A DNA stretch of 64,000 nucleotides from Melioribacteraceae bacterium (GTDB lineage Bacteria; Bacteroidota; Ignavibacteria; Ignavibacteriales; Melioribacteraceae). A model generated the notes under the pieces. It worked only from the letters and a program-made list of their open reading frames with translations. It was not told where the DNA came from and made no database searches. The translations under genes and the position numbers were made by a program. The stretch spans positions 248,001 to 312,000 of the forward strand of contig JAIPBD010000001.1 in NCBI GenBank assembly GCA_021739765.1. Reading direction: 5' to 3'. This document shows, piece after piece, positions 1 to 64,000 of this stretch (positions are counted from its first letter, which is position 1; each line of letters opens with the position of its first letter).

Positions 1-1
1 A

Positions 2-817
2 TCAGGAAAAGTACTTGGTTCTACCTTTATTGAAAAGCCGGTGGCCTTGGATCAAGATTTTCGAAAGGATTTGATTGTCTGCGGAGCTCTCACTCATACA
101 AATGGACAAATTTATAGCGCTGTATTTAAAATTAGAATGGTTGACGCGGCTCACCAAATTGCTAATGCGAAAATCGATACGCTGCTTCCAAAATCCTCTT
201 TCGATTTTCTTCGTGCGGATAGAAATTACACCGGGGTAGCTTCATTTTACGACAATAGATTTTACATCGGGAGAACGGGTACAAAAAACTCAAATCCCAT
301 TGATCCTGATAATATTGTGATGGATTTCAGAATCGGTACAAATAGAAAAGATAGTTTAACCGGCCGGGTTCCGAATATAAGTGCCGTAGCCACCGGAATT
401 CCTTCTGCGAATGGAATCAGTTCCTTGAGCTCATTCAACAACTCAACACTCGATTTTATTATTACTCTTGTTGGTGATAACAGTTTCAAAGTGCAGTGGC
501 TGGAATATCAACAAACTGATGATTTTACTGGATACAGAAGCAAGTTACAGGCATTTTCATCAGAATTGATGATGCCAAACAGATTTTCTGAACCACAAGA
601 TGTTGCTTTGGATCCATCCGGAAATATTTATGTTGCCGATGCGGCAAAGGATAGCATTCTAATTTTTAATTCCTTTGGTGATGAATTACAATCGTTCGGT
701 GGACCGGAATCATTTATACGCCCGCATGCCGTCGCTTACTATGACCGAACCCTTTATGTATTGGATACAGGGAATAATCGAATTTTAAGATTTATACTTT
801 CTACGGAGATTGATTGA
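2..817 (+). CDS. NHL-repeat protein, 5' end outside the window
   Basis: The reading frame is open from the window edge, so the start lies upstream. The C-terminal part carries NHL-type beta-propeller blades: the stretches reading EPQDVALDPSGNIYVAD and RPHAVAYYDRTLYVLDTGNNRI are the typical pattern of one strand pair each. Such propellers usually mediate protein or ligand binding outside the cytoplasm; no catalytic motif is visible. The earlier part is also beta-rich. The stop codon overlaps the TTG start of the next gene by four bases, so the two are probably co-translated. Function unknown; the NHL assignment is fairly safe for the last 80 residues only. Confidence 0.75.
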   Translation, partial: SGKVLGSTFIEKPVALDQDFRKDLIVCGALTHTNGQIYSAVFKIRMVDAAHQIANAKIDTLLPKSSFDFLRADRNYTGVASFYDNRFYIGRTGTKNSNPIDPDNIVMDFRIGTNRKDSLTGRVPNISAVATGIPSANGISSLSSFNNSTLDFIITLVGDNSFKVQWLEYQQTDDFTGYRSKLQAFSSELMMPNRFSEPQDVALDPSGNIYVADAAKDSILIFNSFGDELQSFGGPESFIRPHAVAYYDRTLYVLDTGNNRILRFILSTEID

Positions 818-2070
818 CGAATTTTTCATATCTAAAAAAAGCTTCTCTCATTTTATTCATAACTCTTTCACCCATTTTTGCTCAGCAAAATGTAAGAATT
901 ATGACTTATAATCTTTTAAAATATTCCTCCGCATCCGATGACCGCGCAAGAAATGCTGATTTTAAAGTTGTTGTGGATGACGCAAAACCTGATATCCTTG
1001 TTTGCCAGGAAGTTGAATCCCAAGCTGGAATGAATCAATTTTTGGAGGATGTTATGGGAAGCGGTTTTAAAGCCGGAACATTCCTCAACGGACCTGATAC
1101 CGATAACGCGATTTTCTATCGTGATTCTCTTTTTACTTTTTTAAGTCACCGGCATCTTAGTTCATCACCGAGGCATATTTCGGAGTTCAGACTTGAACAC
1201 AAAGTTTCAGGTGACACACTTATTTTATTCGGAGTCCATTTTAAAGCTTCTACCGGATCAGACAATGAAAATTTGAGAAATTCAGCCGCCTCAGTTGTAC
1301 TTAATACAACAAAAACTTTTCACGCGAATCAATATTACATGATTATGGGTGATTTTAACGTTTACGGCTCAAACGAACCGGCATATCAAAAATTGACGAA
1401 TGCTTCAGGAGAGGGGTATTTTGTTGATGAATTAACCACCTCCTGGTCCCACGCAAACTCTGCGGATAGATTTTACTACACACAGTCACCGCGAACAACT
1501 CAGTTTGGCGGAGGCGCGAATGGAGGTTTGGACGATAGATTTGATTTAATACTAATTTCTCCGGCGCTGAGTAATTCAGGCGGAGTTTCTTATTTGGAAA
1601 ACAGCTATAAAAACTTCGGGAATGATGGAAACCACTATAACACTGCCGTGAATAGTGGATTTAATACAGCGGTTTCCGCAGCTGTTGCTAATGCGTTACA
1701 TGACGCATCCGATCATCTTCCCGTATTTATTGATGTTGAATTCGAAAATGTAACATCCGTAGATGAAAAAGAAAATTTGCCTAGAATAATATCACTCTCA
1801 CAAAATTATCCGAACCCATTTAATCCGGCTACAACAATTCACTATTCGATTTCCGCCCAGAACGATGTTTCTAATTCTCAATCCAGTTTGGTAACATTAA
1901 AAATTTATGATCTACTCGGTTCGGAAATAGTAACTTTGGTTAACGAGGAAAAGGGTGCAGGCGAATATTCCGTCCAGTTCAATGCTTCTACAATTTCCAG
2001 TGGAGTTTATTACTACCGCTTAACAGCAGGAGAAGTAACAAAGACCAGGAAAATGGCATTTTTGAAATAA
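814..2070 (+). CDS. Secreted endonuclease/exonuclease/phosphatase-family protein with T9SS sorting domain
   Basis: Starts at TTG with GGAG five bases upstream, inside the end of the preceding gene. A signal peptide (about residues 1-23, ending IFAQ) is followed by an EEP (DNase I-like) fold: RIMTYNLLKY, CQEVES (metal-binding Glu), MGDFNVYG (catalytic Asp and Asn) and a C-terminal SDHLPVFI motif carrying the catalytic His. The last 85 residues are a T9SS type A sorting domain with QNYPNPFNPATTIHYS. The protein is therefore probably exported and attached or released at the surface, acting as nuclease or phosphodiesterase. Substrate cannot be told from sequence. Confidence 0.88.
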   Translation: MTNFSYLKKASLILFITLSPIFAQQNVRIMTYNLLKYSSASDDRARNADFKVVVDDAKPDILVCQEVESQAGMNQFLEDVMGSGFKAGTFLNGPDTDNAIFYRDSLFTFLSHRHLSSSPRHISEFRLEHKVSGDTLILFGVHFKASTGSDNENLRNSAASVVLNTTKTFHANQYYMIMGDFNVYGSNEPAYQKLTNASGEGYFVDELTTSWSHANSADRFYYTQSPRTTQFGGGANGGLDDRFDLILISPALSNSGGVSYLENSYKNFGNDGNHYNTAVNSGFNTAVSAAVANALHDASDHLPVFIDVEFENVTSVDEKENLPRIISLSQNYPNPFNPATTIHYSISAQNDVSNSQSSLVTLKIYDLLGSEIVTLVNEEKGAGEYSVQFNASTISSGVYYYRLTAGEVTKTRKMAFLK

Positions 2071-2180
2071 ACCGGTTTTTGAGTTTGGAAAGATCATCTT
2101 TTTTCTACTTTTCATAATTCATTAAGCCATTTTGTAATAAAACTCATATAAATAACTCATGAATATCTTCGATCAATTGA

Positions 2181-2211
2181 TTGAATATATTGCTCATTAT
2201 ATCTAATTTTG
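2181..2211 (+). promoter_or_regulatory. Possible promoter of atpDC
   Basis: TTG (2181-2183), 20 bases, then TAATTTTG (2204-2211). This resembles the Bacteroidetes-type -33/-7 promoter (TTG / TAnnTTTG) and sits 31 bases before the atpD start, which has the Shine-Dalgarno AAAGGAG. Weak evidence because the region is very AT-rich and the promoter code of this organism is not established here. Confidence 0.35.
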
Positions 2212-2224
2212 TAGTCTACTTTAA

Positions 2225-3654
<1,430 letters not shown>

Positions 3655-3655
<1 letters not shown>

Positions 3656-4059
3656 TGGAACAACTCAGGTTAGAAATAATCACTCCTAAGAAAATGGTTT
3701 ACGATAATGTGGTTAAGTCTGTCACGATTCCCGGTTCGATTGGCAGTTTCCAGGTGTTAAATCTTCATGCTCCATTGTTAAGCTCATTTGAAATTGGTGT
3801 GATAAAAGTAGTTGATGATTCCGGTGAGAAACATTTTGCAACGAGCGGCGGTACCGCAGAAGTTCTCGACAATAAAGTGTTAATTTTAGCTGAGACATTA
3901 GAAGCGCCTCAAGAAATTGATATCGAAAGAGCTAAAGAATCGGAAAAACGAGCTCGTGAAAGATTGAAATTAGAAAATAGACAGAAAGAAGTTGATGCTT
4001 TGAGAGCTGAATTGGCTCTGAAAAGAGCACTAAACCGGATTAAAATTTCAGCTGGCTAG
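3655..4059 (+). CDS. atpC: F1F0 ATP synthase subunit epsilon
   Basis: Epsilon subunit, the rotor-associated inhibitor of F1. The N-terminal beta-sandwich is recognisable (RLEIITPKKMVYDNVVKSVTIPG, then the LNLHAPLLSSFEIGVIKV segment), followed by the two-helix C-terminal domain from about residue 88 (ERAKESEKRARERLK...). The length, 134 residues, is normal. Start and atpD stop overlap (TAATG), the usual translational coupling. A hairpin terminator follows directly. Confidence 0.97.
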
Positions 4060-4090
4060 GGTCAATTTTGTAAAGTATATCTGAAGATTA

Positions 4091-4126
4091 GAAGGGAAAT
4101 CAAATGGTTTCCCTTTTCTATTTTTA
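4091..4126 (+). terminator. Rho-independent terminator of atpDC
   Basis: Stem GAAGGGAAA / TTTCCCTT around an eight-base loop (arms about 4092-4099 and 4108-4115), followed by a T-rich run TTCTATTTTT. It lies 32 bases after the atpC stop. Confidence 0.8.
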
Positions 4127-4241
4127 TGGTTTTATAAATATTGGTCTTATGATGTCGCCACTCGTTGCAACTACAATGTTTCCTAATCTGGAAAAAACTC
4201 TAGTTTTACTTATATATATTGAAGCCAATGGAAGCGTGTAA

Positions 4242-5015
4242 ATGAATGATATAATAGTCGTAGGTTATCCAAAGAGCGGAACAACCTGGGTAACAAGATT
4301 GGTCGGAGAACTGATTGGTTGTCCGGTGATCGGATTTCTTAATTCCGACCATGAAGAGGGCGAGGGTTTAGAACGGAAGTCGGAATACCAATGCTTTAAG
4401 TCACACCATGGATTCAACAGTATTCAAAAAATTCGAACCGCCGGCTCTAAATTGATTTACGTCATCAGAGATCCGAGAGATGTCTGCATTTCGGGTGCAA
4501 AATTCTTTGTGAAAATCGAACGATGGCCTTTTTTAAGAAAAATTATGAGCCACTTACCGAAAGGTTTGGGAATATATTATCGGGTTATAAAACCGCTGGT
4601 CTCAAACACTAGATATAGAATTAATAGAATGACCAACGTGGTAATTTATGGTGCTAATGAAATAAATATCTGGCTGAAAACTCCCTGGGCGGAGCATTAT
4701 AAAAATTATCTGGAACATAAAGTTTATTTTGTAAAATATGAAGACTTGCTTGAAGAACCTGAATCGGAATGTCGAAAAATTCTAGAATATTTAGGACTAG
4801 AAATCGACCACCAACATTTGAAAAGAACTATTGAAAATCAATCGTTTGATAAAAAAAGAGAATATTATTTGAAGAAAGGTTTAAATAAAAAGGCCGCGCA
4901 TTTGAATGTCGGAAAGAAAGAACAGTGGAGGACGATGATGACAGCAGAGCAAAAAAAACTATTTACTGAAAAATTGAGCGAAGAATTACAATATTTTGGA
5001 TATCCATTGTCATGA
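4242..5015 (+). CDS. Sulfotransferase-domain protein
   Basis: PAPS-dependent sulfotransferase fold. The 5'-phosphosulfate loop is seen at the N terminus (GYPKSGTTWVTRLV, residues 8-21) and the 3'-phosphate motif in YVIRDPRDVCISGAKFF (about 74-90). The C-terminal portion has KKEQWRTMM, resembling the PAPS-binding RKGxxGDWKxxFT segment of the family. Length 257 is typical for bacterial members. It probably sulfates a cell-envelope glycan or lipid; the acceptor is unknown. It is a single gene between the atpDC terminator and the convergent Lon-domain gene. Confidence 0.85.
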   Translation: MNDIIVVGYPKSGTTWVTRLVGELIGCPVIGFLNSDHEEGEGLERKSEYQCFKSHHGFNSIQKIRTAGSKLIYVIRDPRDVCISGAKFFVKIERWPFLRKIMSHLPKGLGIYYRVIKPLVSNTRYRINRMTNVVIYGANEINIWLKTPWAEHYKNYLEHKVYFVKYEDLLEEPESECRKILEYLGLEIDHQHLKRTIENQSFDKKREYYLKKGLNKKAAHLNVGKKEQWRTMMTAEQKKLFTEKLSEELQYFGYPLS

Positions 5016-5065
5016 TCGACAATAAGTCATATAAATTACCCATCAAACATGTGATTAATCGAATA

Positions 5066-5695
5066 TTATAATTCGTTTAAATACCCATCATTTTGGATAA
5101 TTTCTTTTAACGCTTCCGATGAACTCAAATATGATATTAGTTCTCTAAAATGATTGAGCAAGTATTTCAGCCTTCTTTCTTCACTTTGAATCGATAAAAA
5201 TGTTTGCTGCTGCTGCAAATTCATCCCGGATTTTTCCGCGATTTTAAAGGATTTTAATCTGCTTCGTTTTAGTATATCCCAAAACTTTTCATCAAGCTGC
5301 AGATTCGTTTTATCCAGTATATCACGGAAGTGGAAAACTATGTCATCTGTAAGTTTGTAATCAACTGGGCTACTCTCGGAATCACCAAATTCTTCAATTT
5401 CAGCGACCAAAAATCCGGCATCATGTGTTGATGTCTCGTACATTCTAAATCTTTGAGTTCCTTTAACCAAAATATCCATACTGCCATTGTCATGAATTTT
5501 ATAGATCGAAGCCACTTTAACGAGGCACCCGATATGATAAATTTCGGAATCTATTCGTGCAACAATACCAAATTCTGAATCATCGGATGAGCATTGGTTT
5601 ATCATCGTTTTGTACCGCTCCTCAAAAATATGAAGAGGGTAAATAGCTCCGGGGAACATAACAAGGTTAAGCGGGAAAATTGGTACTTTTTTCAT
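5066..5695 (-). CDS. Lon substrate-binding (LON/PUA-like) domain protein
   Basis: The N terminus (KVPIFPLNLVMFPGAIYPLHIFEERYKTMINQC) is the classic start of the Lon N-terminal domain; the protein has no AAA or protease domain. The 209-residue length fits the stand-alone family of LON-domain proteins, whose role is thought to be substrate recognition or protein quality control but is not established. The C-terminal half (about residues 115-209) is helical, as in the helical bundle that follows the domain in Lon. It is transcribed separately from the sod operon, from which it is divided by a hairpin. Confidence 0.88.
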   Translation of the reverse strand: MKKVPIFPLNLVMFPGAIYPLHIFEERYKTMINQCSSDDSEFGIVARIDSEIYHIGCLVKVASIYKIHDNGSMDILVKGTQRFRMYETSTHDAGFLVAEIEEFGDSESSPVDYKLTDDIVFHFRDILDKTNLQLDEKFWDILKRSRLKSFKIAEKSGMNLQQQQTFLSIQSEERRLKYLLNHFRELISYLSSSEALKEIIQNDGYLNEL

Positions 5696-5788
5696 CGAAT
5701 TTATTATTGTGTAACAAGATTTGATAAGTTCGTAATTCAGTAATGATCGATCAACTTTTTGCTAATAGAATATTTTTACGGGATAAGA

Positions 5789-5816
5789 ATCAAGCCTGCG
5801 GGTTCGCAGGCTTGAT
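5789..5816 (-). terminator. Hairpin terminator of the rrf2-sod operon
   Basis: A perfect 12-bp stem (ATCAAGCCTGCG and its complement) with a four-base loop, 35 bases after the sod stop. The T run after it is weak on either strand, so it may be partly Rho-dependent or act mainly as an mRNA 3'-end stabiliser. Confidence 0.65.
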
Positions 5817-5850
5817 CTTAAATTAACATTCCTTCGGGAATTATCACTAA

Positions 5851-6573
5851 TTACTGTGCAGATTTATAATTTTCCGCGACAGCATTCCAGTCAATAACAT
5901 TAAAAAATGCTTCAACATAATCTGGTCTTCTGTTTTGGTAGTTCAAGTAATATGCGTGTTCCCAAACATCTAAACCAAGGATTGGTGTTCCTTTTACATC
6001 GGCAACATCCATCAAAGGATTATCTTGGTTTGGAGTTGATGTAACCGCAAGTTTTCCATCAGCAACAATCAACCAAGCCCAACCTGATCCGAATCTCGTT
6101 GCAGCTTCGTTTGAGAAAAGATCTTTGAATTTATCAAACGAACCAAAAGCAGAGTTGATAGCAGCGGCTAAATCACCTTCAGGTGCTCCGCCTTTACCTT
6201 TGCCCATAATGCTCCAAAACAGTGAGTGGTTCCAATGACCGCCACCGTTATTTCTAACTGCGGTGTTTGATCCGGCAACGTTCATTAAATCTTCAAGGGA
6301 TTTACCTTCAAGATCAGTTCCTTCAACTGCTACGTTTAATTTAGCAACATAACCGGCATGATGTTTTCCATGATGGATTTCCATTGTACGTGCATCGATA
6401 TAAGGTTCTAATGCATTAAATTCGTACGGTAGATTCGGCAATTCAAATTTAGCCATAGTATTTTCACTCCTTTTTATTTTATTAGAAATTGTTTCGCTAA
6501 CTTTTGCAATGTTTGTTGCGGCTCCGGCAATTGAGATAATTCCGACTGAGCCTAAAAATTTCCTTCTATCCAT
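5851..6573 (-). CDS. sod: Fe/Mn superoxide dismutase with optional Tat signal
   Basis: Dismutates superoxide. The core begins at Met40 ([20 protein letters not shown]) and shows [12 protein letters not shown] with the first metal His (about residue 67), [11 protein letters not shown], and the C-terminal [19 protein letters not shown] with ligands Asp and His. The fold is intact. Residues 1-39 form a twin-arginine leader ([11 protein letters not shown] plus a hydrophobic stretch). Both the first ATG (GGAGG four bases upstream) and Met40 (AAGGAG ten bases upstream) have strong ribosome sites, so exported and cytoplasmic forms may both be made. It is the last gene of the operon rrf2, small unknown, iscA-like, sod. 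Metal preference cannot be fixed by eye. Confidence 0.96.
6467..6472 (-). promoter_or_regulatory. Internal ribosome binding site for the short form of superoxide dismutase
   Basis: AAGGAG on the minus strand, ten bases before the internal ATG at 6456-6454 (Met40 of the long form). This site lies inside the coding sequence of the Tat leader and exactly precedes the residue where cytoplasmic superoxide dismutases start. Confidence 0.55.
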
Positions 6574-6590
6574 ATTTCCTCCAATTAGAA

Positions 6591-6941
6591 TTAAACCCCA
6601 AAAGATTCACCACAACCGCAAGTTTTGGTTGCGTTTGGATTGTTAAAAATGAATCCCTTCCCATTTAATCCGCCACTAAAATCCAGTTCGGTGCCCATCA
6701 AGTAAAAGAGACTTTTCCCATCAACAAATAACTTAATTCCATCCTGTTCAATAACGGTATCAATCTCTTTTTTATCCTTATCAAATCCGAGATGGTATGT
6801 CATTCCGGAACAGCCGCCCCCTTTTACACCAATTCTCAGTCCGAATTCATCACTTAGATCTTGCTCAATTCGTAATTTACGAATTTGATCAACCGCGTTT
6901 TGTGAGATTGTTATTTCAGATTTTGTTTCTACAGCTGACAT
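6591..6941 (-). CDS. HesB/IscA/ErpA-family iron-sulfur cluster carrier
   Basis: A-type carrier that delivers Fe-S clusters to apoproteins. The three conserved cysteines are present: one in [13 protein letters not shown] and two in the C-terminal [11 protein letters not shown]. The length of 116 residues is typical. The N terminus ([23 protein letters not shown]) is standard. It lies 17 bases upstream of sod and 25 bases after a small unknown gene, within the Rrf2-headed operon, suggesting control by cluster status or oxidative stress. IscA, ErpA and SufA cannot be separated by eye. Confidence 0.95.
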
Positions 6942-6966
6942 TTTTATCCTTTCTTAATTCTTAAAC

Positions 6967-7266
6967 TTATTCTGTAACTTCTTTTAATTCTTCCACAACA
7001 GATTCCGGCTTCATAAAATTCACTCTCCAACTGTTATTATCGAGCCGTAATAACAAATTTTCTGATTCAAGTTTCTGAGTAAATTCATTTGTGATTTTTT
7101 CTGCATCCGAATACGACAGTATTTCACCTTTCTTCTCAAAATATCTTCTTACGGAATAAAGAATATCCCTAAGAAAAATATTGGAGTTAAAATAAATATG
7201 GTATTGTTCCTTAAAAAAATCAAAAAATTGATCTTTTTCAATAAATAAATTATCCGCGTGTTTCAT
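6967..7266 (-). CDS. Small protein of unknown function in the rrf2-sod operon
   Basis: A 99-residue, probably cytoplasmic, mostly helical protein without cysteines or recognisable motif. Aromatic- and Lys-rich N-terminal half (FFDFFKEQYHIYF...), acidic C terminus (EELKEVTE). It starts eight bases after the rrf2 stop and lies upstream of the IscA-like gene, so it is co-transcribed with Fe-S and superoxide-defence genes. The middle (SYSDAEKITNEFTQKLESENLLLRL) could be a winged-helix-like segment, but this is a guess. Confidence 0.75.
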   Translation of the reverse strand: MKHADNLFIEKDQFFDFFKEQYHIYFNSNIFLRDILYSVRRYFEKKGEILSYSDAEKITNEFTQKLESENLLLRLDNNSWRVNFMKPESVVEELKEVTE

Positions 7267-7274
7267 AGTTTCAC

Positions 7275-7685
7275 CTAATTAATTATTTCTTTTAAAGTAG
7301 TTGAGTAAAATATATTGTAAACTTTATCGTGAATTCTTGATAAAGGGCTTCTTATACAACAATCTCCAACTCGGGAACAATCTTGAACAGTCGGATTTTC
7401 CAACATACAATCGGTCATTTGAATTTTTTGATCTACTGCGTCCACAATTTCTGAAAGCAAAATATTTCCACTTTCACGATTCAATTTATAACCACCACGA
7501 TTTCCTTGAATAGAATAGACCAGATTCTTTCGTACGAGTTTTTGTAAAATTTTAGCCAGAAGATCATAAGGAATTTTAGCATTTTCAGATATTTCTTTTG
7601 TATTGATACAATCTTTCTGTGAATTTTCTTCGATGTATTTTAACGCCAAAACGGCATATTCAAATGATTTTGCTACTTTTAACAT
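7275..7685 (-). CDS. Rrf2-family (IscR/SufR-like) transcriptional regulator
   Basis: The winged-helix N terminus is typical of Rrf2 proteins (KSFEYAVLALKYIEEN, then TKEISENAKIPYDLLAKILQKLVRKNLVYSIQGNRGGYKL). The cluster-binding loop follows with cysteines in MTDCMLENPTVQDCSRVGDCCI, matching the three-Cys pattern that holds a [2Fe-2S] cluster in IscR-like members. The 136-residue length is normal. It heads an operon with an IscA-like carrier and sod; an imperfect palindrome lies 11 bases before its start. Likely role: Fe-S or oxidative-stress sensing repressor with autoregulation (inference). Confidence 0.93.
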   Translation of the reverse strand: MLKVAKSFEYAVLALKYIEENSQKDCINTKEISENAKIPYDLLAKILQKLVRKNLVYSIQGNRGGYKLNRESGNILLSEIVDAVDQKIQMTDCMLENPTVQDCSRVGDCCIRSPLSRIHDKVYNIFYSTTLKEIIN

Positions 7686-7721
7686 TTACCCATCTAATAG
7701 GACTAAAATTGTCGTATTAAA
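7662..7721. repeat. 60-bp direct repeat, copy 1 (rrf2 start and operator)
   Basis: Matches 13045-13104 at 59 of 60 positions; the only difference is G (7714) versus T (13097). This copy contains the first eight codons of rrf2 (minus strand), its leader and its operator. The two copies have the same orientation and bracket two secreted-protein genes. Confidence 0.95.
7697..7717 (-). promoter_or_regulatory. Probable Rrf2-family operator upstream of rrf2
   Basis: Imperfect 21-bp palindrome with arms ATAcGACaA and TaGTCcTAT around an AT centre (minus strand). The form resembles the type I IscR site (ATA..GACT...AGTC..TAT). It ends 11 bases before the regulator start codon. Binding is inferred from form and position. 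Confidence 0.65.
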
Positions 7722-7984
7722 TGTAATTAAGTTAGAACCCAATGTCAAATTCAGAATATCCTTCATAAATAAAAGAAATAGCTAATATCAAACATCTAAG
7801 TCGAATATAAAGACAAATAAAAAATTTAAAATAATATGTTTTTTTAAAAAAATATCATTAATATTGGAATAATACACAGATATTGAATATTAGAGAATAA
7901 AAGATATCGAGTATTAATTGCCCCTTATTGTAAAAAAAATCGTATTTATTTATTGCATTATGTTTAACTAAAAATGGAGTTAAA

Positions 7985-8998
7985 ATGAAAAACTTAAGTT
8001 CGTTCCTTAAATGTTACATAGTTATTTCTCTTATTTCGGTTACAATAATAAGCGGTAAAATTTGGTATGTGGACCAAAATACAGCAAATAACCCAGATTT
8101 TACAACTCTGCAGGCAGCACATGATGGTGCTGCTTCCGGAGATACAATATATGTTGCCGGGTTTAATAACAGTTATGGATATTTAACACTAACAAAAAAG
8201 CTTTTTATTTTTGGGCCTGGGTATTTTTTATATGAAAATTCTGATACACAGGTAAGACCTGCCGAAGCTATTGTAGGACATATTACTTTTCAAACAGGCT
8301 CTGAAGGATCCCTAATTACTGGATTATCTGTATATAGTTCTGGTTATATAAGAATTTCAGTGGATAAAGTTATTATCAAACGAAATAAAGTTATCTCTGA
8401 TTATGGAAGTCCTCTTATTACGGTTACGGATAATAGCTCAAATGTGAGCATTGTTCAAAATTACGTTGTTGGATCAAGATATGCTGCAATATCTATAGGT
8501 AATTATTGTTACAATATTATTGTTGCGAATAATTATTTGGAAGGTGGGGAATATAATCGTACAGCATTGACTTGTACAGAAAACTCATCAATGGATTTAC
8601 AAAATAATATCTTTTTAAGAAGTGTGAAAATTTATAATTCAATATTTTATAATAATATTCAAAAGGATGGCTCTTTTTCCGGTTCAAGTAATGATATAAA
8701 AAATAATATAGGTAATTCCACCCAATTTGGTACTGATAATGGTAACCAATCTAATATAGATATGTCTACTGTATTTACTGACACCGGCAGTACAGACGGG
8801 AAATGGCAACTAAAAGAAAACTCGCCAGCAAAAGGTGCGGGTTTTAGCGGAGAGGACTGCGGAATATTCGGCGGGAATAATCCTTACGTACTTTCGGGCT
8901 TACCGGCGATCCCGGCTATCTACTATATTGATGCGCCTACTACAGGTACGGACAAACAAGGTTTGCCTGTTACAATTAAAATAAAGGCTCATAATTAG
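7985..8998 (+). CDS. Secreted right-handed beta-helix protein
   Basis: An N-terminal signal peptide (about residues 1-25) is followed by WYVDQNTANNPDFTTLQAAHDGAASGDTIYV, the usual opening of parallel beta-helix proteins. Short repeated rungs then follow (for example VIIKRNKVI, VSIVQNYVV, IIVANNYLEGG, SSMDLQNNIF) to about residue 240. The end (GLPAIPAIYYIDAPTTG... LPVTIKIKA) is another beta-rich segment. No T9SS sorting domain and no catalytic residues were recognised. Very AT-rich compared with the nuo genes. It lies 52 bases before the large FG-GAP protein and inside the segment bracketed by the 60-bp repeats. Confidence 0.8.
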   Translation: MKNLSSFLKCYIVISLISVTIISGKIWYVDQNTANNPDFTTLQAAHDGAASGDTIYVAGFNNSYGYLTLTKKLFIFGPGYFLYENSDTQVRPAEAIVGHITFQTGSEGSLITGLSVYSSGYIRISVDKVIIKRNKVISDYGSPLITVTDNSSNVSIVQNYVVGSRYAAISIGNYCYNIIVANNYLEGGEYNRTALTCTENSSMDLQNNIFLRSVKIYNSIFYNNIQKDGSFSGSSNDIKNNIGNSTQFGTDNGNQSNIDMSTVFTDTGSTDGKWQLKENSPAKGAGFSGEDCGIFGGNNPYVLSGLPAIPAIYYIDAPTTGTDKQGLPVTIKIKAHN

Positions 8999-9050
8999 AC
9001 TTGTAACTAAAATAATAAGCTTTCAATAAAATAAAAATACGGAGAGCAAA

Positions 9051-12000
9051 ATGAATAAATTGGTTACAATTCTATTCACAGTCTTACTTTTTTGTGGTAC
9101 CACACTTGCGCAAATTAGTGAGTCTAAGATAACTGCGGGTGATGGTGAAACAAATAATGAGTTCGGATGTTCCGTATCTATATCTGGTGAATATTCGATT
9201 GTTGGAGTAAATAAAGATAATGACAACGGCCCGGAATCGGGTTCTGCTTATATTTTCCAGTTTGATGGTGCTGAATGGATTCAAGAGGCTAAATTATTAG
9301 CCTCCGACGGCAGTTCTGATGATTGGTTTGGTTTTTCAGTAGCTATTTCAGGAGAATATGCTGTAGTGGGAGCTCCCTGGAACGATGGTAACGGGAATGC
9401 TAATGATTATAACGGTGCGGCATATATTTTTCATAGAAGTGGAAATTTCTGGAATCAAGAAGCAAAACTAACAGCAAGCGATGGTGAGCGGGATGATTTA
9501 TTCGGTTACGCAGTATCCATTTCAGGCGATTATGTAATTGTTGGTGCAAACAGTGATGATGATAACGGCAATTCTTCCGGCTCTGCATATATTTTTAAAC
9601 ATTCGGTGAATAACTGGATTCAGGAACAAAAATTAGTACCTTCGGATGGTGAAGCCGGAGATGAATTTGGCTGTGCAGTATCAATATCGGATGATTATGT
9701 ATTAATAGGAGCTAGGTTCGATGATACCGATATTAATTCTTCCGGTTCTGCGTATGTATACAAGTATTCAGGAGCAAGCTGGAATCTTAGTAAGAAGTTG
9801 ACGGCAAATGATAGGGCAACGGGTGATAGGTTCGGTCATTCAGTCTCTATTGACGGTAATATTTTAATTATTGGTGCATCTCAGTTCGAAAATTTGGGCA
9901 CTGGATCAGCTTATATATTTAGACTTAATTCAACAGACTGGGTTCAGCAACAAATATTAACCGTAGACGATGGAGAATCTGGTGACGAATTAGGATGGTC
10001 TGTTTCAATTTCTGGAAGTTATGCTTGTGTAGGCGCAAGAAGTGATGATAATGGTAAGGGATCCGTTTATTTATTTACAAATTCGGGAACAAACTGGTCT
10101 AATGGAGCAAAACTAAGTGCAAGTGATGGTGAGGCAAACGGACAGTTTGGTTTCTCGGTATCAAATACAAATGATTTTATTCTAATCGGGGCTCATCAAA
10201 ATTTAAACGATGCAATTAAAACAGGTTCAGCATACATATATTCTGATTTACCCGTTATTTCTGAGACTCAATTAATTGCAGATTTTAATTCCGATGTATT
10301 ATCCGGTTCTACACCGTTGACAGTTCACTTTTCCGATTTATCCTTAGGAAACCCGACAAGCTGGGAATGGGACTTTGACGGAGATAATATTATAGATTCG
10401 TATTTGCAGAATCCTGAATTTACATATACTATTTCCGGGATGTACACTGTTTCGCTTACAGTAAGTAACGGTGACTCCACAAAGACTAAAATTGTTTCTA
10501 ATTACATTACGGTTTCAGATCGCATTAGCTATTTAGAGTATTACTTTGATGTTGATCCGGGTTTTGGAAATGGAAATTCGATCTTCGTTTCAGCTGATGA
10601 GGACAACAGTATTACACTAAATCTCGATATCTCTAATCTAAACTTTGGAGTACACACCGTTTATTTTAGAACAAAAGATGAATCCGGTAAGTGGAGCTTT
10701 AATTATCCTGTAACATTTCTAAAGGAGGATATTGATTTATCAGCCCCTTATAATTTGAAAAAATTGGAATATTTTGTCGATTCTGATCCGGGTAAAGGGT
10801 TGGGCGAAAATATTCCAATTAACGAGGACACAATAACTGAAAAATCATTTATTGTGAATCTGGAGAATTTGGATAACGGTTATCACACTTTATATATTCG
10901 ATCGATGGATGCAGCGGGAAGATGGAGTTTAACACATTTCAAACCTTTTCTCAATGACAGGCTCTCAATAGAGCAGTTACCACTTATTTCAAAATTGGAA
11001 TACTTCCTGGATGATGATCCGGGAATTGGAAACGGACATTTGCTTTCTTTTACTCCAGATAGTTTGTTACAACTTGATTTTACTGTTGATTTGGTCGGTA
11101 TTGAAATAGGTTCCCATGAGCTTTTGGTGAGAGCATTTGATAATTACGGTAATCAGAGTTTCGTTTATTCTACTCATTTTATTAAAGAAAGTATTCCGCT
11201 TGATACGAACGCAATAATTACAAAACTTGAATATTATTTTGCAATCGATTCCGGGTTTGGTGCCCCAATTGAAATACCAATAACATCAAGCGATAGTGTA
11301 AATATTGAATTTATAGCTGATATATCTTCGTTAAAAAATGGATTGCATACTATTTACATTCGCACAATGGATAGTAACGGGCATTGGAGTATGCCTTACG
11401 TTAAACCTTTCTTAAAAGAGAGTACAGTTGCAAGTGATAAGCTTCCGAATATAACATCCGTAGAATGGTTTTTTTCAAGAGACAGCATTGTTTCTCCAAT
11501 TTACTCATATAATAAATTTTTGCCAGATAGTATGGTAACTCAAAATTTTAAGTTAGATTTAAGCAGTTTAGATATTGACAAATATTACAATCTGCATATT
11601 TTTGGAAAAGATGAAAACGGAATTACGGGTTTATCTCACACTCACAATTTTAAGGTAGAACGCGGTAAAAATACTCCTCCTGAATTACAGAGTATTCCCG
11701 ATATTATTATCAATGAAGATGATACAACCACAATTTCGTTAAACAGTTACGTATCAGATATTGATAATGATACTGCAGAAATCAATTTTTCATATGAAGT
11801 GCTAAGTGCAGAAGTAGAAAATCGAAGTGCTGTAAGCGTACGGAAAGAATTATTAAAAAAGAGTATTGGCGAAAACGGGCAAATAGATTTGAAAGATTTA
11901 CATATTATCATTGATTCAACTAATAATCGTGCAAAATTATTTGCTTCTGCAGATTCATCGGGTCAATTCCGATTATCATTTACTGCAAGTGACCCTCTCG

Positions 12001-12938
12001 GTGCATCAGATTCCGATACGATAAAAGTATCAGTATTGCCTGAGAATGATAAACCCTTCCTGTCAATGAAAATTCCGGAACTTCAATTTTATGAGGATGC
12101 GGATGATTCATTAGTAATTACAAACTTAAACGAATATTTTGACGATAAAGATAATCAGTTAGAATTTTCTGTTACTTACACTTCAGGAATCATCGTTGCA
12201 ATTAGTGTTGATTCTTTATATATTCACCCAATTGCTGATTATTTTGGAACCTCATCTATATTTTTAACAGCTACTGATGGAATTGCTTTTGTTACGGATA
12301 CGGCGATGGTAAATGTTTTAAATGTAAATGACGCTCCTGAAAGCTTCCAGCTATTTTCTCCGGTGGATGGGGATACATTGTCTTCAGATACAGTCCTTTT
12401 CTCTTGGTTTTCTTCCAAAGATGTTGACGGCGACACAATTTCTTATCAGCTACGTTTATACGGTGAAACAATTGACACGGTATTCACTAACATTTATGAT
12501 ACTCTATTTGTTTTTGATGGAAATGGAATATTTGATGGAAATAAAGGATACGATTGGTTTGTTGATGCATCCGATAGTGTCGAAATCACTTCGAGTATTG
12601 ATACTCTCTCTTTTGTATCACGACTAGTTGTCGGATTAGATCAACTTGTGGACTTTCCCAAAAGATTCTCATTGTATGGAAATTATCCAAATCCTTTTAA
12701 TCCATCTACAACAATCAGATATGATTTACCAAACGAAGGGGAAGTGAATCTGTCTGTTTTTAATATTCTCGGCCAAAAAGTCATTACTCTCGTTAACGGA
12801 ACAATTAAACCGGGTTATCATTCTGCCATTTGGGATGGCACTAATGAAACCGGAATTGAAGTCGGATCTGGGATATATATTTATAGGATTAAGTTCGAAA
12901 AAAATATTGTAAGTAAAAAAATGTTGTTAGTTAAGTAA
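9051..12938 (+). CDS. Large secreted FG-GAP/PKD multi-repeat surface protein with T9SS sorting domain
   Basis: 1295 residues. Signal peptide 1-21; seven to eight FG-GAP-like blades to about residue 395 (recurring ASDGE...FG.SVSISG.Y...GA); a PKD domain about 405-490 (WEWDFDGDN); five copies of a roughly 75-residue module about 490-870 (LEYYFDVDPGFG... HTVYFRTKDESGKWS); cadherin-like segments about 880-1105; an Fn3-like segment (FQLFSPVDGDTL) to about 1190; and a T9SS sorting domain with NYPNPFNPSTTIRYDL from about 1208. Likely a surface adhesin or binding protein. SD GGAG is nine bases upstream. Inside the segment between the 60-bp repeats. Confidence 0.9.
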   Translation: MNKLVTILFTVLLFCGTTLAQISESKITAGDGETNNEFGCSVSISGEYSIVGVNKDNDNGPESGSAYIFQFDGAEWIQEAKLLASDGSSDDWFGFSVAISGEYAVVGAPWNDGNGNANDYNGAAYIFHRSGNFWNQEAKLTASDGERDDLFGYAVSISGDYVIVGANSDDDNGNSSGSAYIFKHSVNNWIQEQKLVPSDGEAGDEFGCAVSISDDYVLIGARFDDTDINSSGSAYVYKYSGASWNLSKKLTANDRATGDRFGHSVSIDGNILIIGASQFENLGTGSAYIFRLNSTDWVQQQILTVDDGESGDELGWSVSISGSYACVGARSDDNGKGSVYLFTNSGTNWSNGAKLSASDGEANGQFGFSVSNTNDFILIGAHQNLNDAIKTGSAYIYSDLPVISETQLIADFNSDVLSGSTPLTVHFSDLSLGNPTSWEWDFDGDNIIDSYLQNPEFTYTISGMYTVSLTVSNGDSTKTKIVSNYITVSDRISYLEYYFDVDPGFGNGNSIFVSADEDNSITLNLDISNLNFGVHTVYFRTKDESGKWSFNYPVTFLKEDIDLSAPYNLKKLEYFVDSDPGKGLGENIPINEDTITEKSFIVNLENLDNGYHTLYIRSMDAAGRWSLTHFKPFLNDRLSIEQLPLISKLEYFLDDDPGIGNGHLLSFTPDSLLQLDFTVDLVGIEIGSHELLVRAFDNYGNQSFVYSTHFIKESIPLDTNAIITKLEYYFAIDSGFGAPIEIPITSSDSVNIEFIADISSLKNGLHTIYIRTMDSNGHWSMPYVKPFLKESTVASDKLPNITSVEWFFSRDSIVSPIYSYNKFLPDSMVTQNFKLDLSSLDIDKYYNLHIFGKDENGITGLSHTHNFKVERGKNTPPELQSIPDIIINEDDTTTISLNSYVSDIDNDTAEINFSYEVLSAEVENRSAVSVRKELLKKSIGENGQIDLKDLHIIIDSTNNRAKLFASADSSGQFRLSFTASDPLGASDSDTIKVSVLPENDKPFLSMKIPELQFYEDADDSLVITNLNEYFDDKDNQLEFSVTYTSGIIVAISVDSLYIHPIADYFGTSSIFLTATDGIAFVTDTAMVNVLNVNDAPESFQLFSPVDGDTLSSDTVLFSWFSSKDVDGDTISYQLRLYGETIDTVFTNIYDTLFVFDGNGIFDGNKGYDWFVDASDSVEITSSIDTLSFVSRLVVGLDQLVDFPKRFSLYGNYPNPFNPSTTIRYDLPNEGEVNLSVFNILGQKVITLVNGTIKPGYHSAIWDGTNETGIEVGSGIYIYRIKFEKNIVSKKMLLVK

Positions 12939-13044
12939 GAAAAAACGAAGTGCTGGTTTATGAGATCAGATCTTATGATGTATGAAGAATAGCTGTTATT
13001 TGATTTTTAAGTCTGAAGTTGATAGAGATATTTGAATTAACAAT

Positions 13045-13104
13045 AAATGATTTTGCTACTTTTAACATTTACCCATCTAATAGGACTAAAATTGTCTTAT
13101 TAAA
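13045..13104. repeat. 60-bp direct repeat, copy 2, with rrf2 start fragment and operator copy
   Basis: Near-identical copy of 7662-7721. On the minus strand it carries the rrf2 start codon (13068-13066) and first eight codons (MLKVAKSF), after which the frame runs into unrelated sequence and stops, so this is a broken fragment of rrf2. The operator copy at 13080-13100 is a slightly better palindrome (ATAaGAC...GTCcTAT). The nearest gene beyond it is the 3' end of nuoN, so it has no obvious promoter role. Confidence 0.93.
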
Positions 13105-13145
13105 ACTAAGAATAGAAATCACAAAATGCAAGTAAGCAAAAGGAT

Positions 13146-14660
13146 TTAGAATCCTAATAAATTTATACAGCTTTTAGCGAAGTTGATGACAGGTGAGAAA
13201 TAAACTCCAAAGAAAAGAATTGGTACCAATAAGATCCCAACGAATATTTTATCGGAAAGGGAACTGGTATCTGCTCCCAAATTTTCCGGAGCTTTTACAA
13301 GATACATGTGTTTAAGCACTCTAATGTAATAATAGAGAGAAACTACTGAGTTCAGAATGGCAATTACTGCAACAGCAATCATTTTAGCATCTATTAATGC
13401 CATAAAAATATAGAGTTTACCAATAAATCCGGCTGTTGGAGGTAAGCCGGTTAAAGAAATTAAAAAGATAGTCAGCGCCACTCCAAAGAAAGGAAATTTA
13501 GAACCAAGACCGTTATAATCATCTATTTCCTCAGAACCGGTTTTATTCGCAATTATCATAACGATATAAAATGCGCCCAAATTCATAAGAAGATAAAAAA
13601 CGAAGTAAATCAGTATCGCAAGCACACCTTGATCACTAAGCACAACTAAGCCAAGCATCAGGTAACCGGCATGTGCAATTGAAGAATACGCCAGCATTCG
13701 TTTTAGATTATCCTGCCACAACGCGGCGAAGTTACCGAGTGTCATTGTTAACACAGAAACTACAATTAGTAATAATTGCCAGTCGAATGCGGGCATTAAT
13801 TCCCAGTTTCCGAATTCGTCGGCATAATTTACAAATCCGGTTCGGACAATTCTGACCAACAGTGCAAATCCGGCAGCTTTACTTGCAACAGAAAGATAAG
13901 CGGTAATAGAAATTGGAGCCCCTTCGTAAACGTCAGGTGTCCAAAAGTGAAACGGAGCCGCCGAAATTTTATATCCAACCCCTGCAAATATTAAAATCGA
14001 AGAGAAGGAAACAAGAAGAACATTCAAATTTGTCGAGCGAATAACATCGTTTATTACATATAGATTCGTACTTCCGGTTAATCCGTAAAGGATAGAAATA
14101 CCAAATAGCATAATTCCGGAAGATACAGCACCGAATATCAAATACTTTAATGAAGCTTCAGCGTTGCGATCACGAAGCTTTGTAAATCCTGCAAGCACAT
14201 AAGATGAAAGTGAGAGCAATTCTAAAGCAAGATAAATAACAATCAAATCTACTGCTGAAATCATTACCATCATTCCAACTATCATTCCAAATATCAAAGC
14301 GAAATATTCACCCGAACGATCAATTGTTTTTTGGATTTCATCGGAACGTAACGAGAAATAAACAATAAGAATTGAGGATACAATCACAATCAGCTTGAAA
14401 AACCCGCCAAAATTATCAATAGCGAGGATTCCATAATTGTTCGGATTATTTTCGGAATAAATGAATGCAAATCCCTCCGTTCCGAACTGGCCGATTACAT
14501 AAAGAATCGTAATTAACAATCCCAAAAGAGCTATAAATGGAATGTATTTTTTGTTTTTATCCCATATTAAATCTGCAATCACTAAAACAACCAGTGAGAT
14601 TGAAACCGCTAATTCCGGAAGAATTAATTCTATTGATTTGTATAATGATGAATAATCCAT
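13146..14660 (-). CDS. nuoN: NADH-quinone oxidoreductase subunit N
   Basis: Antiporter-like membrane subunit of complex I, last gene of the operon. Multi-spanning throughout; the proton-channel segments are recognisable (LALELLSLSSYVLAGF with the conserved Glu, GYKISAAPFHFWTPDVYEGAP with the key Lys region, MLAYSSIAHAGYLMLG and the GLPPTAGFIGK loop). Length 504 is usual. It starts nine bases after the nuoM stop. Confidence 0.98.
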   Translation of the reverse strand: MDYSSLYKSIELILPELAVSISLVVLVIADLIWDKNKKYIPFIALLGLLITILYVIGQFGTEGFAFIYSENNPNNYGILAIDNFGGFFKLIVIVSSILIVYFSLRSDEIQKTIDRSGEYFALIFGMIVGMMVMISAVDLIVIYLALELLSLSSYVLAGFTKLRDRNAEASLKYLIFGAVSSGIMLFGISILYGLTGSTNLYVINDVIRSTNLNVLLVSFSSILIFAGVGYKISAAPFHFWTPDVYEGAPISITAYLSVASKAAGFALLVRIVRTGFVNYADEFGNWELMPAFDWQLLLIVVSVLTMTLGNFAALWQDNLKRMLAYSSIAHAGYLMLGLVVLSDQGVLAILIYFVFYLLMNLGAFYIVMIIANKTGSEEIDDYNGLGSKFPFFGVALTIFLISLTGLPPTAGFIGKLYIFMALIDAKMIAVAVIAILNSVVSLYYYIRVLKHMYLVKAPENLGADTSSLSDKIFVGILLVPILFFGVYFSPVINFAKSCINLLGF

Positions 14661-14669
14661 GGCTCTATA

Positions 14670-16271
14670 TTATAATCCGCTGATTGATACGTTATTTAAG
14701 CTAGTTGAAACAAACTCTACAAATGAATTAACCGAAGTATTCATTACATCCAACATGATTGATGGATAAACTCCAAGTAAAATTATGATAATTGTTAATG
14801 GGATAAACATCGCATATTCCCGTTTATCAAGATCGGTAAGTTTATTCCACTTCTCATTTAAGTTTCCAAGATAGACTCTCTGGAGTGTCCATAACATATA
14901 TGCCGCACCCAATAAAATTCCCAAAGTGGAAATTATTGTAAGTACTCGAATTTTTTCTACTCCAAAAGCACCTACAAATACAAGAGCTTCGGAGATAAAT
15001 CCGCTAAGAGCCGGCAGACCGAGGGCGGCGAAAAACGCCACGGTAACAAATCCTGTATACACAGGCATTTGATTTGCGATTCCGCCGAAATCATTAATGC
15101 CGCGCGTATGAGCTCTATCGTAAAGCACGCCGACAATAAGGAATAACATTGCGGTAATAGTTCCGTGATTAAACATTTGCAATATTGCTCCGTTTACTCC
15201 GGTCGTTGTTAACGAAGCCATTCCAAGCATCACATATCCCATGTGGGAGATAGAAGAATAAGCGATAAGTTTCTTGAAATCCTTTTGAGCCATCGCACAG
15301 AGAGCGCCGTAGATGATGTTAATCATTCCAAATAGGGCGATATACCACATTAAATCTCGTGTGATTTCGGGGAAGATCGGGTAACTGATTCTTAGAATAC
15401 CATAAGTCCCCATTTTCAATAATACTCCGGCAAGGATAACACTAATGGGAGTCGGTGCTTCAACGTGAGCATCCGGCAACCAGGTATGGAATGGAAACAT
15501 CGGAATTTTAATAGCGAACCCGACAAAAAGCGCAATGTAAGCAACGAACCTCATATTCTGAGGATTAAAAGGTGATAAAATTCCATCCGCTGTATAATTT
15601 GTGGAATCCATCAAAGCGAGCAAGTTAAAAGTAAATACTTTTTCTCCTGTCGGTAAAATTTCATAAGCTGAGAAATAAAGTCCGATCATAACAAGAAGCA
15701 TAAAAACACTTCCGAACAATGTGTAGATAAAGAACTTTATTGCGGCGTATTCTTTTCTCGGACCGCCCCAAATACCAATCAAGAAGTACATCGGAAGAAG
15801 CATAACTTCCCAGAATACATAAAAAAGGAAAAAATCGAGTGATACAAACACACCCATCATTCCCGCATCTAACAGAAGGAAAAGGGCAAAAAAGCCTTTT
15901 ACCGATTTTTCGATTTTCCATGAGGAAAGTATCGCGATAAAAGAGATTAACGCTGTAAGAAGTACCATTGGAGTGCTTATTCCATCTACTCCTAAGAAAT
16001 AGTCAATCTTTATTGTACCAATCCACGAAACACTTGGAATTTCAATCCAACGAACTTTTTCGACAAATTGAAAACTGCTTTGATCAAAAACTCCACCGGC
16101 TGAATAATTAAAATTCAGCATTAGAACAGCGGCAAATACTATTTGCAATCCGGTAATTATTAGTGAAGTGATTCGGATTTCTTTATGCTTTTGACCCGGT
16201 AGGAATAATATAATTACCATTCCAAGGACTGGTAAAAACGTCAAGAGTGTTAATATTGGAAAACCGTTCAT
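14670..16271 (-). CDS. nuoM: NADH-quinone oxidoreductase subunit M
   Basis: Second antiporter-like subunit. Conserved features: YVFWEVMLLPMYFLIGIWGG (channel Glu), AIKIPMFPFHTWLPDAHVEAPTPISVILAGVLLKMGTYG split over the central channel, KKLIAYSSISHMGYVMLG and ALGLPALSGFISEALVF. Length 533 is slightly above the E. coli protein. Placed between nuoL and nuoN in the normal order. Confidence 0.98.
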   Translation of the reverse strand: MNGFPILTLLTFLPVLGMVIILFLPGQKHKEIRITSLIITGLQIVFAAVLMLNFNYSAGGVFDQSSFQFVEKVRWIEIPSVSWIGTIKIDYFLGVDGISTPMVLLTALISFIAILSSWKIEKSVKGFFALFLLLDAGMMGVFVSLDFFLFYVFWEVMLLPMYFLIGIWGGPRKEYAAIKFFIYTLFGSVFMLLVMIGLYFSAYEILPTGEKVFTFNLLALMDSTNYTADGILSPFNPQNMRFVAYIALFVGFAIKIPMFPFHTWLPDAHVEAPTPISVILAGVLLKMGTYGILRISYPIFPEITRDLMWYIALFGMINIIYGALCAMAQKDFKKLIAYSSISHMGYVMLGMASLTTTGVNGAILQMFNHGTITAMLFLIVGVLYDRAHTRGINDFGGIANQMPVYTGFVTVAFFAALGLPALSGFISEALVFVGAFGVEKIRVLTIISTLGILLGAAYMLWTLQRVYLGNLNEKWNKLTDLDKREYAMFIPLTIIIILLGVYPSIMLDVMNTSVNSFVEFVSTSLNNVSISGL

Positions 16272-16303
16272 TTTATTTTATATCCTAGTTAATATTCAAT
16301 CAA

Positions 16304-18391
16304 TTATTGAAATATGAATAAAAGTATTAATACACTGAAAATGACAAGAACTACATAAGTTTGTACTCGTCCCGTCTGGAGTTTTCGGAATGAAAAACCA
16401 ATCGCGCCGCTTAGAAATGCGGTAAAGTTTACAAATCCATCAACAACGTAAGTATCAAAAAGTCCGCTGATATTTGAAAAAAGTTTTGTAACAGTCGCTG
16501 TTCCATTTACAATTCCGTCAATAATCCGTCCATCGAACCAACTCATAAATTTTGAGAGAAGGATAGTGCCGCCGATAAAGGTTTTATCATAAAATTCGTC
16601 GAAGTACCACTTGTTAAGCGACATATTATAGAGCGGTTTAAATTTCTTTGCAAGACTCCACGCGCTCAATTTCTTCCATTCATAAAAAACAAAAGCAAGG
16701 GTAATTCCGCCACCGGCCATAATTAGTGATAAAAACATTGCCGGATAATGCGCCCAATGCATTGCGTCTGTGTATTGTTGAGAATGAGTAATATGACCTT
16801 CACGACTCTCTTCAATCACGTCACCATCATTTATCATGAAATCCCACCTGGCTTCGTTCGGTACTACGGTTTCGGGTGTTTGGACCCAAGTGGATAAAAA
16901 CCAACCACTTTCCGAGGATAAAGGATTTGGTGTGTACCAGAAGAAAACTGATAGTACGGTTAAAACAACGAGTGGTAGAGCCATAACTCTTGGTGATTCA
17001 TGAGCGTGATCATATTTTTTCTGGTCTCGGGGTTCACCGTGAAAAGTTTTTATTACTAACCGGAACATGTAGAAAGCGGTCATAAACGCCACAATAAATC
17101 CAAAAAACGGAATTAACCAGTGACCCGTTAAAGAGCCGAAAGCAAGTGAACCGGCGAGAATACCGTCCTTACTCAAAAACCCTGAAGTAAGTGGAACGCC
17201 GGAAATTGCCAACGATGAAATTAAAAATGTATAATATGTATAGGGCATTTTTTTCTTCAAGCCACCCATCGAACGAATGTCTTGCTCATGGTGCATTGCA
17301 TGAATAACAGAACCTGATCCTAAAAACAGACAAGCTTTAAAAAATGCATGTGTTACAAGATGGAAGAAAGCAAAAGCGTAAGCTCCAACTCCCAGCGACA
17401 TAATCATATATCCAAGCTGACTAACAGTTGAATAAGCTAAAACTTTTTTGATATCATTTTGAGTCAGTGCGATTGTCGCAGCGATAAATGATGTAAAAGC
17501 ACCTACAATGGCAATTACTAACATCGCGTCTGCCGTAAGCATAACAAAGATTCTAACTACCAAATAAACACCCGCGGCTACCATTGTTGCCGCATGGATT
17601 AATGCGCTTACCGGAGTCGGACCTTCCATCGCATCAGGTAACCAAACATGAAGAGGGAATTGAGCGGATTTTCCAACCGCGCCCATAAAGATTAAAATGC
17701 CCGCTGCCGTTAACCAAACTGTGCTGTCAAAAGGCAAATTCCCTATGCTTATTTGATGAAAAATAGTATCAAGAGTAAATGTGTGATAGTTGGTAAATAA
17801 AATTAATATTCCGGCAAACATGCCAAGATCACCAACTCGATTCACAAGAAAAGCTTTTTTTGAAGCGTCTGAAGCAGTTTTTTTCTCATACCAGAAACCG
17901 ATCAACAAATAGGAAGATAACCCGACTAATTCCCAGAAAATGTACATCATTAGTAAATTATGGGTAAGTACTATTCCGAGCATGGAAAAAGTGAAAATTC
18001 CCAAATAAGCATAGTATCGGGTGAATCTTTTGTCTCCTTTCATATATTCTAAGGAATAGATGTGAACAAGAAGACTAATTAGATTTACAACGAATAACAT
18101 TAGTACTGTAACGTTATCGATCATAAATCCAAGTTCGATTGTTAGGTTTCCTAAAAACGGAACGTCACCAAAATTGATCCATGTAAATTCGGCTAATATT
18201 TTGGTATCGATATATGCGGAGAATTTATAAACCAATACGATAATCGATAGTAACATATTTAGAGAAATGATTGCTACTTCGGCCAAATAGATTTTCTCAA
18301 CTTTTTTAGATAAAAAGATCGAGATCGCAAATCCTAATAATGGAAGGAATAAGATCGCAATAGAAGTGTTTATAATAAATGAATCATACAT
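16304..18391 (-). CDS. nuoL: NADH-quinone oxidoreductase subunit L
   Basis: Largest antiporter-like subunit, with the long lateral C-terminal helix. Recognised segments: MYIFWELVGLSSYLLIGFWYEK, VGKSAQFPLHVWLPDAMEGPTPVSALIHAATMVAAGVYL (split here for reading) and KKVLAYSTVSQLGYM. At 695 residues it is longer than the E. coli protein (613); the extra length is in the C-terminal part, where a periplasmic loop (about residues 500-550) precedes the amphipathic and final membrane segments. Six bases separate it from nuoK. Confidence 0.98.
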   Translation of the reverse strand: MYDSFIINTSIAILFLPLLGFAISIFLSKKVEKIYLAEVAIISLNMLLSIIVLVYKFSAYIDTKILAEFTWINFGDVPFLGNLTIELGFMIDNVTVLMLFVVNLISLLVHIYSLEYMKGDKRFTRYYAYLGIFTFSMLGIVLTHNLLMMYIFWELVGLSSYLLIGFWYEKKTASDASKKAFLVNRVGDLGMFAGILILFTNYHTFTLDTIFHQISIGNLPFDSTVWLTAAGILIFMGAVGKSAQFPLHVWLPDAMEGPTPVSALIHAATMVAAGVYLVVRIFVMLTADAMLVIAIVGAFTSFIAATIALTQNDIKKVLAYSTVSQLGYMIMSLGVGAYAFAFFHLVTHAFFKACLFLGSGSVIHAMHHEQDIRSMGGLKKKMPYTYYTFLISSLAISGVPLTSGFLSKDGILAGSLAFGSLTGHWLIPFFGFIVAFMTAFYMFRLVIKTFHGEPRDQKKYDHAHESPRVMALPLVVLTVLSVFFWYTPNPLSSESGWFLSTWVQTPETVVPNEARWDFMINDGDVIEESREGHITHSQQYTDAMHWAHYPAMFLSLIMAGGGITLAFVFYEWKKLSAWSLAKKFKPLYNMSLNKWYFDEFYDKTFIGGTILLSKFMSWFDGRIIDGIVNGTATVTKLFSNISGLFDTYVVDGFVNFTAFLSGAIGFSFRKLQTGRVQTYVVLVIFSVLILLFIFQ

Positions 18392-18397
18392 CGATAA

Positions 18398-18712
18398 TTA
18401 ATCTCGTAGTTTGTTTAGTTCGTCAATATTCACACTATTAAATGTTTTGTAAATATTCAGCACGATTGCTAATGCGATTGCGGCTTCGGCGGCTGCAAGT
18501 ATAATCACAAATAGAGCAATTATTTGTCCGTTTAGTCCATATCCGCCAAATCTTGAAAACGCAACAAAGTTAATGTTAGCGGCATTCAGTACCAGCTCAA
18601 CACCCATCAAAACTAAAATTGCATTTCGCCTTGTGACAATTGCGTACAATCCCAAGGAAAAAAGAATTGAGCTGACCGCTAAAAAATGTTCTAATCCGAT
18701 TTCCAAATTCAA
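18398..18712 (-). CDS. nuoK: NADH-quinone oxidoreductase subunit K
   Basis: Small three-helix membrane subunit. It has LFSLGLYAIVTRRNAILVLMGVELVLNAANINFV with the conserved channel Glu in the second helix, and the AAAEAAIALAIVLNIY segment with the second conserved Glu. 104 residues is close to the usual 100. The start overlaps the nuoJ stop by four bases. Confidence 0.98.
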   Translation of the reverse strand: MNLEIGLEHFLAVSSILFSLGLYAIVTRRNAILVLMGVELVLNAANINFVAFSRFGGYGLNGQIIALFVIILAAAEAAIALAIVLNIYKTFNSVNIDELNKLRD

Positions 18713-19212
18713 ACCTCTTCCTTATCTCTTCTGGCAATTGAAGCGGCTCCTATAAGAGCGATTAATAATAAAATTCCGAGCAGTTCAAAAACCAGTACAT
18801 AATCAGTTATTAAAGCGCTGCCTAATTGTTTTATAGTAGAATTAGGAATTTCACCGGGATTTACGCGCCAGTTGCCTGTAATCATAGTTGCAAAGAGAGC
18901 TCCGGCAAACAGACCAATTCCAATTATTGCCGGAATAGTTTGTATTGATCCCGATTTAATATCAATACTCGTGATTTTGTTGGTTAACATCACACCAAAT
19001 AAAATTAGTATCAATATACCGCCGATGTAAACCAGAACTTGAACGATCGCTATAAAATCTGCGCCGAGTAAAGCATAGATTCCGGAAATGCCGAAAAGTG
19101 TAAACAAAAGGTAAAACGCGGAGTGCACAATATTTTTTGAAGTAACGACCATAAAGCCTGAAACCAAAGTTATCGCAGCGAACAAATAAAATATAATAGT
19201 GTAACTTTCCAT
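18709..19212 (-). CDS. nuoJ: NADH-quinone oxidoreductase subunit J
   Basis: Five-helix membrane subunit. Typical stretch: VVTSKNIVHSAFYLLFTLFGISGIYALLGADFIAIVQVLVYIGGILILILFGVML (parts), the central helix with the pi-bulge. The 167 residues match the family. It begins two bases after nuoI ends and overlaps nuoK. Confidence 0.97.
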   Translation of the reverse strand: MESYTIIFYLFAAITLVSGFMVVTSKNIVHSAFYLLFTLFGISGIYALLGADFIAIVQVLVYIGGILILILFGVMLTNKITSIDIKSGSIQTIPAIIGIGLFAGALFATMITGNWRVNPGEIPNSTIKQLGSALITDYVLVFELLGILLLIALIGAASIARRDKEEV

Positions 19213-19214
19213 AA

Positions 19215-19829
19215 TTACTTCTCTTCTCCGTCTTTTTTCGGAGGTTTCGGTGATTCTTTCTGTTCGGCTTGTTCAGCGGCTTTTTTTGCCGCAGCCTCTG
19301 CTTTGGCTTTTGCGGCTGCTTCTTTTTGAGCTTCTTTCTCAGCTTGAAATTTTTCGAAATTTACTTTTTTCTCTTCAACTTCAACGCTGGTAAGAGTGGC
19401 GTAATTGTAAACTAAATCTTTCCTTTCGAACTCTGAAAATTCATAAACATCCGTCATATAAATACATTCAGTCGGACAAGGAAATACGCATAATTGACAA
19501 TAACAACATTTCGCGATGTCGATATCAAACTTAGTAACCCAAAGTGCTTTTTTCTTACCATTTGAAGTCTTACCGAGATCTTCCGCCGGCATTGATTTTA
19601 CTGTTTCGATTTCGATACAAGAAACCGGACAAGCGCGCGCGCATTGATCGCATCCGATACAGTCATCCATATTAACATAAAGCCTATTTCGCACACGTTC
19701 GGGTAAATCAACTTTTACGTCTGGGTATTGAATGGTAACAGACTTAGTAAACAAATGTTTGAAAGTAATTTTCATACCGACAAGCACGGTAAAAAGTCCA
19801 TCCCAAGTATTTTTTAAGTATTGCCGCAT
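19215..19829 (-). CDS. nuoI: NADH-quinone oxidoreductase subunit I, with charged C-terminal extension
   Basis: Carries the two [4Fe-4S] clusters (N6a/N6b) of the peripheral arm: CIGCDQCARACPVSC (about residues 58-72) and CCYCQLCVFPCPTEC (about 107-121). An N-terminal amphipathic segment contacts the membrane. The last 45 or so residues (from about 160) are an Ala/Lys/Glu-rich low-complexity tail (EKEAQKEAAAKAKAEAAAKK..., then PKPPKKDGEEK) not part of the ferredoxin fold. Such tails are variable among NuoI proteins; its role is unknown. Confidence 0.97.
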   Translation of the reverse strand: MRQYLKNTWDGLFTVLVGMKITFKHLFTKSVTIQYPDVKVDLPERVRNRLYVNMDDCIGCDQCARACPVSCIEIETVKSMPAEDLGKTSNGKKKALWVTKFDIDIAKCCYCQLCVFPCPTECIYMTDVYEFSEFERKDLVYNYATLTSVEVEEKKVNFEKFQAEKEAQKEAAAKAKAEAAAKKAAEQAEQKESPKPPKKDGEEK

Positions 19830-19832
19830 AAT

Positions 19833-20900
19833 TTATATCAGAGTAATAATGCCAATTATAATTAAGTTAACGATTGAAAACGGAATTAAGTATTTCCAAC
19901 AGATTGTCATCAGCTGATCAACTCGAACCCTCGGAAGAGTCCAACGTAACCACATCTGTACAAAGACGAAAAAGATTCCTTTCGAAGCAAACCAGAAGAG
20001 CTGCTCAAATGGAATTAGCGCTTCGATTCCAAATAAATCTCCGAGGTATCCGATAGGGGAATGATATCCTCCAAAAAATATTACACTCGCAATTGCAGAA
20101 ACCGCGAACATATTTGCGTATTCCGCCAAGAAAAACATTGCGAATTTCATTCCCGAATATTCAGTGTGATAACCACCAACCAGCTCAGATTCGGCTTCAG
20201 GCATATCGAAAGGTGTTCTGTTTACCTCGGCCAGCGAACTAACATAGAAAATGATAAATGCAATCAGCATAAAAGGAATGATTAAAAACTTTGCGAGATT
20301 CCATTCAGCACCGCCCAGAATATTCCAATTCCAGAAATAAGCCGTTTGAAGCTCGGTCATTTCCGAAAGACTCAAAGTGCCCGTAAACATTACTAAAGAA
20401 AGAATCACGATAGCTGTCGGAATTTCATAACTTACGATTTGAGCAGCGGATCTCATTGAACCGAGAAGGGAATATTTATTATTTGATGCCCAACCCGCCA
20501 TTAAAATTCCGGCTACAACAATACCGGAGACAGCAATTATATAAAGTAGTCCGAGATCTAAACTCATCCCGATATATGTGCTCGTGAAAGGAAGCGCTGC
20601 AAAAACAGCGTAACTTCCGATAAATACTATTACCGGAGCGATGTTAAAAAGTTTTTTATCAACTAAGGAAGGAGTGATATCTTCTTTTTGGATTAGTTTG
20701 AAAAAATCAGCAACTGTTTGAAGTAATCCATGCCATCCTACTCTCATGGGACCGAGGCGATCTTGCATGTGCGCAGAAACTTTTCTTTCTAACCAAACAG
20801 CGATTATTACAAATGGCACAATAAACGCAAGCGGTAGAGCAGATGCAATTACCAAAGCTAAAATTTCATTTCCGATCAATTCTATTAGAAAATCTTGCAT
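19833..20900 (-). CDS. nuoH: NADH-quinone oxidoreductase subunit H
   Basis: Eight-helix membrane subunit forming the quinone channel and the link to the peripheral arm. Conserved ERKVSAHMQDRLGPMRVGWHGLLQTVADFFKL, then ADFFKLIQKEDI, AEVNRTPFDMPEAESELVGGYHTEYSGM (split) and WLRWTLPRVRVDQLM near the end. Length 355 is normal. Shares one base with the end of nuoD. Confidence 0.98.
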   Translation of the reverse strand: MQDFLIELIGNEILALVIASALPLAFIVPFVIIAVWLERKVSAHMQDRLGPMRVGWHGLLQTVADFFKLIQKEDITPSLVDKKLFNIAPVIVFIGSYAVFAALPFTSTYIGMSLDLGLLYIIAVSGIVVAGILMAGWASNNKYSLLGSMRSAAQIVSYEIPTAIVILSLVMFTGTLSLSEMTELQTAYFWNWNILGGAEWNLAKFLIIPFMLIAFIIFYVSSLAEVNRTPFDMPEAESELVGGYHTEYSGMKFAMFFLAEYANMFAVSAIASVIFFGGYHSPIGYLGDLFGIEALIPFEQLFWFASKGIFFVFVQMWLRWTLPRVRVDQLMTICWKYLIPFSIVNLIIIGIITLI

Positions 20901-22015
20901 TATCGGTCAACCTCACCTAAAACTATATCAATGCTTCCTAAAATTGCTACAACATCGGCAACGAGTGCACCTTTGCAAAGTTCATCCATTACCGAAAGGG
21001 CTACAAAACTCGGAGCTCGAACTTTTACCCTTACCGGATTTAATCCGCCGTCGCTTATAATAAAATAACCAAGTTCGCCTTTAGGATTTTCAACTCGGGT
21101 ATAAATTGAACCTTTCGGTGGTTTTACTCTTTTTGGTATCGCGGCGGTAACGTCACCATCCGGAATTTGTTCAATAGCTTGTTCTATAATTTTCAAACTC
21201 TGTTCTAATTCCAAAACTCTAACGAAATATCGATCCCAGCAATCGCCCACTGTTCCGACCATTCCTTCGCCAACAGGAATATCAAAATCGAATTTATCAT
21301 AAATAGAGTAGGGATCATCTTTTCGCAGATCGAACTTCAAACCGCTCGCGCGAAGATTCGGACCGGTCATTCCATAATTGATTGCGGTATCCAAAGGAAG
21401 AACACCAACATTCGCGGTTCTTTCTATAAATATCTTGTTGAATGTCAAAAGATTGTTTATCTCATCAACATTTGGTCTGAAGTATTCAATAAATTCTTTT
21501 GTGAGTCGAAGGAAATCAGGGTGTAAATCGTGCGAAACTCCGCCAACCCAAATGTAATTATATAATAAACGTGCACCGCAAGTCATCTCAAAAAGACTGA
21601 GGATTTTCTCCCGGTCGCGGAATAAATAAAGAAACGGCGTAAATGCCCCGATATCCAAACCGTAAGTTCCGATCGCGACAAGGTGAGAAGCAATTCTTTG
21701 CAATTCACCCATAATTACGCGAATGTATTCAACGCGCTCGGGAACTTCGATATCCATTAATTTTTCAACCGCAAGGGCATAACCAAAATTGTTATACATC
21801 GAGGCAAGGTAATCCATCCTGTCTGTATAAGGAATAATCTGAGGATAAGTCATTGCTTCGGCGTGTTTTTCGAAACATCTATGCAGATAACCAATGTGTG
21901 GTTTAACGGATTTAACGAGTTCTCCTTCGAGTTCAAGTTCTAACCTTAGCACACCATGAGTTGACGGATGCTGAGGTCCCATATTCAAAACTAATTCTTC
22001 TGTCTTAACTGCCAT
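20900..22015 (-). CDS. nuoD: NADH-quinone oxidoreductase subunit D (49-kDa type)
   Basis: Peripheral-arm subunit at the quinone site, related to the hydrogenase large subunit. It begins with [16 protein letters not shown], which includes the conserved quinone-site His, and has [18 protein letters not shown] and the C-terminal DIVLGEVDR. 371 residues, compact and separate from nuoC (not fused as in E. coli). Ten bases separate it from nuoC. Confidence 0.98.
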
Positions 22016-22024
22016 TTTAACTCA

Positions 22025-22558
22025 TTAATAAGGTACTTTCATTCCCTGATAAAACTCGGGGTTTTCATAATCTTTTCTTAAAGGATGCGACCCTTCTTCC
22101 CAGTCCTCGGGCATTAATATCCTTCTTAAGTCCGGGTGATTTAGAAACTTAATTCCAATCATGTCAAAAGCTTCTCTTTCGTGCCAGTTAGCTGTTTTCC
22201 AGATGTTTTCAACAGATTCAACCTCAGGTTTATCCTTCTGAACTTTTACTCTCAGGTTCACTTTGTGGTTGTATTTAATTGAATGCAAGTTATAATAAAC
22301 GCTCAACGTTCCCGGAACTACTGTTTCATTCCCGTCTTCATCGGTTGTTTTTTCATCATTATTATCATCGGTTCCGGAAAGGCACATAAGACAATCGAAT
22401 TGAAGGTCGAGGTGATCTTTTAAATATTTCGAAACAGAATGAATTTGGGAAGGTGAAACATTTATAAATTTCTCTACAGGTAATTCGCTTTCAAATTCCA
22501 GGATGGAATCACTAAACTGATTTTTTAGCATCTCATATATTTCTTCAGGCGTTCGCAT
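22025..22558 (-). CDS. nuoC: NADH-quinone oxidoreductase subunit C (30-kDa type)
   Basis: Peripheral-arm structural subunit. The signature is the [42 protein letters not shown] stretch (about residues 122-163), matching the 30-kDa subunit motif. An acidic insertion ([17 protein letters not shown], about residues 63-79) interrupts the beta-sheet region and is probably a surface loop. The start lies within nuoB (14-base overlap). Confidence 0.97.
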
Positions 22559-23042
22559 TTTTCTTCCTCATCGATTCATTTCTGATCTTTTCCTGAAGTT
22601 TTAACAATCCTTCCAATAACGCTTCCGGTCTGGGAGGGCAACCGGGAACATAAACATCAACGGGTATTACGCGATCAACTCCTTTCAGAACATGATAACC
22701 ATGTTCCCAATAAGGACCGCCACAATTTGAACAACTTCCCATCGAAATTATATATTTCGGATCAGGCATTTGTTCATACAAACGTTTAATTCTTGTCGCC
22801 ATTTTTAATGTAACTGTTCCGGAGATTATTATCGCGTCAGCTTGTCTCGGGGAAGGACGAGGCATAACACCAAATCTATCGAAATCGTAATGTGAGGCAG
22901 AAGTAGCCATCATTTCTATTGCGCAACACGCAAGACCAAAACTTAGTTGCCAGATTGATGAAAGTCGAGCCCAATTTAATAAGTCTTCGGCTTTAGCTAC
23001 AACCACATTTCCTTCAGCAAATTCTTTATCTAGTATTCCCAT
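22545..23042 (-). CDS. nuoB: NADH-quinone oxidoreductase subunit B
   Basis: Holds cluster N2, the last electron carrier before quinone. All four cysteines are present: the tandem pair in [11 protein letters not shown], one in [12 protein letters not shown] and one in [16 protein letters not shown]. 165 residues, normal. The stop of nuoA and the start of nuoB share a base. Confidence 0.98.
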
Positions 23043-23494
23043 TAAGCTTCTTTACTTTCCGTAGTTTCTTTATTTGTAACTTTTTCGCCTTTTACGTTGA
23101 TTAGAATCTTACTTAATTCCGGTGGAACAACTCTTGGGCGTTCCCATTCTAAATCACCTTTTCGCCATTCATACGCCATTCCAAGCGCCAAGACCAATAG
23201 AAAAATTATTCCAACCGCAAAACCGTACCATCCGTAATCTTGGTAACCAAGTGCCCATGGGAAAAGTAGTACAACTTCGACATCAAATATTAAGAATATT
23301 AATGCTATGACATAAAACCGAATGTTGAATTTCACCCAAGGAGTTCCGACGGGTTCTTCCCCACATTCATAATGTTTTAGTTTTTCATTGGTTGGTCTTG
23401 AAGGGCGAACAAGTTTCGCCATAAATATTGAAATCACTACGAATATAGCAGCGATTGAAATAAAGATGAAGATTTTTCCGAATTCTGTAAGCAT
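23042..23494 (-). CDS. nuoA: NADH-quinone oxidoreductase subunit A
   Basis: Three-helix membrane subunit, first gene of the operon. Typical [44 protein letters not shown] stretch (parts), containing the conserved Cys loop and the FDVE segment. The C terminus has an extra charged tail of about 35 residues. A good promoter (TTGACA, 17 bases, TATTTT) lies just upstream. Confidence 0.97.
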
Positions 23495-23526
23495 TTGTTG
23501 ATCAATAATTCAATAAGATTGATCAA

Positions 23527-23555
23527 AAAATACAACAACTCCTAAAATTTGTCAA
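23527..23555 (-). promoter_or_regulatory. Promoter of the nuo operon
   Basis: On the minus strand TTGACA (23555-23550), 17 bases, TATTTT (23532-23527), about 33 bases before nuoA. The -35 is a perfect consensus match and the spacing is optimal for a housekeeping sigma factor. Confidence 0.65.
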
Positions 23556-23579
23556 GATTATAAGATTACTTTATCCAAA

Positions 23580-24479
23580 TTAATTTCTTGCTTTATAAAT
23601 AAGAAGATTTGTGAAGTTGGATTTGGAGGAAAGTGCAGTTAAAAGCCTTAAATTTAATCGTGAAGTTGAGGCTATGAACAGATCTTCCCACACCGGATTG
23701 AACTTATTCTTGAAATTAAATAATCCTTCAGCGTTATAGGCGAAGCCAATCGTTTTCCCAAAAATTTTAATAAAAAATTCAAATACTTTTTGGGTGGATG
23801 AGGGAAATGTGAAAGGTACTTCGCCGAGACTTAATTCATTTATTTCGCCATTCGTTATTATTTCGAAGGCATGATGAATTAAAGCTTCCATAATTCCCAC
23901 CGGATTGTTTTGTTTACGCAGAATTAACTCAACTTGATATTTTGTATTGCTGTTTTTACTGCAAAGTATTAATCCGAGCCATTCATTATTCTGTTCAAAT
24001 ACAAACAATCGCATATCGGATGTAAATTCTGTATTAAATAAATTAGTCAATAGCGGTAGTTTTGCGAAAGGTGATTTTAAGCGGAGACCATGAATCTTCT
24101 TAATATTTTCATCAGAGAACGCTTTCTCTACAATTTCACCTTTTTTGTTTCCGCGTCGAATCAATTCTTTCAATGAAGCTTTTTCAAAGTGGGTAGAATT
24201 TTTCCGGAGTACTGCTTCTGCTCCTATTTTATATGTATGAAACCCTTTACTGAACAAATAATCGGAATGTTCCTTTCTTAATCCTCTCAAAAAAATATTT
24301 TGATTTGGGCTAACCATTTCTGAAGTGAAAAAATCATTAAAATCTTCCTGTGAGTAAAAACGCGCAAGACTTAACCACGTTGTTCCTTTATAATTTAGTT
24401 CAATCCTTTCAATTTGATTTTGTGGATTCTCAGAAATGTGCCAGCTTAATGGCAGATATTTGAAATTATTTTTTGACAA
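23580..24479 (-). CDS. DUF2156 / MprF-C-terminal-like acyltransferase
   Basis: 299 residues with a GNAT-like fold of the DUF2156 group (the catalytic domain of phosphatidylglycerol lysyltransferase MprF). The best sign is the C-terminal AEGLFNFKNKFNPVWEDLFIA, which corresponds to the F..KFxPxWExRYL motif of that family; the earlier ELSLGEVPF and GIMEALIHHAFEII fit as well. No membrane domain, so it is the soluble catalytic part alone. It may transfer an aminoacyl or acyl group to a lipid or peptide; the substrate is not known. Divergent from the SPOR-domain gene. Confidence 0.7.
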   Translation of the reverse strand: MSKNNFKYLPLSWHISENPQNQIERIELNYKGTTWLSLARFYSQEDFNDFFTSEMVSPNQNIFLRGLRKEHSDYLFSKGFHTYKIGAEAVLRKNSTHFEKASLKELIRRGNKKGEIVEKAFSDENIKKIHGLRLKSPFAKLPLLTNLFNTEFTSDMRLFVFEQNNEWLGLILCSKNSNTKYQVELILRKQNNPVGIMEALIHHAFEIITNGEINELSLGEVPFTFPSSTQKVFEFFIKIFGKTIGFAYNAEGLFNFKNKFNPVWEDLFIASTSRLNLRLLTALSSKSNFTNLLIYKARN

Positions 24480-24553
24480 GAACTAAAATTTAGTTTAGAT
24501 GTATTATACTATATTACGTGAATAAATTTTTGAATGTATCCCGACAAACTTAC

Positions 24554-26092
24554 ATGAATTCTAGGAATTTTCTTTTAACGCTTCTCTTTTTAATAATTTT
24601 CAATTCAATTTCCATTGGGCAATTAAGCAATCTTAAATGGGTTCTGATTTTGGATCTTGATAACGAAATTGTTTTTATAGACACAGCCCAAATTAAAAAA
24701 ATTGGCACACAGGTTTCCGTTTGGAGTTTGACAAGATTCAGAGAACCGCGGATGGTGAATGATGTTCAAAGCCAAGTCTCTGAGTTTAAAACTCAATTTT
24801 TATTTCCTGAACGTACACAAACTTACACAACCATCGGAACCATTTATTATGACATAGAAGGGAAAATTGTCGAACAGCCCATCCGCCCCAATTTACCTGG
24901 TCGGCCGAATAGCGGCAAAAAAATACCGGCAAATTCTAAGATCAAAATTATAAAGGAAAAAAGTTTACAGTTTCTGGAGACCGGTGCAATTGTAATTGGT
25001 GAGAGTGAATTTCTGGCAGCCGAGCAGGACGGATTTTTGGATGATAAAAGAGTTGCCGATTCAAGAGAGCCGGCGGATGATAGCGGCGATATGAGCAAAA
25101 ATGAAGAAGTTATAGCTGATGACCCGATCGCAAAGAATCAAAATGAAATTAAAAATGATTTACCGGTAAAAATGGATTCAGACTCGAATCCGATTTCTGA
25201 TGAGGATAACACATCAGACGAATATAGTGAAATCCCTAATCTTAATATTCCGGTTCCTCCAATTGATCTGCCGGTACAGGCGGATACTCCAGCAGAGGAA
25301 ACTGAAGAGGAAGATTCGATTGCGGAAAGTGACTCTGGGGAAGAAATGGTTCCGGATGAAGTATCCGACTCCGATTTTCTTAATCTAAAAAGTGAGTTAG
25401 AAGAACCACCAATCGCGCAGAGCGAGGAAGCCGTTTTAGAAACTCCCACTGATAATGATCAGAATAATTCTGGTATTGAAGATCAAATAACGGATGGTGA
25501 GATTGAGGAGAATGATAATTCTCAAACTGAAAATGTACTAGCCGAGCTGCGAAATGAGTCAACGGATGAGAACAATGACTCTCAAAATATTGTTGAGGAA
25601 ACGCCGGAAGTGATCGAGGAGAAACCAATTGAAATCAAATCCGATCAAAAACCCGATGGAGTGGATATAACAAAAGAAACTCAGGAAAAGGATTCTCAAA
25701 CAGAAGAACAGCAATTTAGAGAAATCTACGATCCGGTTACAGATACATACAAAAAAGTGCCGCTTCCCGGAGCGCCAATTTCCCGAGCCTCTAAATCCGC
25801 CAATCAAAATTCTAAGCCGATTAGTCTCAATACATCAGGGGATTACAATAATTCCTCCGAACGAATGGTTAGAAATAATATATATACTGATGGCAATCTG
25901 TACTGCATTCAACTCGGTTCCGGCAAAAATAAATCTGCGGCAGAACAGGAAGTTTCCACCTTAATAAGTCGCGGTCATAACGCATTTTTAACTGAAGCAT
26001 TTATAAAATCAAAAAATGCAACATACTATCGAATTAGAGTCGGCTATTTTGATTCATTCCAAGAAGCGAATAACTACCGAAGCAGATTGTGA
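24554..26092 (+). CDS. Secreted SPOR-domain protein with long acidic linker
   Basis: I choose the ATG at 24554 because it gives a clean signal peptide (MNSRNFLLTLLFLIIFNSISIGQ); an in-frame GTG at 24518 would add 12 residues. A folded N-terminal part (to about residue 165) has the LKWVLILDLDNEIVFIDTAQIKKIG pattern. Residues about 165-400 are a very acidic, Ser/Asp/Glu-rich low-complexity linker. The final 70 residues are a SPOR domain (YCIQLGSGKNKSAAEQEVSTL ... YYRIRVGYFDSFQEANNY), which binds denuded septal peptidoglycan. Likely an envelope protein targeted to the division site. Confidence 0.82.
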   Translation: MNSRNFLLTLLFLIIFNSISIGQLSNLKWVLILDLDNEIVFIDTAQIKKIGTQVSVWSLTRFREPRMVNDVQSQVSEFKTQFLFPERTQTYTTIGTIYYDIEGKIVEQPIRPNLPGRPNSGKKIPANSKIKIIKEKSLQFLETGAIVIGESEFLAAEQDGFLDDKRVADSREPADDSGDMSKNEEVIADDPIAKNQNEIKNDLPVKMDSDSNPISDEDNTSDEYSEIPNLNIPVPPIDLPVQADTPAEETEEEDSIAESDSGEEMVPDEVSDSDFLNLKSELEEPPIAQSEEAVLETPTDNDQNNSGIEDQITDGEIEENDNSQTENVLAELRNESTDENNDSQNIVEETPEVIEEKPIEIKSDQKPDGVDITKETQEKDSQTEEQQFREIYDPVTDTYKKVPLPGAPISRASKSANQNSKPISLNTSGDYNNSSERMVRNNIYTDGNLYCIQLGSGKNKSAAEQEVSTLISRGHNAFLTEAFIKSKNATYYRIRVGYFDSFQEANNYRSRL

Positions 26093-26129
26093 TTGGAACT
26101 TTCCCAACCGAAAATTGTTTTAATCGGAT

Positions 26130-26639
26130 ATGAGATCCACATTGCAAATATTAATTTTTCTGATAATGTTTCCATTGGTGGTCGCTTGCCAAACAAAAAA
26201 TTATAATAGTTCAAATGGGAATAATTCAATGAGCGAAGATAAAAATGAATTCAGAGTCGTAAAATCGGATGACGAATGGAAAAAGGAATTAACCGAAGAA
26301 GAATATTATATTCTACGAAAAAAGGGAACTGAACGGGCGTTTACCGGCGATTTGTATTACAATGAAGAAAAGGGTAATTATACTTGCGCGGGATGCGGAA
26401 ATGTTTTATTTACCTCTGATACAAAATTTGAAAGCGGCAGCGGGTGGCCGAGCTATTTCAATCCGGCAAACGAAAAAAGTATTTCGCTTAAAAGAGATAA
26501 AAGTTTGCTGATGGAAAGGATAGAAGTTGTATGTCAGAATTGTGGTGGTCATTTAGGTCATGTATTTGATGATGGTCCCCAACCGACCGGAAAGCGATAT
26601 TGTATAAATTCTGCGGCTTTAGATTTTGAAAAAAAATAG
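26130..26639 (+). CDS. msrB: Lipoprotein peptide-methionine (R)-S-oxide reductase
   Basis: Repairs methionine-R-sulfoxide in proteins. Zinc-binding pairs CAGC and CQNC, the GSGWPSYF substrate motif and the catalytic Cys158 in RYCINSAAL are all present. The N terminus is a lipoprotein signal (LVVAC, Cys20) followed by a Ser/Asn-rich linker, so the enzyme is lipid-anchored in the envelope and protects exported proteins. The resolving electron donor is unknown. Convergent with the methyltransferase gene, only three bases away. Confidence 0.95.
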
Positions 26640-26642
26640 CGG

Positions 26643-27509
26643 TTAAATGCTAGGTTTTTCAAACTTCATCAAGTAGTAATTCAACCATCTCCTTTTACTT
26701 ATAAACTCCAGCACTTTTATTTGAAATATTGAAAAGGTATCATTATCCGTCATCTCTTTTGCGTGTCTGGTCAAGTAAAAATATGTGGGTAATGTATTTG
26801 GCGTGATGTCCCTTTCCATAGAAAATTTTAATCCGACTTTTGCCGCCAGCTCCTTATACATCTTTATCGTAAAACGAAGATCAAAATCCCCGAAGTAACT
26901 TCTTTTTTGATTTTTCCAAACAAAATATCTTTTAATCGGAAAACTCTCGGAAGAAACAAAATCCGTCATTATAAACTGACCGCCAGGTTTTAATACACGT
27001 TTTACTTCTTCAAAATAGAGATCTCTGTGTCTAAAATGAAAAATTGCTTCCACCGTTGATATGAGATCAAAATATTCAGCTTCATGCGGTAAATTAATTG
27101 CGTCCCCTTTCTCGAAACTAATTTTGTTTCCGTTTTTGGGTTTAAGATTTTTCCGTGCGATCTGAAGCTGGCGTTCATCTATATTAAGTCCAATTATTGA
27201 AAGATTTGAATAATTTTCATTAAGCAGCGAAATTGTTCCTCCAAAACCGCATGCAACATCAATTATTCTAAATCCTTCTTTTATGTCAGCCGATTTAAGC
27301 AATTCTAACGTAAGATTTTTCTGCGCGATTGAGTAGTCTTCCGCAGTTGCAACAGCTTTTGACGGATCGATCCAATAACCCCAATGAACATTTTCGTTGA
27401 ACGCAGTTTTTAGCTCTTCGTCATTTTGATTAAATGAAGAAATTAATTTATCGAAATAGGGAAGATGTACCGTTTTATTCAGCATTGCTATTTTCTTCTC
27501 CGTTTTCAA
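26643..27509 (-). CDS. Class I SAM-dependent methyltransferase
   Basis: Rossmann-fold methyltransferase of 288 residues. Motif I is RIIDVACGFGGTISLLNE, followed by the acidic GLNIDERQLQIARKNL and the post-I SFEKGDAINLPHEAEYFDLIS; then VLKPGGQFIMTDF is motif III. The N-terminal HWGYWIDPSKAVATAEDY fits small-molecule methyltransferases of the tocopherol, quinone and natural-product type. Its start overlaps the acyltransferase-like gene by 35 bases, and a P450 gene lies further upstream, so the three probably act on one small molecule or lipid (inference). Confidence 0.85.
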   Translation of the reverse strand: MKTEKKIAMLNKTVHLPYFDKLISSFNQNDEELKTAFNENVHWGYWIDPSKAVATAEDYSIAQKNLTLELLKSADIKEGFRIIDVACGFGGTISLLNENYSNLSIIGLNIDERQLQIARKNLKPKNGNKISFEKGDAINLPHEAEYFDLISTVEAIFHFRHRDLYFEEVKRVLKPGGQFIMTDFVSSESFPIKRYFVWKNQKRSYFGDFDLRFTIKMYKELAAKVGLKFSMERDITPNTLPTYFYLTRHAKEMTDNDTFSIFQIKVLEFISKRRWLNYYLMKFEKPSI

Positions 27510-28287
27510 ATTCTTTCAAAATATCCTTGTGGGCAAATTGCAAATTCTTTTTTAATTCGTGCATGTATTTACTTAGATGTGAGCCATCCGCTACTAAATG
27601 ATCACAAATGACCGTCAGATTCACGAATTTTCTTTCCTCAAACTCTTTCCCTTTTTTCACAACCCTATTCATAAAAGAACCCAAAAATACACCTGAAGTA
27701 TGATACGGAATTCCATACCCCCAGAAATCTGTTGTGAAGGCTCCGTCATTAACTATCATTGTATTTCCCATTACTTTTGAATAGAGGATGGGAAAGAATT
27801 TTAATATTTTATAATATAACATTCTGTATATTTTTGGAATTCTAACGAATAAACGAATGTTTGGTTCCTGCAGAAATTTGTTGCCGTCAAATGAATCGAT
27901 TGCTTCCTGGATTTCAAAAATTGATTTATTATTAAAATTTTGAATAAACTTTGGAACAAGGATATGATCATTTTCGAATTTTGTTTCAAGTGGTAGCAAA
28001 GCACTTAAATTATTCAAAAAATACAAATTGTTCCACAAACCTTTAACTGCTGCCATTCGTGGTACAATTTCATAAGTCTTTCCGGCGCAATAAATTGCAT
28101 AAGTGTAAAAAGAAATTTTCTTTTTATACTTTCTTCTGAGCACTTGGAGCATTTCTCTAGCTTCGGTTATATCAACCTGAGAAATTACGGTAATCAGTTT
28201 TCGGTTTTTGGTGAGATAGAGAGCGTCCTTTGTAAGATTTCGATAAGGACTGTCTTTGATCTTTTTGTAGTTTTTTTTGTCAGTCAT
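27475..28287 (-). CDS. 2-oxoacid dehydrogenase acyltransferase-like (chloramphenicol acetyltransferase fold) protein
   Basis: 270 residues matching only the catalytic domain of E2 acyltransferases. The active-site motif is HLVADG in VICDHLVADGSHLSKYMHELKK, equal to the family HxxxDG. The N-terminal region (ITVISQVDITEAREMLQVLRRKY) fits the first strand and helix of the fold. It lacks lipoyl and subunit-binding domains, so it is not a dehydrogenase component. Probably an acyltransferase in a small-molecule pathway with the neighbouring P450 and methyltransferase; substrate unknown. Confidence 0.78.
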   Translation of the reverse strand: MTDKKNYKKIKDSPYRNLTKDALYLTKNRKLITVISQVDITEAREMLQVLRRKYKKKISFYTYAIYCAGKTYEIVPRMAAVKGLWNNLYFLNNLSALLPLETKFENDHILVPKFIQNFNNKSIFEIQEAIDSFDGNKFLQEPNIRLFVRIPKIYRMLYYKILKFFPILYSKVMGNTMIVNDGAFTTDFWGYGIPYHTSGVFLGSFMNRVVKKGKEFEERKFVNLTVICDHLVADGSHLSKYMHELKKNLQFAHKDILKEFENGEENSNAE

Positions 28288-28332
28288 TGTTATTACTCGC
28301 CTAACAAGTCTTTGCTGATTAAATATACCAAT

Positions 28333-29661
28333 TTATTTCCTACTAGAAATTTTAACCAAGATCGGCTCTTTCGGATTGATAATTATTCCCGGTTTAATTT
28401 TCGGTAGATTATAATTTAACAGTTCAATTTCAAAATTATTAATCACTTCCGGTATAAGTAGCTGCAATTGCATATAAGCCGACCTATTTCCGATACACAT
28501 TTGTTTTCCGTAACCAAAAGGGAGATAGACCGGATTCTGTTTATCGAATTCTTTTTGCATGAACCGATCCGGATTAAATTCTTCCGGTTCGTTCCAAAAA
28601 TCCTCGTTTCGGTGAATAGTATATTGCGGGAAAATCAAATAAGATTTTTTATTGATTTTGATATCTTCGTATTGATCATCCTCTTTTGCGACTCTTGTAA
28701 AACTCCAGACGGGAGGATACAAACGCATCGATTCATCCACAATTGCTGTTACAAATTCATTCAGATCCGCGGCGCTGCTGTTCTCCATTTTATGAAGGAG
28801 TTTGTTTTTCCACTCTTTCTCTTTTGAAAGTAGAGCGAGTGTCCAAGTAAAAGCGGAGGCAACCGTGTCAAATCCTGCGAAAAATAAATTCATTATTTGA
28901 TCAACAATAAATTCTTCTTTGACAATCGAATCATATTTTGCGTCAAGTAAATTTTTGAGAAATAGTTTAGTGTTTTGCGGATCATTCTCAGCTAATTGAA
29001 TCAATTCTATTGCCATGGCCCGAAGTCGTTTTATGTCTTCTCCGCTTTTACTCCACAGCTGATAGTTTTTATTAAAAAGTCTTCTAAATTTTATAATAGG
29101 GAAGTTTATTATTTGATTTTTAATACTTGCTTCATCAGTCAAGTTTTCGAGTGCTTCAATGATGTATTTATAATCGAATGATGCCTTTGAGTGAAACATC
29201 ATTTTAATCATCATATCAAGGAAAAAGATTTTAGAGTGAAATCCGAGATCAAATGATTTCTCTAGCTCCGCAAATTTGGAGTATTGTGATACCAGTTCGT
29301 GCTTGGATTCCGAAACAGTTAGCGAGTAATCCAAAACGGCCTTTTCGTTAAAAGAAGCTTTTAGAAGATCATGCTGAAATTTCCAATTATCCTCATTCGC
29401 GATAAGTATTCCATCTCCGAGCAATCCGCGCAAAGCACCTATCGCTTTGCCACGAATGTAATTGTCCTTACTATCCTTCAAAATATATTTAATCACAACA
29501 GGATCATTTACCAGCAATATCTCGTCATATCCGGCGACTTTAAAACGTAAAACATTGCCGTATTTCTTAATCATTGAATTAATACCATTCAGCGGATCGT
29601 TCCAAAGTTTGGGAATGAACGGTAATAATTTTTTGAGGTTAATTAATTCTGCTGATCTCAT
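28333..29661 (-). CDS. Cytochrome P450
   Basis: Heme-thiolate monooxygenase, 442 residues. The I-helix motif AGFDTVAS, the K-helix ESMRL (ExxR) and the heme loop PFGYGKQMCIGNR with Cys389 as ligand are all present; the loop has Lys-Gln-Met where Arg is most common before the Cys. There is no membrane anchor, so it is cytoplasmic and needs separate electron partners, none of which are encoded nearby. First gene of a three-gene operon with the acyltransferase-like and methyltransferase genes. Confidence 0.93.
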   Translation of the reverse strand: MRSAELINLKKLLPFIPKLWNDPLNGINSMIKKYGNVLRFKVAGYDEILLVNDPVVIKYILKDSKDNYIRGKAIGALRGLLGDGILIANEDNWKFQHDLLKASFNEKAVLDYSLTVSESKHELVSQYSKFAELEKSFDLGFHSKIFFLDMMIKMMFHSKASFDYKYIIEALENLTDEASIKNQIINFPIIKFRRLFNKNYQLWSKSGEDIKRLRAMAIELIQLAENDPQNTKLFLKNLLDAKYDSIVKEEFIVDQIMNLFFAGFDTVASAFTWTLALLSKEKEWKNKLLHKMENSSAADLNEFVTAIVDESMRLYPPVWSFTRVAKEDDQYEDIKINKKSYLIFPQYTIHRNEDFWNEPEEFNPDRFMQKEFDKQNPVYLPFGYGKQMCIGNRSAYMQLQLLIPEVINNFEIELLNYNLPKIKPGIIINPKEPILVKISSRK

Positions 29662-29786
29662 TTTTGTCCGGATTTGACAACTCTGAATTTTATAAAATAG
29701 GGAGTTAAAAATTCGATTCGTTTTTTCATTCTCAAAAGATAAAAAACTATTTTTGTTATTCTAATAATCTTTTTGATGAAGTAAAA

Positions 29787-30698
29787 ATGACTAATATCCA
29801 ATTTCAATCTTTCCCAAATTCAATCCGGAATTATCTCAACTTTCAACTTGAGATCGTGGTACAAAATTATCCTTTCATATTAATAAATGAACCCGGAGAA
29901 TATATCCATGATTTTCGTGTCGCCATTCGTCGTTCACGAAGTATCATATCAGAATGTAAGTATTGGCTTCCGAAGGAGTTTGTGAAACTATCAAAAAATA
30001 TTTTGGGCAAAATTGCGAAATCCACAAATCTTTTGAGAGATTATGAAGTTTTTCTGATAGGATTGAATGATCTTCACGATAATTTCGAGCCCGGATTTGA
30101 AAATGAAAAAATGAAATTCGAAACATATCTGCGAAATCATTTCAAGCGAGAAATTAAATTGGTTCAAGAATATTTGGCAACCGAGCAGTTTAAAAATGAG
30201 ATCGAACAATATAAAAACGGACTGAAAGTACTTGCGGAATCTGATGCGGAAAATCGTGGGAATAATTTGCAGGAAATTTATGAGCTGCTCATTTCCAATA
30301 AAATCAATTTAGTTTGTTACTTTTCCTCCACGATTCAACCGGCTGCGCCGGCTGATCAATTCCATGCCCTTCGAATTCAATATAAACGGTTGAGATATTT
30401 GGTGGAATTCTTTAATTCGATAATTCATTCTGATTCGTTCCCCGAGATGGAATTAAAATTAAAATCCGTACAGACGATTCTTGGTGATTTACAGGATTGC
30501 AGCGTGAGGTATAATCTTCTGGATAATTATCTTGAAGAATCGATAAATTTAATTCCTAATTATGAGAGCTACTTAAGAGGACTTAAATCTCGGATTGAAT
30601 ATATCTCCCATAATCTTCGGTCAGATTTTTTTAACCATTATCAATCGTTAGAAAGCTCCGGGACTTTCGACGAATTAAACAAAATAAGATTGGAATAA
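29787..30698 (+). CDS. CHAD-domain protein
   Basis: A 303-residue helical CHAD protein, a family with conserved His residues that binds polyphosphate. The pattern starts EYIHDFRVAIRRSRSIISEC, and the second repeat half has QFHALRIQYKRLRYLVEFF and LGDLQDCSVRYNLLDNYL, the usual second HxxRxxxKxxRY motif. It stands alone without a CYTH triphosphatase domain. The lipocalin gene starts one base after its stop, so the genes to mscS form one operon. Confidence 0.87.
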   Translation: MTNIQFQSFPNSIRNYLNFQLEIVVQNYPFILINEPGEYIHDFRVAIRRSRSIISECKYWLPKEFVKLSKNILGKIAKSTNLLRDYEVFLIGLNDLHDNFEPGFENEKMKFETYLRNHFKREIKLVQEYLATEQFKNEIEQYKNGLKVLAESDAENRGNNLQEIYELLISNKINLVCYFSSTIQPAAPADQFHALRIQYKRLRYLVEFFNSIIHSDSFPEMELKLKSVQTILGDLQDCSVRYNLLDNYLEESINLIPNYESYLRGLKSRIEYISHNLRSDFFNHYQSLESSGTFDELNKIRLE

Positions 30699-30699
30699 A

Positions 30700-31263
30700 A
30701 TGAAAAATCCTAAAAACTATTTACGATTAATTACATTTTTAATATTGATAGTCATCGTTGTCACGGGTTGTTCGGTTTCGGAAGAGATGAAAACAGATCA
30801 CATTCCAGCAATCAAAAATTTTGACGTCGAACGATATATGGGAAAGTGGTATGAAATTGCACGGTTACCAAACAGATTTGAAGAGGGTTTATCAAATGTT
30901 ACCGCTACATATTCGCTCGAGCCCGATGGGGAAATAAAAGTTCTTAATCAAGGATTTGATGACGAAGAAGGCGAGTGGAGTTCTGCGGAGGGGGAAGCAT
31001 GGGTTAAAGATCCCGCAAAACCGGCTGAACTGAAAGTCGCTTTTTTTCTCTGGTTCGGTGCGGATTACAAAATTATTGAACTTGATACACTCGAATATCG
31101 TTATTCCGTAGTGACAAGTGAAAGCAAAGAGTATCTATGGATTCTTTGTCGTGAAAAGAAAATGCCGGAGGAGGAATTAAATCAAATTGTCACTCGATTA
31201 AACAATTTAGGATTTGACACCAGTAATTTGGTCTATGTAAAACAAAATATAAATTCAAATTAA
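30700..31263 (+). CDS. blc: Outer-membrane lipocalin (Blc type)
   Basis: Lipoprotein signal with a cleavage site at VVTGC (Cys24), then the bacterial lipocalin signature VERYMGKWYEIARLPNRFEEGLSNVTATYSL and, at the end, EYLWILCREKKMPEEELNQIV. 187 residues. Lipocalins of this type bind lysophospholipids or fatty acids and sit in the inner leaflet of the outer membrane. Directly after CHAD and before mscS. Confidence 0.94.
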   Translation: MKNPKNYLRLITFLILIVIVVTGCSVSEEMKTDHIPAIKNFDVERYMGKWYEIARLPNRFEEGLSNVTATYSLEPDGEIKVLNQGFDDEEGEWSSAEGEAWVKDPAKPAELKVAFFLWFGADYKIIELDTLEYRYSVVTSESKEYLWILCREKKMPEEELNQIVTRLNNLGFDTSNLVYVKQNINSN

Positions 31264-31278
31264 TCTAAGAGGAAAATT

Positions 31279-32100
31279 ATGACGGATGCAGTTCAGGAAT
31301 ACCTGTTATTTTTTGAAAGTATGATACCTAAATTCTTATTAGGGATAATTACGGCCCTATTAATCTTTATTATCGGAAAGTGGTTAGTTAAACGGGTCAC
31401 AAAAATTTTAAGTAATTTAATGGAAAAAGCCAATGTTGATCCTACTCTTTCTAAATTTTTAGCCTCCGTAGTTAATATAGCATTGCTTGGATTAGTAATA
31501 ATTGCGGCCCTCTCTCACCTAGGAGTTGAAACCAGTTCTTTTGTAGCAATTTTTGGCGCAGCGGCTTTGGCCGTAGGTTTTGCGTTAAAAGATTCACTTG
31601 GAAATTTTGCAGCCGGTGTAATGATAATTTTGTTCAAACCTTTCAAAGTTGGTAATTTTATTTCCGGAGCCGGAGAAATGGGGACAGTGGAAAAAATTGA
31701 GATGTTCGCGACAACGCTCAACACTCCCGATAATAAAGTAATTACTATTCCTAACTCAAATCTAATCGGTGGAAACATCACAAACTTTTCTTTAAAGGAA
31801 ACAAGAAGAGTTGATTTAACTTTTGGAATAGGTTACGGCGACGATCTTAAAAAAGCAAAGAATATTCTTGTCGAGTTGGCAAATGGGGATGAGAGAATTT
31901 TAAAAGAACCTGCACCATTTGTCGCTGTTTCCGAGCTCGCTGATTCGAGCGTAAATTTTGTTATGCGTGTTTGGGTAAATGCACCGGATTTTTGGTCGGT
32001 AAACTTCAGCATGATCGAAAATGTAAAAACTAAATTTGATGAGGAAGGAATTTCAATTCCATTTCCACAAACTGATGTACATCTGTTCAATAAAAACTAA
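31279..32100 (+). CDS. mscS: Small-conductance mechanosensitive channel (MscS family)
   Basis: 273 residues: three membrane segments, then the pore helix (AIFGAAALAVGFALKDSLGNFAAG) with the Ala/Gly packing pattern of TM3, and the cytoplasmic beta and C-terminal domains (VITIPNSNLIGGNITNFS). It opens under membrane tension to release solutes. SD AGAGGAA is six bases upstream. The operon ends with a hairpin terminator. Confidence 0.96.
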   Translation: MTDAVQEYLLFFESMIPKFLLGIITALLIFIIGKWLVKRVTKILSNLMEKANVDPTLSKFLASVVNIALLGLVIIAALSHLGVETSSFVAIFGAAALAVGFALKDSLGNFAAGVMIILFKPFKVGNFISGAGEMGTVEKIEMFATTLNTPDNKVITIPNSNLIGGNITNFSLKETRRVDLTFGIGYGDDLKKAKNILVELANGDERILKEPAPFVAVSELADSSVNFVMRVWVNAPDFWSVNFSMIENVKTKFDEEGISIPFPQTDVHLFNKN

Positions 32101-32112
32101 AAATAATTCTTA

Positions 32113-32144
32113 AATCCGGTGGATTTTATTTCGCCGGGTTTTTT
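32113..32144 (+). terminator. Rho-independent terminator after mscS
   Basis: A nine-bp stem AATCCGGTG / CGCCGGGTT (with G-U pairs) around a ten-base loop, followed by TTTTTT. It lies 13 bases after the mscS stop. Confidence 0.8.
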
Positions 32145-32404
32145 CTATAATTATCCTTAATTATAATAAATCATGACTTACCGAATTTTACTCACCCGCA
32201 TCAAATTTTCAAGCAACATCGCGATTGTAGAATAATATTCTTCTGTTCGTTTGAATCTATTCAACGATCTCAACATCCTACATTTTGAATAAAAGACAAT
32301 TTGTTTTAAAAAGATCTTTGGTGCTCAAATTATTCGGTAAGATTTGCATTGGATTTCTATTAAAAATAAAACTAATATTAATCACCAATTTTTAGGAGAA
32401 TAAA
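32145..32404. other. Intergenic stretch with no gene seen
   Basis: 260 bases before the small DUF2892 gene; AT-rich, no open frame worth reporting on either strand. A promoter for the next gene is expected within the last 80 bases, but no clear one stands out; TTTTTAGGAG before the ATG is its ribosome site. Confidence 0.5.
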
Positions 32405-32608
32405 ATGAAAATAAACATGGGTAAATCTGACAAAACTATCAGATTGATTCTTGGAATCATCGTACTTGTATTCGGTGGATGGAATATTTCAACAGTTTAT
32501 GGCATTGTAAGCCTTGCTGTTGGGATTTTATTGATTGCGACCAGTTTAACAGGTAAATGTCCAGCTTACGTACCCCTCGGTATTTCTACCAACAAATCTT
32601 CAAAATAA
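32405..32608 (+). CDS. DUF2892 (YgaP-like) small membrane protein
   Basis: 67 residues, with the family pattern MKINMGKSDKTIRLILGIIVL, two membrane segments and the TGKCPAYVPLGIST end, whose Cys-Pro is typical. Related domains occur next to rhodanese domains, but here it is alone. Own terminator follows. Function unknown. Confidence 0.9.
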   Translation: MKINMGKSDKTIRLILGIIVLVFGGWNISTVYGIVSLAVGILLIATSLTGKCPAYVPLGISTNKSSK

Positions 32609-32618
32609 TTTTTCTACT

Positions 32619-32644
32619 AAGACCGTTTAGACGGTCTTTTTTTT
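32619..32644 (+). terminator. Rho-independent terminator after the DUF2892 gene
   Basis: Perfect stem AAGACCGT / ACGGTCTT with TTAG loop followed by eight T, ten bases after the stop codon. Confidence 0.9.
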
Positions 32645-32664
32645 ACTCTTTTATTAAGATATCC

Positions 32665-32693
32665 TTGACTTGTAATCTTATATTCAATATGTT
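32665..32693 (+). promoter_or_regulatory. Promoter of the porin operon
   Basis: TTGACT (32665-32670), 17 bases, TATGTT (32688-32693), 50 bases before the porin start and directly after the preceding terminator. Matches a housekeeping promoter well. Confidence 0.6.
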
Positions 32694-32742
32694 TTGTATG
32701 GCTAATATAAATAATGTTATACATATAAAACAAAGGTATCAT

Positions 32743-33804
32743 ATGATTCGCAAAATTGTTATAATTATTGCGCTGTTTTTATCAAATATTTCATACGCAC
32801 AATTTGATGATTTTTTTGAACCTAAAACAACAATCGGGGGTTACGGAGAGTTGCACTATAATTATGTTAACCCGGAAGGTGGAGATGTCTCGAAGACACT
32901 CGATTTTCACAGGTTTGTGACGTTTATCAGTCATTCATGGAATGAGAAGTGGTCTTTCAAAGCAGAAATTGAGCTGGAGCATAATTTTGTGAATGATGGA
33001 GAAGGGGAGTTAGAATTGGAGCAGGCGTTTATTAATTATCATCATGCCGATTGGTTTGGGTTCCAGATTGGAGTGGTGCTGCCTTCGGTTGGACTTATAA
33101 ACGAAATCCATGAACCGCCTACGTTTTTTGGTGTCGAACGCCCAGATTATCATAAAACAATAATTCCAACTACTTGGTTTGGGAATGGTTTATCGATTTA
33201 CGGGAAGTATAAGTCGTTTGACTATAAATTAACTGTAATGGAGGGTCTAAGCAGCGATAATTTTTCAACAGGCGGAATACGAGGCGGAAGACAGAAAGGA
33301 TACAAATCCGATGCGGACGAACTGCTTTACAATGTAAGAGTGGATTATCTCGGTCTGACAGGATTACGTGCCGGCGCCTCATTTACATATAACAATGCCA
33401 AAGGTAAATTGACGCAAATTCCCATCAATATATTCGAAGCTCACGCAAAATACGTTAATAATAATCTCTATTTGGTAGGGGAATATGGAATGATTAATTA
33501 TCAGGATTTCTCAGTTGAACAATCAGTAGGCTACTACTTTGATTTGGGTTACGATGTTTCAGAAATTATTGGCTGGTCGGTGGAATCCATTCCGTTTGTG
33601 CGATTCACAAATGTTAATCCATCCGCTACAACTCTTTTAGGGGGAATTACGGAGGAGGAAAAATCAGTACAAAAAATAATGTTTGGGATAAATCTTAAGC
33701 CTTTACCCGAAGTTGTCTTTAAAATGGATTATTCAGTCGCGGAAGTTAAATCCTCATCGGCAAAAACAACATATTTTAATATCGGCGCGGGATACATGTT
33801 TTAA
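32743..33804 (+). CDS. Outer-membrane porin-like beta-barrel protein
   Basis: I start at the ATG at 32743 because a signal peptide (MIRKIVIIIALFLSNISYAQ) follows; the open frame continues upstream to 32557 only by chance through the terminator. The mature part is beta-barrel-like with alternating hydrophobic strands and a terminal aromatic residue (IGAGYMF). The opening TTIGGYGELHYNYVNPEGG and the DFHRFVTFISHSW segment fit the phosphate/anion-selective porin-like group of Bacteroidetes and relatives. First gene of an operon with an FMN-binding protein and a membrane protein. Substrate unknown. Confidence 0.8.
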   Translation: MIRKIVIIIALFLSNISYAQFDDFFEPKTTIGGYGELHYNYVNPEGGDVSKTLDFHRFVTFISHSWNEKWSFKAEIELEHNFVNDGEGELELEQAFINYHHADWFGFQIGVVLPSVGLINEIHEPPTFFGVERPDYHKTIIPTTWFGNGLSIYGKYKSFDYKLTVMEGLSSDNFSTGGIRGGRQKGYKSDADELLYNVRVDYLGLTGLRAGASFTYNNAKGKLTQIPINIFEAHAKYVNNNLYLVGEYGMINYQDFSVEQSVGYYFDLGYDVSEIIGWSVESIPFVRFTNVNPSATTLLGGITEEEKSVQKIMFGINLKPLPEVVFKMDYSVAEVKSSSAKTTYFNIGAGYMF

Positions 33805-33815
33805 TGGGTACATAA

Positions 33816-34340
33816 ATGAAAATTATTTTTCTACTTACATTTATTCTTCAGTTTGGGAGCATTGGAATCAAAGAAAAGGTTGCGGAAACTATCAACCTTT
33901 TCTTTGGTGAATTTAGTACTTCGGAGCAGGTGAAATATATTATACCTGCCGATATCAGAACGGAAATTGAATCCGAATGTCGGCAGCGATTCTATCGTGA
34001 CGAAGTATATATTTGGAAAATTCGAGATACCGAGGGAATAGAATCCTACGCGTTGCTCGATAATGTTCCCGGAAAGTCTCAGCCAATAACTTTTCTTGTT
34101 TTATTAGGAAATGATTTATCTGTTAAAAATCTTGAAATTATTAAATACCGTGAGCCTTATGGCGGAGAAGTTGCGAATCAAGATTGGAGGAAACAATTTG
34201 TCGGGAAATCGGTCGAATCTGAAATAATGGTAGGAAAGGATATTCAATCAATTTCGGGAGCTACTATTTCCGCGAGATCGGTTACAATTGGAGTGAAAAA
34301 ACTAGTTTTACTTATGGAAAAAATTAAAGATCAGATATGA
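33816..34340 (+). CDS. FMN-binding domain protein (NqrC/RnfG-type)
   Basis: 174 residues with one N-terminal hydrophobic segment (about 3-18) exporting or anchoring it. The C-terminal half is an FMN_bind domain: YREPYGGEVANQDWRKQFVGK and the attachment motif DIQSISGATISARS, in which Thr150 is the expected site of a phosphoester-linked FMN. Such domains work in the periplasm and need an ApbE flavin transferase, not found in the window. The first 60 residues contain an unusual acidic and cysteine-containing stretch (ESECRQRFYRDEVYI). The stop overlaps the next start (ATGA). Probably a redox carrier rather than a transporter subunit. Confidence 0.85.
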   Translation: MKIIFLLTFILQFGSIGIKEKVAETINLFFGEFSTSEQVKYIIPADIRTEIESECRQRFYRDEVYIWKIRDTEGIESYALLDNVPGKSQPITFLVLLGNDLSVKNLEIIKYREPYGGEVANQDWRKQFVGKSVESEIMVGKDIQSISGATISARSVTIGVKKLVLLMEKIKDQI

Positions 34341-34849
34341 GCTATCCGAAACTGCATCAATTCGATCCGACGTTGAAAAATTTTCTGTTTTCACTTTTAT
34401 TTCTTTTACTGGTTGGAATATCGGTGGGGATTCTATTTATTAATCAAACTACCTCTTTTAATGCGGCCGGTGCGAAAGAACGATTTAACGGCAGCGAAGT
34501 AGCAGATGAATTTGATATTCCCGAACATTATCCGAAACCTTATTCTGAGATGCTTTTAACCACTCATAATCATTTATTTGGTTTCGCGTTTATAATCGGG
34601 ATCGCCGGGACAATATTTTATTTTAATTCAATCATTACCGGAAAGCTTAAAAAATTACTTTTATACGAACTTCCGTTTTCAGTTTTAACTACATTCGGTT
34701 CAATTTGGTTATTAAAATATGTTCATCCAAATTTTGTTTATTTGACAATAGTATCGTCGATGCTTTTATATTTCTCTCTATTTGTCGTCATTTTTGTTTC
34801 TATGTTCGAGCTAAAATTTAAAAAATCACATAATTTTACTTCTTCTTAG
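34337..34849 (+). CDS. Four-helix membrane protein of unknown function in the FMN-binding operon
   Basis: 170 residues with membrane segments at about 16-35, 78-97, 107-127 and 134-157. The loop between the first two is soluble (about 40-75) and ends in TTHNHLFGFAFIIGIAG, where His77 and His79 lie at the membrane edge; His130 lies near the third/fourth helix turn. These could hold a heme or a quinone, but I cannot show it. Coupled to the FMN-binding gene by a four-base overlap, so the two proteins likely act together. Its 3' end overlaps the convergent EamA gene. Confidence 0.8.
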   Translation: MSYPKLHQFDPTLKNFLFSLLFLLLVGISVGILFINQTTSFNAAGAKERFNGSEVADEFDIPEHYPKPYSEMLLTTHNHLFGFAFIIGIAGTIFYFNSIITGKLKKLLLYELPFSVLTTFGSIWLLKYVHPNFVYLTIVSSMLLYFSLFVVIFVSMFELKFKKSHNFTSS

Positions 34850-35731
34850 CTCAATAACCTTGTAGATACTCCAAATTAGAATAATCACCCCACCCCACTG
34901 AATCCACGAAAGAATATTATCTCTAAGTGCATATTCCAGAACTATTGCGGTCAGTGGAAAAAATAATTCATATATGGAGGAAGCAGAAGCCGAGATGTGT
35001 TTCAAACCGTAGTAATAAAGATAAATCGCTGTTCCGCCGGTAGTGAACGCTATCAGCAAAAATACTATCCATTGTCTCTGGGTTACTTCCGCAAGGGCAG
35101 GCAGCTCGCCTAAAATAATTACCAAGATGAAAAGAATGATCGAACTGAATAAGAACCGCAGATAAGTCCCAATTTCATTCGATACATTTTTAAGCGCTCG
35201 TTTCGAAAATACAGTCGAAGCCGCAAAACTAAATGCGGCGATTAGCGCGTAAATTGTAGCATAAATTGTTTCCTCATCTGTATTAATATCCGGAATCGAA
35301 AATCCGAAAGTCATAATATATGCGCCAAGAATCGCAAATGACGCCCAAATAAAAAACTTCTTCGAAAGTTTTTCTTTTAATAAAAGAGCCGCCATTGAAA
35401 GAGCAAAAACCGGCTGTAATTTTTGGATTAATACAACAATCGATAAGTTTACATAATTTACATAAAAAAGAGCCTTGGTAATTGCCATTGTGCCGATTGC
35501 CCCTCCTAATAAAGCTACAGCACAAAATGAAAGCCAATCTTTTGTTTTTAGAACTTTCAGCTCGCTTCGTTTACGGCGGAAAATCAAACTTAATAAAACG
35601 GTTGCGATAGTACTTTCAATAAATACAACCAGAGGGACAGGTAAACTATATAATTCTGGTCGTAAAGCTACCCCGTCAATTCCCCAAAGAATGGCGGCAA
35701 GAATTACGAAAAATGGGGCAAATTTTTTCAC
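34826..35731 (-). CDS. EamA/DMT-family transporter
   Basis: Ten-helix drug/metabolite-type exporter of 301 residues made of two EamA repeats: WGIDGVALRPELYSL with the first repeat, and IAAFSFAASTVFSKRALKNVS with the second, ending LEYALRDNILSWIQWGGVIILIWSIY. Starts with GTG six bases after the GH2 gene stop, so the two are co-transcribed. The substrate is unknown. The 3' end overlaps the convergent membrane-protein gene by 24 bases. Confidence 0.9.
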   Translation of the reverse strand: MKKFAPFFVILAAILWGIDGVALRPELYSLPVPLVVFIESTIATVLLSLIFRRKRSELKVLKTKDWLSFCAVALLGGAIGTMAITKALFYVNYVNLSIVVLIQKLQPVFALSMAALLLKEKLSKKFFIWASFAILGAYIMTFGFSIPDINTDEETIYATIYALIAAFSFAASTVFSKRALKNVSNEIGTYLRFLFSSIILFILVIILGELPALAEVTQRQWIVFLLIAFTTGGTAIYLYYYGLKHISASASSIYELFFPLTAIVLEYALRDNILSWIQWGGVIILIWSIYKVIELRRSKIM

Positions 35732-35737
35732 TAAAAT

Positions 35738-37552
35738 TTAATTCCCCATCTCAGCTTTCTTTGAATAGAATTTCTGAAGTGTGAAAAAGGCACTTTTTCT
35801 TTGTCCCTCATCGGAAATCAGTCCTTTTCGGTTCCAAAAATCTTGAATTTGCGGAAGCGGTCGACGAGGGGAGCGGAAGTCTTTAAGAATCCACGGTGAC
35901 ATTCCTTTAATAAAATCAACCTTATCTAGCATTTCGATATTATTTTTATAAACAGAGTTTTGATATTCTTCCGTCCAACGCGTTAATTCATCACCATGAT
36001 GCCCAAATAAAGCTCCTCCGCCAAATTCGCTGATAATAACCGGTTTGTCGTAAATAGATTGCCAGCTTAATTTCTGAGCTTTTTCCGGCAGACCATCATA
36101 CCAGCCGATATATTCGTTACAACCGATAACATCAACAAATTCTCCTAACGGGTCATCAATCATAAGAGTAGTTTCGTTAATATAATGCCGTTCCAACGCA
36201 GCGGTAATAAGGCGACTTGGATCCATTGTTCTGGCTTTTGCCGCTAAGTTTTTAAGAAAAATTAATCTCGGATCATTTATCGGGGTTTCATTCGACATTG
36301 ACCAGAGGACAACAGAAGCACGGTTTTTATCACGGTTTATCATTTCGACCAGCTGATTTTCGGCATTTTTATAAGTTGCTTCGTTCTCCCATAAAATCGT
36401 CCAATAAACAGGATTTTCCGACCAAACCAGAAGTCCAAGCTCATCAGCTTTTTTAATCATTTTTTCGTTATGCGGGTAATGAGCGAGTCTTACAAAATTG
36501 CATCCGAGTTCTTTTGCCCAGCCAAGAATTGTTGTTGCATGTTCTTCGGCATATGCGCGTGCGCCATTCATAAATGGGGCTTCTTCATGAATGGAAATTC
36601 CCCTTAAATAAATTGATTTGCCGTTCAACAAAATGTCGGTTCCATCTGTGGATATTGTGCGAAATCCAATTTTATCGGTAATTATCTCCTCACCGAATTT
36701 TATTAAGACATCATATAATTTGGGATTATCCGGATTCCATAATATTGGACTGGCTTCGATTATAAATTTCGTACTCGAATTTTCAATTTTTAACTCTTTT
36801 TTAATTTCCAATTCGGGTATTTCCAGCGAAAGTTTTGCGGGTAACAGCGGCCCTTCGATATTCAGATTGACCTCAATTTGGTCTGTTTTTTTATCGGCCA
36901 ATGAAATGGAATAATCCGAAACGAACATTTTTGAGGTTTTGATGAGGTGAACATCACGAGTAATACCGCCGTAATTAAACCAATCGGTATTTAGAGTCGG
37001 TACGGCTTCTCTTTTCCTTTTATTATCAACTTTAACAACGACAAAGTTTGTGTCCTCTTTAACATAATCAGTAATTTCGAGGGTGAAGCTAGTAAATCCG
37101 CCAACATGATTACCAACTAATTCACCATTAACGTAAATTATCGATTCGTAATTCACTGCTCCGAAATGAATAAAATACCGCCCATCCGCTTCGGGTTTTA
37201 ATTCAAAATACCGTTGATACCACACGGTTCCTTCATAAAGGTATAATTCATCAATTTGGCTGTTCCAATCACCGGGAACGTTAATTTTTGGGGATTTATC
37301 AAAATCATATTCAATCAAATCCCATCGGTTTTCCATTTTTCTATTCTTAAAATATCCGTTCGGATTAGGTTGATATCTGTAATCGTAGTATCCGTTTTCG
37401 TAAGGATCAACGATAATATTCCATTTTCCATTTAATGAAGTGTAATCTCTTCCGGTAGGATTTTGAAGATGAATTGATTGACTAATTATTGAAGTCGTGA
37501 GAAATAACACTAATAAAATTGTAAAAATATAGAGTTGTTTCTGAATTTTCAT
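35738..37552 (-). CDS. Secreted glycoside hydrolase family 2 enzyme (beta-glucuronidase-like)
   Basis: 604 residues with a signal peptide (about 1-25). Sugar-binding domain (GDWNSQIDELYLYEGTVWYQRYFEL), immunoglobulin-like domain, then the TIM barrel: GISIHEEAPFMNGARAYAEEHA, NFVRLAHYPHNEKMIKKADELGLLVWSENPVYW, the acid/base Glu in SMSNETPI (about 421) and the nucleophile Glu in IISEFGGGALFGHH (about 508). The domain order and spacing are closest to beta-glucuronidases, though beta-galactosidase or mannosidase activity is possible. No T9SS domain, so periplasmic or released by another route. Followed by an EamA transporter gene. Confidence 0.9.
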   Translation of the reverse strand: MKIQKQLYIFTILLVLFLTTSIISQSIHLQNPTGRDYTSLNGKWNIIVDPYENGYYDYRYQPNPNGYFKNRKMENRWDLIEYDFDKSPKINVPGDWNSQIDELYLYEGTVWYQRYFELKPEADGRYFIHFGAVNYESIIYVNGELVGNHVGGFTSFTLEITDYVKEDTNFVVVKVDNKRKREAVPTLNTDWFNYGGITRDVHLIKTSKMFVSDYSISLADKKTDQIEVNLNIEGPLLPAKLSLEIPELEIKKELKIENSSTKFIIEASPILWNPDNPKLYDVLIKFGEEIITDKIGFRTISTDGTDILLNGKSIYLRGISIHEEAPFMNGARAYAEEHATTILGWAKELGCNFVRLAHYPHNEKMIKKADELGLLVWSENPVYWTILWENEATYKNAENQLVEMINRDKNRASVVLWSMSNETPINDPRLIFLKNLAAKARTMDPSRLITAALERHYINETTLMIDDPLGEFVDVIGCNEYIGWYDGLPEKAQKLSWQSIYDKPVIISEFGGGALFGHHGDELTRWTEEYQNSVYKNNIEMLDKVDFIKGMSPWILKDFRSPRRPLPQIQDFWNRKGLISDEGQRKSAFFTLQKFYSKKAEMGN

Positions 37553-37627
37553 TTTTGATCCACAATTTGTAAGGGGGTTTTTAATTTGAGAAGTAAGATA
37601 AATAATTTAGAATAGTTTTGGCGCAGA

Positions 37628-38497
37628 TTATAAATCGATAAGCGAATTTCTGGAATCGAGGTTTAGGTCATGCCAAAGAGTCTTCGCATCTTTCGTCCGA
37701 AAAGCGACATGCCTTCCCAGAGCTTTAGCCAAAGCAAATGAATACGGTGCCGGCAAATGAAGTGCGTAATTTTTCGGTTTTCCCGAGAGCACATCCTCAT
37801 CTGAAAACAATAACCTTTTACCATAATATATCTCAAGTAATAAGATTCCCAATAAATATATGTCAGTCCTATCACTAAGCTGTCCGAATTTTTCGGGATT
37901 AATGTATTCCGGCGGCAGAACCCCGTTGTAGGTAACTTGTTTATAAATTGAATCTTGTTTCAGCAGTAGGTTATCCGCATAATCGGAGAGTAAAAATTTT
38001 AGTTTAACAGCTTTTTTATCATTTGAGTCTGAATTTGTAATATCTACCAAAACATTATCTGCATGAATGTTATAGTGAATTATTCCAACATTGTGAAGAT
38101 AATCGACACCTCTAAGCAGCGAGCGGGCGATAGGTTTTAAAATCTTTTGAAGGTTTATAACTTTTTTATCCAACATATTGCCTAGAGTACGCGGATATTT
38201 TTTCATCATCAAATGAAAAGCATTTTCAAATTCAAACGCTTTTTCATATTTAACGAGATATTTATTATCAATTAGTGTAAGATTTTCCAGATTGTTTTTC
38301 CATTCGAGAACGAGTTCCTCATTTAGATTATAATGAGGATGCATTATTTTTATGGCATAATTGTTCCCATCGCTATCATCGCAATTGTAAACATTTCCAC
38401 AGCATCCGCTTCCTATTTCTTTCCCGATGTAATAGGAAGTCTCTCCGAAAAAAATGGTTTCTTTTTTTTCTTTATGTGAATTTATTTTGTAGTCCAT
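37628..38497 (-). CDS. Serine/threonine kinase-like protein, predicted pseudokinase
   Basis: 289 residues with a protein-kinase fold. The glycine loop (IGSGCCGNVY, 29-37) and the ATP-binding Lys50 (YAIKIM) are present. The catalytic loop reads HYNIHADN (141-148), with Asn143 where the catalytic Asp should be, and DFG is replaced by DYA (172-174). The PPEYINP segment of the activation loop survives. It shares the C-terminal ALAKAL.RHV.FRT and HDLNL pattern with the neighbouring kinase, so the two are tandem duplicates. Catalysis is unlikely; a regulatory or scaffold role is inferred. Confidence 0.85.
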   Translation of the reverse strand: MDYKINSHKEKKETIFFGETSYYIGKEIGSGCCGNVYNCDDSDGNNYAIKIMHPHYNLNEELVLEWKNNLENLTLIDNKYLVKYEKAFEFENAFHLMMKKYPRTLGNMLDKKVINLQKILKPIARSLLRGVDYLHNVGIIHYNIHADNVLVDITNSDSNDKKAVKLKFLLSDYADNLLLKQDSIYKQVTYNGVLPPEYINPEKFGQLSDRTDIYLLGILLLEIYYGKRLLFSDEDVLSGKPKNYALHLPAPYSFALAKALGRHVAFRTKDAKTLWHDLNLDSRNSLIDL

Positions 38498-38514
38498 TTA
38501 CGGTTTTCTATCTG

Positions 38515-39405
38515 CTAAAATTCAACTGACGAATATTGTTCTGTCAGATTTAGATCATGCCAAAAATCTAATGCCGTTCTTGTCCTAAATCGAACATGTC
38601 TGGTAAGCGCTTTTGCTAATGCATAATTATAGGGTGCGGGAAGTTTTAGGGCAAGTTTTTTTGGGATGTTATTTATTATATCCTCATTGGTGAAAAAGAA
38701 CAATTTCCCATATAATATTTGAAGGAATACCAAGGCTGAGAAATAAATATCAATACTCTGATCGGGATGTCCAAACTCTCGCGGGTCAATAATTTCGGGA
38801 GGAACAATTCTTTTGTTGGAATAAACCTTTATGAAATTTTCATCTTTCTGAAACCGACTGATTCCAAAATCAGAAAGCTTAAATGTGATACTTTCCGGTA
38901 ATCTATCCTTTGGGTTCACCTCAGAATAAGATGTCAAAATATTATCGATGTGAATATCGTTATGAATAACTTCACTTTTATGAAGATAATCAATCGCTTG
39001 TAATATTGTTTTCGAGATTTTAATTATGAGTTTTTGTAAATCGATTTCGTTTTTTTCCAGCAAATCGCCAAGTGTACATTTGAAACGATCGGTAATAATA
39101 TAAAATGTTGATTTGTATTCGAATGCAGCATAAATCTGAGTTATGAACGGATTGCGGAGATTTATAAGTGTTCTGGTTTCAATTTCCCAATCCTTTTTCA
39201 ATTTTTCATACGAAATATTTTGTGGAACTAGTACTTTAGCCACCAGATAATTCCCCCAATCATCAGTACACTCGTAAACACTGGCATAACTTCCTTGACC
39301 GATTTTACTTCCAATTTGATATGTAACTCCATCAGTCATTATTTTTTCGCCACGAAATGGCGGGCGATATTTGTAACTATGTCCTGATAAATCTTCAGTC
39401 TGCAA
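38515..39405 (-). CDS. Hanks-type serine/threonine protein kinase
   Basis: 296 residues, one kinase domain with no membrane segment or sensor. Glycine loop IGQGSYASVY (35-44), Lys57 (VAKVL), catalytic loop HNDIHIDN (148-155) with Asp150, and DFG at 179-181. The activation segment ends in PPEIIDP. The Lys normally two residues after the Asp is replaced by His, a small deviation. Its C terminus ALAKALTRHVRFRT...WHDLNL matches that of the downstream pseudokinase (17 bases apart), so both are probably made together. Substrate unknown. Confidence 0.92.
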   Translation of the reverse strand: MQTEDLSGHSYKYRPPFRGEKIMTDGVTYQIGSKIGQGSYASVYECTDDWGNYLVAKVLVPQNISYEKLKKDWEIETRTLINLRNPFITQIYAAFEYKSTFYIITDRFKCTLGDLLEKNEIDLQKLIIKISKTILQAIDYLHKSEVIHNDIHIDNILTSYSEVNPKDRLPESITFKLSDFGISRFQKDENFIKVYSNKRIVPPEIIDPREFGHPDQSIDIYFSALVFLQILYGKLFFFTNEDIINNIPKKLALKLPAPYNYALAKALTRHVRFRTRTALDFWHDLNLTEQYSSVEF

Positions 39406-39523
39406 TTTTTTACTCCTATTGGGATGTGGAAGGGAAAACTAATTATTTTCTTCTAACTACTTTATTATAAATGAATTAGGAACATTTATTAAAATAAATT
39501 TATAAATAATACCAAAATATCTT

Positions 39524-39543
39524 CTTGTATGCAATCATACAAG
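39524..39543. promoter_or_regulatory. Palindrome upstream of the kinase pair
   Basis: CTTGTATG CAAT CATACAAG: a perfect eight-bp inverted repeat with a four-base centre, about 120 bases before the first kinase start, in an otherwise featureless region. Either a regulator operator or a small hairpin; it has no T run. Confidence 0.5.
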
Positions 39544-39688
39544 TGTTCCATTTATTAAAAAATTGTTAATGCGTGAATCCGTATTTTTTTCAATAAAATT
39601 TATAAAAAGAAGAAAAAAATATTATGAAGAACCGCAGGCTAATATTCAGTTTTAGCTTTATGAGGATAGTGCTACTTCAAAATATTTA

Positions 39689-40696
39689 TCAGGCATTCAC
39701 AGTCGGAGATACAATTTCACCGATTAATTCTATTGCCCTTAACAATTTTTCGTGTGGAATTCCGACGTCCATCTGAAATGTAAATCTTGAGATTCCTCCA
39801 AGAGATTCACTATGTCGTAAAATTTTCTCAGCGACTTTTTCCGGGTTTCCTACAAGTAATGCGCCGGTTGGTCCATTCTGAGCATCAAAGCTACCTTTTG
39901 TTACTGGAGCGAACCCTCTTTCTTTTCCAATCTGTGTAAACATTGCCTCATAACCGGGATAATAATCAGCAACCGCCTCCTCTGATTTTTCAGCGACATA
40001 GCCCAATGAATGCAAACCGACTTTTAATTTTTCTGCCGGATGCCCGGCCTCTTTTCCCGCATGCCGGTATAAATCTACTAAAGGTCTGAAACGGTGGGTT
40101 TCGCCGCCAATTACCGCAACCATTAATGGCAAACCCAACGCTCCTGCGCGTGCAAAAGATGCCGGCGTTCCTCCAACACCTAACCAGATCGGAAGCGGAT
40201 TTTGCACAGGACGCGGATAAATTGCCTGGTTATTAAGTGATGGGCGAAACTTTCCCGACCAGTTTACGATTTCGTTATCACGTATCTGAAGCAGTAAATC
40301 GAGTTTTTCGGCGAACAGTTCGTCGTAATCTTCCAATTTTAATCCAAATAGTGGAAACGATTCAATAAATGACCCGCGACCCGCGACAATTTCTGCTCTT
40401 CCTTTAGATATTAAATCCAATGTCGCAAAATTTTGGAATACTCTAACCGGATCTGCCGCGCTTAAAACTGTAACCGCGCTTGTTAACCGAATTCTTTCCG
40501 TTCGGGAAGCAGCTGCTGCCAGAATCATATTTGGAGCAGAATCTAAAAACTCTTTTCTGTAGTGTTCTCCGATTCCGAAAATATCCAAGCCGAATTTATC
40601 AGCATGTTCTATTCTTTCAAGCAGCTCATTCAGCGCTTGCGAGTTGCTCATTTTTGTCTTTGGTGTTGCCGCAAAACTATCTATTCCTATTTCCAT
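39689..40696 (-). CDS. LLM-class flavin-dependent oxidoreductase (luciferase-like)
   Basis: 335 residues, TIM-barrel flavin monooxygenase family. Typical start (EIGIDSFAATP), the ERIEHADKFGLDIFGIGEHYRKEF segment, AAAASRTERIRLTSAVTVLSAADPVRV and the C-terminal GNPEKVAEKILRHSESLGGISRFTFQMD. Uses reduced FMN or F420 from a separate reductase; the substrate is unknown. Single gene with its own promoter region. Confidence 0.92.
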   Translation of the reverse strand: MEIGIDSFAATPKTKMSNSQALNELLERIEHADKFGLDIFGIGEHYRKEFLDSAPNMILAAAASRTERIRLTSAVTVLSAADPVRVFQNFATLDLISKGRAEIVAGRGSFIESFPLFGLKLEDYDELFAEKLDLLLQIRDNEIVNWSGKFRPSLNNQAIYPRPVQNPLPIWLGVGGTPASFARAGALGLPLMVAVIGGETHRFRPLVDLYRHAGKEAGHPAEKLKVGLHSLGYVAEKSEEAVADYYPGYEAMFTQIGKERGFAPVTKGSFDAQNGPTGALLVGNPEKVAEKILRHSESLGGISRFTFQMDVGIPHEKLLRAIELIGEIVSPTVNA

Positions 40697-41031
40697 GTGA
40701 CTTTCAGTTTGTTACTATTTTGTGAATTATTAGAATCATTCGTCTTAATTGGCTTGTATTGCTTTCCCAAATTAATTTGAATTAATTCTTTGAAATATTT
40801 TTCTCGTTAATAAACAATAATTTCCAATCAAAAGTTTGTTTATTCCTATATCCTCTTAATTGGAGTGTTCTATAAAAATTTACTCAAGTTTCGGGATTGT
40901 TAATTAGTCAAACGAGAAATATTAATCTGTATAACAGGTTTAAAGAGGGGCATAATGAAAGATTAAATTTGATTCGTAAAAAAACGGCGCTTCAAAATAT
41001 TCCGGTCATAAATCTGATTATAAATTCTAAA
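40697..41031. other. Intergenic stretch with no gene seen
   Basis: 335 AT-rich bases between two minus-strand genes. It holds an imperfect AT palindrome (ATTAATTTGAATTAAT, about 40770-40785) and a possible 67-codon frame on the plus strand (40897 onwards) without a ribosome site that runs into the next gene; I do not regard it as real. Confidence 0.5.
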
Positions 41032-41553
41032 TTAAATTATTTCATTCCGGATCGGCAGTTCTTTTATCATTCGTTTGACGGAGTTTCTAACTCCGGGTGA
41101 AAGTGTTTCCAAATAATGATTTTGGGTTAAAAATGTAATTTCGTTTGTAAGTTCAGTGTGTATTTTTGCGATTCGCGTTATAAACTTAAATGCGATGAAT
41201 CGCACCGAAGGAGTTTTTTCAATGTTTTCCCATAAGTTTAAACACATATTAAAAAGCAATCCCATCTCGTTATCTTTTAATTTCATCACCATAAGGATTC
41301 TTAATAATTCCCGCTGATGTCCATCCGGCTTTGTCGGAACAGATTTCAAAATACTTTTTACGTGTTTACGAATCCGGGGATCATTTTCTTCCAGACAACT
41401 CCAAATTAACCAAGCCGCACGCCATGAAATTCTGGGTTTATCAGCAATCGCAAGTTTAACCGCTTCATCAAAATGTTCCGGATGTGATTGCAAAAAGGCA
41501 ATCATTTCTTCTTTATAACATTTTAATAATATTTGCTCTAACTCGGTGTTCAT
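41032..41553 (-). CDS. HEAT-like helical repeat protein, unknown function
   Basis: 173 residues, entirely helical, with repeated pairs such as HFDEAVKLAIADKPRISWRAAWLIWSCLEENDPRIRKHV (split) and RFIAFKFITRIAKIHTELTNEI that look like HEAT-type helix pairs. No signal peptide, no catalytic motif. Probably a cytoplasmic protein-protein binder. Single gene. Confidence 0.72.
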   Translation of the reverse strand: MNTELEQILLKCYKEEMIAFLQSHPEHFDEAVKLAIADKPRISWRAAWLIWSCLEENDPRIRKHVKSILKSVPTKPDGHQRELLRILMVMKLKDNEMGLLFNMCLNLWENIEKTPSVRFIAFKFITRIAKIHTELTNEITFLTQNHYLETLSPGVRNSVKRMIKELPIRNEII

Positions 41554-41777
41554 GACCGCAAAATATTGATTTCATTAACAAAACGTAAAATGGATTTGTA
41601 AAGTTTTAGATCAGTTAAATGGAAAATTTTATAAGCCAGAGAAAAAGTCTGGATTTCAATAATGCATAGAAGGAACGGATCATTCGAATTATCGTTTCAA
41701 AACAGTTTTATCTTCGGATTGTTAAAACTGCAACCGCCTTGATATTTTTTTCTGCCACTAAGTTGATTTATTTGTTT

Positions 41778-42077
41778 TTAGGAATGAGCCTTATATAATA
41801 ACTCCGAAACATATTCGGAGCGGGAAGTCGCATCAGACCTTTTTTTCTTTTTCTGACACCATATCTTAAAATTTTTCGGAGAAATTTTAACTTGTTTTAC
41901 AGAGCAGCCTTTGTTTTCTAATTCCAGTCTTGATAAAGAAGCTTCAACTAACCAATCATCAAAATTCATTTCGATTTGATCTTCTGAAATCTTCTTCCAT
42001 TCATCCCAGTCCTTTTCTTCAAACCAGGCAATTCCGATTAATGAATCTTTCTCTATTTCATTCCCTCTTATTTTAAT
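41778..42077 (-). CDS. Small conserved-looking protein, start codon unclear
   Basis: The frame reads IGIAWFEEKDWDEWKKISED, then QIEMNFDDWLVEASLSRLELENKG (start of it), and ends KKRSDATSRSEYVSELLYKAHS. The Trp/Asp-rich first part clearly belongs with the rest, but the only ATG (41969) is after it. Upstream of this part there is only ATT (42077) as a start, in frame after a TAG. A nearby ATG with GAGGGA just upstream (about 42058) is out of frame. Either a rare start or a frameshift has broken the gene. Cytoplasmic, no known motif. Confidence 0.55.
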   Translation of the reverse strand: MKIRGNEIEKDSLIGIAWFEEKDWDEWKKISEDQIEMNFDDWLVEASLSRLELENKGCSVKQVKISPKNFKIWCQKKKKRSDATSRSEYVSELLYKAHS

Positions 42078-42203
42078 AGTTAGCTATTCAATCTAAATAC
42101 TTACGGGATATAATAAAATATAGAATGATGCAAATCTATTTTCAAAGTCAGCCGACGTTTTGCATTCTTGAGTTCGACAAATTAATTGCTAAATGAAACA
42201 ATT

Positions 42204-42245
42204 GGGATGATGCCAGCTAACGCCAAGGCAGACAAGCATCATCCC
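42204..42245 (-). terminator. Hairpin after the membrane pyrophosphatase gene
   Basis: A ten-bp stem GGGATGATGC / GCATCATCCC with a 22-base loop, 12 bases after the hppA stop (minus strand). The T content after the stem is low, so termination strength is uncertain. Confidence 0.55.
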
Positions 42246-42257
42246 TCCGAAATTTGA

Positions 42258-44453
42258 TTAAAGTATACTAAAAGCAACCGTCAAACCGCTCATAACTATT
42301 GCGACCATGCTCATTAATTTAATTAGAATGTTGAGACTCGGACCAGATGTATCTTTGAAAGGATCACCGACTGTATCACCGATAACAGTAGCTTTGTGAC
42401 TCGCGGAACCTTTGCCGCCAAGATTTCCTTCCTCGACATATTTTTTTGCGTTATCCCATGCTCCACCGGAATTAGCCATAAATACCGCGAGTACAAATCC
42501 GGCTGAAAGCGCGCCGACCAGCAATCCCATCACTCCGGAAACTCCAAGCAATACGCCCATCAAAACAGGAACAAGAATAGCGAGAATTGAAGGGAGTACC
42601 ATTTCAATTTGTGCGCCTTTTGTGGAAATCTCCACACAGCGGGCGTAATCCGGTTCGTTCGTTCCTTCAAGAATTCCGGGAATTGCTTTGAATTGCCTTC
42701 TAACTTCATCAACCATTTTTTGAGCCGCTCTCCCGACTGCTTGCATTGTTAATCCGCAGAAAACAAATGCCATCATGGAGCCGATAAACATCCCGATCAA
42801 TACTTTTGGATTCATCAAATTGACTTCGTAGTAATTCATAAAATCAGCAAAATTTGCGGCGGAAGTATTAATGGTAACACCGTTTGCCATCTCCAGAACA
42901 TCGTGACCAATTCTTAATAATCCGATTTTTAATTCTTCAATATACGAAGCGAGTAAAGCAAGTGCTGTTAAAGCCGCTGATCCGATCGCAAATCCTTTTC
43001 CGGTTGCGGCAGTGGTATTTCCAAGTGAATCGAGCGCGTCGGTTCTGTTTCTTACCACTTCACCCAGACCGCTCATTTCAGCATTTCCTCCGGCATTGTC
43101 GGCGATTGGTCCGTACGCATCGGTTGCAAGCGTAATACCTAACGTTGAAAGCATTCCGACTGCAGCTATTCCAATTCCATAAAGTCCCATTCCAGCATTC
43201 GCGAATTCGAATCCGGCAGCGAGCAAATAGGAAAAGATTATTCCGAGAACAACTGCGGTTACGGGAATCGCGGTGGAAATCATGCCGATTCCTAATCCGG
43301 AAATAATCACGGTTGCCGGACCGGTTTTTGAACTTCTCGCAATACTTTGCGTGGGTTCATACGATTGAGAAGTGTAATATTCGGTTGCTTTTCCGATCAC
43401 CATTCCGGTTACCAGACCAACAACTATTGCACCCCAAATTCCAAATGGGTTTTCGAGATCAAGCATAAGGATAATTCCGAGAGAAAAAATCACGATCAAA
43501 AATGAACTGATATTAATTCCTCTTCCGAGTGATTTAAGTAATTGCTTCTGTGTCGCGTCTTCTTTTGTACGAACCATAAATATTCCGAGGATCGAAAGAA
43601 GAATCCCGACAGCCGCAATTAACATAGGCGCGATAACAGCCTTAAATTGTAAAACCGGTGATGACATAAAAGCTGAAGCGCCAAGAGCCGCCGTCGCGAG
43701 TATCGAACCACAATATGATTCGTACAAATCCGCTCCCATTCCCGCTACATCGCCAACATTATCCCCGACATTATCCGCAATTGTCGCGGGATTTCTAGGA
43801 TCATCCTCAGGGATTCCGGCTTCAACTTTTCCGACCAGATCACCGCCGACATCCGCAGCTTTTGTGTAAATACCGCCGCCAACACGAGCAAAAAGCGCTT
43901 GAGCCGAAGCTCCCATGCCAAATGTTAACATTGTTGTTGTTACAACTACCATGTTGTGACCATCGGTTGGAGTGGTTGGGTAAAATGCGTTTAAAACTAT
44001 AAACCAGATTGAAATATCAAGCAGACCTAATCCAACAACAACCAGTCCCATAACCGCGCCGCTTCTGAAAGCGATTCTGAGTCCTTCGTTTAATGATCGC
44101 TGAGCTGCATTTGCGGTTCGTGCTGAAGCATATGTCGCTGTTTTCATCCCAAAAAAGCCTGCCAGCCCGGAAAAGAATCCACCCGTAATAAATGCGAAAG
44201 GAACCCAAGGATTTTGAACTTCGAGGATGTAAGCCATAATGGAAAAAACTACTGTCATAACAAGAAAAAACAGAGCAACTACTTTGTATTGTTGGCGAAG
44301 ATATGCCATAGCGCCTTGTCGAACATAGGTCGCAATTTTTATCATCCGTTCGTTCCCTTCGGATTCTTTCATCACTTCTTTAAAGAAATACCACGCAAAG
44401 CCAAGCGCAAAAACAGAGCAGACGGGTATTATCCAGAATAAATTACTAATCAT
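42258..44453 (-). CDS. hppA: Membrane-bound proton/sodium-translocating pyrophosphatase
   Basis: 731 residues, about 16 membrane helices. Couples pyrophosphate hydrolysis to ion pumping. The substrate motif is [47 protein letters not shown] in parts, and [23 protein letters not shown] carries Ala at the site where K+-independent enzymes have Lys, so the K+-dependent class is expected. Na+ or H+ specificity depends on a Glu position I cannot place by eye. Length normal. Upstream is an unknown gene 31 bases away on the same strand. Confidence 0.97.
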
Positions 44454-44484
44454 TTTTTATCTCCATTTAATATTCAATCATTTA

Positions 44485-45261
44485 TTAGTGGAATCCTACT
44501 ATTAAAGCCGAACGCCACCAGGTGTAATATTCGTTCTCTAATTCCTTTTTAGTCGGGAAAGGAAAATGAATAAATGTTTCCTGATCGCCGACAAAAATCC
44601 CGCTTTTTATCGTTCTGTAAAAAAGGTCGCGCTGCATAAATCGGATTACAGTTTTGTTCGGTTTATCTTCATCCATGTCGAGTTTTGTTAAACAGTCTCT
44701 CAAGTGATCAATGTTTGGATAGGGAAGGTCGTTATCTGAACCGTTGATAGGATCGGTTGCCAGATCATCCAATTTTAATTCAATAAAAACCAATTTTGGA
44801 ACCGAAACAGGCTGAGTTGTATCGGTTAAATTTTTTACGAAATCAATCGCGTTGAATCTGCTTGCAACCCGTGGAGTTGTTGGACAGATTTGTTGGTAAA
44901 GGTGAAGTTTTTGTTGTTGCGAGGCAACATATTCGCCTTTTTTCAATCCGAGTACTCGACCGTCATCGGTAACGAGATAAAGGTTTTTTAATTTTTCTAA
45001 AGGGACATGCTCCAATACCCGATAGATGGATAAATATTTGGAACGTTTTGGACTTCCGTCTGAATGGGGGACACACCGTTTTTCGATGTCTTCCATATTG
45101 AACCAATCGCTTTCAAAATCGGGATCGACTTCAAAAAACATAGCTTGCCCGCGGGTTCGTTTTCTTGTTCCCACAGCGAGGTAATTCCCAAATTCCTCCG
45201 GCGGAAGCATTGAAGCGATTAAAGCTTCGGGCATTAATGACAAATACAAATATCTTTTCAT
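44485..45261 (-). CDS. Protein of unknown function upstream of hppA
   Basis: 258 residues, no signal peptide, no membrane segment. The first 60 residues carry LPPEEFGNYLAVGTRKRTRGQAMFFEVD; aromatic-rich C terminus (TKKELENEYYTWWRSALIVGFH). Appears to be one folded domain with a few conserved-looking Asp/Trp positions; I cannot name a family. The 31-base gap suggests transcription together with hppA. Confidence 0.72.
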   Translation of the reverse strand: MKRYLYLSLMPEALIASMLPPEEFGNYLAVGTRKRTRGQAMFFEVDPDFESDWFNMEDIEKRCVPHSDGSPKRSKYLSIYRVLEHVPLEKLKNLYLVTDDGRVLGLKKGEYVASQQQKLHLYQQICPTTPRVASRFNAIDFVKNLTDTTQPVSVPKLVFIELKLDDLATDPINGSDNDLPYPNIDHLRDCLTKLDMDEDKPNKTVIRFMQRDLFYRTIKSGIFVGDQETFIHFPFPTKKELENEYYTWWRSALIVGFH

Positions 45262-45502
45262 GGTTTCCTCTTTTATATATTAAGACTGTTTTATCCTTTT
45301 GCAAACTAGAGCGATTTATTCTATTTACCGCAAAGAACGAATTGAGCTTATTTTCTCAGAAATCGTTTATAATTCTATAAAACGATAATTCTGTTTTAAT
45401 TTTTCGCTAAAATCAATCTTCTTTGATAAATTAACAGTAAAAGAAGCAATTATTTTGCCAATTCATTTATAAACAGTTTAGGCTGATTTCGAACTCATTT
45501 TG

Positions 45503-46843
45503 ATGAAAAAACATAACAAATCATCCTGGTTCAAACCGAGTAAATTCATTTACCTAATATTTCTATTTTCACTTCTGCTATTAGTATTGATTCATTTCGT
45601 GATTTCACCCCAGGCGAATCCTGAATCAGTTGAAAACAAATTACCGGTTACAATATATTTTGCCGATAACATTTCACTGGCACAGAGAGAAATCATCAAA
45701 CGTTTCAACTCGGAATACAATGGAAAAATAAAAGTTGAACTTGTTAATTTACCATTAGAGAAATTTAGTTCAGCCGAACGGAAACAACTTTTTACAAAAT
45801 ATTTGCGGAGTGAAAGCAATCAGATTGATGTTTTTTCAATCGATCAAGTTTGGATTCCGAGATTCGCGAAGTGGTCCGAAGATTTGCGTAAATTTTTCCC
45901 GGATGAAATCGAACAAAATATAATTGGCGAAGCTTTGACGCCTTGTATTTATAACAACCGACTCGTCGCTGCTCCTTTATATATTGATATGGGTGTAATG
46001 TATTACAGGTCCGATTTGATTTCTGAATTACCAAATTCCGCAATCCTTAAACGCACACTAGAAAAATCAATAACCTGGGAAGAGTTTATTGAATTGGGAG
46101 AAAAATATTTTTCTGATTCCGAGAGATTTTTCTTCTTCTCGGCAGATAATTACGAAGGATTGATTTGTTTTTTTATGGAGATTTACTCCGCTCAAAATTA
46201 CAATTCCGAACTACCGATCGAGATAGGCTCGGAACGAACATTAAGTTCATTCAAGTTTATTCAATCATTAATTAATGAAAATAAACTTACCCCAGCGGAA
46301 GTAACGAATATGCAGGAAACCGAAGTTTTGATTTCATATTTAGATTCAGATGGAATTTTTATTCGCGGCTGGCCAAACTCATTTAATTTTTTCGAACCGA
46401 GTGAAGAACACAAAAAGAAAATAGAAAAAATCAAAATAGTCCCTCTTCCGCATTTTAAGGGAAAACCAAAATCATATACTTTCGGCGGATGGAATTTAAT
46501 GTTATCGAAATTTTCTTCTAACAAAAAAGAAGCTGCGGAATTTATAAAATTTTGTCTAAGTGAAGAATCTCAACTGCTGATGTATGAAATGCAAGGATTT
46601 CTTCCATCGACTAAATCGTTCTACTTCTCCGATGATAATTCCACGGATTCCGGCAAAATTGAATTCTTTAATACAAATTTTGGGTATGGAATTTATCGTC
46701 CGAGAGTTGAAAATTACACACTATTTTCCTCAATACTTTCTGGTTCTCTTAATAAAGTTTTGAGACAAGAAATCGGAACAGATGAAGCAATTTTGGATGC
46801 GGAAAAAGAATTTGAATTGTTATCTGTGAGCAACGAAAAGTGA
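45503..46843 (+). CDS. Membrane-anchored extracellular solute-binding protein, sensory partner of the kinase
   Basis: 446 residues. A TTG lies three bases before the ATG I chose. N-terminal uncleaved-looking anchor (about residues 15-36), then a family 1 (sugar-type) solute-binding fold: PVTIYFADNISLAQREIIKRFN, IDVFSIDQVWIPRFAKWSEDL and AAPLYIDMGVMYYRSDLI, ending with the YTFGGWNLMLSKFSSNKKEAAEFIKFCLSEE segment. No ABC permease or ATPase lies nearby; the histidine kinase starts within its stop codon (GTGA), so the protein likely senses a sugar for that kinase rather than feeding a transporter (inference). First of three coupled signalling genes. Confidence 0.85.
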   Translation: MKKHNKSSWFKPSKFIYLIFLFSLLLLVLIHFVISPQANPESVENKLPVTIYFADNISLAQREIIKRFNSEYNGKIKVELVNLPLEKFSSAERKQLFTKYLRSESNQIDVFSIDQVWIPRFAKWSEDLRKFFPDEIEQNIIGEALTPCIYNNRLVAAPLYIDMGVMYYRSDLISELPNSAILKRTLEKSITWEEFIELGEKYFSDSERFFFFSADNYEGLICFFMEIYSAQNYNSELPIEIGSERTLSSFKFIQSLINENKLTPAEVTNMQETEVLISYLDSDGIFIRGWPNSFNFFEPSEEHKKKIEKIKIVPLPHFKGKPKSYTFGGWNLMLSKFSSNKKEAAEFIKFCLSEESQLLMYEMQGFLPSTKSFYFSDDNSTDSGKIEFFNTNFGYGIYRPRVENYTLFSSILSGSLNKVLRQEIGTDEAILDAEKEFELLSVSNEK

Positions 46844-48303
46844 AAATACTTCGCAAAGCTGAAAAATATAATTTCGAGTTACGGCATATAAGCCTGCTCT
46901 TTATGATGATAATTGTATTCGAAGTCGTTGTATTTTTTGTGATTAAGGACTCTCTCGGGGCATTTCTGAACAATACACAAGATTGGTACAGACGGTATTC
47001 CTCTGACAGAATAGCGAATTCAACCGCCAACTCGTTTGAAATGTTGATTGAAACCATTCGCCTGGATGCGGAAGTGACCGCAAACGAACGAAAAAAAATG
47101 ATTCAAAAATTTGACGTTTTGATGAATCAACAATTGGTAGAGGATGATATTATTGAAGTTTGTTTGTTTTTTTATTACAACAAAGAATTTTTTATTATTG
47201 ATGACGGTGAAGTACTATTTGAAAATTTTATCGAAAGGAGTGGCAACATTTCTCCTCCGATGAATGAATACGGAAAAGCAAAAAGTTTTTTCAATCTCGT
47301 GAAGAATGAAATACTCACTAATGAAATTCCCAAAACCGTCGTTGATTCCAACCAAGTTTTTCACAGCTTTATTCCTTTCGTGCCGGAGGGGGAGTTCTCG
47401 GGAATCATCTATATTCAGAGCAAACCTAACTTTTCAGAATTGGAAGGTGAGTTTTTAGCCAATTACGATTTAATGTCGTTTGCACTTTCGATACTGATTT
47501 TACTTGGTCTGCTGGTTGTATATAATATATCATCACGAATTGTGAAACAGAAAAACAAAACTCAAGAAGAGCTTTATGAACAAAAACAAAAGCTGCTTGA
47601 AGAAAGAATTAAACACGAAAAAGAATTTATTTTCACAAAAAGGATTTACCACGCCAATCACAAATCCGAAAGAATTATGGGATTTATCCAAGAGGATTTA
47701 GCAAAAGTTGAAGGCAATGATGAATTGAGTGAACGAATCTCAAAATATACAAGTTTTATTTCCCGCGTTGTTTATGATATGAAATGGTACGAACCACCGA
47801 TTAATACTATCCGCAATCCCTACTACAGAACGAACGTTAATGATGTGATTCGGTTTTTGGTGGACCATGTTTTTCAACGACTTACGGTTGAAACCGAAGC
47901 GATAAAGTTTAAAGTGGAACTTGATCCGAATTTTCCGGTGATTGGTATCAATGAGTTTGTGATTTGGGAAATTCTCGAACCATTGATCCAAAATAGTTTG
48001 TCGCACAACAGCGAACGGAATATTGAAATTACAATAACGACTGAGCACAATGTTGCCGCCGGCAAATCAATAATTTGGGTTCAAGATAATGGCGTAGGTA
48101 TAAAATCTGATTTGTTGGAAAAAGATGCCGATGGCGTAAAAATGATTTTTCACGAAAACATAAAACGTGAAAATGAATTCGGTGATCATTTCGGTTACGG
48201 CTGTTTTATAGCTTACAATATGGCTGTAAAAGGTTGCGGCTGGAAAATAGATGTGGAAAATTTGAGCCAAGGCGGCTGTAGATTTATTCTTGAATTAAAC
48301 TGA
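46840..48303 (+). CDS. Sensor histidine kinase
   Basis: 487 residues, GTG start overlapping the previous stop. Membrane segment at about 20-45, periplasmic domain to about 203, second segment about 205-226, then a coiled coil (EELYEQKQKLLEERIKHEKEF) and a catalytic domain with N box EPLIQNSLSHN, DNGVGIKSDL and GDHFGYGCFIAYNMAVKGCGW. A canonical HExxxP box is not seen: the region after the coiled coil reads RIYHANHKSERIMGF, with His271 or His274 as the likely phosphorylation site. The periplasmic domain probably meets the binding protein encoded just upstream. Followed by the response regulator. Confidence 0.9.
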   Translation: MKILRKAEKYNFELRHISLLFMMIIVFEVVVFFVIKDSLGAFLNNTQDWYRRYSSDRIANSTANSFEMLIETIRLDAEVTANERKKMIQKFDVLMNQQLVEDDIIEVCLFFYYNKEFFIIDDGEVLFENFIERSGNISPPMNEYGKAKSFFNLVKNEILTNEIPKTVVDSNQVFHSFIPFVPEGEFSGIIYIQSKPNFSELEGEFLANYDLMSFALSILILLGLLVVYNISSRIVKQKNKTQEELYEQKQKLLEERIKHEKEFIFTKRIYHANHKSERIMGFIQEDLAKVEGNDELSERISKYTSFISRVVYDMKWYEPPINTIRNPYYRTNVNDVIRFLVDHVFQRLTVETEAIKFKVELDPNFPVIGINEFVIWEILEPLIQNSLSHNSERNIEITITTEHNVAAGKSIIWVQDNGVGIKSDLLEKDADGVKMIFHENIKRENEFGDHFGYGCFIAYNMAVKGCGWKIDVENLSQGGCRFILELN

Positions 48304-48312
48304 GATTTACGA

Positions 48313-49758
48313 GTGCGAAAGAAGATCAAAATACTGCTGATAGAAGATGAAAGCTTCGACGCTTTGCGTGTCCAAAAAACTTTAGCATATTCGGATGAAA
48401 ACGAAATCGTAAAAATTTTTTCCGACGGCAAAACCGCCGTGGAATTTTTGAATGAAAATCACAATGAAATAGATATCGTGATTATGGATTTCCAGATTGC
48501 AGGCGGTTTAATGGGAAAAGATCTGATTAAAAAAATAAAAGAGATAAATATCTGTCTCCAAATCATAGTTATCACAAAAATGACTTTAAATATAAACGAC
48601 TACGATTTCGCTCAAAAGCTTCTTGATTCCGGCGCTTTTTGGTATTGCACTAAATTTCCGAATGACATCAAAGAATTAATTTATCAGCCGACTGATTTTA
48701 TAATCAGCGTGAAAAACGCGTTTGAAAAGAAAAAACTTGTTGAAGCACAGCAAAAAAGCAATACAAAATTCTCAAATGAAATTGAAAAAATACTTGACGC
48801 AAACAAACTTCTTGGTGATTCCAGCGAAATCAATAAAGTGAAAAAAATAATTTCGCATTACGGCCAATCAGATGGGAATGTTTTAATTGAAGGAGAATCC
48901 GGCACCGGAAAAGAACTCGCGGCCATAAATCTCCATTATTTGAGTAAGAGGAAATTCGATAATTTTGTTACGGTTAATTGTGCTGGAATTCCAAAAGATT
49001 TATTAGAGAGCGAATTATTCGGATTTGAAAAAGGTGCGTTCACCGGCGCAGATAAAGCTAAAAAAGGATTGTTAGAAATTGCCGACGGCGGAACGGTTTT
49101 CTTTGACGAAATTGGCGAACTGACACTTTCCGCCCAGGTTAAATTATTACGCTTTCTCGAGTCAGGCGATATTGAAAAGATCGGAAGGCAAAAACGGATT
49201 TCTGTTGATGTAAGGGTAATTGCCGCCACTAACCGTGATTTATTAAATATGACCGATGCCGGGGAATTTCGCGAAGATTTGTTTTTTCGGCTCAATGTTT
49301 TCCCCGTAAAAATTCCTCCATTGCGGGAAAGAAGATCCGACATAGTAATATTGCTTAAACATTTTCTTGGAAAATACGCCAAAGAATTTAATGTGGAAGT
49401 TCCTCAATTATCGCGCGAGCAGATTCACAAACTAAATTCTCTTGAATGGAAAGGCAATGTGCGTGAGTTACGCTCTGTTGCACAACGTATGCTTCTTGTT
49501 CCATTATCCGAGGATGAAAACGATCCGTTAAGTTTTATGCTTGAAAATTTGACTAGCCGAAATAATCCGTCGACAAACCTAAATTCTTTTATCGCAGTCG
49601 ATGAAATTATCTCGTTGAAAGATTTCAGACAAAAATCAGTGAAAGAATATGTCAGGTTCGTTCGAAAAAATTCGTCAACCGATATTGAAGCCGCTACAAA
49701 ATTGGGTATTTCTGCCTCAAATTATTCCCGTCTTGTGTCGACTCTGGAACTTAAATAA
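48313..49758 (+). CDS. Sigma-54-dependent response regulator (NtrC family)
   Basis: 481 residues, GTG start. Receiver domain with the phosphorylated Asp59 (IVIMDF); AAA+ domain with Walker A GESGTGKE (about 194-201), the sigma-54-contacting loop GAFTGA (about 241-246) and GGTVFFDEIGEL Walker B; then the FREDLFFRLNVF and PLRERRSDI segments. The C-terminal 45 residues end in DIEAATKLGISASNYSRLVSTLELK, a helix-turn-helix of Fis type that looks short. Two palindromes directly follow its stop and precede a sigma-54 promoter, so it most likely activates the downstream glucan-degradation genes. Confidence 0.95.
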   Translation: MRKKIKILLIEDESFDALRVQKTLAYSDENEIVKIFSDGKTAVEFLNENHNEIDIVIMDFQIAGGLMGKDLIKKIKEINICLQIIVITKMTLNINDYDFAQKLLDSGAFWYCTKFPNDIKELIYQPTDFIISVKNAFEKKKLVEAQQKSNTKFSNEIEKILDANKLLGDSSEINKVKKIISHYGQSDGNVLIEGESGTGKELAAINLHYLSKRKFDNFVTVNCAGIPKDLLESELFGFEKGAFTGADKAKKGLLEIADGGTVFFDEIGELTLSAQVKLLRFLESGDIEKIGRQKRISVDVRVIAATNRDLLNMTDAGEFREDLFFRLNVFPVKIPPLRERRSDIVILLKHFLGKYAKEFNVEVPQLSREQIHKLNSLEWKGNVRELRSVAQRMLLVPLSEDENDPLSFMLENLTSRNNPSTNLNSFIAVDEIISLKDFRQKSVKEYVRFVRKNSSTDIEAATKLGISASNYSRLVSTLELK

Positions 49759-49773
49759 TTCACAAAATGTGAA
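49759..49773. promoter_or_regulatory. Upstream activator site 1 (palindrome)
   Basis: TTCACA AAA TGTGAA, a 15-bp inverted repeat directly after the stop of the response-regulator gene. It matches the second site at 49781-49795 in arms and length; the centres are 22 bp apart, two helical turns, as expected for a dimer pair of an NtrC-type activator. Confidence 0.75.
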
Positions 49774-49780
49774 AATGATC

Positions 49781-49795
49781 TTCACAAATTGTGAA
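49781..49795. promoter_or_regulatory. Upstream activator site 2 (palindrome)
   Basis: TTCACAA A TTGTGAA, a 15-bp inverted repeat with seven-base perfect arms, 60 bp upstream of the -24 element. Same half-sites as the copy at 49759-49773. Confidence 0.75.
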
Positions 49796-49855
49796 CTATT
49801 TTATTACACCAAAATCATAAACCACGATCTCAGCCTTTAATCAAACTATTATCTC

Positions 49856-49871
49856 TGGCATTCTTTTTGCT
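49856..49871 (+). promoter_or_regulatory. Sigma-54 promoter of the glucan-degradation genes
   Basis: TGGCATTCTTTTTGCT against the consensus TGGCACGNNNNTTGCW: both invariant pairs (GG at -24, GC at -12) with exact spacing, and TTGCT perfect. Transcription should begin about 12 bases after the GC, near 49882, 24 bases before the start codon at 49906. Confidence 0.8.
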
Positions 49872-49905
49872 GAAATGTATTGTAAATAAAATTCAGGAGT
49901 CAAAA

Positions 49906-51495
49906 ATGAAAGTTCGTTTTTACATCGTATCACTTCTTCTACTTTTCGTATCATTAACAAACGCACAAATTAAAAACACGGTAACTTTTGTTGCCGATAT
50001 GACCGTTTTAATCGATAATGGTTTTGATCCCGCGGACCATCAACTTACGATTGAAGGATTAAACTGGGATAACGGCGAAGTTTCTGTTGTCGGAGATCGT
50101 CAACTAACTCTCGATCCTCAAAATCCCAGTCAGTACAAAACTCAATTGGTTTTAACTTCAGCGGCCGGTATGGTGGTTGGGGATACAGCGCGCTGGAAAT
50201 TTAAAGGCTCGCCGAATGAAGCTTTTTACGACGGTGGCTGGGAAGCTGGCGATCCGGTTACGGGATACGACGGTAGAGCGTTCGTATTTGCCGCTGATGA
50301 TACAACATTTGAGTTGGAAGCAGTCCAACCAAGAGTTGAAATTATATCCACCGGAATTGGAATTCAGAATAAAATAAAATTTCAAGCTGATTTAATAAAT
50401 ATTTTAGGTAGCGGACTCGGCTATTTCGATCCGACTCAAGATATTCTTGAAGTTCGCGGATTTTGGGGCTCTACGGAAGATAACGTATACGATGCTGTTT
50501 TAGTAGACGGCGATCCCGAAATGGTTCCCGATCTTTTCACCGTCGGTTTGTACACAACAGTTTTAACGGTTGAATTACCTGCTTCAGCACCACTTGGAGC
50601 ACAAACCGGATATAAATTTAAAGCGAGCCCCGATGCTCGGTTTTCAAACACCGGATGGGAAGTTGGCGGAAATAATTTATATACTTTTAGTGATGACGGA
50701 GATTCAGTTGATTTGGGTGTCGTTGTTCCTCGAATTACACCTGTCGCGAAATCGGATGATGAAGTTCAAGTCTTGTTTACGGTTAATATTCCGGAAGGTG
50801 CCGCAAACAGATACAACAACGCAATTATTCCCCGCGATTCTATCGAATTTGTATTTGTTAAGGGAGCTCCTTCACCTCTCGGAAGCTGGGCAGGAGATTG
50901 GACGATCGCGGATACGGTCGCTGCTGATTCAAAACTAGCTTTGCTTTATGATGACGGAACAAACGGAGACGAAGTTGCCAGTGATAATATTTGGTCGGCA
51001 ATCATAATATTCCCACCCGGAGAACCACTTGGCGGAATTACCTATAAATACGGCGCTTATTATCCGGGTGTTGAAGCGGATGCGGGTTCAAATCCGGGAT
51101 ATTTGGATAATTCAGCTCCATCAGGAATTGATCATGCCGCAACTATACCTGTTACCGACACCATAGTTGTTATAAAAGATACATGGGCAACCGTAGTTTC
51201 AAGTGTCAGAAAAATTGACGACAATGTTCCCGCACAAATTACATTGAAACAAAATTATCCAAATCCGTTTAACCCTGAAACAACAATCGAATACAGTTTG
51301 CCTGAAGTCGGTTTCGTTCAATTAAGTATTTATAATTCAATTGGTGAAGAAGTTCAGTTACTGGTTTCCGAAGAACAAAGAGCGGGAACTTATAGAGTTA
51401 ATTTCAAAGCTATGGATTTAGCAAGCGGAATGTATTTTTATCGTTTGAACTTGAATGGTTCGGTATCTGTCAAAAAAATGATTTTGCTTAAATAA
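49906..51495 (+). CDS. Secreted carbohydrate-binding-like T9SS protein
   Basis: 529 residues. The ATG at 49906 is chosen: it has AGGAG six bases upstream and a clean signal peptide (MKVRFYIVSLLLLFVSLTNAQ), while an in-frame TTG at 49867 lies inside the sigma-54 promoter. Two related beta domains follow (each with TARWKFKGSPNEAFYDGGWEAG-like or TGYKFKASPDARFSNTGWEVGG-like sections), then a third with PLGSWAGDWT, resembling starch-binding folds, and a T9SS sorting domain (QNYPNPFNPETTIEYSL). Likely a surface glucan-binding protein; first gene of the sigma-54-controlled cluster. Confidence 0.82.
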   Translation: MKVRFYIVSLLLLFVSLTNAQIKNTVTFVADMTVLIDNGFDPADHQLTIEGLNWDNGEVSVVGDRQLTLDPQNPSQYKTQLVLTSAAGMVVGDTARWKFKGSPNEAFYDGGWEAGDPVTGYDGRAFVFAADDTTFELEAVQPRVEIISTGIGIQNKIKFQADLINILGSGLGYFDPTQDILEVRGFWGSTEDNVYDAVLVDGDPEMVPDLFTVGLYTTVLTVELPASAPLGAQTGYKFKASPDARFSNTGWEVGGNNLYTFSDDGDSVDLGVVVPRITPVAKSDDEVQVLFTVNIPEGAANRYNNAIIPRDSIEFVFVKGAPSPLGSWAGDWTIADTVAADSKLALLYDDGTNGDEVASDNIWSAIIIFPPGEPLGGITYKYGAYYPGVEADAGSNPGYLDNSAPSGIDHAATIPVTDTIVVIKDTWATVVSSVRKIDDNVPAQITLKQNYPNPFNPETTIEYSLPEVGFVQLSIYNSIGEEVQLLVSEEQRAGTYRVNFKAMDLASGMYFYRLNLNGSVSVKKMILLK

Positions 51496-51511
51496 TTGAC
51501 CGGAATAATAA

Positions 51512-54172
51512 ATGAAGAAGCTGTTTTTAATCATGATATTGGCGTCAGGAATAATTGCTTCCCAAGATTTGCTTGTCTCAAACCCGGCATTCTCGGTTTA
51601 TGCTGATTCCGTCAGAGAGGGAAATTATAGTGGAATTGTGCTGAATTCCAAGTCAATTAAATCCAATTACCTGAAAACATTCAGTGAAGGATTTGATAGA
51701 ATAGTGAAATTTAAATTTTCTATCAACGGGTTAGACAATGAAGCGGTTTCGGGGAAAGACCATTCTGTTTATATGAACCCAAAAGACGGAAAATTTATCA
51801 CTCCGGTTTTTAAGTTTGGAGAGGACGATCCGGTCGGGGCTTCCCTTCCGCAAGGAGAAGATTTTGAAATCAAAATGAATCATTCTTTTGATGTCACATT
51901 CCGACTGGATATGAGATCTGTTTTAAAAGAACTTGAAGCAAACGGCAAGTTCAGATGTTTCGATGGTTCCGTTATTAAATCTGAGGATATGGACGCTCCT
52001 TATATTTTTGGCGGAACCACTCCTCTAAACTGGAGTTTTGAAGCTGATCCTAAATTAAGGATGACTGATGAAAACGGCGATGGAATTTTTGAAATAACTC
52101 TGACATTTGAAAATTCCTCCTCCCGTCCAATTAAAAATGGTTACGCATTTTGGAATTTGAGTGAGGATATTTCGGAGTTCCCCAAAATTTCGAGTAATGT
52201 AAAAATTACGGAAACACTCTACAATCTCTCCTTAGAAGAATTTAAACAGGATATCCGCGATGACGGAGCGCTGATGGCGGGTAAAAAGTGGACGGGTGTT
52301 TGGACTCGCGATATCAGTTACAGCATTTTACTTTCGCTCGCGGCAATTGCACCCGATGCTTGCAAAACAAGTTTGATGGCAAAGGTCGACGAAAAAAATA
52401 GACTCATTCAAGATACCGGAACGGGCGGATCATGGCCGGTTTCATCCGATAGAATTACGTGGATTTTAGCCGCTTGGGAAGTTTATCTTACAACAGGCGA
52501 TGAAGTATGGTTGAAGCAAATTTATCCAATTATTAAAAATTCATTGGACGTTGATTTGCTTTCAGTTTTAGATAAATCAACCGGATTGATTCGGGGTGAA
52601 TCATCTTTTCTTGATTGGCGCGAACAGACTTATCCAAAATGGATGGAGCCGAAAGATATTTACAAATCACAGTGTTTAGGAACAAATGCGGCTTTTTATC
52701 AATCATTTAAAATATTAGCCCAGATTTCGAAAATATTGGGCGAACCTAACGAAAAATATTATTCAACAGCCAAAATGATAAAAGATGGGATGAATAAATA
52801 TTTATTAAATGAAGATGGTGATCGTCTTTCGCAATATCTCTACGGGAATCAATTCCTAAGTGCGTCTGATAAAACAGAAGCGCTCGGAACATCACTTTCA
52901 GTCTTATTCGAAATATTAGAACCGGAAACATCCCGAAAAGTTATCACGAATTATCCGATTTCGAATTTCGGCATTCCATCAATCTCACCGCAAATAAGCG
53001 AAATTCCTCCTTATCATAATAATGGTATTTGGCCTTTCGTCGTTGGTTACTACGCTTGGGCTTCCGCCAAAACCGGGAATACATTTGAGCTCCAACATTC
53101 GATTGGTTCAATTTATCGGGTCGCTGCTTTATTTTTAACAAACAAAGAAAATTTTGTAGCTGAGAACGGTGATCCAGTGGGAACGGAAATTAACAGTGAC
53201 CGGCAACTTTGGTCGGTTGCCGCAAATTTGGCGATCGTTTATAGAATTTATTTGGGAATGAATTTTAGCGGAGATGGAATAAAATTCACACCGAATATTC
53301 CATTTGATGTGTATCGAAATATTTCCATTAGCGAATTCAAGTATAGGAATGCGAAGTTGGTAATTAACGTGAACGGATTCGGAAATGAAATTATTTCGTT
53401 CAAAATTAACGGGGAAGAGAGTGATGAAGCATTGTTCCCCGCCGATAATGAAGGGGATTATGTAATTGATATTATTCTTAAAAACAATATTGTTTCGGAT
53501 AAGGGTTTGATTCGGGAAGTGAAATTCGCGCCGGAAACGCCCAATGTTCAACTTGAAGAAACCCGACTGATATGGGATAAAATTGAATCTGCGGAAAATT
53601 ATGAGATTTTTCGCAATGGAAAATCCTTCGAAACTGTTTACAGGAATAGTTTTGATTTTGGCGAGTTAAAAGATTATGCCGAATTTCAAGTAAGAGCGGT
53701 GAATAAAAGCGGTGTTTATTCATTTTTATCCCAACCAGTTTCGATAATTCAGGAATTGAAATTTGTAAAACCTGCCGCAGAAAATTTTCTTTCACAAATT
53801 AATGGGGCGAGCGATAATAAATATCTGAGTTTAACCAAATCAGATAATTTAGAATTAAACTTCAATTTCGAAGTTCCCGAAACCGGTAAATATAAGGTTG
53901 ATTTCCGATACAATAATTCGAACGGCCCAATAAATACTGACAACAAATGCGCGATTCGTTCGGTATATGTTAACGATAACTATTCTTTTATTGCCGTACT
54001 TCCTCAAAGGGGAAGGGAAACGATTCATGAGTGGGGATATTCCAATTCGGAGTTCGTTAATTTAAAGGCAGGTAAAAACACTATCACGCTCAAGTTTGAA
54101 CCACATAATGAAAATATGAACATAGAAACGAATTCGCTATTGCTTGATCACCTAAGAATTATCAAATTGTAA
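51512..54172 (+). CDS. Secreted six-hairpin (alpha/alpha)6 glycosidase, probably alpha-glucan active
   Basis: 886 residues. Signal peptide about 1-17, a beta-sandwich N domain (to about 240), then a six-hairpin glycosidase domain: TGVWTRDISYSILLSLA (Trp264, Arg266, Asp267), GTGGSWPVSSDRITWILAAWEVY, ESSFLDWREQTYP and a late PFVVGYYAWASAKTGN. It resembles glucoamylase/debranching folds (GH15/GH63-like) without a specific family match. The C-terminal 150 residues include an Fn3-like and a CBM35-like segment ending HLRIIKL. No T9SS domain. It starts 16 bases after the preceding gene, in the alpha-glucan cluster. Confidence 0.75.
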   Translation: MKKLFLIMILASGIIASQDLLVSNPAFSVYADSVREGNYSGIVLNSKSIKSNYLKTFSEGFDRIVKFKFSINGLDNEAVSGKDHSVYMNPKDGKFITPVFKFGEDDPVGASLPQGEDFEIKMNHSFDVTFRLDMRSVLKELEANGKFRCFDGSVIKSEDMDAPYIFGGTTPLNWSFEADPKLRMTDENGDGIFEITLTFENSSSRPIKNGYAFWNLSEDISEFPKISSNVKITETLYNLSLEEFKQDIRDDGALMAGKKWTGVWTRDISYSILLSLAAIAPDACKTSLMAKVDEKNRLIQDTGTGGSWPVSSDRITWILAAWEVYLTTGDEVWLKQIYPIIKNSLDVDLLSVLDKSTGLIRGESSFLDWREQTYPKWMEPKDIYKSQCLGTNAAFYQSFKILAQISKILGEPNEKYYSTAKMIKDGMNKYLLNEDGDRLSQYLYGNQFLSASDKTEALGTSLSVLFEILEPETSRKVITNYPISNFGIPSISPQISEIPPYHNNGIWPFVVGYYAWASAKTGNTFELQHSIGSIYRVAALFLTNKENFVAENGDPVGTEINSDRQLWSVAANLAIVYRIYLGMNFSGDGIKFTPNIPFDVYRNISISEFKYRNAKLVINVNGFGNEIISFKINGEESDEALFPADNEGDYVIDIILKNNIVSDKGLIREVKFAPETPNVQLEETRLIWDKIESAENYEIFRNGKSFETVYRNSFDFGELKDYAEFQVRAVNKSGVYSFLSQPVSIIQELKFVKPAAENFLSQINGASDNKYLSLTKSDNLELNFNFEVPETGKYKVDFRYNNSNGPINTDNKCAIRSVYVNDNYSFIAVLPQRGRETIHEWGYSNSEFVNLKAGKNTITLKFEPHNENMNIETNSLLLDHLRIIKL

Positions 54173-54187
54173 AGAAAGATCATTTTT

Positions 54188-56209
54188 ATGAAACAAAAAT
54201 ATATAATTTTATTTCTGCTCTTAACTTCAAATCTAATTCCGGCACAGTCAATTAGTGAACTGAATAACGACAAAGCGAGATACAATCCCGGTGATGATGT
54301 TATTACTACTGTTGAGTTTGATGGGAATGTGTCCGGTTACACACTTACAGCAAAATTTCATTTTTTCCTTTCAATAAAAGATACATTGAATTATGAACTG
54401 ATAAATTCTGATAATCTCAATATTAATTGGAAAGCTCCTCAGGCTGATTACAGAGGATACTTGATGGAAGTTCAATTGCGCAACCCGGATGATTCGGTTG
54501 TGAGTGCTAAATCAATCGGAATAGATGTCTCATCCGATTGGGCGAAATTTCCACGTTATGGTTTTCTCTCAAGTTACGGGAATTTGAATCCGACTTCGAT
54601 GGAATATTTTGTAAACAACTTGAAGCGGTTTCACATTAACGGAATTCAATTTTATGATTATCACTGGAAACATCATCTGCCCCTAAAGGGTACTGTTGAG
54701 AATCCGTCAGCAACTTGGAATGATCTTGCAAATAGGACAATTTATTTTAATACTGTTAAAGGTTATATCGATTTAGCGCATTCATTTAATATGAAAGCAA
54801 TGGCGTATAACTTACTGTTCGGATCATTTGATGATGCGCCTTCGGATGGAGTCCCGACTGATTGGCGATTATTTAATGATGCCGCGGCTTCTATTCCGGC
54901 AATTCACGACCTTCCCGATAATTGGGTGAGTGATATTTTTTTGATGGATATTTCCAATTCTTTATGGAACGCACACATCATTCACGAAATGAAAAATTCA
55001 ATTTCGGCTCTCGGATTTGATGGCTGGCATGTCGACCAACTCGGAGATTTAGGCAGTAAATACAATTCCGAAAACCGGCGGATAATTTTGAGAGATTATT
55101 ACAGACCGTTTTTGGAGGCGGCGAAGGATTCATCGATCGGTAATTTAGTAATGAATGCCGTTAACCAATATGGGCAATCGCAAATTGCGGATTCACCGGT
55201 TGATTTTCTATACACCGAGGTTTGGTCTCCAAACCACGGTTATAGAGATTTGGCGACAATCATTCTTACGAATAATTTTTACGGAGATAATAAACTGAAT
55301 ACGGTTCTCGCCGCTTATGTGAACTACGGAAAATCAAGTGGAACGTTTAATACACCATCCGTTTTATTTGCCGATGCTGTAATTTTCGCTTCTGGTGGTG
55401 CTCATCTGGAATTAGGCGAACATATGCTTTCTCACGAATATTTCCCCTCAAGCAAACTTGCAATGTCGAAAACACTCCAATCTGCTTTAATAAATTATTA
55501 TGATTTTTCCGTCGCTTATCAAAATTTGCTGCGGGATAATGTTGAAACAAATGACTACACGCTCGAAAGTGATACCACAATTCTTTTTACCGATTGGCCT
55601 CCTGCTCAAGGTCAAGTCTGGGCTTTCCCTCGAAAGAAGGATAACAGATATATTTTTCATCTCATAAATTTTGTTGATGCTCCGACAATGGATTGGGTTG
55701 ATGATAATGCTGCACAAATCACTCCTTCGCTAATACAAAATATTCCGGTACATACGGAAATTGATGAACAAGCAACTAAAGTGTGGATTGCATCTCCCGA
55801 CTTTTTAGAAGCTGTTCCGGTTGAAGTTCCGTTCGAACAGAATGGAAAAACGGTTAGTTTCTCCGTACCGGATCTGAAATATTGGACGATGGTTGTTATC
55901 GAAACCGACGCGCCGAATTCAGCAGAATCAGATGAAGAAATAGGAAATAATTTTAAACTATATCAGAATTATCCCAATCCGTTTAACCCGAACACAACTA
56001 TAAGATACAGCTTGAAAGAATCCTCAAATGTAAAAATTAAAGTTTTTGACAGCATTGGAACACTTGTAGATACTTTGGTCGACGATGTGAAAGCTCCCGG
56101 TGAATACTCTGTTAAATTTAACGCTTCTGCTCTTGCAAGTGGAGTTTATTTTTATCAATTTTATACCGCAAGTTTCATTCAAATCAAAAAAATGATGGTT
56201 TTGAAGTAA
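54188..56209 (+). CDS. GH66 dextranase-like glucanase with T9SS sorting domain
   Basis: 673 residues. Signal peptide to about residue 19, an N-terminal beta domain, then a TIM barrel with the GH66 pattern: FLSSYGNLNPTSMEYFVNNLKRFHINGIQFYDYHWKHH in parts, GFDGWHVDQLGDLG (Asp283 the likely nucleophile) and LYTEVWSPNHGY (Glu344 the likely acid/base). GH66 enzymes cut alpha-1,6-glucan (dextran) endolytically or make cyclic isomaltooligosaccharides; a CBM35 insertion of the cyclising type is not visible. T9SS domain QNYPNPFNPNTTIRYS at the end. Second hydrolase of the cluster. Confidence 0.85.
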   Translation: MKQKYIILFLLLTSNLIPAQSISELNNDKARYNPGDDVITTVEFDGNVSGYTLTAKFHFFLSIKDTLNYELINSDNLNINWKAPQADYRGYLMEVQLRNPDDSVVSAKSIGIDVSSDWAKFPRYGFLSSYGNLNPTSMEYFVNNLKRFHINGIQFYDYHWKHHLPLKGTVENPSATWNDLANRTIYFNTVKGYIDLAHSFNMKAMAYNLLFGSFDDAPSDGVPTDWRLFNDAAASIPAIHDLPDNWVSDIFLMDISNSLWNAHIIHEMKNSISALGFDGWHVDQLGDLGSKYNSENRRIILRDYYRPFLEAAKDSSIGNLVMNAVNQYGQSQIADSPVDFLYTEVWSPNHGYRDLATIILTNNFYGDNKLNTVLAAYVNYGKSSGTFNTPSVLFADAVIFASGGAHLELGEHMLSHEYFPSSKLAMSKTLQSALINYYDFSVAYQNLLRDNVETNDYTLESDTTILFTDWPPAQGQVWAFPRKKDNRYIFHLINFVDAPTMDWVDDNAAQITPSLIQNIPVHTEIDEQATKVWIASPDFLEAVPVEVPFEQNGKTVSFSVPDLKYWTMVVIETDAPNSAESDEEIGNNFKLYQNYPNPFNPNTTIRYSLKESSNVKIKVFDSIGTLVDTLVDDVKAPGEYSVKFNASALASGVYFYQFYTASFIQIKKMMVLK

Positions 56210-56237
56210 TTAAGAATCAATAAAACTTGGAGGTGTT

Positions 56238-57497
56238 ATGAAGAAATTATTTACCGCAGTTTTGATAATTGTTTTTAGCACAGTTTTATCTGCCCAGACA
56301 TATTATGTTGCGGGTGATCATCAGGGATGGGTCAACAATTCAGATTTAATGTACGATGACGGGACAAATGGTGATGAAAATGCAAGTGATGGAATTTATT
56401 CACGAGAAATGACGGTTGCATCGACTGGCTATCATGGCTGGAAAGTTACTGATGGAACTTGGGATATTACTTGGCCAACAGCAAATTCATGGTATTATAC
56501 AACTTCTGCCGATCAAGCAGTTCTGTTTACTCTTAATACAAATGAAAATACCGATGGCTGGTATGCTACACAAAATGTCGTTAACACAAATGAAACGAAA
56601 CCTACAACACTAACAGCTGTTGGTAATTGGCAATCTCAGATCTCAGGTGGTAATTGGAATAATAGCGATGCGTCTACCACCATGTGGGATGATGGTACAA
56701 ATGGAGATTGGGCTGCCGGCGATGGAATTTATTGCTATCATACAAATTCGTTGGTGGCAGGTAATTATCAAATAAAAAGTGTTTACACTGGTTCTTGGAA
56801 CGGTTGGGGAATTGATGGAAGAAGTGAGGATGCCCAAAATCTTGAATTCGCGACCACTAGCAACGATCAAGATGTCTATTTTTATACAGATGTAAATACT
56901 GGAAGAATAACCCTGGTGCTTGATGATCCTCTACCTGTCGAACTTGGAACCTTTTCCGCTTCAGTAAAAGAAAATGCAATTGAATTGAATTGGTCAACAG
57001 CCACCGAAATTAACAACTACGGTTTCGAAGTTGAAAGATCGATTGATGAAGGAAACTCATTTGCAAAAATTGGATTTGTTGAAGGAATCGGGAATACGGT
57101 TATTCCTCAAGATTACAAATTTGTTGATAGCGCACCATACTTCGGTGCGGCTGAATACAGATTAAAACAAATCGATTTTGACGGTAAATTCGAATACAGC
57201 AACGTAATCGAAATCGAATTCGGATCTAAACCAAATGAAATCGAATTAGCTCAAAATTATCCGAATCCATTCAATCCGACTACAACCATAAATTTCACAT
57301 TGTTGAAAGAAACAAATGTATCATTGGTTGTTTACAATCAATTGGGCGAGCTGGTTGAAAATTTAATTCAGGGAGTCAAGCCGGCAGGAAAGTATTCGGT
57401 CAATTTCAACGCCATTCAATTAACCTCCGGAATTTATTTCTACAAACTAAAAACCGAAGATTTCACTCAAGTTCGCAAGATGATGTTGATGAAATAA
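56238..57497 (+). CDS. Secreted starch-binding-like T9SS protein
   Basis: 419 residues. Signal peptide (1-19, ending LSAQ) and two copies of an X25/pullulanase-type binding module: AGDHQGWVNNSDLMYDDGTNGDENASDGIY and VGNWQSQISGGNWNNSDAST, with GDWAAGDGIYCY, each with a Ca2+-like DGTNGD loop. Then an Fn3-like region (LGTFSASVKENAIELNWSTATE, about 237-330) and a T9SS domain QNYPNPFNPTTTINFTL. Probably binds an alpha-glucan on the cell surface. SD GGAGG seven bases upstream. Last gene of the cluster; a strong terminator follows. Confidence 0.85.
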   Translation: MKKLFTAVLIIVFSTVLSAQTYYVAGDHQGWVNNSDLMYDDGTNGDENASDGIYSREMTVASTGYHGWKVTDGTWDITWPTANSWYYTTSADQAVLFTLNTNENTDGWYATQNVVNTNETKPTTLTAVGNWQSQISGGNWNNSDASTTMWDDGTNGDWAAGDGIYCYHTNSLVAGNYQIKSVYTGSWNGWGIDGRSEDAQNLEFATTSNDQDVYFYTDVNTGRITLVLDDPLPVELGTFSASVKENAIELNWSTATEINNYGFEVERSIDEGNSFAKIGFVEGIGNTVIPQDYKFVDSAPYFGAAEYRLKQIDFDGKFEYSNVIEIEFGSKPNEIELAQNYPNPFNPTTTINFTLLKETNVSLVVYNQLGELVENLIQGVKPAGKYSVNFNAIQLTSGIYFYKLKTEDFTQVRKMMLMK

Positions 57498-57508
57498 ACT
57501 GCCATTCT

Positions 57509-57564
57509 AAAAAGTCCAACTTTTCAATACTTGAAATTAGTAATCAAAAGTTGGACTTTTTTTT
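57509..57564. terminator. Bidirectional terminator after the glucan cluster
   Basis: A perfect 16-bp stem AAAAAGTCCAACTTTT and its complement with a 21-base loop, flanked by A and T runs, between two convergent genes (56238-57497 and the UbiA gene). It would stop transcription from both sides. Confidence 0.9.
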
Positions 57565-58495
57565 ATACAAAAATCTGAATGACAAACCCCACTAAATACG
57601 AAATTGAAAAAAGCAGATGAAGTTGCACATTCAATCCCGCACCTTTTTTTATCTCTTCGAGTGTGCTTCTTTCTGATGAGACTAATTTCAATATTTTTGG
57701 CAAAATTAGAGCGTATGGCAGCAACGCGATATAAATAAGGTAGCTGAATTCATTGGTGAAAATGGGAAGCAAAATGATATTTAATATGATTAAGAAGTGT
57801 ATAAACGGGAAAACCGTTTTTGCTTTTTCTAATCCGATTCTCGAAACCATTCCCAATTTACCGGTTGCTTTGTCGGCGTCGAGATCGATCATTTGGCCGA
57901 TCCATAGAATTGACATTGTACTCAATCCCGTCGCGGGCATCACCCAATAAATTGATTCATGCAATCCTAAATTTTGACTTACCGATGCGACCAATACACC
58001 CATCGGCCCAAAAGCTAACCAAACCGAAATTTCACCGAGTCCGCGATAAGCTAGTTTTACCGGAGCGGCAGTATAATATTTTGCATAAAATGCCGAGAGA
58101 AAATAGAGTCCGAAAAGAAGTGGATAAAGCCGTTCGTTAATCACAAATGTTAATGCAATTGTGGCGATGAACGCAACAATAAGGCTCATTCTCGCAACGT
58201 TATACATTTTGGGAAAATAGTCCGGATTTGTGACGAGTATTCCGCTCCCACCACTAAATTCATTACGGTTTTCGTTTATTTTATCCGTTCCTTGAATTGT
58301 ATCGTAAATATCATTGTAGACATTGGTTGCCGCGTGAAGTCCGGTTCCCATTATCATAACAAGAATAAATGCGATCAAGTCCAAGTCGTGAGTTATTACA
58401 ACCGAAGCGGCAGTTCCCGCAAGAATTGGAGCATAAACTGATGAAAGAAAAGGGGCGCGTATCATTTGGGCAAAAGTTGGTTTATTCTTCGACAA
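57563..58495 (-). CDS. menA: UbiA-family prenyltransferase (MenA-like)
   Basis: 310 residues, about nine membrane helices. The prenyl-diphosphate Asp motif NVYNDIYDTIQGTD (about 56-69) is followed by the ENRNEFSGGSGIL segment typical of 1,4-dihydroxy-2-naphthoate prenyltransferases; the second motif appears in GQMIDLDADKATGKLG. It probably prenylates an aromatic quinone precursor, making menaquinone. Homogentisate or other aromatic substrates are possible, given the tocopherol-cyclase-like gene just across the divergent promoter. Confidence 0.85.
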   Translation of the reverse strand: MSKNKPTFAQMIRAPFLSSVYAPILAGTAASVVITHDLDLIAFILVMIMGTGLHAATNVYNDIYDTIQGTDKINENRNEFSGGSGILVTNPDYFPKMYNVARMSLIVAFIATIALTFVINERLYPLLFGLYFLSAFYAKYYTAAPVKLAYRGLGEISVWLAFGPMGVLVASVSQNLGLHESIYWVMPATGLSTMSILWIGQMIDLDADKATGKLGMVSRIGLEKAKTVFPFIHFLIILNIILLPIFTNEFSYLIYIALLPYALILPKILKLVSSERSTLEEIKKGAGLNVQLHLLFSISYLVGFVIQIFV

Positions 58496-58623
58496 AACGT
58501 ATCCTCTGGTTTTTTGAATATTAAGAGCGAATGAAAATACGGATAATTATTTTAGTTAATCGAACCATAGTGAATAAAATGCAATTTGTTAAATTGTAAA
58601 TAGACGAAAAAAATGAAGGAAAC

Positions 58624-59607
58624 ATGTTCGAATATTTGTCAAAAATCGGCAAGCCCGAAGTTTATCACGGCGCAAAAAAGAAATCAGATTTTTTTGAAGG
58701 TTGGTTTTATAAGATTGTTTCACCTGATGAAAAAAATATCTTGGCGGTTATCCCGGGGATATTTCTTTCGGCGGATAAATCGAAAGAACACAGTTTTATT
58801 CAAATTTTAGATGGAAAAAATCATGAATCATTCTACCTGAAATATGATAAAAATGATTTCCGTTTTACAGCAGACAGATTTGAAATTGAAATTGGAAATT
58901 CATTCTTCAGCGATGAAAAACTAATTTTAGATTTGGATTCGGACAATCTAAATCTTAAAGGCAGTTTGTTCTTTAACAATCAAAAAGAATGGCCTAAAAC
59001 ATTGCTTTCGCCCGGAATAATGGGGTGGTATTCATACGTTCCGTTTATGGAATGTAATCATGGTATAATCAGTCTGAATCATTCTGTGAATGGAGAATTA
59101 ACAATCAATGGCGCGAAAATAACCTTTGATGGCGGAAAGGGATACGGTGAAAAAGATTGGGGTTCCTCTTTCCCCAGTTCTTACGTCTGGATGCAAACCA
59201 ATCATTTTGATGATCCTACCGTTTCATTCACAGGATCGGTTGCAAAAATTCCGTGGTTATTCTCTTCTTTTCGGGGATTCATAATAGGATTATTAATTGG
59301 AGAAAAACTCTACAAGTTCGCTACCTACACTGGAGCTGTTTTGGACCATCTAAAAGTGAACGAAAATTATACTGAGTTTAAAGTCCATGACAAAAAGCAT
59401 ATCCTCATCGCAAATGCCGAAAGAACCAAGGGGGGACTGCTTCACGGGCCATACGAAAATGAAATGACTCAACGCGTCTCGGAGTCATTAGATTCTAAAA
59501 TCAAAGTAAAATTAGTCGATAGAAAATCCGGTAAAATTATTTTCGAAGGGGAAGGAAAACATGCGGGATTGGATATTAATGGCAAGTTGGAAGAAATCGT
59601 TGATTGA
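58624..59607 (+). CDS. Tocopherol-cyclase-like (VTE1 family) protein
   Basis: 327 residues. Family pattern: FFEGWFYKIVSP near the start, LLSPGIMGWYSYVPFMECNHGIISLNH (about 134-160), FDGGKGYGEKDWGSSFPSSYVWMQTNHFDD and a C-terminal KLVDRKSGKIIFEGEGKHAGLDI. Plant members cyclise phytylated quinols to chromanols; many bacterial members are called tocopherol-cyclase-like without shown activity, or act in lipid/carotenoid metabolism. No signal peptide. SD AAGGA six bases upstream. Divergent from the prenyltransferase gene (about 128 bases). Confidence 0.82.
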   Translation: MFEYLSKIGKPEVYHGAKKKSDFFEGWFYKIVSPDEKNILAVIPGIFLSADKSKEHSFIQILDGKNHESFYLKYDKNDFRFTADRFEIEIGNSFFSDEKLILDLDSDNLNLKGSLFFNNQKEWPKTLLSPGIMGWYSYVPFMECNHGIISLNHSVNGELTINGAKITFDGGKGYGEKDWGSSFPSSYVWMQTNHFDDPTVSFTGSVAKIPWLFSSFRGFIIGLLIGEKLYKFATYTGAVLDHLKVNENYTEFKVHDKKHILIANAERTKGGLLHGPYENEMTQRVSESLDSKIKVKLVDRKSGKIIFEGEGKHAGLDINGKLEEIVD

Positions 59608-59756
59608 TTGCGGAATAGTTTGTTTTGTGAATACTTGAATCTCAATATGGATTACACCCATAATTATTTTGGAATGATACAAATCATGATTAAGAGTTTA
59701 GTGGGAAACCAATCTCACGATTTTAAAAATACTTGCGCATCTTAATGTACTATATT

Positions 59757-59773
59757 ATTTTAGGGTATAAAAT
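59757..59773. promoter_or_regulatory. Probable MarR operator upstream of marR
   Basis: ATTTTA GGGTA TAAAAT: a 17-bp near-palindrome eight bases before the MarR start. The same sequence, differing at one position (ATTTTAG GGT CTAAAAT), lies before the cytochrome genes at 60254-60270. Confidence 0.7.
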
Positions 59774-59781
59774 TTCTATAA

Positions 59782-60237
59782 ATGGATGCGAAAGTCATAA
59801 ATATTACCCAAGCAGAGAAACTAGCTGAATTAACATGCGAATTAGCAAGATTATGCCAGGAGAAGGATTCCCATTTCGCTTCCTCTTTTAACTTGTCGCC
59901 TGCCGAAGTTAAAATTCTAAAAATTTTGAAAAAGCATGATAGAATTTCGGTTGGTGATGTATCCAAATATTCTTCACTCACTTACGGAAGAATAACACAA
60001 ATCATAACAAATCTTGAAAAAAAGGGACTAATTGTCCGTTCAAGTGACTCACCAGATAAACGAAGCGTTACAATTTCAATCAGTAAAAGAAACATTCCAT
60101 TTGTGGAAAATGTAACCAATGCCTGCGTGAATTTACATTCCCGAATTATTGAAACAATGGATGAGTCAAAAGTTGAAAAAATCATCTCAAGTTTGGATGA
60201 ACTAATGTCAGCAATGAGAACTGTAAATTCGGAATGA
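59782..60237 (+). CDS. MarR-family transcriptional regulator
   Basis: 151 residues. Winged-helix part: SPAEVKILKILKKHDRISVGDVSKYSSLTYGRITQIITNLEKKGLIVRSSDSPDKRSVTISIS (in parts), with the SPDKR wing pattern of the family; dimerisation helices on both sides. No signal peptide. A palindrome overlaps its leader and recurs before the neighbouring cytochrome genes 47 bases downstream, so it likely represses both. The sensed ligand is unknown; no cysteine near the DNA-binding part other than Cys21 and Cys28. Confidence 0.9.
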   Translation: MDAKVINITQAEKLAELTCELARLCQEKDSHFASSFNLSPAEVKILKILKKHDRISVGDVSKYSSLTYGRITQIITNLEKKGLIVRSSDSPDKRSVTISISKRNIPFVENVTNACVNLHSRIIETMDESKVEKIISSLDELMSAMRTVNSE

Positions 60238-60253
60238 TTTTTTTTGGAGAAGT

Positions 60254-60270
60254 ATTTTAGGGTCTAAAAT
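60254..60270. promoter_or_regulatory. Probable MarR operator upstream of the cytochrome genes
   Basis: ATTTTAG GGT CTAAAAT: perfect seven-base arms with a three-base centre, 13 bases before the hexaheme gene start, matching the marR site at 59757-59773 at 16 of 17 positions. Confidence 0.72.
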
Positions 60271-60283
60271 AGATTGAGGAAAA

Positions 60284-60916
60284 ATGAAAAGAATAATTGT
60301 TGTATTAATTTTCAGTTGTGTTGTATTAATTAACGCCCAATCGGATGAAAACTCCAATTGTTTGCGCTGCCATGGAATGAAAACTTTAAGCAAAAGAATT
60401 GAGAACACCGGTGGAATTAAAAATTTAGCGGTAAACAAAACCTTGTTTGATGAAAGCCATCATGGAGAGTTGGTTTGCACCGATTGTCATTCTTCGGATT
60501 TTGAGTCATTCCCGCACCCGAAGGAATCATACGAAGAATTTGACTGCGAAGATTGCCATGATAACGAACTTGATGTAAAAGGTGTTCAGCTGGGAAAAGT
60601 TTCGGAAGCTGTAAATAACTCGGTACACAAAGAGCTTGAATTTAAATGCAGTACTTGTCATGATCCGCATACAATGGCAATAAAGACAAGCCTAAATCCC
60701 AAAACCACCAAGTTGATTTCAGCAAATAATCAAGTCTGTTTCGATTGCCACATCAGCGACAATGAATATCAACAAAAAGCGGAATTAAGGGATTTGCTGA
60801 TTGTTCATAATTGGACGGATTTAAATTCAACGAAGAAGCAAAATATTGAATGTATTTCATGTCATGCCGACCAAACGAATACAATTTCAATACACAAAAT
60901 TTTTAGTAAAAAATAA
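60284..60916 (+). CDS. Periplasmic hexaheme c-type cytochrome
   Basis: 210 residues with a signal peptide (MKRIIVVLIFSCVVLINAQ). Six CXXCH motifs: CLRCH (26-30), CTDCH, CEDCH, CSTCH, CFDCH and CISCH, each binding one covalent heme. There is no membrane anchor other than the signal. Such small multiheme proteins shuttle electrons across the periplasm. It lies 14 bases upstream of an octaheme gene; both likely act in one respiratory chain whose terminal acceptor or donor is not visible. Between-motif His residues are available as distal ligands. Confidence 0.93.
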   Translation: MKRIIVVLIFSCVVLINAQSDENSNCLRCHGMKTLSKRIENTGGIKNLAVNKTLFDESHHGELVCTDCHSSDFESFPHPKESYEEFDCEDCHDNELDVKGVQLGKVSEAVNNSVHKELEFKCSTCHDPHTMAIKTSLNPKTTKLISANNQVCFDCHISDNEYQQKAELRDLLIVHNWTDLNSTKKQNIECISCHADQTNTISIHKIFSKK

Positions 60917-60930
60917 TATCAGGTGAAAAG

Positions 60931-63099
60931 ATGTCTGAGAAAGGGAAATCAAGTAAAACGAAAAAAGTAGTTTATACTTTAATCGGATTAGCAGTATTCG
61001 GCTGGATTTTTATGCAATTCATTTATCCGCCGATGTTTGAGTGGTATACAGGAGTTGAAAACGCCGAATTAACCTACGAAAGCAGCGTTGAGGTTTCCGA
61101 CGCAGAATTTCAAAGATTAAAAATTGACTTAGTGAAAGAGGAAAAAATAGCAGAAGCCGAAAAATTAACTTGGGATGTTACTGATCCTGCCGTAAAACAG
61201 GAAAAAATTAACTTGCTGGTTAATACACCGTCTTTTACAAAATCGAGTAAGTTTAAACATATCAAGTACTTTGAAGAAGCGGGAATTCGGCAGTATGAAG
61301 GACCGGAAACTTGTATGGAATGTCACGAGGAAATTAGCGTAACTCATGCTAACGGGGAAGTTGAACAGGTAAACGTATTGGAAGATGTTGTTAATTCTGT
61401 TCATTTTCAATTTCAGAAAACTTCCGCCGGATTTACAACATTCGGTTACGATGGTCGAAAAGTAAATGAAGAAGGTCACCAAATTCCAGTTGGAAAAATT
61501 GATCGAGCATGTGGTGTTCCGGGAAGTTTTTCATGGACGGGTTGGGCAGAACTGATTGCGACAACCCCCGAATCTGCTCATGGTGATACAGTCTGGCGAA
61601 GTGAAGGCTGTGGTCAATGCCATATCGGTGGAAATTATCATCCGGCGACAGAAAAAATGATGCCGATCGGTGATGTTCCGTCATCCGCAAAGCAAGGTGT
61701 TGACTGTCTGATCTGCCATTCACAAACGTATGACATGAATTATCGTTTTGTGATTCAAGACGAAGTTGGAAGAAGATGGAATCAAGATAGAACATTAAAG
61801 TCTGCGATGGCGGTTACAAATCCGACAAATGAAAATTGTTTGAATTGTCACCAACACAACATGGGTGGTGATGCGTTTGCCGAAAATATTTCCGCTAAAA
61901 ATTTGGGTTATGAAAACCAAAGATTATTGCATGAAGGAGCGAAAAGAGCGAATCCTTTCAGTCCCAAACACGATGTTCATTATGCCGCCGGATTGATATG
62001 CACCGATTGCCATGTACCGGAAGGACATAAAATTCCACGCGGAACAAAGGGCACTGATCTTGTTGCGAACGACCTTCCCGGCAAAGAAGTATCGTGCGAA
62101 ATGTGCCACACTTCGGCACCTCACTTAAAGGACAATTTGGCCGCGATTATGTTAAACGGTCACACCGATAAACTCGCTTGTGAAACTTGCCATATTAAAA
62201 CACTCGAAGAATATAATGCGGTTTTAAGAGATTGGACGAACCCGACATATAATGCTGAAGAGGGAATTTATACGCCAACAGATATTCTCCACTCCGGTGA
62301 AGAAGGACTTGGTTATACATTTTTATGGTTTAACGGCAACGGAACGTTTCTCGCGAATGCGCTCGGAAACAATCCGAATAATTCCGATGAATACAATCCT
62401 TTGATGGAGCAAATTACCGGTTATGATAATCCAAAATCGATTGCCGAAATTAGAAGTAATGTTGAAAGATTATTGGGAGATAGGGGAATTGATATTGACT
62501 CTTACATGAACGAGTTCGTTAACACTCTCTCGCAAATGACTCCGGAAATGATCGAAAAGCGGAAAGAGATGATCGCGAAAAATATTAAACCACTTCAAAA
62601 TTCAGGTGACAGTAGGATTTATCCATTCAAACTTTTTAATGCTCGAATGTATGAAGACTTAACGAATCAAGGTCCGTTCGGGGCAATGATTCTCCCATTC
62701 GATTACGCGACATATTATGAATCCGGCGATCCGGTTGCCGCAGTTGAAAAAGCGGTCAAAAATCCAATAGTAAAACGAATGTACGAATATCCATTCAAAG
62801 CATATATGATGGATGAGTTTATGAATTATTTCGGAGTTGATGAGTGGAGTTCGGAGTACCCGTTAGATGAAAACGGCAAAATTACAGAAAATGTTAAACC
62901 TTTCTGGATGCGGCAATACGGTACTTTGATGTTTAATCACGGAATCCAAAAAGAGGGAAGAGAATGTGTTGATTGCCATTCCAACCAAGGAATAATGCCG
63001 TTTGAAAAACTCGGTTACACAGCCGATAAATCGAAAATGTTAAGGAATCTTCCCGAAATGAAAATTTTCAGTACCAACGAAGTAGTACAAAAAAATTAA
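60931..63099 (+). CDS. Membrane-anchored octaheme c-type cytochrome
   Basis: 722 residues. N-terminal membrane helix (about 12-33), the rest periplasmic. Eight CXXCH motifs: CMECH, CGQCH, CLICH, CLNCH, CTDCH, CEMCH, CETCH and CVDCH, the last near the C terminus (about residue 690). The spacing in the middle resembles octaheme tetrathionate reductase or hydroxylamine-oxidoreductase-like proteins, but no motif specific to either (for example a Lys-ligated heme CXXCK) is present. I would call it an electron conduit or reductase of unknown substrate. Shares an operon with the hexaheme gene; followed by a strong terminator. Confidence 0.92.
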   Translation: MSEKGKSSKTKKVVYTLIGLAVFGWIFMQFIYPPMFEWYTGVENAELTYESSVEVSDAEFQRLKIDLVKEEKIAEAEKLTWDVTDPAVKQEKINLLVNTPSFTKSSKFKHIKYFEEAGIRQYEGPETCMECHEEISVTHANGEVEQVNVLEDVVNSVHFQFQKTSAGFTTFGYDGRKVNEEGHQIPVGKIDRACGVPGSFSWTGWAELIATTPESAHGDTVWRSEGCGQCHIGGNYHPATEKMMPIGDVPSSAKQGVDCLICHSQTYDMNYRFVIQDEVGRRWNQDRTLKSAMAVTNPTNENCLNCHQHNMGGDAFAENISAKNLGYENQRLLHEGAKRANPFSPKHDVHYAAGLICTDCHVPEGHKIPRGTKGTDLVANDLPGKEVSCEMCHTSAPHLKDNLAAIMLNGHTDKLACETCHIKTLEEYNAVLRDWTNPTYNAEEGIYTPTDILHSGEEGLGYTFLWFNGNGTFLANALGNNPNNSDEYNPLMEQITGYDNPKSIAEIRSNVERLLGDRGIDIDSYMNEFVNTLSQMTPEMIEKRKEMIAKNIKPLQNSGDSRIYPFKLFNARMYEDLTNQGPFGAMILPFDYATYYESGDPVAAVEKAVKNPIVKRMYEYPFKAYMMDEFMNYFGVDEWSSEYPLDENGKITENVKPFWMRQYGTLMFNHGIQKEGRECVDCHSNQGIMPFEKLGYTADKSKMLRNLPEMKIFSTNEVVQKN

Positions 63100-63123
63100 T
63101 AATGCTAAATGCGGTCCTCCAAG

Positions 63124-63157
63124 AAGCCCGGTTGTTAGGTACCGGGCTTTTTCTTTT
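63124..63157 (+). terminator. Rho-independent terminator after the octaheme gene
   Basis: A nine-bp stem AAGCCCGGT / ACCGGGCTT with an eight-base loop, then TTTTTCTTTTT. It lies 24 bases after the stop. Confidence 0.92.
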
Positions 63158-63436
63158 TACCGGAATTCGTTCTTAAAATATATTCCGGCATCCATTTTCA
63201 GCTTCATATTATATTGATTATTATCGGATTACTTGAATAATGAGATAGTTCATATTCATGACTATTCCATTTTTTTAGCACTTACGCAACCACTTTCCTG
63301 GCCCCTCTCTCCTTCAATGTGATTTATTTAACAAAATTATTTTTTTTCGGACATTTGGTATCATTTACAACCGTAATTTGTTATTTTACATAAAATGTTC
63401 AAACATATATTTTAGTTTAAAACAAAAGGAGAGCTC
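63158..63436. other. Intergenic stretch with no gene seen
   Basis: 279 AT-rich bases between the terminator and the monoheme gene. A weaker relative of the MarR palindrome (ATTTTACATAAAAT, 63383-63396) lies 40 bases before that gene; with this AT content it may be chance. No open frame is convincing. Confidence 0.45.
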
Positions 63437-64000
63437 ATGAAAAAAACAACCACTTATTTTTCGGCACTATTGATAATATTGCTTTTCTCTGAAATTGAAG
63501 GAAGAGATTTCAGAGTCGGACAAGTTCCGAATGGCTTTAGAAATAGTTGCAATACATGCCATACAAACGGCGGCGGAACACCAAGAAACGAATTTGGTAA
63601 AATGGTAGAAGCTCGATTTCTTGATAATGGCGGAAATGTTCTTTGGGGTCCGGAATTGGCCATGCTGGATTCCGATGGTGATGGAGTAACAAACGGGCAA
63701 GAACTTCAAGATCCTTATGGAATGTGGACTTCAGGCGCAAGTGGAAATTCTGCATTGGTAACAAACGCCGGACTTGCTTCAAGTGTTCCTACTAAAAAAT
63801 TGACCGTAAACTTTGCTTCCATGAATCCTCATGTCGATCAAACTTTATGGTTGAGAGTTGTCGATAAAAGCACAATGAACGAAGTAGGAAGAATTTCTAC
63901 AACAATTTCCGCGAGTTTTAATGTTGAACTCACTCTGCTTCTTGTGGGATCGAGCTATTTTGTGGACTTTTTCGCTGACTTTAACAATAATGGAATTTAT
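63437..64000 (+). CDS. Secreted monoheme protein with Ca2+-binding-like repeat, 3' end outside the window
   Basis: Open from the ATG at 63437 (SD AAAGGAGAG eight bases upstream) to the window edge, 188 codons so far, with no stop. Signal peptide about 1-22. One heme motif, CNTCH (about 42-46), within RNSCNTCHTNGGGTPRNEFG, then DSDGDGVTNGQEL, a Ca2+-loop of the thrombospondin type 3 kind that often precedes outer-membrane or T9SS proteins. A beta-rich domain follows (LTVNFASMNPHVDQTLWLRVVD). Probably an extracellular electron-transfer or surface protein; the end is needed to see a sorting domain. Confidence 0.85.
   Translation, partial: MKKTTTYFSALLIILLFSEIEGRDFRVGQVPNGFRNSCNTCHTNGGGTPRNEFGKMVEARFLDNGGNVLWGPELAMLDSDGDGVTNGQELQDPYGMWTSGASGNSALVTNAGLASSVPTKKLTVNFASMNPHVDQTLWLRVVDKSTMNEVGRISTTISASFNVELTLLLVGSSYFVDFFADFNNNGIY

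What the first reader, a model, noticed from the sequence alone, without database searches (positions are those of the whole stretch)
45503..57497. Self-contained sense-and-digest locus for an alpha-1,6-glucan under sigma-54 control
Three translationally coupled signalling genes (membrane-anchored sugar-type binding protein, histidine kinase with an unusual phospho-acceptor region, NtrC-type regulator) are followed by paired palindromes, a near-perfect sigma-54 promoter and four secreted proteins: two glucan-binding-like T9SS proteins, a six-hairpin glycosidase and a GH66 dextranase-like enzyme. A classical PUL would use SusCD with a hybrid two-component system or an ECF sigma factor; none of these is here, and there is no ABC transporter. 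The binding protein seems to have been recruited as sensor. Gene identities are seen; the joint function is inference.
Basis: partly seen in the sequence, partly recalled or inferred. Interest (0 to 1): 0.85.

Follow-up and report, generated by a model that had tools for sequence, protein, structure and literature searches.

The report
Sigma-54 sugar-sensing triad beside dextranase operon
A tethered sugar-binding protein, a sensor kinase and a sigma-54 activator sit next to a dextran-digesting operon; the same three genes, with their own DNA sites, recur at sugar-degrading operons across a poorly studied bacterial lineage and look like an undescribed way of switching such operons on.

Summary
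The window carries a sugar-type binding protein (SBP), a histidine kinase (HK) and an NtrC-type regulator (RR), then a palindrome pair, a sigma-54 promoter and a four-gene secreted operon with a GH66 dextranase-like enzyme. It is one divergent member of a large family. The triad is nearly obligate: 58 of 60 SBP-selected and 74 of 80 HK-selected loci hold all three genes, and only 2 misses are not contig ends. Triads stand beside operons for alpha-glucan, mannan-type glycans and trehalose. A common control architecture emerges: two 15-bp palindromes (TTATYA-N3-TRATAA) about 22 bp apart, 60-80 bp before a sigma-54 -24 element. The window's palindromes differ in sequence, are unique in its genome, and keep that geometry exactly. 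SBP, HK and RR co-inherit (r 0.78-0.88), and triad phylogeny tracks operon type. Best reading: the anchored SBP senses an isomalto-oligosaccharide, activates the HK, and the RR fires the sigma-54 promoter. Binding, phosphotransfer and induction are inferred. It works like PgtABC or CuaDSR but is a member of neither. "Self-contained" needs correcting: relatives add SSF and TonB-dependent transporters.

The parts
45503..46843 (+). Membrane-anchored sugar-type solute-binding protein (SBP), proposed sensor
   Evidence: PF13416 E 2.3e-19; nearest solved: MalE3 6dtq E 3.2e-41, TMBP 1eu8 1e-36; hydrophobic N-terminal segment, no lipobox
46840..48303 (+). Histidine kinase with periplasmic sensor domain and an own phospho-acceptor motif (H271, H274)
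   Evidence: HATPase_c; H271 and H274 invariant in 57 sequences; model with ordinary DHp-CA core
48313..49758 (+). NtrC-type sigma-54 response regulator (RR) with C-terminal helix-turn-helix (HTH by eye, no Pfam hit)
   Evidence: Response_reg, Sigma54_activat 1.7e-64, AAA_lid_14; GAFTGA motif read in the translation
49759..49773 (.). Palindrome 1 TTCACAAAATGTGAA, proposed RR site
49781..49795 (.). Palindrome 2 TTCACAAATTGTGAA, 22 bp from the first
49856..49871 (+). Sigma-54 promoter TGGCATTCTTTTTGCT, 60 bp after palindrome 2
49906..51495 (+). Secreted T9SS-tailed protein (T9A), function unknown, possibly glycan-binding
   Evidence: Por_Secre_tail; homologue L046 has weak X25/CBM20 hits
51512..54172 (+). 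Six-hairpin glycosidase-like protein without T9SS tail
   Evidence: Bac_rhamnosid6H 1.5e-10, GDE_C 5.1e-8; (alpha/alpha)6 model, remote matches
54188..56209 (+). GH66 dextranase-like enzyme with T9SS tail
   Evidence: PF13199 4e-179; endo-dextranase model NF052487 626 bits, under its cut-off of 730; nearest solved 8iu8 E 2.4e-145
56238..57497 (+). Secreted T9SS-tailed protein (T9B) with choice-of-anchor X and X25-like stretches
   Evidence: NF041940 64 bits; X25 20.8 bits, under cut-off 27; Por_Secre_tail

Best explanation
The locus is a three-component sugar switch. A trehalose/maltose-type binding protein, tethered to the inner membrane by an N-terminal helix and apparently no longer tied to an ABC transporter, binds an alpha-1,6-gluco-oligosaccharide in the periplasm. 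The liganded protein docks on the ectodomain of the neighbouring kinase, which phosphorylates the NtrC-type regulator. Regulator dimers on the two palindromes, two helical turns apart, assemble, contact sigma-54 polymerase 60 bp downstream, and turn on the operon for a GH66 dextranase, a six-hairpin glycosidase and two T9SS surface proteins. Shown here: gene content, near-obligate triad, co-inheritance, operator and promoter geometry, match of triad lineage to operon type. Inferred: ligand, SBP-HK contact, phosphotransfer, induction, enzyme activities. The triad is a clade-wide regulator family, and this is a divergent member with a changed operator.
For: Triad complete in 58 of 60 SBP-selected loci and 74 of 80 HK-selected loci (the two sets partly overlap). 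SBP-HK, HK-RR and SBP-RR distances correlate 0.81, 0.88, 0.78 (permutation maxima 0.11-0.14). Alpha-glucan label clusters on the SBP tree: 3 changes against 8.8 shuffled, 0 of 500 as low. Paired palindromes: 94 strong pairs in 62 of 118 loci, 92 intergenic, 0 in shuffled sequence, spacing peak 22. Sigma-54-like site 60-80 bp after the pair in 17 of 40 against 0.58 expected and 1 on the reverse strand (the window included by hand). Window palindromes unique in the genome, same geometry. RpoN in 57 of 59 relatives; the two without it have no SBP match.
Against: No experiment. SBP ligand and SBP-HK contact untested. The family matrix does not fit the window's palindromes well (8.1 bits for the pair against a threshold of 7.7); its operator is argued from geometry and uniqueness. 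56 of 118 loci show no strong pair. The alpha-glucan clade on the SBP tree has weak support (57) and the window is a long branch. 3 of 22 full-length GH66 loci show no triad in the stretch seen, so dextranase and triad are separable.
Confidence: 0.72

Rival explanations
1. The kinase senses the signal itself through its PAS/CACHE-like ectodomain; the binding protein is accessory (scaffold, ligand delivery or sensitivity tuning).
For: The kinase has a folded ectodomain in the model. In R. cellulolyticum CuaSR responds to cellobiose without CuaD, less efficiently (PMC10384115, passages); AauS may bind its ligand directly (PMC7386598, passages).
Against: The SBP is retained in nearly every triad, keeps the sugar-binding fold, and its tree follows operon type. 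This does not exclude direct sensing in addition.
Confidence: 0.17
2. The binding protein serves an ABC importer encoded elsewhere and only happens to be co-transcribed with a two-component system.
For: Its fold is that of ABC sugar-binding proteins.
Against: No ABC permease among the window's neighbours or the neighbour representatives scanned (not every neighbour was scanned); anchored by a helix with no lipobox in 112 of 112; linked to HK and RR in 74 of 80 loci.
Confidence: 0.04
3. The palindrome pair belongs to another regulator (for example a CRP-type protein), and the triad acts elsewhere.
For: The arms differ from the family consensus; TGTGA/TCACA half-sites resemble CRP-type sites (recalled).
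Against: Exact family geometry (22 bp between sites, 60 bp to the -24 element), position directly after the RR stop codon, only two exact sites in the genome, and a concurrently divergent recognition region in the RR.
Confidence: 0.07

Closest known systems
PgtC-PgtB-PgtA (3-phosphoglycerate sensing, Salmonella; PMC11077982, passages seen)
   Same: A sensor protein outside the membrane plus a membrane kinase plus a response regulator switching the genes for use of the sensed compound; NtrC/sigma-54 type of PgtA is recalled.
   Different: Ligand is a phosphorylated acid and the target a transporter gene; the window RR scores 99 bits on the PgtA model, cut-off 650. No palindrome-pair code known to me.
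CuaD-CuaS-CuaR (cellobiose, Ruminiclostridium cellulolyticum; PMC10384115, passages seen) and XylFII-LytS named there
   Same: Sugar SBP binds the kinase ectodomain and controls sugar-use genes; SBP gene beside kinase and regulator genes.
   Different: CuaD is a lipoprotein and its target operon encodes an ABC importer; the regulator is not described as sigma-54 dependent in the passages seen. Here the SBP is helix-anchored, the RR is NtrC-type, and the targets are secreted enzymes, SSF/MFS and TonB systems.
AatJ-AauS-AauR (aspartate/glutamate, Pseudomonas; PMC7386598, passages seen)
   Same: SBP, kinase and regulator act together through a regulator-binding motif; the sigma-54 type of AauR is recalled.
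   Different: AatJ is the SBP of the AatQMP ABC importer and amino acids are sensed.
Hybrid two-component systems of Bacteroides PULs (PMC11253607, search listing only)
   Same: Local membrane sensor switching a polysaccharide operon.
   Different: HTCS fuse kinase and regulator in one protein; their AraC-type DNA-binding domain is recalled. Here there are three proteins and sigma-54. The window's genome has HTCS-like proteins elsewhere.
GH66 endo-dextranase of Flavobacterium/Bacteroides type (8iu8; NF052487)
   Same: Full-length catalytic alignment, E 2.4e-145.
   Different: Below the NF052487 cut-off (626 against 730 bits); T9SS tail.

Membership tests
SBP-assisted three-component signalling systems | SBP gene linked to kinase and regulator genes | tested here: met
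   58 of 60 and 74 of 80 loci
SBP-assisted three-component signalling systems | SBP binds the inducer | not testable with these tools
   Fold of TMBP/MalE3 kept; no binding data
SBP-assisted three-component signalling systems | SBP contacts the kinase ectodomain | not tested
   No complex prediction was made; co-inheritance r 0.81 is indirect
PgtABC system | Regulator matches the PgtA model | tested here: not met
   99 bits against a cut-off of 650 for NF047793
NtrC-type sigma-54 enhancer-binding regulators | Receiver plus sigma-54 AAA domain with GAFTGA, and DNA-binding domain | tested here: met
   Response_reg and Sigma54_activat over cut-off; GAFTGA read in the translation. The HTH has no Pfam hit, also in L046, and is judged by eye
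NtrC-type sigma-54 enhancer-binding regulators | Upstream paired sites and a -24/-12 promoter | tested here: met
   Window: 22 bp and 60 bp; family:
Classical SusCD polysaccharide utilisation locus | SusD-type lipoprotein with SusC-type receptor in the locus | tested here: not met
   No SusD by PF07980 in the genome, no TonB-dependent receptor in the window operon; relatives have a receptor
GH66 dextranase | Full-length GH66 domain | tested here: met
   PF13199 positions 2-546 of 546, E 4e-179
GH66 dextranase | Dextran hydrolysis | not testable with these tools
   Cyclo-isomaltooligosaccharide glucanotransferases are also near (9sjg E 4.4e-126), so a transferase is not excluded
Known six-hairpin families (GH133, GH78, GH15, GH94) | Clear sequence or fold match to one family | tested here: inconclusive
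   Pfam hits to two families; remote folds at 9-19% identity; no PDB sequence match at E 0.01

The most novel reading that the evidence does not exclude
The triad is a lineage-wide, previously undescribed class of polysaccharide-operon regulator: a transporter-derived binding protein, tethered and freed from transport, gives each operon its own sugar sensor; a kinase subfamily with its own phospho-acceptor motif relays it; and tandem palindromes 22 bp apart fire sigma-54 promoters. In the window, operator and recognition helix have diverged together, insulating the dextran switch from its two sister triads in the same cell.
Probability: 0.6. Interest if true: 0.8.

Novelty: new variant of a known kind. 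Interest (0 to 1): 0.7.

Why it matters
It would give a lineage known mostly from metagenomes (Ignavibacteria, Calditrichota, KSB1) a readable sugar-regulation code: the palindrome pair plus sigma-54 geometry predicts regulons from sequence, and the SBP clade predicts the inducer. It would also show transporter-type binding proteins matched to operon after operon as tethered sensors, and add sigma-54 to the ways of controlling polysaccharide operons.

Tried and rejected
Operators. A search for palindrome pairs of any sequence found 69 against 1 in shuffled intergenic sequence; those not of the TTAT type were the window's, L069 and two weak ones, L058 and L151. The window's TTCACA arms were sought in the 252 loci then held; only two loci covering the window itself matched. 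L143, L145 and L153, whose recognition regions partly resemble the window's, still show TTATCA-like sites, so a simple helix-operator code is not shown.

Sigma-54 motif. My first pattern had one base too many and missed the site; corrected. Over the whole 600 bases after the RR, enrichment was modest (39 of 107 at score 18 or more, 6.4 shuffled, 5 on the reverse strand; upstream of the SBP 13 of 97) and became sharp only when anchored on the palindrome pair.

Autoregulation. 21 of 94 pairs lie before the SBP gene, which first suggested autoregulation. In the four such loci whose divergent neighbour I scanned (of 17 listed), it is GH125, GH3 or MFS, so these pairs may serve the neighbour instead.

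Six-hairpin protein: no PDB sequence match, remote folds only, no family assigned. Kinase ectodomain: no Pfam hit over cut-off; the structure comparison was filled by the catalytic core, so 'PAS/CACHE-like' is read from the secondary structure of the model only. Pfam scans of neighbour genes were of chosen representatives, not of all.

GH66 and triad. Of 22 full-length GH66 genes in 392 genomes, 10 have a triad gene in the same run (G000, G014, G031, G056, G057, G111, G167, G172, G180, G306; only the RR is in view for G306), 9 are cut by contig ends, and 3 (G033, G130, G350) show none in the stretch seen.

Literature. (open-access PMC text only) listed no paper that describes this triad, as far as titles and abstract starts show. 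Passages only were seen in PMC11077982, PMC10384115, PMC3534657, PMC12316311, PMC7386598 and PMC3162934; no paper was read whole.
Full report
OBSERVATION. The gene calls are right. SBP and HK overlap by four bases; HK and RR lie nine bases apart. Directly after the RR stop codon come two 15-bp palindromes 22 bp apart; exact matches occur nowhere else in the 4.54-Mb genome. A sigma-54 promoter lies 60 bp further on, the only zero-mismatch match in 64 kb. The genome has one sigma-54 gene. The four downstream genes are 15-28 bp apart. GH66 is unequivocal (PF13199 E 4e-179); the six-hairpin protein has no T9SS tail, the other three do.

A TRIAD FAMILY. A search of 59 genomes (own one included) with the SBP gave matches in 40, two of them weak only. 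I fetched 60 of the 61 matches, the window apart, of E 7.3e-72 or better; 58 of 60 have HK and RR beside the SBP, and the two misses (L061, L080) run into contig ends. A second sample, chosen by the kinase and partly overlapping the first, came from a scan of 84,980 species' genomes: 264 encoding stretches, of which the best 80 were returned. Their records are named mostly Ignavibacteria/Melioribacteraceae, unclassified Bacteroidota, Calditrichota, KSB1 and Kryptoniota, with single ones labelled Deltaproteobacteria, Caldisericaceae and Chlorobiota. My gene caller found the HK in 77 of these and both partners in 70; a tblastn recheck of six problem loci raised this to 74 of 80. Of the other six, L106, L109, L118 and L174 abut contig ends; L125 (no SBP) and L141 (no RR) are real exceptions. 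In a phylum-wide sample the kinase occurs in 42 of 395 genomes, with at most three candidates scored per genome.

CO-INHERITANCE. Over 102 triads with all three proteins near full length, pairwise distances correlate at 0.81 (SBP-HK), 0.88 (HK-RR) and 0.78 (SBP-RR); the largest of 200 permutations were 0.11, 0.14 and 0.11. On the SBP tree the alpha-glucan label needs 3 changes against 8.8 shuffled (0 of 500 as low) and the trehalase/MFS label 3 against 5.9 (0 of 500). On the HK and RR trees the alpha-glucan label needs 6 (1 of 500 as low) and 4 (0 of 500). The window is a long branch; the SBP clade that joins it to other alpha-glucan triads has weak support (57).

OPERONS SERVED. Of 115 distinct triads with an RR, 90 have same-strand genes after it in view. 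Recurrent clusters, each identified by one representative, are SSF symporters (41 runs), TonB-dependent receptors (39), CBM9 T9SS proteins (26), an unidentified large protein (25), GH2 (18), GH5 (14), GDSL esterases (11) and PorV-like proteins (11). Further representatives are GH16, GH3, GH9, trehalase, GH65 and MFS. In relatives the alpha-glucan type reads triad-SSF-TonB receptor-large protein-PorV-T9A-six-hairpin-GH66, with the six-hairpin gene placed earlier in some. The window and L092 keep the triad and T9A, six-hairpin, GH66 and T9B only. In the window's genome the nearest such TonB receptor is 42% identical (C13) and the nearest SSF 50% (C3), so import may be served from elsewhere.

CONTROL ARCHITECTURE. 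Regions after the RR held pairs of near-identical palindromes (8 of 107 at score 3 or more, 0.3 in controls). A matrix refined on that region passed 50 of 107 at a threshold that 2% of shuffled controls pass; this count is circular in part, since the matrix was trained there. Run over whole loci it gave 94 strong pairs in 62 of 118 loci (1.88 Mb), 92 of them intergenic, none in shuffled sequence: 38 just after the RR, 21 before the SBP, the rest mostly between other genes. The pairs away from the RR were not used in training, though near relatives among the loci inflate the count. Spacing peaks at 22 (50 cases), 23 (21) and 21 (12). Anchored on the pair, sigma-54-like sites of score 18 or more follow in 17 of 40, against 0.58 expected by shuffling and 1 on the reverse strand, with the -24 element 60-80 bp away (consensus weights recalled; the window was added by hand). 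The window fits with 22 and 60. In its own genome the family-type pair occurs at two places only, before a GH30 gene (C15) and before an operon that includes a GH2 mannosidase-like gene (C30), plausibly targets of its other two triads.

DIVERGENT OPERATOR. The window's arms are TTCACA against TTATYA, and its recognition region reads LGISASNYSRLVSTLELK against the consensus LGLAPPNYYRMCKELGLK. Relatives with a partly similar region (L143, L145, L153) keep TTATCA-like sites, so I claim concurrent divergence, not a code.

MECHANISM AND PLACE. The best reading is a three-component switch acting through sigma-54. RpoN is present in 57 of 59 relatives, and the two without it have no SBP match. It works like PgtCBA, CuaDSR and AatJ-AauSR, but the regulator is not PgtA by its model, and no ABC importer stands by the SBP in the neighbours scanned. 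Seven searches of open-access papers listed no description of it; the passages seen of the M. roseus genome paper mention SusCDE for starch and hydrolysis of dextran, not this system.

VERDICT. A real, coherent locus; the wider family is the more interesting find. New variant of a known kind; interest 0.7.

Noticed in passing
L046:12046-15636 (+) and the other members of its cluster (25 runs): A protein of up to about 1,200 aa follows the TonB-dependent receptor; the representative scanned had no Pfam family, another only a weak T9SS-tail hit. With no SusD in the window's genome it could be this lineage's SusD-like partner.
   Followed up: no
L072, L073, L077, L079: Triads beside MFS, trehalase (GH37) and GH65 genes: apparently a trehalose version of the same switch.
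   Followed up: partly
G000:C15:29061-29097 (L255) and G000:C30:36849-36882 (L256): The only two family-type palindrome pairs of the window's genome lie before a GH30 gene and before an operon with a GH2 mannosidase-like gene.
   Followed up: partly
L240 (G350:C192): T9A, six-hairpin, GH66 and T9B genes as in the window, but a GH3 gene upstream and no triad in view.
   Followed up: no
window 44485-45261 (-): A 258-aa protein without Pfam or NCBIfam match, with a one-mismatch sigma-54-like site upstream on its strand at 45445-45460 (such matches are expected by chance).
   Followed up: no
L055, L104, L108: Triads followed by a UvrA-like ATPase gene rather than sugar genes (L055 scanned; the other two share its cluster).
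   Followed up: no
G000, 8 places: The genome also holds HTCS-like proteins (Y_Y_Y domain in frames of about 1,000-2,200 aa), so two kinds of sugar-sensing regulator may coexist.
   Followed up: no
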